Of a DNA stretch of 10,478 nt, positions 1 through 10,478 are shown in pieces. Origin of the DNA: Pseudomonadota bacterium (lineage in GTDB: Bacteria > Bdellovibrionota > Oligoflexia > Oligoflexales > Oligoflexaceae); assembly GCA_029556045.1 (NCBI GenBank), contig JAKQGS010000388.1, positions 1 to 10,478 on the forward strand. Reading direction: 5' to 3'. Below the pieces are notes generated by a model, which saw nothing but the letters and a program-made list of their open reading frames with translations, had not been told where the DNA came from and searched no databases. Position 1 is the stretch's first letter. Every line of letters starts with the position of its first letter. The translations under genes were made by a program, and so were the position numbers.

Positions 1-104
1 AACTGGTAATCATCGGTTGCCAGCATGGAGAGCACTCCGGCATCCACGTCGCGGATGCGAACCAGCGCCTGAGTTGCGTTCATCACTTTTTGCAGCAGAT
101 CCAT
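1..104 (-). CDS. 5' end of a HipA-like toxin gene (partial, runs off window)
   Basis: An open frame starts with ATG at 104-102, directly after the TAA stop (107-105) of the HipB-like gene, and stays open for 34 codons to the window edge. The visible N-terminus has a short helical lead (MDLLQKVMNATQ), then a stretch reading VRIRDVDAGVLSML followed by TDDYQ. This resembles the N-terminal domain of HipA-family proteins, where a short strand, a 'G-x-L' turn and a following 'Y-x-F' strand are usual. In HipBA systems the kinase toxin HipA is encoded directly downstream of HipB and is neutralised by it. The assignment rests on position and weak N-terminal resemblance; the kinase domain is outside the window. 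Another partner of an XRE-type antitoxin is possible. Confidence 0.55.
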   Translation of the reverse strand, partial: MDLLQKVMNATQALVRIRDVDAGVLSMLATDDYQ

Positions 105-323
105 TTATGCTTTCACTTTCTGCTGGATGGTCAGTGTGTAACCCAGTGCATCCAGCACCTTAACCAGCACATCCAGTCGAATGGTCGCTTTGCCACCCTC
201 TATGCGCGTCACGGAGGGGAGTGAAACCCCTGCAACATTCGCCAACTCCATTTGGCTGATTCCATGTTGCTTGCGTAGGTCGCGAACGACTTTGGATATG
301 GAATGGTTAGTGGAAGGGGGCAT
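105..323 (-). CDS. HipB-like XRE-family antitoxin/repressor (y4mF type)
   Basis: A 72-residue single-domain helix-turn-helix protein. The Cro/C1-type HTH covers roughly residues 8-60: helix with KVVRDLRKQHGIS, then SQMELANVAGVS as scaffold helix and turn, and LPSVTRIEGGK as recognition region, ending in LVKVLDALGYTLTI. This pattern is typical of HipB/y4mF antitoxins, which bind operators in their own promoter and hold the HipA kinase inactive. An ATG at 335 is in frame, but no ribosome binding site precedes it; the ATG at 323 has GGAGG at 333-329 with 5-base spacing, so I start there. The neighbouring gene follows with zero spacing, which implies translational coupling. Four palindromes upstream (338-496) are the obvious binding sites for autoregulation. 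The fold is clear; the HipB role is inferred from similarity and context. Confidence 0.85.
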   Translation of the reverse strand: MPPSTNHSISKVVRDLRKQHGISQMELANVAGVSLPSVTRIEGGKATIRLDVLVKVLDALGYTLTIQQKVKA

Positions 324-337
324 TCGATCCTCCATTT

Positions 338-353
338 GAATCAGATCAGATTA
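338..353. promoter_or_regulatory. Operator-like palindrome O1
   Basis: GAATCAGATCAGATTA fits the form TAATC-N6-GATTA with one mismatch in the left arm. It lies just upstream of the ribosome binding site of the HipB-like gene, so a bound repressor would block early elongation rather than initiation. It is the first of four copies, 51 bp from the next. Confidence 0.65.
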
Positions 354-388
354 CTCTGGAGAGAGATGGTGCTAGTTTAACCGAATAA

Positions 389-404
389 TAATCTGATATG
401 ATCA
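389..404. promoter_or_regulatory. Operator-like palindrome O2, over a candidate promoter
   Basis: TAATCTGATATGATCA fits TAATC-N6-GATTA with one mismatch in the right arm. Read on the minus strand, a candidate promoter (TTCAAA at 416-411, 17-base spacer, GATTAT at 393-388) for the HipB-like gene is covered by this site in its spacer and -10 element. Occupancy would therefore repress directly. The promoter call is tentative because both hexamers are imperfect. Confidence 0.6.
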
Positions 405-439
405 TTTTACTTTGAATTTCTAAAAATTAGAACGCTAAA

Positions 440-455
440 TAATCATATCTGATTA
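440..455. promoter_or_regulatory. Operator-like palindrome O3
   Basis: TAATCATATCTGATTA has both five-base arms of TAATC-N6-GATTA intact. It is 51 bp from O2 and 41 bp from O4. A perfect TATAAT hexamer read leftward (457-452) overlaps its edge and is an alternative -10 element for the HipB-like gene, though its -35 region is poor. Confidence 0.7.
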
Positions 456-480
456 TATTTTTGAATAAAATCTCAAATTA

Positions 481-496
481 TGATCAGATCTGATTA
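481..496. promoter_or_regulatory. Operator-like palindrome O4
   Basis: TGATCAGATCTGATTA fits TAATC-N6-GATTA with one arm mismatch, and its centre AGATCT is itself palindromic. It is the copy farthest from the HipB-like gene, beyond any likely promoter for it, so it may serve for cooperative binding or DNA wrapping. Nothing else recognisable lies between it and the terminator at 577. Confidence 0.6.
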
Positions 497-576
497 TTTA
501 TGAAAAAAAAGTTAGTTTCTGCGGTAGGTTATCTTCGGTAAGATGATGATCGATTTAAAGAACCCTAAACCGAAGT

Positions 577-603
577 AAAAAAGCCACCCATAAGGGGTGG
601 CTT
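577..603 (-). terminator. Rho-independent terminator of the 626-1024 gene
   Basis: A perfect nine-base stem (AAGCCACCC at 581-589 against GGGTGGCTT at 595-603) encloses a five-base loop. On the minus strand it is followed by a run of T residues (complement of the A run at 577-582). It lies 23 bases past the stop codon of the secreted-protein gene, in the right orientation to end that transcript. Confidence 0.9.
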
Positions 604-625
604 CGAATCGCTTGAGGATCGCGTC

Positions 626-1024
626 TCACTCCGCAACGGGGGTGCAGATAACTTGACGAAGACCGTTGGTGTCATAGCTGTCAAACAGGTTGATGTCGAT
701 ATTGCCAACCAGTTTACCATCAGCGTCCGGGGCAACATGAAACATGGCATAGCCACTACGGCCATGGTCGATGACCGCAATCATGGTGTTGCCATATTTT
801 ACGAGTGAATAGTCACCACGGTCGGCAGCGGCGATCACGGACTGTCCACGGCCAAATTGATCCGCAATCAAGCGGAGTTCCATCGTTCCCTCTTCTTCAT
901 CGTAATTTTGTACGACCAAAAGGTTGACCGACCGATTCAAAAGGCAAGAAGCCAGTTTGGTCTCAACGGCCATGGCACTGCCGCTCATCATGAATCCAGC
1001 TAACAAAAGTGATGCAAATTTCAT
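626..1024 (-). CDS. Small secreted protein of unknown function
   Basis: A 132-residue protein whose first 19 residues form a Sec signal peptide: Lys2, a hydrophobic core (LLLAGFMM), and an A-M-A cleavage site before Val20. The mature part, about 113 residues, alternates polar and hydrophobic residues as a beta-rich domain would. It has exactly two cysteines, one near each end (Cys27 and Cys127), placed so that a disulfide could close the fold in the periplasm. I do not recognise a family. The ATG at 1024 is preceded on its strand by GGAAGGA with good spacing, which supports the start. A strong terminator follows the gene. The 151-bp gap upstream, toward the sulfatase-fold gene, holds only a weak five-base hairpin (1053-1069), so a shared transcript or an own promoter are both possible. 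Confidence 0.8.
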   Translation of the reverse strand: MKFASLLLAGFMMSGSAMAVETKLASCLLNRSVNLLVVQNYDEEEGTMELRLIADQFGRGQSVIAAADRGDYSLVKYGNTMIAVIDHGRSGYAMFHVAPDADGKLVGNIDINLFDSYDTNGLRQVICTPVAE

Positions 1025-1175
1025 AAGTTGTCCTTCCAGTTTGTGTCTTTATTCCCCAAATCGCGGGGATTTTCCTTTAACTGCACGCTGTCTAGCGCAT
1101 TCATATGCCCCCTGTAAAGGCTTGGCCAGCCAGTTAGTAATATTGCTTCTTGAAATTCCTGCTTCGCTTGAAATG

Positions 1176-3095
1176 TCAGTGAGGGGCTGGCGCAAGGGGG
1201 ATGTTTATGCGGTTTTCCAGCATTCCCGTATTGAAATACTGCACCCGGGATTCCAGAAACTCCTTCAACTCCATCTGCCGCTGCGGGCTGACACTGGTGG
1301 GGTGTTCCACTCCACCGGTTCGCCAATCAAAAAACACCGGGTGGTCGGCATCGGTGTACCGCATCGCGGTATCGTCTGCCACCAGCCAATATTGGCCACC
1401 CTCATGAAATACGATGGGAACCTTCAGCGGGGTCTTTTCTTCCGTAACGAGACTATGGCCAAAGCGGGCCATGGGGGATGTGGTTGTAAGACCCACGAGG
1501 TTGAGGACGGTGGGCATGATATCGGCCTGTTCCACCAGCGATGTTGGGGGAACCAGTCCCAAGTCCGATTGTGAGGGATGGTAGAACAGCAGGGGCACGC
1601 GGTAGCGGCCGATGTTGCTCTCAAATAGGGGGGTTTCCGACTTAGAGGTGTGATCCGCGGTAATGATGAACAGGGTGTTGTTAAACCAGGGTTTGGTGGC
1701 TGCCATTTCAAAAAAGCGGCGCAGGGCATAATCCGCGTAGCCGAGGCTCTCGTGGATCTCCAGCTTGCCCTTGGGAAAACGACCCTTGAACTCGGGCGGA
1801 ATCGCATAGGGATGATGGGAACTGAGGGAGAAGACGGTGGCCATGAACGGTCCCGGAATCTCATCCAGTTTGTGCGCCACGTACTGAAAAAACGGCTCAT
1901 CAAAGATTCCCCACTTGCCATCGAAATGGCCGGAGTGGGGATATTCGTTTAAGCCCACATAGTGCTGCACTCCCAGCATTTTGGCCATCACATCAAAAAA
2001 CATGGTGCCGTTCTGACCTCCATGAAAAAACCAGGTGGTATAGCCGTTTTGTGCCAGGATGGATGGGAGTCCCACCACCTGATTGCTCTGGTAGGGGGAG
2101 GTGATGAGGGGATCCTCCATCAGATTGGGCAATCCCGCGAGGATGGACGGGAGTGCATCGATGGAGCGACGACCATTGGCAAAATGCAGGGGGTAGAAGA
2201 CGCTTTTGTCAGCAAGCTCGTTGAGAAAGGGCGTATAGTTGGTGGTGCCCTCATGCCGCCCCATGTATTCAAAATTAAAACTCTCCATGATGATCAACAC
2301 GATGTTGGGCTTTTGGTCCCCCAGCGGGGCATGGTCGGAAAATTTCTGCTCCCGTAACACCCGCGTGACCACGTCATCCCATTGGGGAAAAAAAGACACC
2401 GGTTGCAGGTGGTTTTGTTTACCTGATCGCAGCAGGGTGAAAGCACTGTTAAGGGTCAACTGTGCCAGATTGGGATCGGTGGTGTATTCCATCGCGTGCG
2501 CGATATGCAGAGGTTTGGTCTGCAGTCCGCCGCGGGCTCCCAGGCCCCAGAGAGCGACGAACAGGGTAACTTTGAGGGCATGGATGAACCGGGGCCTCCT
2601 CTGCGGCCTGGCATTGACTGGACGAGTGAGATGGATTTGCCAGCGCCAGAGGGCGGCAAAAATGACCAGAGCCAAAACCGGGTAATACCAGTAGTAGAGG
2701 GTGATCTGCCCCGCCTGCTCCCGCATATCCTTGATGATCCCCAGGGAGCCCATGGTCAGACGTTTGCCGGTGAAGTGAAAGTATTCGGTGTCGCCGATAC
2801 AGACAAAAATAAAAAAGGCGTTGCTGGCCGCAAACCACAGATTGAGAAGTCGATGCGGTAGCCCGGGGCGACGGGTCTGCGGGATCAGGCGCAGTAAGAG
2901 ATAAGGCGTATTGATATAGAGCAGGGTGGCTATGTCAAATCGCAGGCCATGCCAAAAGGCGATCATGGTGTCGAGAGAGGAGGTCGCAGTGAAAAGATTG
3001 CGATGACTCAGGAAAAAAAAGAGACGGCACCCTTCATAGATAATCAATAGGGCGGCCAGGGCTGCCAGGATGGGGCGTATCAATCGAGTAGCCAT
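1176..3095 (-). CDS. LTA synthase-family membrane sulfatase / phosphoglycerol transferase
   Basis: A 639-residue protein. Roughly the first 190 residues contain about five hydrophobic segments, followed by an extracytoplasmic alkaline-phosphatase-superfamily domain from about residue 260. Family landmarks are visible: NIVLIIMESF with metal-ligand candidate Glu271; NGRRSIDALPSILAGLP, where Ser311 sits about where the nucleophilic Thr/Ser is expected; FSLSSHHPY with His427/His428; and ITADHTS with Asp481/His482. Known relatives (LtaS, OpgB, EptA-like enzymes) transfer phosphoglycerol or similar head groups onto envelope polymers at the outer face of the inner membrane. The substrate here cannot be read from sequence. 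The ATG at 3095 has GGGGA about eight bases upstream. The gene diverges from the pseudo-receiver gene across an 86-bp gap to the longest possible start of that gene. A transferase acting on glycans or lipids seems likelier than a true sulfatase. Confidence 0.85.
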   Translation of the reverse strand: MATRLIRPILAALAALLIIYEGCRLFFFLSHRNLFTATSSLDTMIAFWHGLRFDIATLLYINTPYLLLRLIPQTRRPGLPHRLLNLWFAASNAFFIFVCIGDTEYFHFTGKRLTMGSLGIIKDMREQAGQITLYYWYYPVLALVIFAALWRWQIHLTRPVNARPQRRPRFIHALKVTLFVALWGLGARGGLQTKPLHIAHAMEYTTDPNLAQLTLNSAFTLLRSGKQNHLQPVSFFPQWDDVVTRVLREQKFSDHAPLGDQKPNIVLIIMESFNFEYMGRHEGTTNYTPFLNELADKSVFYPLHFANGRRSIDALPSILAGLPNLMEDPLITSPYQSNQVVGLPSILAQNGYTTWFFHGGQNGTMFFDVMAKMLGVQHYVGLNEYPHSGHFDGKWGIFDEPFFQYVAHKLDEIPGPFMATVFSLSSHHPYAIPPEFKGRFPKGKLEIHESLGYADYALRRFFEMAATKPWFNNTLFIITADHTSKSETPLFESNIGRYRVPLLFYHPSQSDLGLVPPTSLVEQADIMPTVLNLVGLTTTSPMARFGHSLVTEEKTPLKVPIVFHEGGQYWLVADDTAMRYTDADHPVFFDWRTGGVEHPTSVSPQRQMELKEFLESRVQYFNTGMLENRINIPLAPAPH

Positions 3096-3132
3096 TTCAT
3101 TTCCCCATCTGCGTTGATTGATTGTAACTGCC

Positions 3133-3138
3133 TATAAT
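3133..3138 (+). promoter_or_regulatory. Candidate -10 element for the pseudo-receiver/sixA unit
   Basis: A perfect TATAAT hexamer on the plus strand in the divergent gap. No convincing -35 lies at 16-18 bases (the best, TTGATT at 3114-3119, is 13 bases away), so an activator or alternative spacing would be needed. Reading the other way, TTGACT (3164-3159) and GATTAT (3139-3134) form a poor 19-base-spaced promoter for the LTA synthase-family gene that overlaps this element. Confidence 0.35.
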
Positions 3139-3232
3139 CATTAACTTCTACCATAAAGAGTCAAAGCCCTCAATATTTTTAATGAATTTCCGAAGAGGAG
3201 AAGGAAGACGCCTGTTGATGGGAGAGGTTACC

Positions 3233-4477
3233 ATGACGGATATTAAAAACTTGGCGGCGGAATTTGGCATACAGATTCCCAAGGACATCGATAAGAATGA
3301 GACGATTTTGCTGGTAGAGCATCAGCAGGATATCCGCTTGATCGTGGCACACCATCTCAACAAGATCGGCTATCGCAAGGTAGTTCAGGCTGCTAACGGT
3401 ATGGAGGCATTGGAGCAGCTTAAGAAGGGTGACGGCAAGGTCAGTGTGGTGATCAGCGCCATGGATATGCCGATCATGGGGGGCATTCACCTCCTGCAGG
3501 AGATGCAGGATAATCCGCAATACCAGCGGGGGCCGTTTGCGATCTCCATTGAAAACCCCAGCAAAGAAAAAATCATGTACGCCACGGAAAACGGCGTTGA
3601 TGGCATTCTGGTAAAACCATTTAGTTTCAAGGATATCCTGCCCAAACTGCAGCAGGCCTTTCGCGTGTTCCATAATCCCGAAAACCCCGAGAAAGTCTAC
3701 GAGATGGCCAAGCAACGCCTGAGGGAAGGTAACCTGGGTGAGGCCGCCATGATCTATGAACGACTGCAGGTGGTGGCCAAAAATGCCGCCCGGCCCGAAG
3801 TAGGGCTGGCGCGGGTGGCCTTTCTGAAGGGGATGCCTGATAAGGCTATGGGACATCTGGTGGAAGCGGAAAAACGCAACCCCCACTATGTGCCCCTTTA
3901 TGTGCTGCGGGGGGAAATCCTCTCGTCGCAAAAGAAGCTGGAGCCCGCTATCGAGCAATTCAAAAAAGCCATCGAAATATCTCCTCTGAACCCCGTGCGG
4001 TATGAGGCGGTGGCGCAATTATTGTTCGAACTGAATGAATATCAAAAAGCGATTGATATCCTGAGTATCGCCGTGCGCAACAACCTGTCGTTCCCATCCC
4101 TTCATCATTTTCTCAGCCAGGGATTTTTTGCGCTGAAAGACTACAAGAATGCCACCCGGCACGTTCGCTCCGCCTTGAGCCAGGAGCCCGAAAACGTGAC
4201 CTATCTGAATCAGCTGGGGATCTGCTACAAGGAATCCGGTCTGACGGAAGACGCCATGAAGGCCTATAATTCCATCATCAAGCTGGATCCGGACAATAAA
4301 TCGGCCCTCTATAACAAGGCGGTGTTGCTGCATTCCCTCAATCAAAAGGGCGATGCCGTCAAACTGCTGCAGCGCCTGACCACCAAATACCCCGATTTTT
4401 CTACTGCAAAATCCAAGCTGTCCGAGTATGAAAAAGAACTGGCGGACGAAAAAAACAAAGCACCCAAAGCAGGCTGA
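3233..4477 (+). CDS. Degenerate response-regulator receiver domain fused to TPR repeats
   Basis: A 414-residue cytosolic protein. Residues 23-140 form a CheY-like receiver domain: ILLVEHQQDIR, VVISAMDMPIMGG, FAISIEN and ILVKPF. Against the canonical receiver, the acidic pair is Glu29-His30 and the phospho-acceptor position is Ala76 (Asp is normal four residues before the conserved Pro). Ser105 and Lys128-Pro129 are kept. It is therefore probably a pseudo-receiver that cannot be phosphorylated in the usual way. Residues ~150-400 are tandem TPR repeats (for example LYVLRGEILSSQKKLEPAIE and LNQLGICYKESGLTEDAMKA), a protein-interaction scaffold without a DNA-binding output. Upstream in-frame ATGs exist at 3182 (no ribosome binding site) and 3218; I chose 3233 for its GGGAGAGG with five-base spacing. 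The SixA-like gene starts 5 bases after the stop, so they are probably co-transcribed. Confidence 0.85.
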   Translation: MTDIKNLAAEFGIQIPKDIDKNETILLVEHQQDIRLIVAHHLNKIGYRKVVQAANGMEALEQLKKGDGKVSVVISAMDMPIMGGIHLLQEMQDNPQYQRGPFAISIENPSKEKIMYATENGVDGILVKPFSFKDILPKLQQAFRVFHNPENPEKVYEMAKQRLREGNLGEAAMIYERLQVVAKNAARPEVGLARVAFLKGMPDKAMGHLVEAEKRNPHYVPLYVLRGEILSSQKKLEPAIEQFKKAIEISPLNPVRYEAVAQLLFELNEYQKAIDILSIAVRNNLSFPSLHHFLSQGFFALKDYKNATRHVRSALSQEPENVTYLNQLGICYKESGLTEDAMKAYNSIIKLDPDNKSALYNKAVLLHSLNQKGDAVKLLQRLTTKYPDFSTAKSKLSEYEKELADEKNKAPKAG

Positions 4478-4482
4478 CCCTT

Positions 4483-4971
4483 ATGTTAAAACTTATCGTG
4501 ATGCGGCACGCCAAGGCCGTCCATCGAGATCTCGGGCTGGATGACCATCGGCGCTCCCTCACCGACCGTGGCATGCGGCAGGCGGAGCGCATGGGGCAGA
4601 AACTCAAGGACATGAATTGGCGTCCGGAGTTGATTGTCTCCAGTGATGCCACCCGTACCCGTGAAACATACGAAGGATTTCTACTGGGTTTAGGTGAGGC
4701 CGTTCCCGTGGTGCTTTGCCATAACTTCTATGCCATTGGCACCTACGAGGCCATCCGGGATGAGCTATTTGCCGTCAAGGATCTGGCAACCCTCATGGTG
4801 GTGGGACACAATCCCGGCTGGTCGGAAGCGGTGGAGGAACTCTCGGGTGAACCCTGCTCCCTGCACACAGCGGATGCGGCCCTGTTGACCCACCCGGCAC
4901 AATCATGGGCGGATGGCATCACGGCCCCGGGAGCATGGAAGTTAGTGGAAATTGTTTCTTCTGGAGTTTGA
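4483..4971 (+). CDS. sixA: SixA-like phosphohistidine phosphatase
   Basis: A 162-residue histidine-phosphatase-superfamily (phosphoglycerate-mutase fold) protein of the short SixA class. The catalytic set is present: Arg8-His9 in VMRHAKA (the SixA-type RHA rather than RHG), Arg58 in SSDATRTRET, and the second histidine His109 in VVGHNPGW. SixA of E. coli removes phosphate from histidine in phosphotransfer (HPt) domains and from the nitrogen-PTS carrier NPr. No kinase or HPt gene is visible here. It follows the receiver-TPR gene by 5 bases, suggesting joint expression and perhaps function in one signalling path. The gene converges on norD with 19 bases between stop codons, and I see no clear hairpin terminator there. 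Confidence 0.88.
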   Translation: MLKLIVMRHAKAVHRDLGLDDHRRSLTDRGMRQAERMGQKLKDMNWRPELIVSSDATRTRETYEGFLLGLGEAVPVVLCHNFYAIGTYEAIRDELFAVKDLATLMVVGHNPGWSEAVEELSGEPCSLHTADAALLTHPAQSWADGITAPGAWKLVEIVSSGV

Positions 4972-4990
4972 TGTAAATCTCTTGAATGCC

Positions 4991-6910
4991 TTACTTATTC
5001 TTTGATCCATAAAAGGCCTGGGTGATCAGCCGGAACAGGAACTCCGGAAGTTTGGCAGGATCTGCCATGAATTCAAAGCGTTCAAACATTTTTGGGAAGT
5101 AATGACGAGCACTGGACTCAATGGCGTAGGCCATGGTGTAAATACCGGCTTTTTGTGCTTCGCGGCAGGCTTGACGGATATCATCAATGCCATGGGATCC
5201 CTCATAACCGTCCAGATCGGTTGGTTTGCCGTCAGTCAACAGGAGAAGGATCTTCTGCCGGGCCTGGCTTTTGGCCAGCTTTTGCGTCGTATAACGGAGG
5301 GCGGGGCCTAGTCGCGTGTATCCTTGCGGCGATATGCTGCGCGCAACAGCAAAAAAATGATCCCAGGGAGTATCGTGTTCCTTTAACATCTGGAGGTGGC
5401 AGTCCTTACGGGTATTACTCCAGGTGGTGGCAATGGTGATGTCATCGCCGGAATCCTGCAATAATAGTCCGATGAGGCCAATGGCTTCCACGCAGACATC
5501 GATCACTCGTCGATTGGCAACCCAGGCATCCGCTGATTGTGATTGATCGACCAGGATGGACATTTTGCAGGCCCGCTGCTGCACCCGTCGGCGCATGTAG
5601 AAACGGTTGTCTGGATTCCGTTGCATGAGGATTTCGGGAGCTGTCCGGACAAACGCGTCCAGGTCGATCTCAGCGCCATCACTCTGGCGGGGAATCCAGT
5701 GCGGTATGTTGCGCATGGCCTCAAGCTGCTTCTTCCAGCGACTCACCTCTAGGCCATACGTCGCCTCCAGGTGCTGGCGAAAGGCTGACGCCAACTCATT
5801 GAGGGGGGTGGGGGATAAGCCGTGAACTTTTAACGTGCAGTAGTCGGCCCGATAGATTCCCTTGTGTCCAAACCACTCCGGCAGGCGCACCTCATGTCCA
5901 ATCGCTTCCTCCTCCCGGCCGGGATCGAACGCCTGGCCCGGCAGATCAGCCTGAAAGATCGATTGGGCCGCTTCGCCACCCCGTGTAACCTTGCGCAAAT
6001 CCACCTCCGAAAGGGCCTGCAAATGGTCCTGAAGTTCGTCGTCGCCGCTGTCGAGTCGATAGCCACCGTGGTATTCGTCTGCGGTCTCAAGTTTTTCAAA
6101 GGAATGGGTCACGGGGTTGCCCTGCTCCTTTTCCTTTTCTAAATCCACATATTCCGGGGCGGTGGTGCCTTTCTTTTTTAACTCGGTTTTCGGTTTTTCA
6201 TCGGATGGGGTGTGAGGTGTTGCGGGTGTTGGTATCCCCGCAATCATTTGCTGCGATCGTTTGGGCAGATGAGGAAACAGGAGAGACAGGGCCGGCGGAA
6301 GCTTGCGATTGGCCTTAAATATCCTGGACCAGGGACTGCAAAAGTCCCCTAAATCCTGTTTGTCGGCGCCGACGACGCCGGGCGTCTGGCTGCGGGCTAG
6401 CAATTGCGACAGGAGTGCTGTGCCCAGGCGGCGGGTCTGTTCATCCAGATTTGTCTGCATCTCCCCCATGAATTGGCTGATGTCCGCTTGCAGATCCGCC
6501 AGGAACGGCAGATCTTGTTCCAAAAGGACATTGATGAGGGGGGCGTGATAGGCCGCCTCAAGGCAATATTCCAGATCCGATCCCATCCCATAGCGTGAGT
6601 GCAATCCGGCGCGACGCATGGTGGCTGACGCCAATGTCAGGTGCAGATATATCTGCAGGTTTTGTGTTTTACTGGGCGCCACGTCGATTCGTTCGGGAAG
6701 CAGCAGGGCATTACCCACAAATCCCGCCTGCAGGGAGGCAACCGGAACGGGATGAATGGAAGGATGAGATCGATCCAAAATGAACTGACACACAAAAGTC
6801 AGGTAGGGCTGAATCTCGAGAAAATCAACGGCCACCTCGTCTCGTGCGGCGGCGGACCGTTTCTCCCAGCGGGTTAACAGTGAGCCGAAGATGGAGGCAA
6901 AAATATCCAT
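4991..6910 (-). CDS. norD: NorD: VWA-domain nitric oxide reductase activation protein
   Basis: A 639-residue cytosolic protein, close to the usual NorD length. The N-terminal two thirds are poorly conserved, with a charged, Lys/Glu-rich linker around residues 235-275. The C-terminal von Willebrand A domain (from about residue 448) has a complete MIDAS: D455-Q-S-Q-S459, a Thr in QGYTRLGPAL, and LLTDGKPTD. NorD acts with the NorQ ATPase as a chaperone pair needed for an active NorCB complex, likely by iron (FeB) insertion. A longer reading from a TTG at 6949 is possible, but the ATG at 6910 overlaps the norQ stop by one base (TGATG), the arrangement expected for translational coupling, so I use it. 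It is the last gene of the operon and converges on sixA. Confidence 0.93.
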   Translation of the reverse strand: MDIFASIFGSLLTRWEKRSAAARDEVAVDFLEIQPYLTFVCQFILDRSHPSIHPVPVASLQAGFVGNALLLPERIDVAPSKTQNLQIYLHLTLASATMRRAGLHSRYGMGSDLEYCLEAAYHAPLINVLLEQDLPFLADLQADISQFMGEMQTNLDEQTRRLGTALLSQLLARSQTPGVVGADKQDLGDFCSPWSRIFKANRKLPPALSLLFPHLPKRSQQMIAGIPTPATPHTPSDEKPKTELKKKGTTAPEYVDLEKEKEQGNPVTHSFEKLETADEYHGGYRLDSGDDELQDHLQALSEVDLRKVTRGGEAAQSIFQADLPGQAFDPGREEEAIGHEVRLPEWFGHKGIYRADYCTLKVHGLSPTPLNELASAFRQHLEATYGLEVSRWKKQLEAMRNIPHWIPRQSDGAEIDLDAFVRTAPEILMQRNPDNRFYMRRRVQQRACKMSILVDQSQSADAWVANRRVIDVCVEAIGLIGLLLQDSGDDITIATTWSNTRKDCHLQMLKEHDTPWDHFFAVARSISPQGYTRLGPALRYTTQKLAKSQARQKILLLLTDGKPTDLDGYEGSHGIDDIRQACREAQKAGIYTMAYAIESSARHYFPKMFERFEFMADPAKLPEFLFRLITQAFYGSKNK

Positions 6911-7689
6911 CAAAAACTCAGATTGATGAGATCCCGCAGGGCCGAGCAAATCTGCGGATCGTCGGAGAGGGTTTCTGCCAGGGAGACATGAAAGGCTAAA
7001 CGTGGATTCATACCCGCCGTTGTAAGACTGAGGGCATTGACCAGCAGACGGGTCGATACGGTTTCCTTCAGGTTAAGTTCATGCATGCTCCGCACCTTAT
7101 GGGCAAAGGTGACGGCCTTACGGCAGAGCTCGGGCGGCGCTTCCGTGAGGTGATGGAGGATTTCCGATTCGACGGCCATCTCGGGATAATGCAAAGCAAC
7201 CGCGACAAAACGTTGCCGGGTTGAAGGTTTTAACTCGCGAAACCCCCGCTGATATCCCGGATTAAAGCTGGCAACACACATGAAATGAGGGGGAGCCTGC
7301 AGGCTCTCGTTGGTGCGGTCCAGATAGAGTTCCCGCCGATGGTCGGTCAGGGGGTGCAGGGCCACGATGACATCCTCCCGGGCTTCCGCGATTTCATCCA
7401 GGTAGAGGATGCCACCGTGTCGTACAGCCCGTGTCACGGGCCCATCGTGCCACACGGTCTCCATGCCTTGGATCAAAAAACGCCCCAGGAGGTCGGCGCT
7501 TGTAGTGTCTTCATTGCAGGCCACCTTGATGAGGGGGACCTGCAATTTTTCCGCCATATGGGCCACCAATTGTGATTTACCGCATCCGGTGGGCCCCTTT
7601 AACAGGAGTGGCAATTGCTTTCTGAAGCAGGCTTCAAAAACCTCCAATTCCTGGGTGATGGCGCGATAGTAGTGTCCTGTTGTTCCCAT
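6910..7689 (-). CDS. norQ: NorQ: MoxR-type AAA+ ATPase
   Basis: A 259-residue AAA+ protein. Walker A is GPTGCGKS (residues 32-39), Walker B is ILYLDE with Asp98-Glu99, sensor 1 lies in VASFNPGYQRG, and an arginine-rich segment PSTRQRF follows, as in the NorQ/CbbQ group of MoxR ATPases. Such proteins form hexameric rings and work with a VWA partner, here NorD, to activate the membrane reductase. The gene lies 11 bases after norB and its stop overlaps the norD start. All motifs needed for ATP hydrolysis are intact, and the length is normal for the family. Confidence 0.95.
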   Translation of the reverse strand: MGTTGHYYRAITQELEVFEACFRKQLPLLLKGPTGCGKSQLVAHMAEKLQVPLIKVACNEDTTSADLLGRFLIQGMETVWHDGPVTRAVRHGGILYLDEIAEAREDVIVALHPLTDHRRELYLDRTNESLQAPPHFMCVASFNPGYQRGFRELKPSTRQRFVAVALHYPEMAVESEILHHLTEAPPELCRKAVTFAHKVRSMHELNLKETVSTRLLVNALSLTTAGMNPRLAFHVSLAETLSDDPQICSALRDLINLSF

Positions 7690-7700
7690 AGGTCCCTCAT

Positions 7701-9029
7701 TTAACTTTTCAGTTCACCGACAGGCCGGCCAAAACGAATGAAGTTCCATATGAAGGCGGTACAGCCAATCGTGAACAGGGTGGCGGCAAGCACAAGCCCG
7801 AGGAAATGGACCTCCACTTCTTTTTGAACCGCCAAAAAGTCCATGCCGAATTTTCGTTCCAGATAGACCTGAGTGATCCCCGCCACGGCAAAAGCCAGGG
7901 TCATGGCGATCATGCCGATATTGGACGTCCAGAATGCAAACGTATTCATGGGAGTGTCCTGCAGCTTCCGGCCGGTCAGAAACGGCATGGTATAGGTGAT
8001 GATTCCCAGCACCAGGCAGGCATAAGCGCCCCAGAAGGCCATGTGACCATGCATGGCGGTGACCAGTGTCCCGTGGGTATACATGTTTACCTGCGGTAGT
8101 GTGTGAGCAAAACCCAGGAATCCAGCCCCAACGAATGACATCACCGCGCAGCCGATCGTCCAGGACATGGCGGTGCGATTGTCGGGGATCCGGCCGCCTT
8201 TTTTGGCCATGGTTATCGCGTAGATGGCCATACCCAGGAATGCGACGGGTTCGAGAGCGCCGAATATGCCCCCGATCATCAACCAATAACGCGGGGTGCC
8301 GATGTAATAGTAGTGGTGACCAGTGCCTAGGATGCCGGACAGGAAGGTGAATCCCACGATGATGTATAGCCACTTCTCAATGATTTCACGGTCGATGCCG
8401 GTCAGCTTGATCAGCAGAAAGGACAAGATGGCCCCCATAATCAGTTCCCACACGCCTTCCACCCAAAGGTGGACGACCCACCAGCGCCAGTAGGAGTCCA
8501 CCGTCTGGTTGTCGGTGTCGATCATACCGGGCAGATAGAGAAGGGCCGCCATAAGCAGGCCAAAGAAAAGAACCATGCTGGTGGTGGTCATCCGGCGGCC
8601 TTTCCAAATGGTGCCGCCGATCAAGCCGATGAATAAGAGCACATCCACAACCACCAGGTAGTCGAGGGGCCGCGGTATTTCCAGAAACTTACGCCCCTCC
8701 CACCAATTGAAGTGGAAGCCGATGACGGAGATCACCCCCACGACCGCAAAGGCAATGAGTTGCACATAGGCCAGTTTAGGAGCCAGGAGTTCACGATCCG
8801 CCTCTTCTGGAATGATGTAATAGGCGGCACCCATAAATCCCGCCAAAAGCCACATGACCAGAAGGTTGGTGTGGGTCGCTCGGGCGGTATTAAAGGGGAT
8901 GTATTGATGCAGGCCGTCATAACCCATGTGGGCAAACCCCATGATGAATCCGTAGACCATCTGCAACGAGAAAAGCAGCATGCATAATGCAAAAAACCAG
9001 TAGGCGACACGTTGGGAATTATATTTCAT
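7701..9029 (-). CDS. norB: NorB: catalytic subunit of cytochrome c-dependent nitric oxide reductase
   Basis: A 442-residue, roughly 12-helix inner-membrane protein of the heme-copper oxidase superfamily. It reduces two NO to N2O at a heme b3/non-heme iron (FeB) site. All diagnostic ligands are visible: His53 and His328 for low-spin heme b, His326 for heme b3, His186, His237 and His238 for FeB, plus Glu190 and Glu259 at the positions of the two functional glutamates of Pseudomonas NorB; spacings match that enzyme exactly (51, 22 and 89 residues). There is no N-terminal extension of the quinol-type (qNor) enzyme, consistent with a separate NorC. The ATG at 9029 has AGGAGA about eight bases upstream. 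It follows norC by 15 bases and precedes norQ by 11. Confidence 0.97.
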   Translation of the reverse strand: MKYNSQRVAYWFFALCMLLFSLQMVYGFIMGFAHMGYDGLHQYIPFNTARATHTNLLVMWLLAGFMGAAYYIIPEEADRELLAPKLAYVQLIAFAVVGVISVIGFHFNWWEGRKFLEIPRPLDYLVVVDVLLFIGLIGGTIWKGRRMTTTSMVLFFGLLMAALLYLPGMIDTDNQTVDSYWRWWVVHLWVEGVWELIMGAILSFLLIKLTGIDREIIEKWLYIIVGFTFLSGILGTGHHYYYIGTPRYWLMIGGIFGALEPVAFLGMAIYAITMAKKGGRIPDNRTAMSWTIGCAVMSFVGAGFLGFAHTLPQVNMYTHGTLVTAMHGHMAFWGAYACLVLGIITYTMPFLTGRKLQDTPMNTFAFWTSNIGMIAMTLAFAVAGITQVYLERKFGMDFLAVQKEVEVHFLGLVLAATLFTIGCTAFIWNFIRFGRPVGELKS

Positions 9030-9044
9030 CGACAGATTCTCCTG

Positions 9045-9746
9045 TTATTTCAGAGTTTCAAGGAAAGCGACAAGGGCCTCAATATCAGCATCCGCAAGCG
9101 GTAGTTTGGCCATTTTGGCGTCAGGCTTGACCTCCGCCGGATTCTTGATCCAGCGCCGCAGATAGTCCGCCGTGAGTCGCGTGCCAACCCCGTCCAGCGC
9201 AGGGCCCACGTTACCGCCCTGTCCGTTCAAACTATGACAGGCGGTGCACATCTGGCCGAATACTTGTGGCGCTGCGACCCCGCTGGTGGCGTGCGTACCT
9301 GCGGCTCCTTCGGCGACGGCTGCTGTCGTAAGTCGATCCGGTTTGGGGGGAAAACCATTGAGATCCATCTCGCCGATCCATTTCAGAAAGGCGGTCAGAT
9401 CGTTAATCTCTTGATCATTGAAATGATAGTTCACCATTTTACGCTGTCCGGGATACACGGCCTCCGGATCCTTCAGCATCGCCTTGATAAAGGCCTCGCC
9501 TCTTCGTTCGTATACTTTGGTCAGCTCAGGAGCGTAATAGGCTCCCTCCCCCAGAATGGTATGGCAGCCCATGCAATTATTGCGATCCCAGAGATGCTTA
9601 CCACGGACGGCTTCCTCCGAAAGATTTTGCTGCCGGGTTTGACCAGGGATCTGACGGAATGTATCCATCGTCAGCCCCAAAAAGGCGACCGAGCAGAGTG
9701 CCGTGCCGACAAGGAAAAAAAGTTTGGCTTGGGTTTTAGACAACAT
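9045..9746 (-). CDS. norC: NorC with an extra cytochrome c domain (diheme)
   Basis: A 233-residue membrane-anchored cytochrome c. One N-terminal transmembrane helix (about residues 8-27) anchors a periplasmic NorC domain with heme motif CMGCH (58-62), the GEGAYYAPELTKVY stretch typical of NorC, and Met104 (RKMVNYHF) as likely axial ligand. Normal NorC ends soon after, near 150 residues. Here an Ala/Gly/Thr-rich linker (about 138-160) leads to a second class I cytochrome c domain: CTACH (167-171), GNVGPALDGVG, and Met212 as likely ligand, ending in DIEALVAFLETLK. NorC passes electrons to NorB; the extra domain probably takes over electron entry from a soluble donor. GAGGGAA precedes the start. 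First gene of norCBQD. Confidence 0.94.
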   Translation of the reverse strand: MLSKTQAKLFFLVGTALCSVAFLGLTMDTFRQIPGQTRQQNLSEEAVRGKHLWDRNNCMGCHTILGEGAYYAPELTKVYERRGEAFIKAMLKDPEAVYPGQRKMVNYHFNDQEINDLTAFLKWIGEMDLNGFPPKPDRLTTAAVAEGAAGTHATSGVAAPQVFGQMCTACHSLNGQGGNVGPALDGVGTRLTADYLRRWIKNPAEVKPDAKMAKLPLADADIEALVAFLETLK

Positions 9747-9869
9747 ATCGGTTCATTCCCTCACATGAAAAAATACGAATGACATTGATTTCCACTTGTC
9801 CATCTGCAGGTGTCACGATCGATCCCATCGACACAATCCCTGGGAATTGGCTCCCGTGGGTCACAGGAA

Positions 9870-9875
9870 AACATA
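9870..9875 (-). promoter_or_regulatory. Candidate -10 element of the nor operon promoter
   Basis: Read leftward, TATGTT matches four of six -10 positions. If it is used, transcription starts near 9863 and the FNR/DNR-type palindrome at 9899-9912 is centred near -42.5, about where class II activators bind; the absence of a -35 hexamer fits such a promoter. The leader would be about 115 nt. Confidence 0.4.
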
Positions 9876-9898
9876 CGGAATTTATGGGGAAGGCTTAT

Positions 9899-9912
9899 AT
9901 GATCTAAATCAT
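9899..9912. promoter_or_regulatory. FNR/DNR-type activator box upstream of norC
   Basis: ATGATCTAAATCAT is a perfect palindrome in its arms (ATGAT-N4-ATCAT) and differs from the FNR/DNR/NNR consensus TTGAT-N4-ATCAA only at the outer base of each half. Regulators of this family switch on nor genes under low oxygen or NO in many denitrifiers. No NsrR-like site was noticed. Confidence 0.6.
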
Positions 9913-9970
9913 GTAACGAGCGATTTCTGGAAAAAACACGCGAAGAGAAAGGTGGTTCTGGCGGGAAATG

Positions 9971-9976
9971 TATAAT
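9971..9976 (+). promoter_or_regulatory. Candidate -10 elements for the rightmost gene
   Basis: A perfect TATAAT lies here on the plus strand, and another at 10060-10065. Neither has a good -35 at 16-18 bases (TTGAAA at 10042-10047 is only 12 bases from the second). The stretch 9913-10138 is otherwise AT-rich and non-coding, so one of them probably drives the lipoprotein-like gene, but I cannot say which. Confidence 0.35.
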
Positions 9977-10084
9977 AAAAAAAACTAAGGGGATTGGCAC
10001 TAAGTTAAGGTTTCACACCCCTTCTTAAGTCTAATAACTATTTGAAATTACTCCTAAATTATAATTCCTTCGAAAAGTCCTAAA

Positions 10085-10134
10085 CTTCCTCCTCTTGGTA
10101 TCCGACATACCAATGATGAATCAAAGAGGGGAAG
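10085..10134 (+). promoter_or_regulatory. Leader hairpin pairing the Shine-Dalgarno of the rightmost gene
   Basis: CTTCC-T-CCTCTT (10085-10096) is complementary to AAGAGGGGAAG (10124-10134), giving 11 base pairs with one bulged U. This would bury the GAGGGG ribosome binding site. Inside it, TTGGTAT (10095-10101) and ATACCAA (10107-10113) form a perfect seven-base inverted repeat around CCGAC; its first two T overlap the outer stem, so five pairs can coexist with it. The structure could limit translation, or the inner repeat could be a protein-binding site. Confidence 0.5.
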
Positions 10135-10138
10135 CGTC

Positions 10139-10478
10139 ATGATGCCGAATCATACCCAAGGTACAGTTCTGATAACCTCCTCGTGGGGGGGGGGGGCTAG
10201 TATGGTGCTGCATTTAAGCGTCCTTATTTTGATTAGCCTTACGGCAGCGTCCTGTAATTCCAGTCTTAAAGTCAAAACAGCACCAGCTGCTCAATCGGGT
10301 GAAAATACGGCGTTAGACGGCGACGAACCTGCCGATGAATCCATAGATGATCAGTCGATCGACGACCCAACGGAAGGCTCTGGCGACGAATCCGATCCCG
10401 CTGTCTCTTTGCCAGCCAAATTGCAGGACCCGGCCACCTGTATCGACCCTGACTTGTCTCAACTTCGTAAAGGCATAA
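10139..10478 (+). CDS. Putative lipoprotein/exported protein with poly-G tract (partial)
   Basis: An open frame begins at ATG 10139 (a second ATG follows at once) with GAGGGG seven bases upstream, and runs 113 codons to the window edge without a stop. Residues 22-38 (MVLHLSVLILISLTAAS) are a hydrophobic signal segment ending before Cys39, a loose lipobox (A-A-S-C); the following region is rich in Asp, Glu, Ser and Pro, like the flexible tether of a lipoprotein. Twelve consecutive G encode Trp-Gly-Gly-Gly just before this segment. An alternative start is ATG 10202, five bases after the tract, which would give a compact signal peptide without positive charge. No family was recognised. The gene diverges from norC across 392 bp. 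Confidence 0.65.
   Translation, partial: MMPNHTQGTVLITSSWGGGASMVLHLSVLILISLTAASCNSSLKVKTAPAAQSGENTALDGDEPADESIDDQSIDDPTEGSGDESDPAVSLPAKLQDPATCIDPDLSQLRKGI
10185..10196 (+). repeat. Homopolymeric G12 tract (candidate slippage site)
   Basis: Twelve G residues in a row within codons 16-20 of the rightmost gene. With 12 G the frame stays open into the signal segment; with 13 the next codons are GGC TAG, and with 11 the frame meets TAA at the ATT-TAA of 10213-10218. Tracts of this length are typical of slipped-strand phase-variable genes. Confidence 0.8.

Follow-up and report, generated by a model that had tools for sequence, protein, structure and literature searches.

A G12 tract in the translation start region of a probable orphan lipoprotein gene of an Oligoflexia-like bacterium

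Introduction

A run of 12 G occupies positions 10185-10196 of the + strand of the window, that is, the whole stretch of 10,478 nucleotides analyzed here. It lies between an ATG codon preceded by a Shine-Dalgarno (SD) sequence, at 10139, and the hydrophobic signal segment of a lipoprotein-like protein. As judged from the sequence, this reading frame is an orphan, probable surface lipoprotein gene whose translation start region contains the G12 tract. The reading that we favor, with a probability of roughly 0.4, is that a mutable tract would govern how much lipoprotein is made and whether its signal peptide is extended, rather than act as a clean ON/OFF switch.

According to this model, slipped-strand mispairing would alter the number of G. 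Initiation at 10139 would be read through to the lipoprotein only with 12 (modulo 3) G. With other lengths, ribosomes would halt at or just beyond a second ATG at 10202, where the lipoprotein might be re-initiated, unless it starts there directly, the G run serving as SD sequence. Tract length would then determine both the amount of lipoprotein and the presence of a 21-residue extension of the signal peptide. Several results described below count in favor of such graded control: a tract beyond chance length, stop codons close to 10202, a 17-residue signal peptide from this second start, the predicted stabilities of the two SD duplexes, the excess of G tracts ahead of ATG codons in related genomes, the number of these tracts that precede a gene start, the difference between G and C strands, and the precedent of uspA1. 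Others count against it, namely the lack of a convincing relative, the codon score, an n-region with no K or R, the pairing predicted for both SD regions and the flat accessibility of the first one. The same holds for the strand parity at longer distances, the loci of one group of genomes, the absence of enrichment in signal-like N-termini and two loci of doubtful quality.

Should the tract vary, a lineage related to predatory bacteria would have a contingency locus here. The locus would also be a clear test case for one G run serving both as reading-frame switch and as ribosome-binding site. With an invariant tract, it is instead the start of an orphan lipoprotein with an unusual leader, rich in G. 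A single combined literature query on homopolymeric phase variation in Bdellovibrio returned no match.

The G12 tract and the reading frames it connects

The second-longest G run of the 10,478 bases has 6 G, and under a first-order chain 0.005 runs of at least 12 G are expected in the window; the tract is thus beyond chance length. The arrangement described in an earlier note on this DNA, with 12 G between an SD-led ATG and the signal segment, is confirmed at 10185-10196. The same note held that only 12 G (modulo 3) connects the start to the rest of the frame, and translation of the variants with 9 to 15 G agrees: the ATG at 10139-10141 (+ strand) is joined to the lipobox-containing protein with 9, 12, and 15 G only, and these three variants remain open up to the last base of the window. 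The early stops that it announced for 13 and 11 G are also found. At 10 or 13 G, translation from 10139 terminates at the TAG at 10198-10200 (+ strand), 1 nt ahead of the second in-frame ATG (10202-10204, + strand); at 11 or 14 G, the stop is the TAA at 10215-10217, 13 nt beyond the A of this same ATG. The tract and the frames are therefore as first observed. A change in tract length alters the frame read from 10139; from the sequence, it may affect expression as well.

It had further been claimed that the gene is an ON/OFF contingency locus. Its frame arithmetic holds, as does the lipoprotein-like start (see below), but an OFF state at the other lengths need not follow. Ribosomes can re-initiate at distances like those that separate the TAG at 10198-10200 and the TAA at 10215-10217 from the ATG at 10202. 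Since one stop lies 1 nt before and the other 13 nt past the A of this codon, re-initiation could rescue expression and soften any switch. In its strict form, the claim would mean a classic contingency gene that starts solely at 10139 and gives no protein with lengths other than 9, 12, or 15 (modulo 3). The good SD sequence ahead of 10139 and the dependence of the frame on length are what one would expect of such a gene; the position of ATG 10202, well suited to an independent start or to re-initiation, is not. This strict form seems unlikely to us.

The tract may also be real but neutral. The G-rich SD sequence of ATG 10202 would have been enlarged by slippage without any selected switching, binding and spacing being the same above about 5 G. 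The spacer between the tract and ATG 10202, fixed at 5 nt, fits this possibility, for which we see a low probability; the SD-led in-frame start at 10139 is left unexplained by it.

Shine-Dalgarno regions and leader elements

The SD sequence of ATG 10139 is AGAGGGG at 10125-10131 (+ strand). Its predicted duplex with the anti-SD has an energy of -8.2 kcal/mol, vs. -11.0 kcal/mol for the G run ahead of ATG 10202, both computed with supplied anti-SD letters. The earlier note had considered, as a second option, a start at 10202 with the tract as a length-variable ribosome-binding site. As a ribosome-binding site, the tract deserves at least equal weight, in view of the related genes discussed below. 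As to length, however, the spacer is fixed at 5 nt, so that tract length would leave the SD-to-ATG spacing at 10202 unchanged.

Further upstream, a TATAAT at 10060-10065 (+ strand), noticed by eye, is a possible -10 element. No -35 partner was found for it at 16-18 nt, and a scan of the + strand from 9740 to 10478 gave no sigma-70-type pair. Between this possible -10 element and the SD sequence sits a perfect 7-bp inverted repeat with a 5-nt spacer, TTGGTAT-CCGAC-ATACCAA (10095-10113, + strand), a possible operator or hairpin, most of which forms a stem in the predicted leader fold.

For both SD regions, pairing with a CCTCCTC box is predicted; the two boxes are copies of one repeat (D8). Box 1 (10088-10094, + strand) is the predicted partner of the SD sequence of ATG 10139, and box 2 (10176-10182, + strand) that of the G tract. 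An RNA switch operating through the two boxes was considered and rejected: compared with shuffled sequences, the leader fold has no extra stability (z -0.61), and the predicted accessibility of the 10139 SD sequence is flat for 6-15 G, being higher at 16 and 18 G. The flat profile from 6 to 15 G is also in keeping with a neutral tract. A search of Rfam gave no match at the gathering threshold.

The lipoprotein-like protein

From ATG 10139, the reading frame (10139-10477, + strand) comprises 113 codons and is open up to the last base, its 3' end lying past the window. Read from ATG 10202, the protein is MVLHLSVLILISLTAASC. It begins with a lipoprotein-type signal peptide, MVLHLSVLILISLTAAS-C (10202-10255, + strand), with 17 residues ahead of the lipid-attachment Cys, whose codon is at 10253-10255. 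The lipobox, LTAASC, follows the hydrophobic signal segment and passes, from either of the two start codons, a PROSITE-like rule that was applied to starts followed by 45 open codons. In the window, 6 of the 408 starts scored are positive; 4 of them are starts of the lipoprotein-like gene and the other 2, inside norB, are false positives located in a hydrophobic stretch. In 60 simulated windows, only 5 of 14,921 starts pass. The lipoprotein-like N-terminus proposed in the earlier note is thus borne out.

Some features of the signal peptide are less usual. Neither from 10139 nor from 10202 does the translation contain a K or an R in the n-region, before the hydrophobic segment; a positively charged n-region is usual in lipoprotein signal peptides, if not absolute. 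The signal peptide would have 38 residues from 10139, vs. 17 from 10202. Thirty-eight residues are long for a lipoprotein, which argues against a gene switched ON and OFF from 10139 alone. Past the Cys, residue counts show a segment rich in Ser, Asp, and Ala, resembling what may be a surface tether.

Is the reading frame a gene?

Past the tract, the frame has no stop in its 93 codons up to the final base. When the 282 bases downstream are shuffled at constant composition, 1.3% of the shuffles are open in this frame; the two remaining sense frames contain stops. This open frame, the SD sequence and the lipobox were counted as evidence for a gene. Three points were counted against it: the codon usage, the antisense strand and the absence of relatives. 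The synonymous codon score of the frame (-0.097) falls under all 74 overlapping in-frame windows of the seven neighboring genes (minimum -0.05) and inside the off-frame range. Moreover, an antisense frame (10272-10478) is also open and likewise runs off the contig.

As for relatives, no convincing protein match was found among about 5.8 billion sequences, of which only candidates sharing common short words and of fitting length were compared, and plasmid and phage sequences gave no match to the lipoprotein-like protein. Within 368 Bdellovibrionota genomes, 9 have weak matches (10 in total, E 0.004-0.045, some with internal stops), which we take as low-complexity noise. The incomplete frame has no family match in Pfam, NCBIfam, or PHROG. 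Because the protein is incomplete and of low complexity, homology searches are weak in this case.

The assembly or the reads could also be wrong, either in the length of the tract or in the way the last 282 bases are attached. The tract lies 282 nt from the end of what is probably a whole metagenome contig, and the codon usage beyond it is atypical. In related genomes, taking one locus per genome, 6 of 30 loci have a tract at most 282 nt from a contig end, vs. 0.9 expected (p 3e-4); such tracts may cause assemblies to break or to go wrong. Such proximity is compatible with heterogeneity of tract length in the population as well as with an artefact. On the other side, both flanks are unique sequence with no low complexity beside the tract, and among lengths of 10-14 G the SD-led start and the lipobox frame agree only at 12 G. 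An artefact appears to us quite improbable. A combined query on two-color poly-G sequencing artefacts returned no matching literature.

G tracts in Bdellovibrionota genomes

The 368 Bdellovibrionota genomes searched are relatives of the window in a broad sense only. Runs of at least 10 G (G10+) are present in 209 of them. A G10+ run with an ATG 2-9 nt downstream was seen at 81 places, distributed over 64 of the 368 genomes, vs. 33 for the mirrored pattern (binomial p 4e-6), both totals having been tallied by eye from a per-genome table. C tracts followed by ATG show no excess: in 353 of these genomes, 43 places were counted, spread over 33 genomes, vs. 43 for the mirrored pattern.

Eighty of the 81 places were fetched and two of them were one tract, so that 79 distinct tracts were read. 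Thirty-four precede an open reading frame of at least 60 codons and lie outside any longer frame. C tracts before ATG correspond to a gene start in 1 of the 13 seen (8 of them sampled from the 43 places). A comparison of strands, drawing on 123 distinct tracts partly from hand-picked tract-rich genomes, points the same way at short range: the start codon of a frame of at least 70 codons lies 0-15 nt downstream in 9 of 110 cases on the G strand vs. 1 of 111 on the C strand (p 0.011). At 16-60 nt, there is no difference, with 9 such starts on each strand. In the loci of one group of genomes (G011-G105), a gene start follows 0 of 8 G tracts before ATG vs. 1 of 10 C tracts, which indicates that the tract-led pattern is confined to part of the phylum. 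Two of the 34 tract-led loci (L128 and L135) are at contig ends, surrounded by long runs of G or C, and may be spurious.

G runs thus occupy the SD position above chance. This favors the view that the tract acts at ATG 10202, without being in itself evidence of switching. In 26 of the 34 tract-led genes, no in-frame start exists above the tract. This argues against an ON/OFF gene started at 10139 and gives the ribosome-binding role its weight. From these sequences, the ON/OFF gene is one of three plausible readings, and the ribosome-binding role of the tract is somewhat better supported by the related genes. Overall, the earlier interpretation is partly supported.

A wider proposal, to which we give little credence, is that part of the Bdellovibrionota and their kin would use long G runs as SD sequences of selected genes, slippage tuning the translation start in cis. 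The window would add a composite form to this usage, in which ribosomes from the upstream start read through the tract, the tract serves the downstream start, and a stop one base before the second ATG couples both in one of the three frames.

The earlier note had also suggested looking for poly-G tracts near the starts of exported-protein genes. Among the tract-led genes of Bdellovibrionota (G10+ tracts), signal-like N-termini are found in 22 of 34, vs. 40 of 72 SD-led genes in 20 norC neighborhoods (Fisher p 0.41), and an enrichment in exported proteins was dropped. Such an even distribution is what a neutral tract would give.

Individual loci call for a few remarks. One genome (G260) has three G10 tracts (L264, L265, L266), each 3-8 nt ahead of an ATG, whose proteins have a signal-like N-terminus. 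A comparison of tract lengths across species was attempted with one tract-led protein of this genome and abandoned; it has matches in 39 of 39 genomes, but the others among those listed are 33-41% identical, too distant for this purpose. Elsewhere (L062, around position 1501), a G10 tract divides an apparent single gene for an exported protein, presumably of the MBL fold, into two frames; it is a candidate for either a length-dependent gene or an assembly error. A run of 19 G is present on a contig of an Entotheonella MAG (L002:19044-19062).

Comparison with known phase-variable systems

The uspA1 gene of Moraxella catarrhalis is listed with a G tract 29 bp upstream and a graded mRNA output (PMC7302503). 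The present locus resembles uspA1 by a G tract of similar length just before the start of a surface protein. It differs from it in that the uspA1 tract acts on transcription, whereas the present one, known from one sequence, is inside the 10139 frame and 5 nt before ATG 10202.

NalP itself is a surface lipoprotein. In Neisseria, the homopolymer of nalP is listed as "Genic" C(9-13) (PMC5953494), an example of the in-frame tracts that lend precedent to an ON/OFF gene. As in nalP and other Neisseria genes described there, the homopolymer of the present locus is inside the gene of an exported protein. Unlike nalP as it is listed, this locus has a second in-frame start directly after the tract, and the likeness, known here from one sequence, is one of arrangement.

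In Treponema pallidum, poly-G tracts of at least 8 G are found before or inside tpr and other genes, the signal-peptide start of tprL was re-predicted near its tract, tract lengths were measured across strains and promoter constructs were assayed (PMC7864442). The tpr genes and the present locus share a G tract of at least 8 G near a gene start, with a signal-peptide start close to the tract. In contrast, the lineage and the genes are unrelated, and the present tract is known from one sequence. If the tract varies, the locus might work like the uspA1, T. pallidum, and Neisseria loci.

Genomic neighborhood and lineage

A norC-norB-norQ-norD nitric oxide reductase cluster is located at 4991-9746 on the - strand. 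The nor genes of the window resemble those of Bdellovibrionota, NorB being 79-87% identical to its counterparts in the 20 Bdellovibrionota loci compared. These 20 loci and 8 of 16 from other contigs make up a set of 28, in all of which norB adjoins norC, some being interrupted by a contig end. A role of the lipoprotein as a conserved nor partner was rejected, as 0 of the 28 loci has a lipoprotein match at E 1 or better. Similarity of the window to plasmids is limited to patches covering only 2%, in norB.

A response-regulator and TPR protein encoded at 3182-4477 (+ strand) is a possible lineage marker. Its nearest relatives are 86% and then 61% identical. Those that are named, with organism names as written in the source records, belong to Oligoflexus, Oligoflexales, and Pseudobacteriovorax (54-58%), one being labelled Chitinophagaceae (55%) and two Bdellovibrionota (49-53%). 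The protein was not found in the 93 of 368 Bdellovibrionota genomes searched (40 + 53) or in 15 others, a search that scored at most 44 or 25 candidates per genome and was run with no known positive. The source is probably an uncultivated, Oligoflexia-like bacterium, and a Bdellovibrionota-like NorB beside an Oligoflexia-like TPR protein suggests either transfer or shared ancestry.

The lineage of the window should be Gram-negative. A sulfatase-domain protein encoded at 1176-3095 on the - strand matches lipoteichoic acid synthase below the threshold, with 79 bits vs. a cut-off of 970. Finally, about 150 nt upstream of norC, a TGAT-CTAA-ATCA box at 9900-9911, which we take to be FNR/DNR-like, is the one match found in the window, with 0.28 expected.
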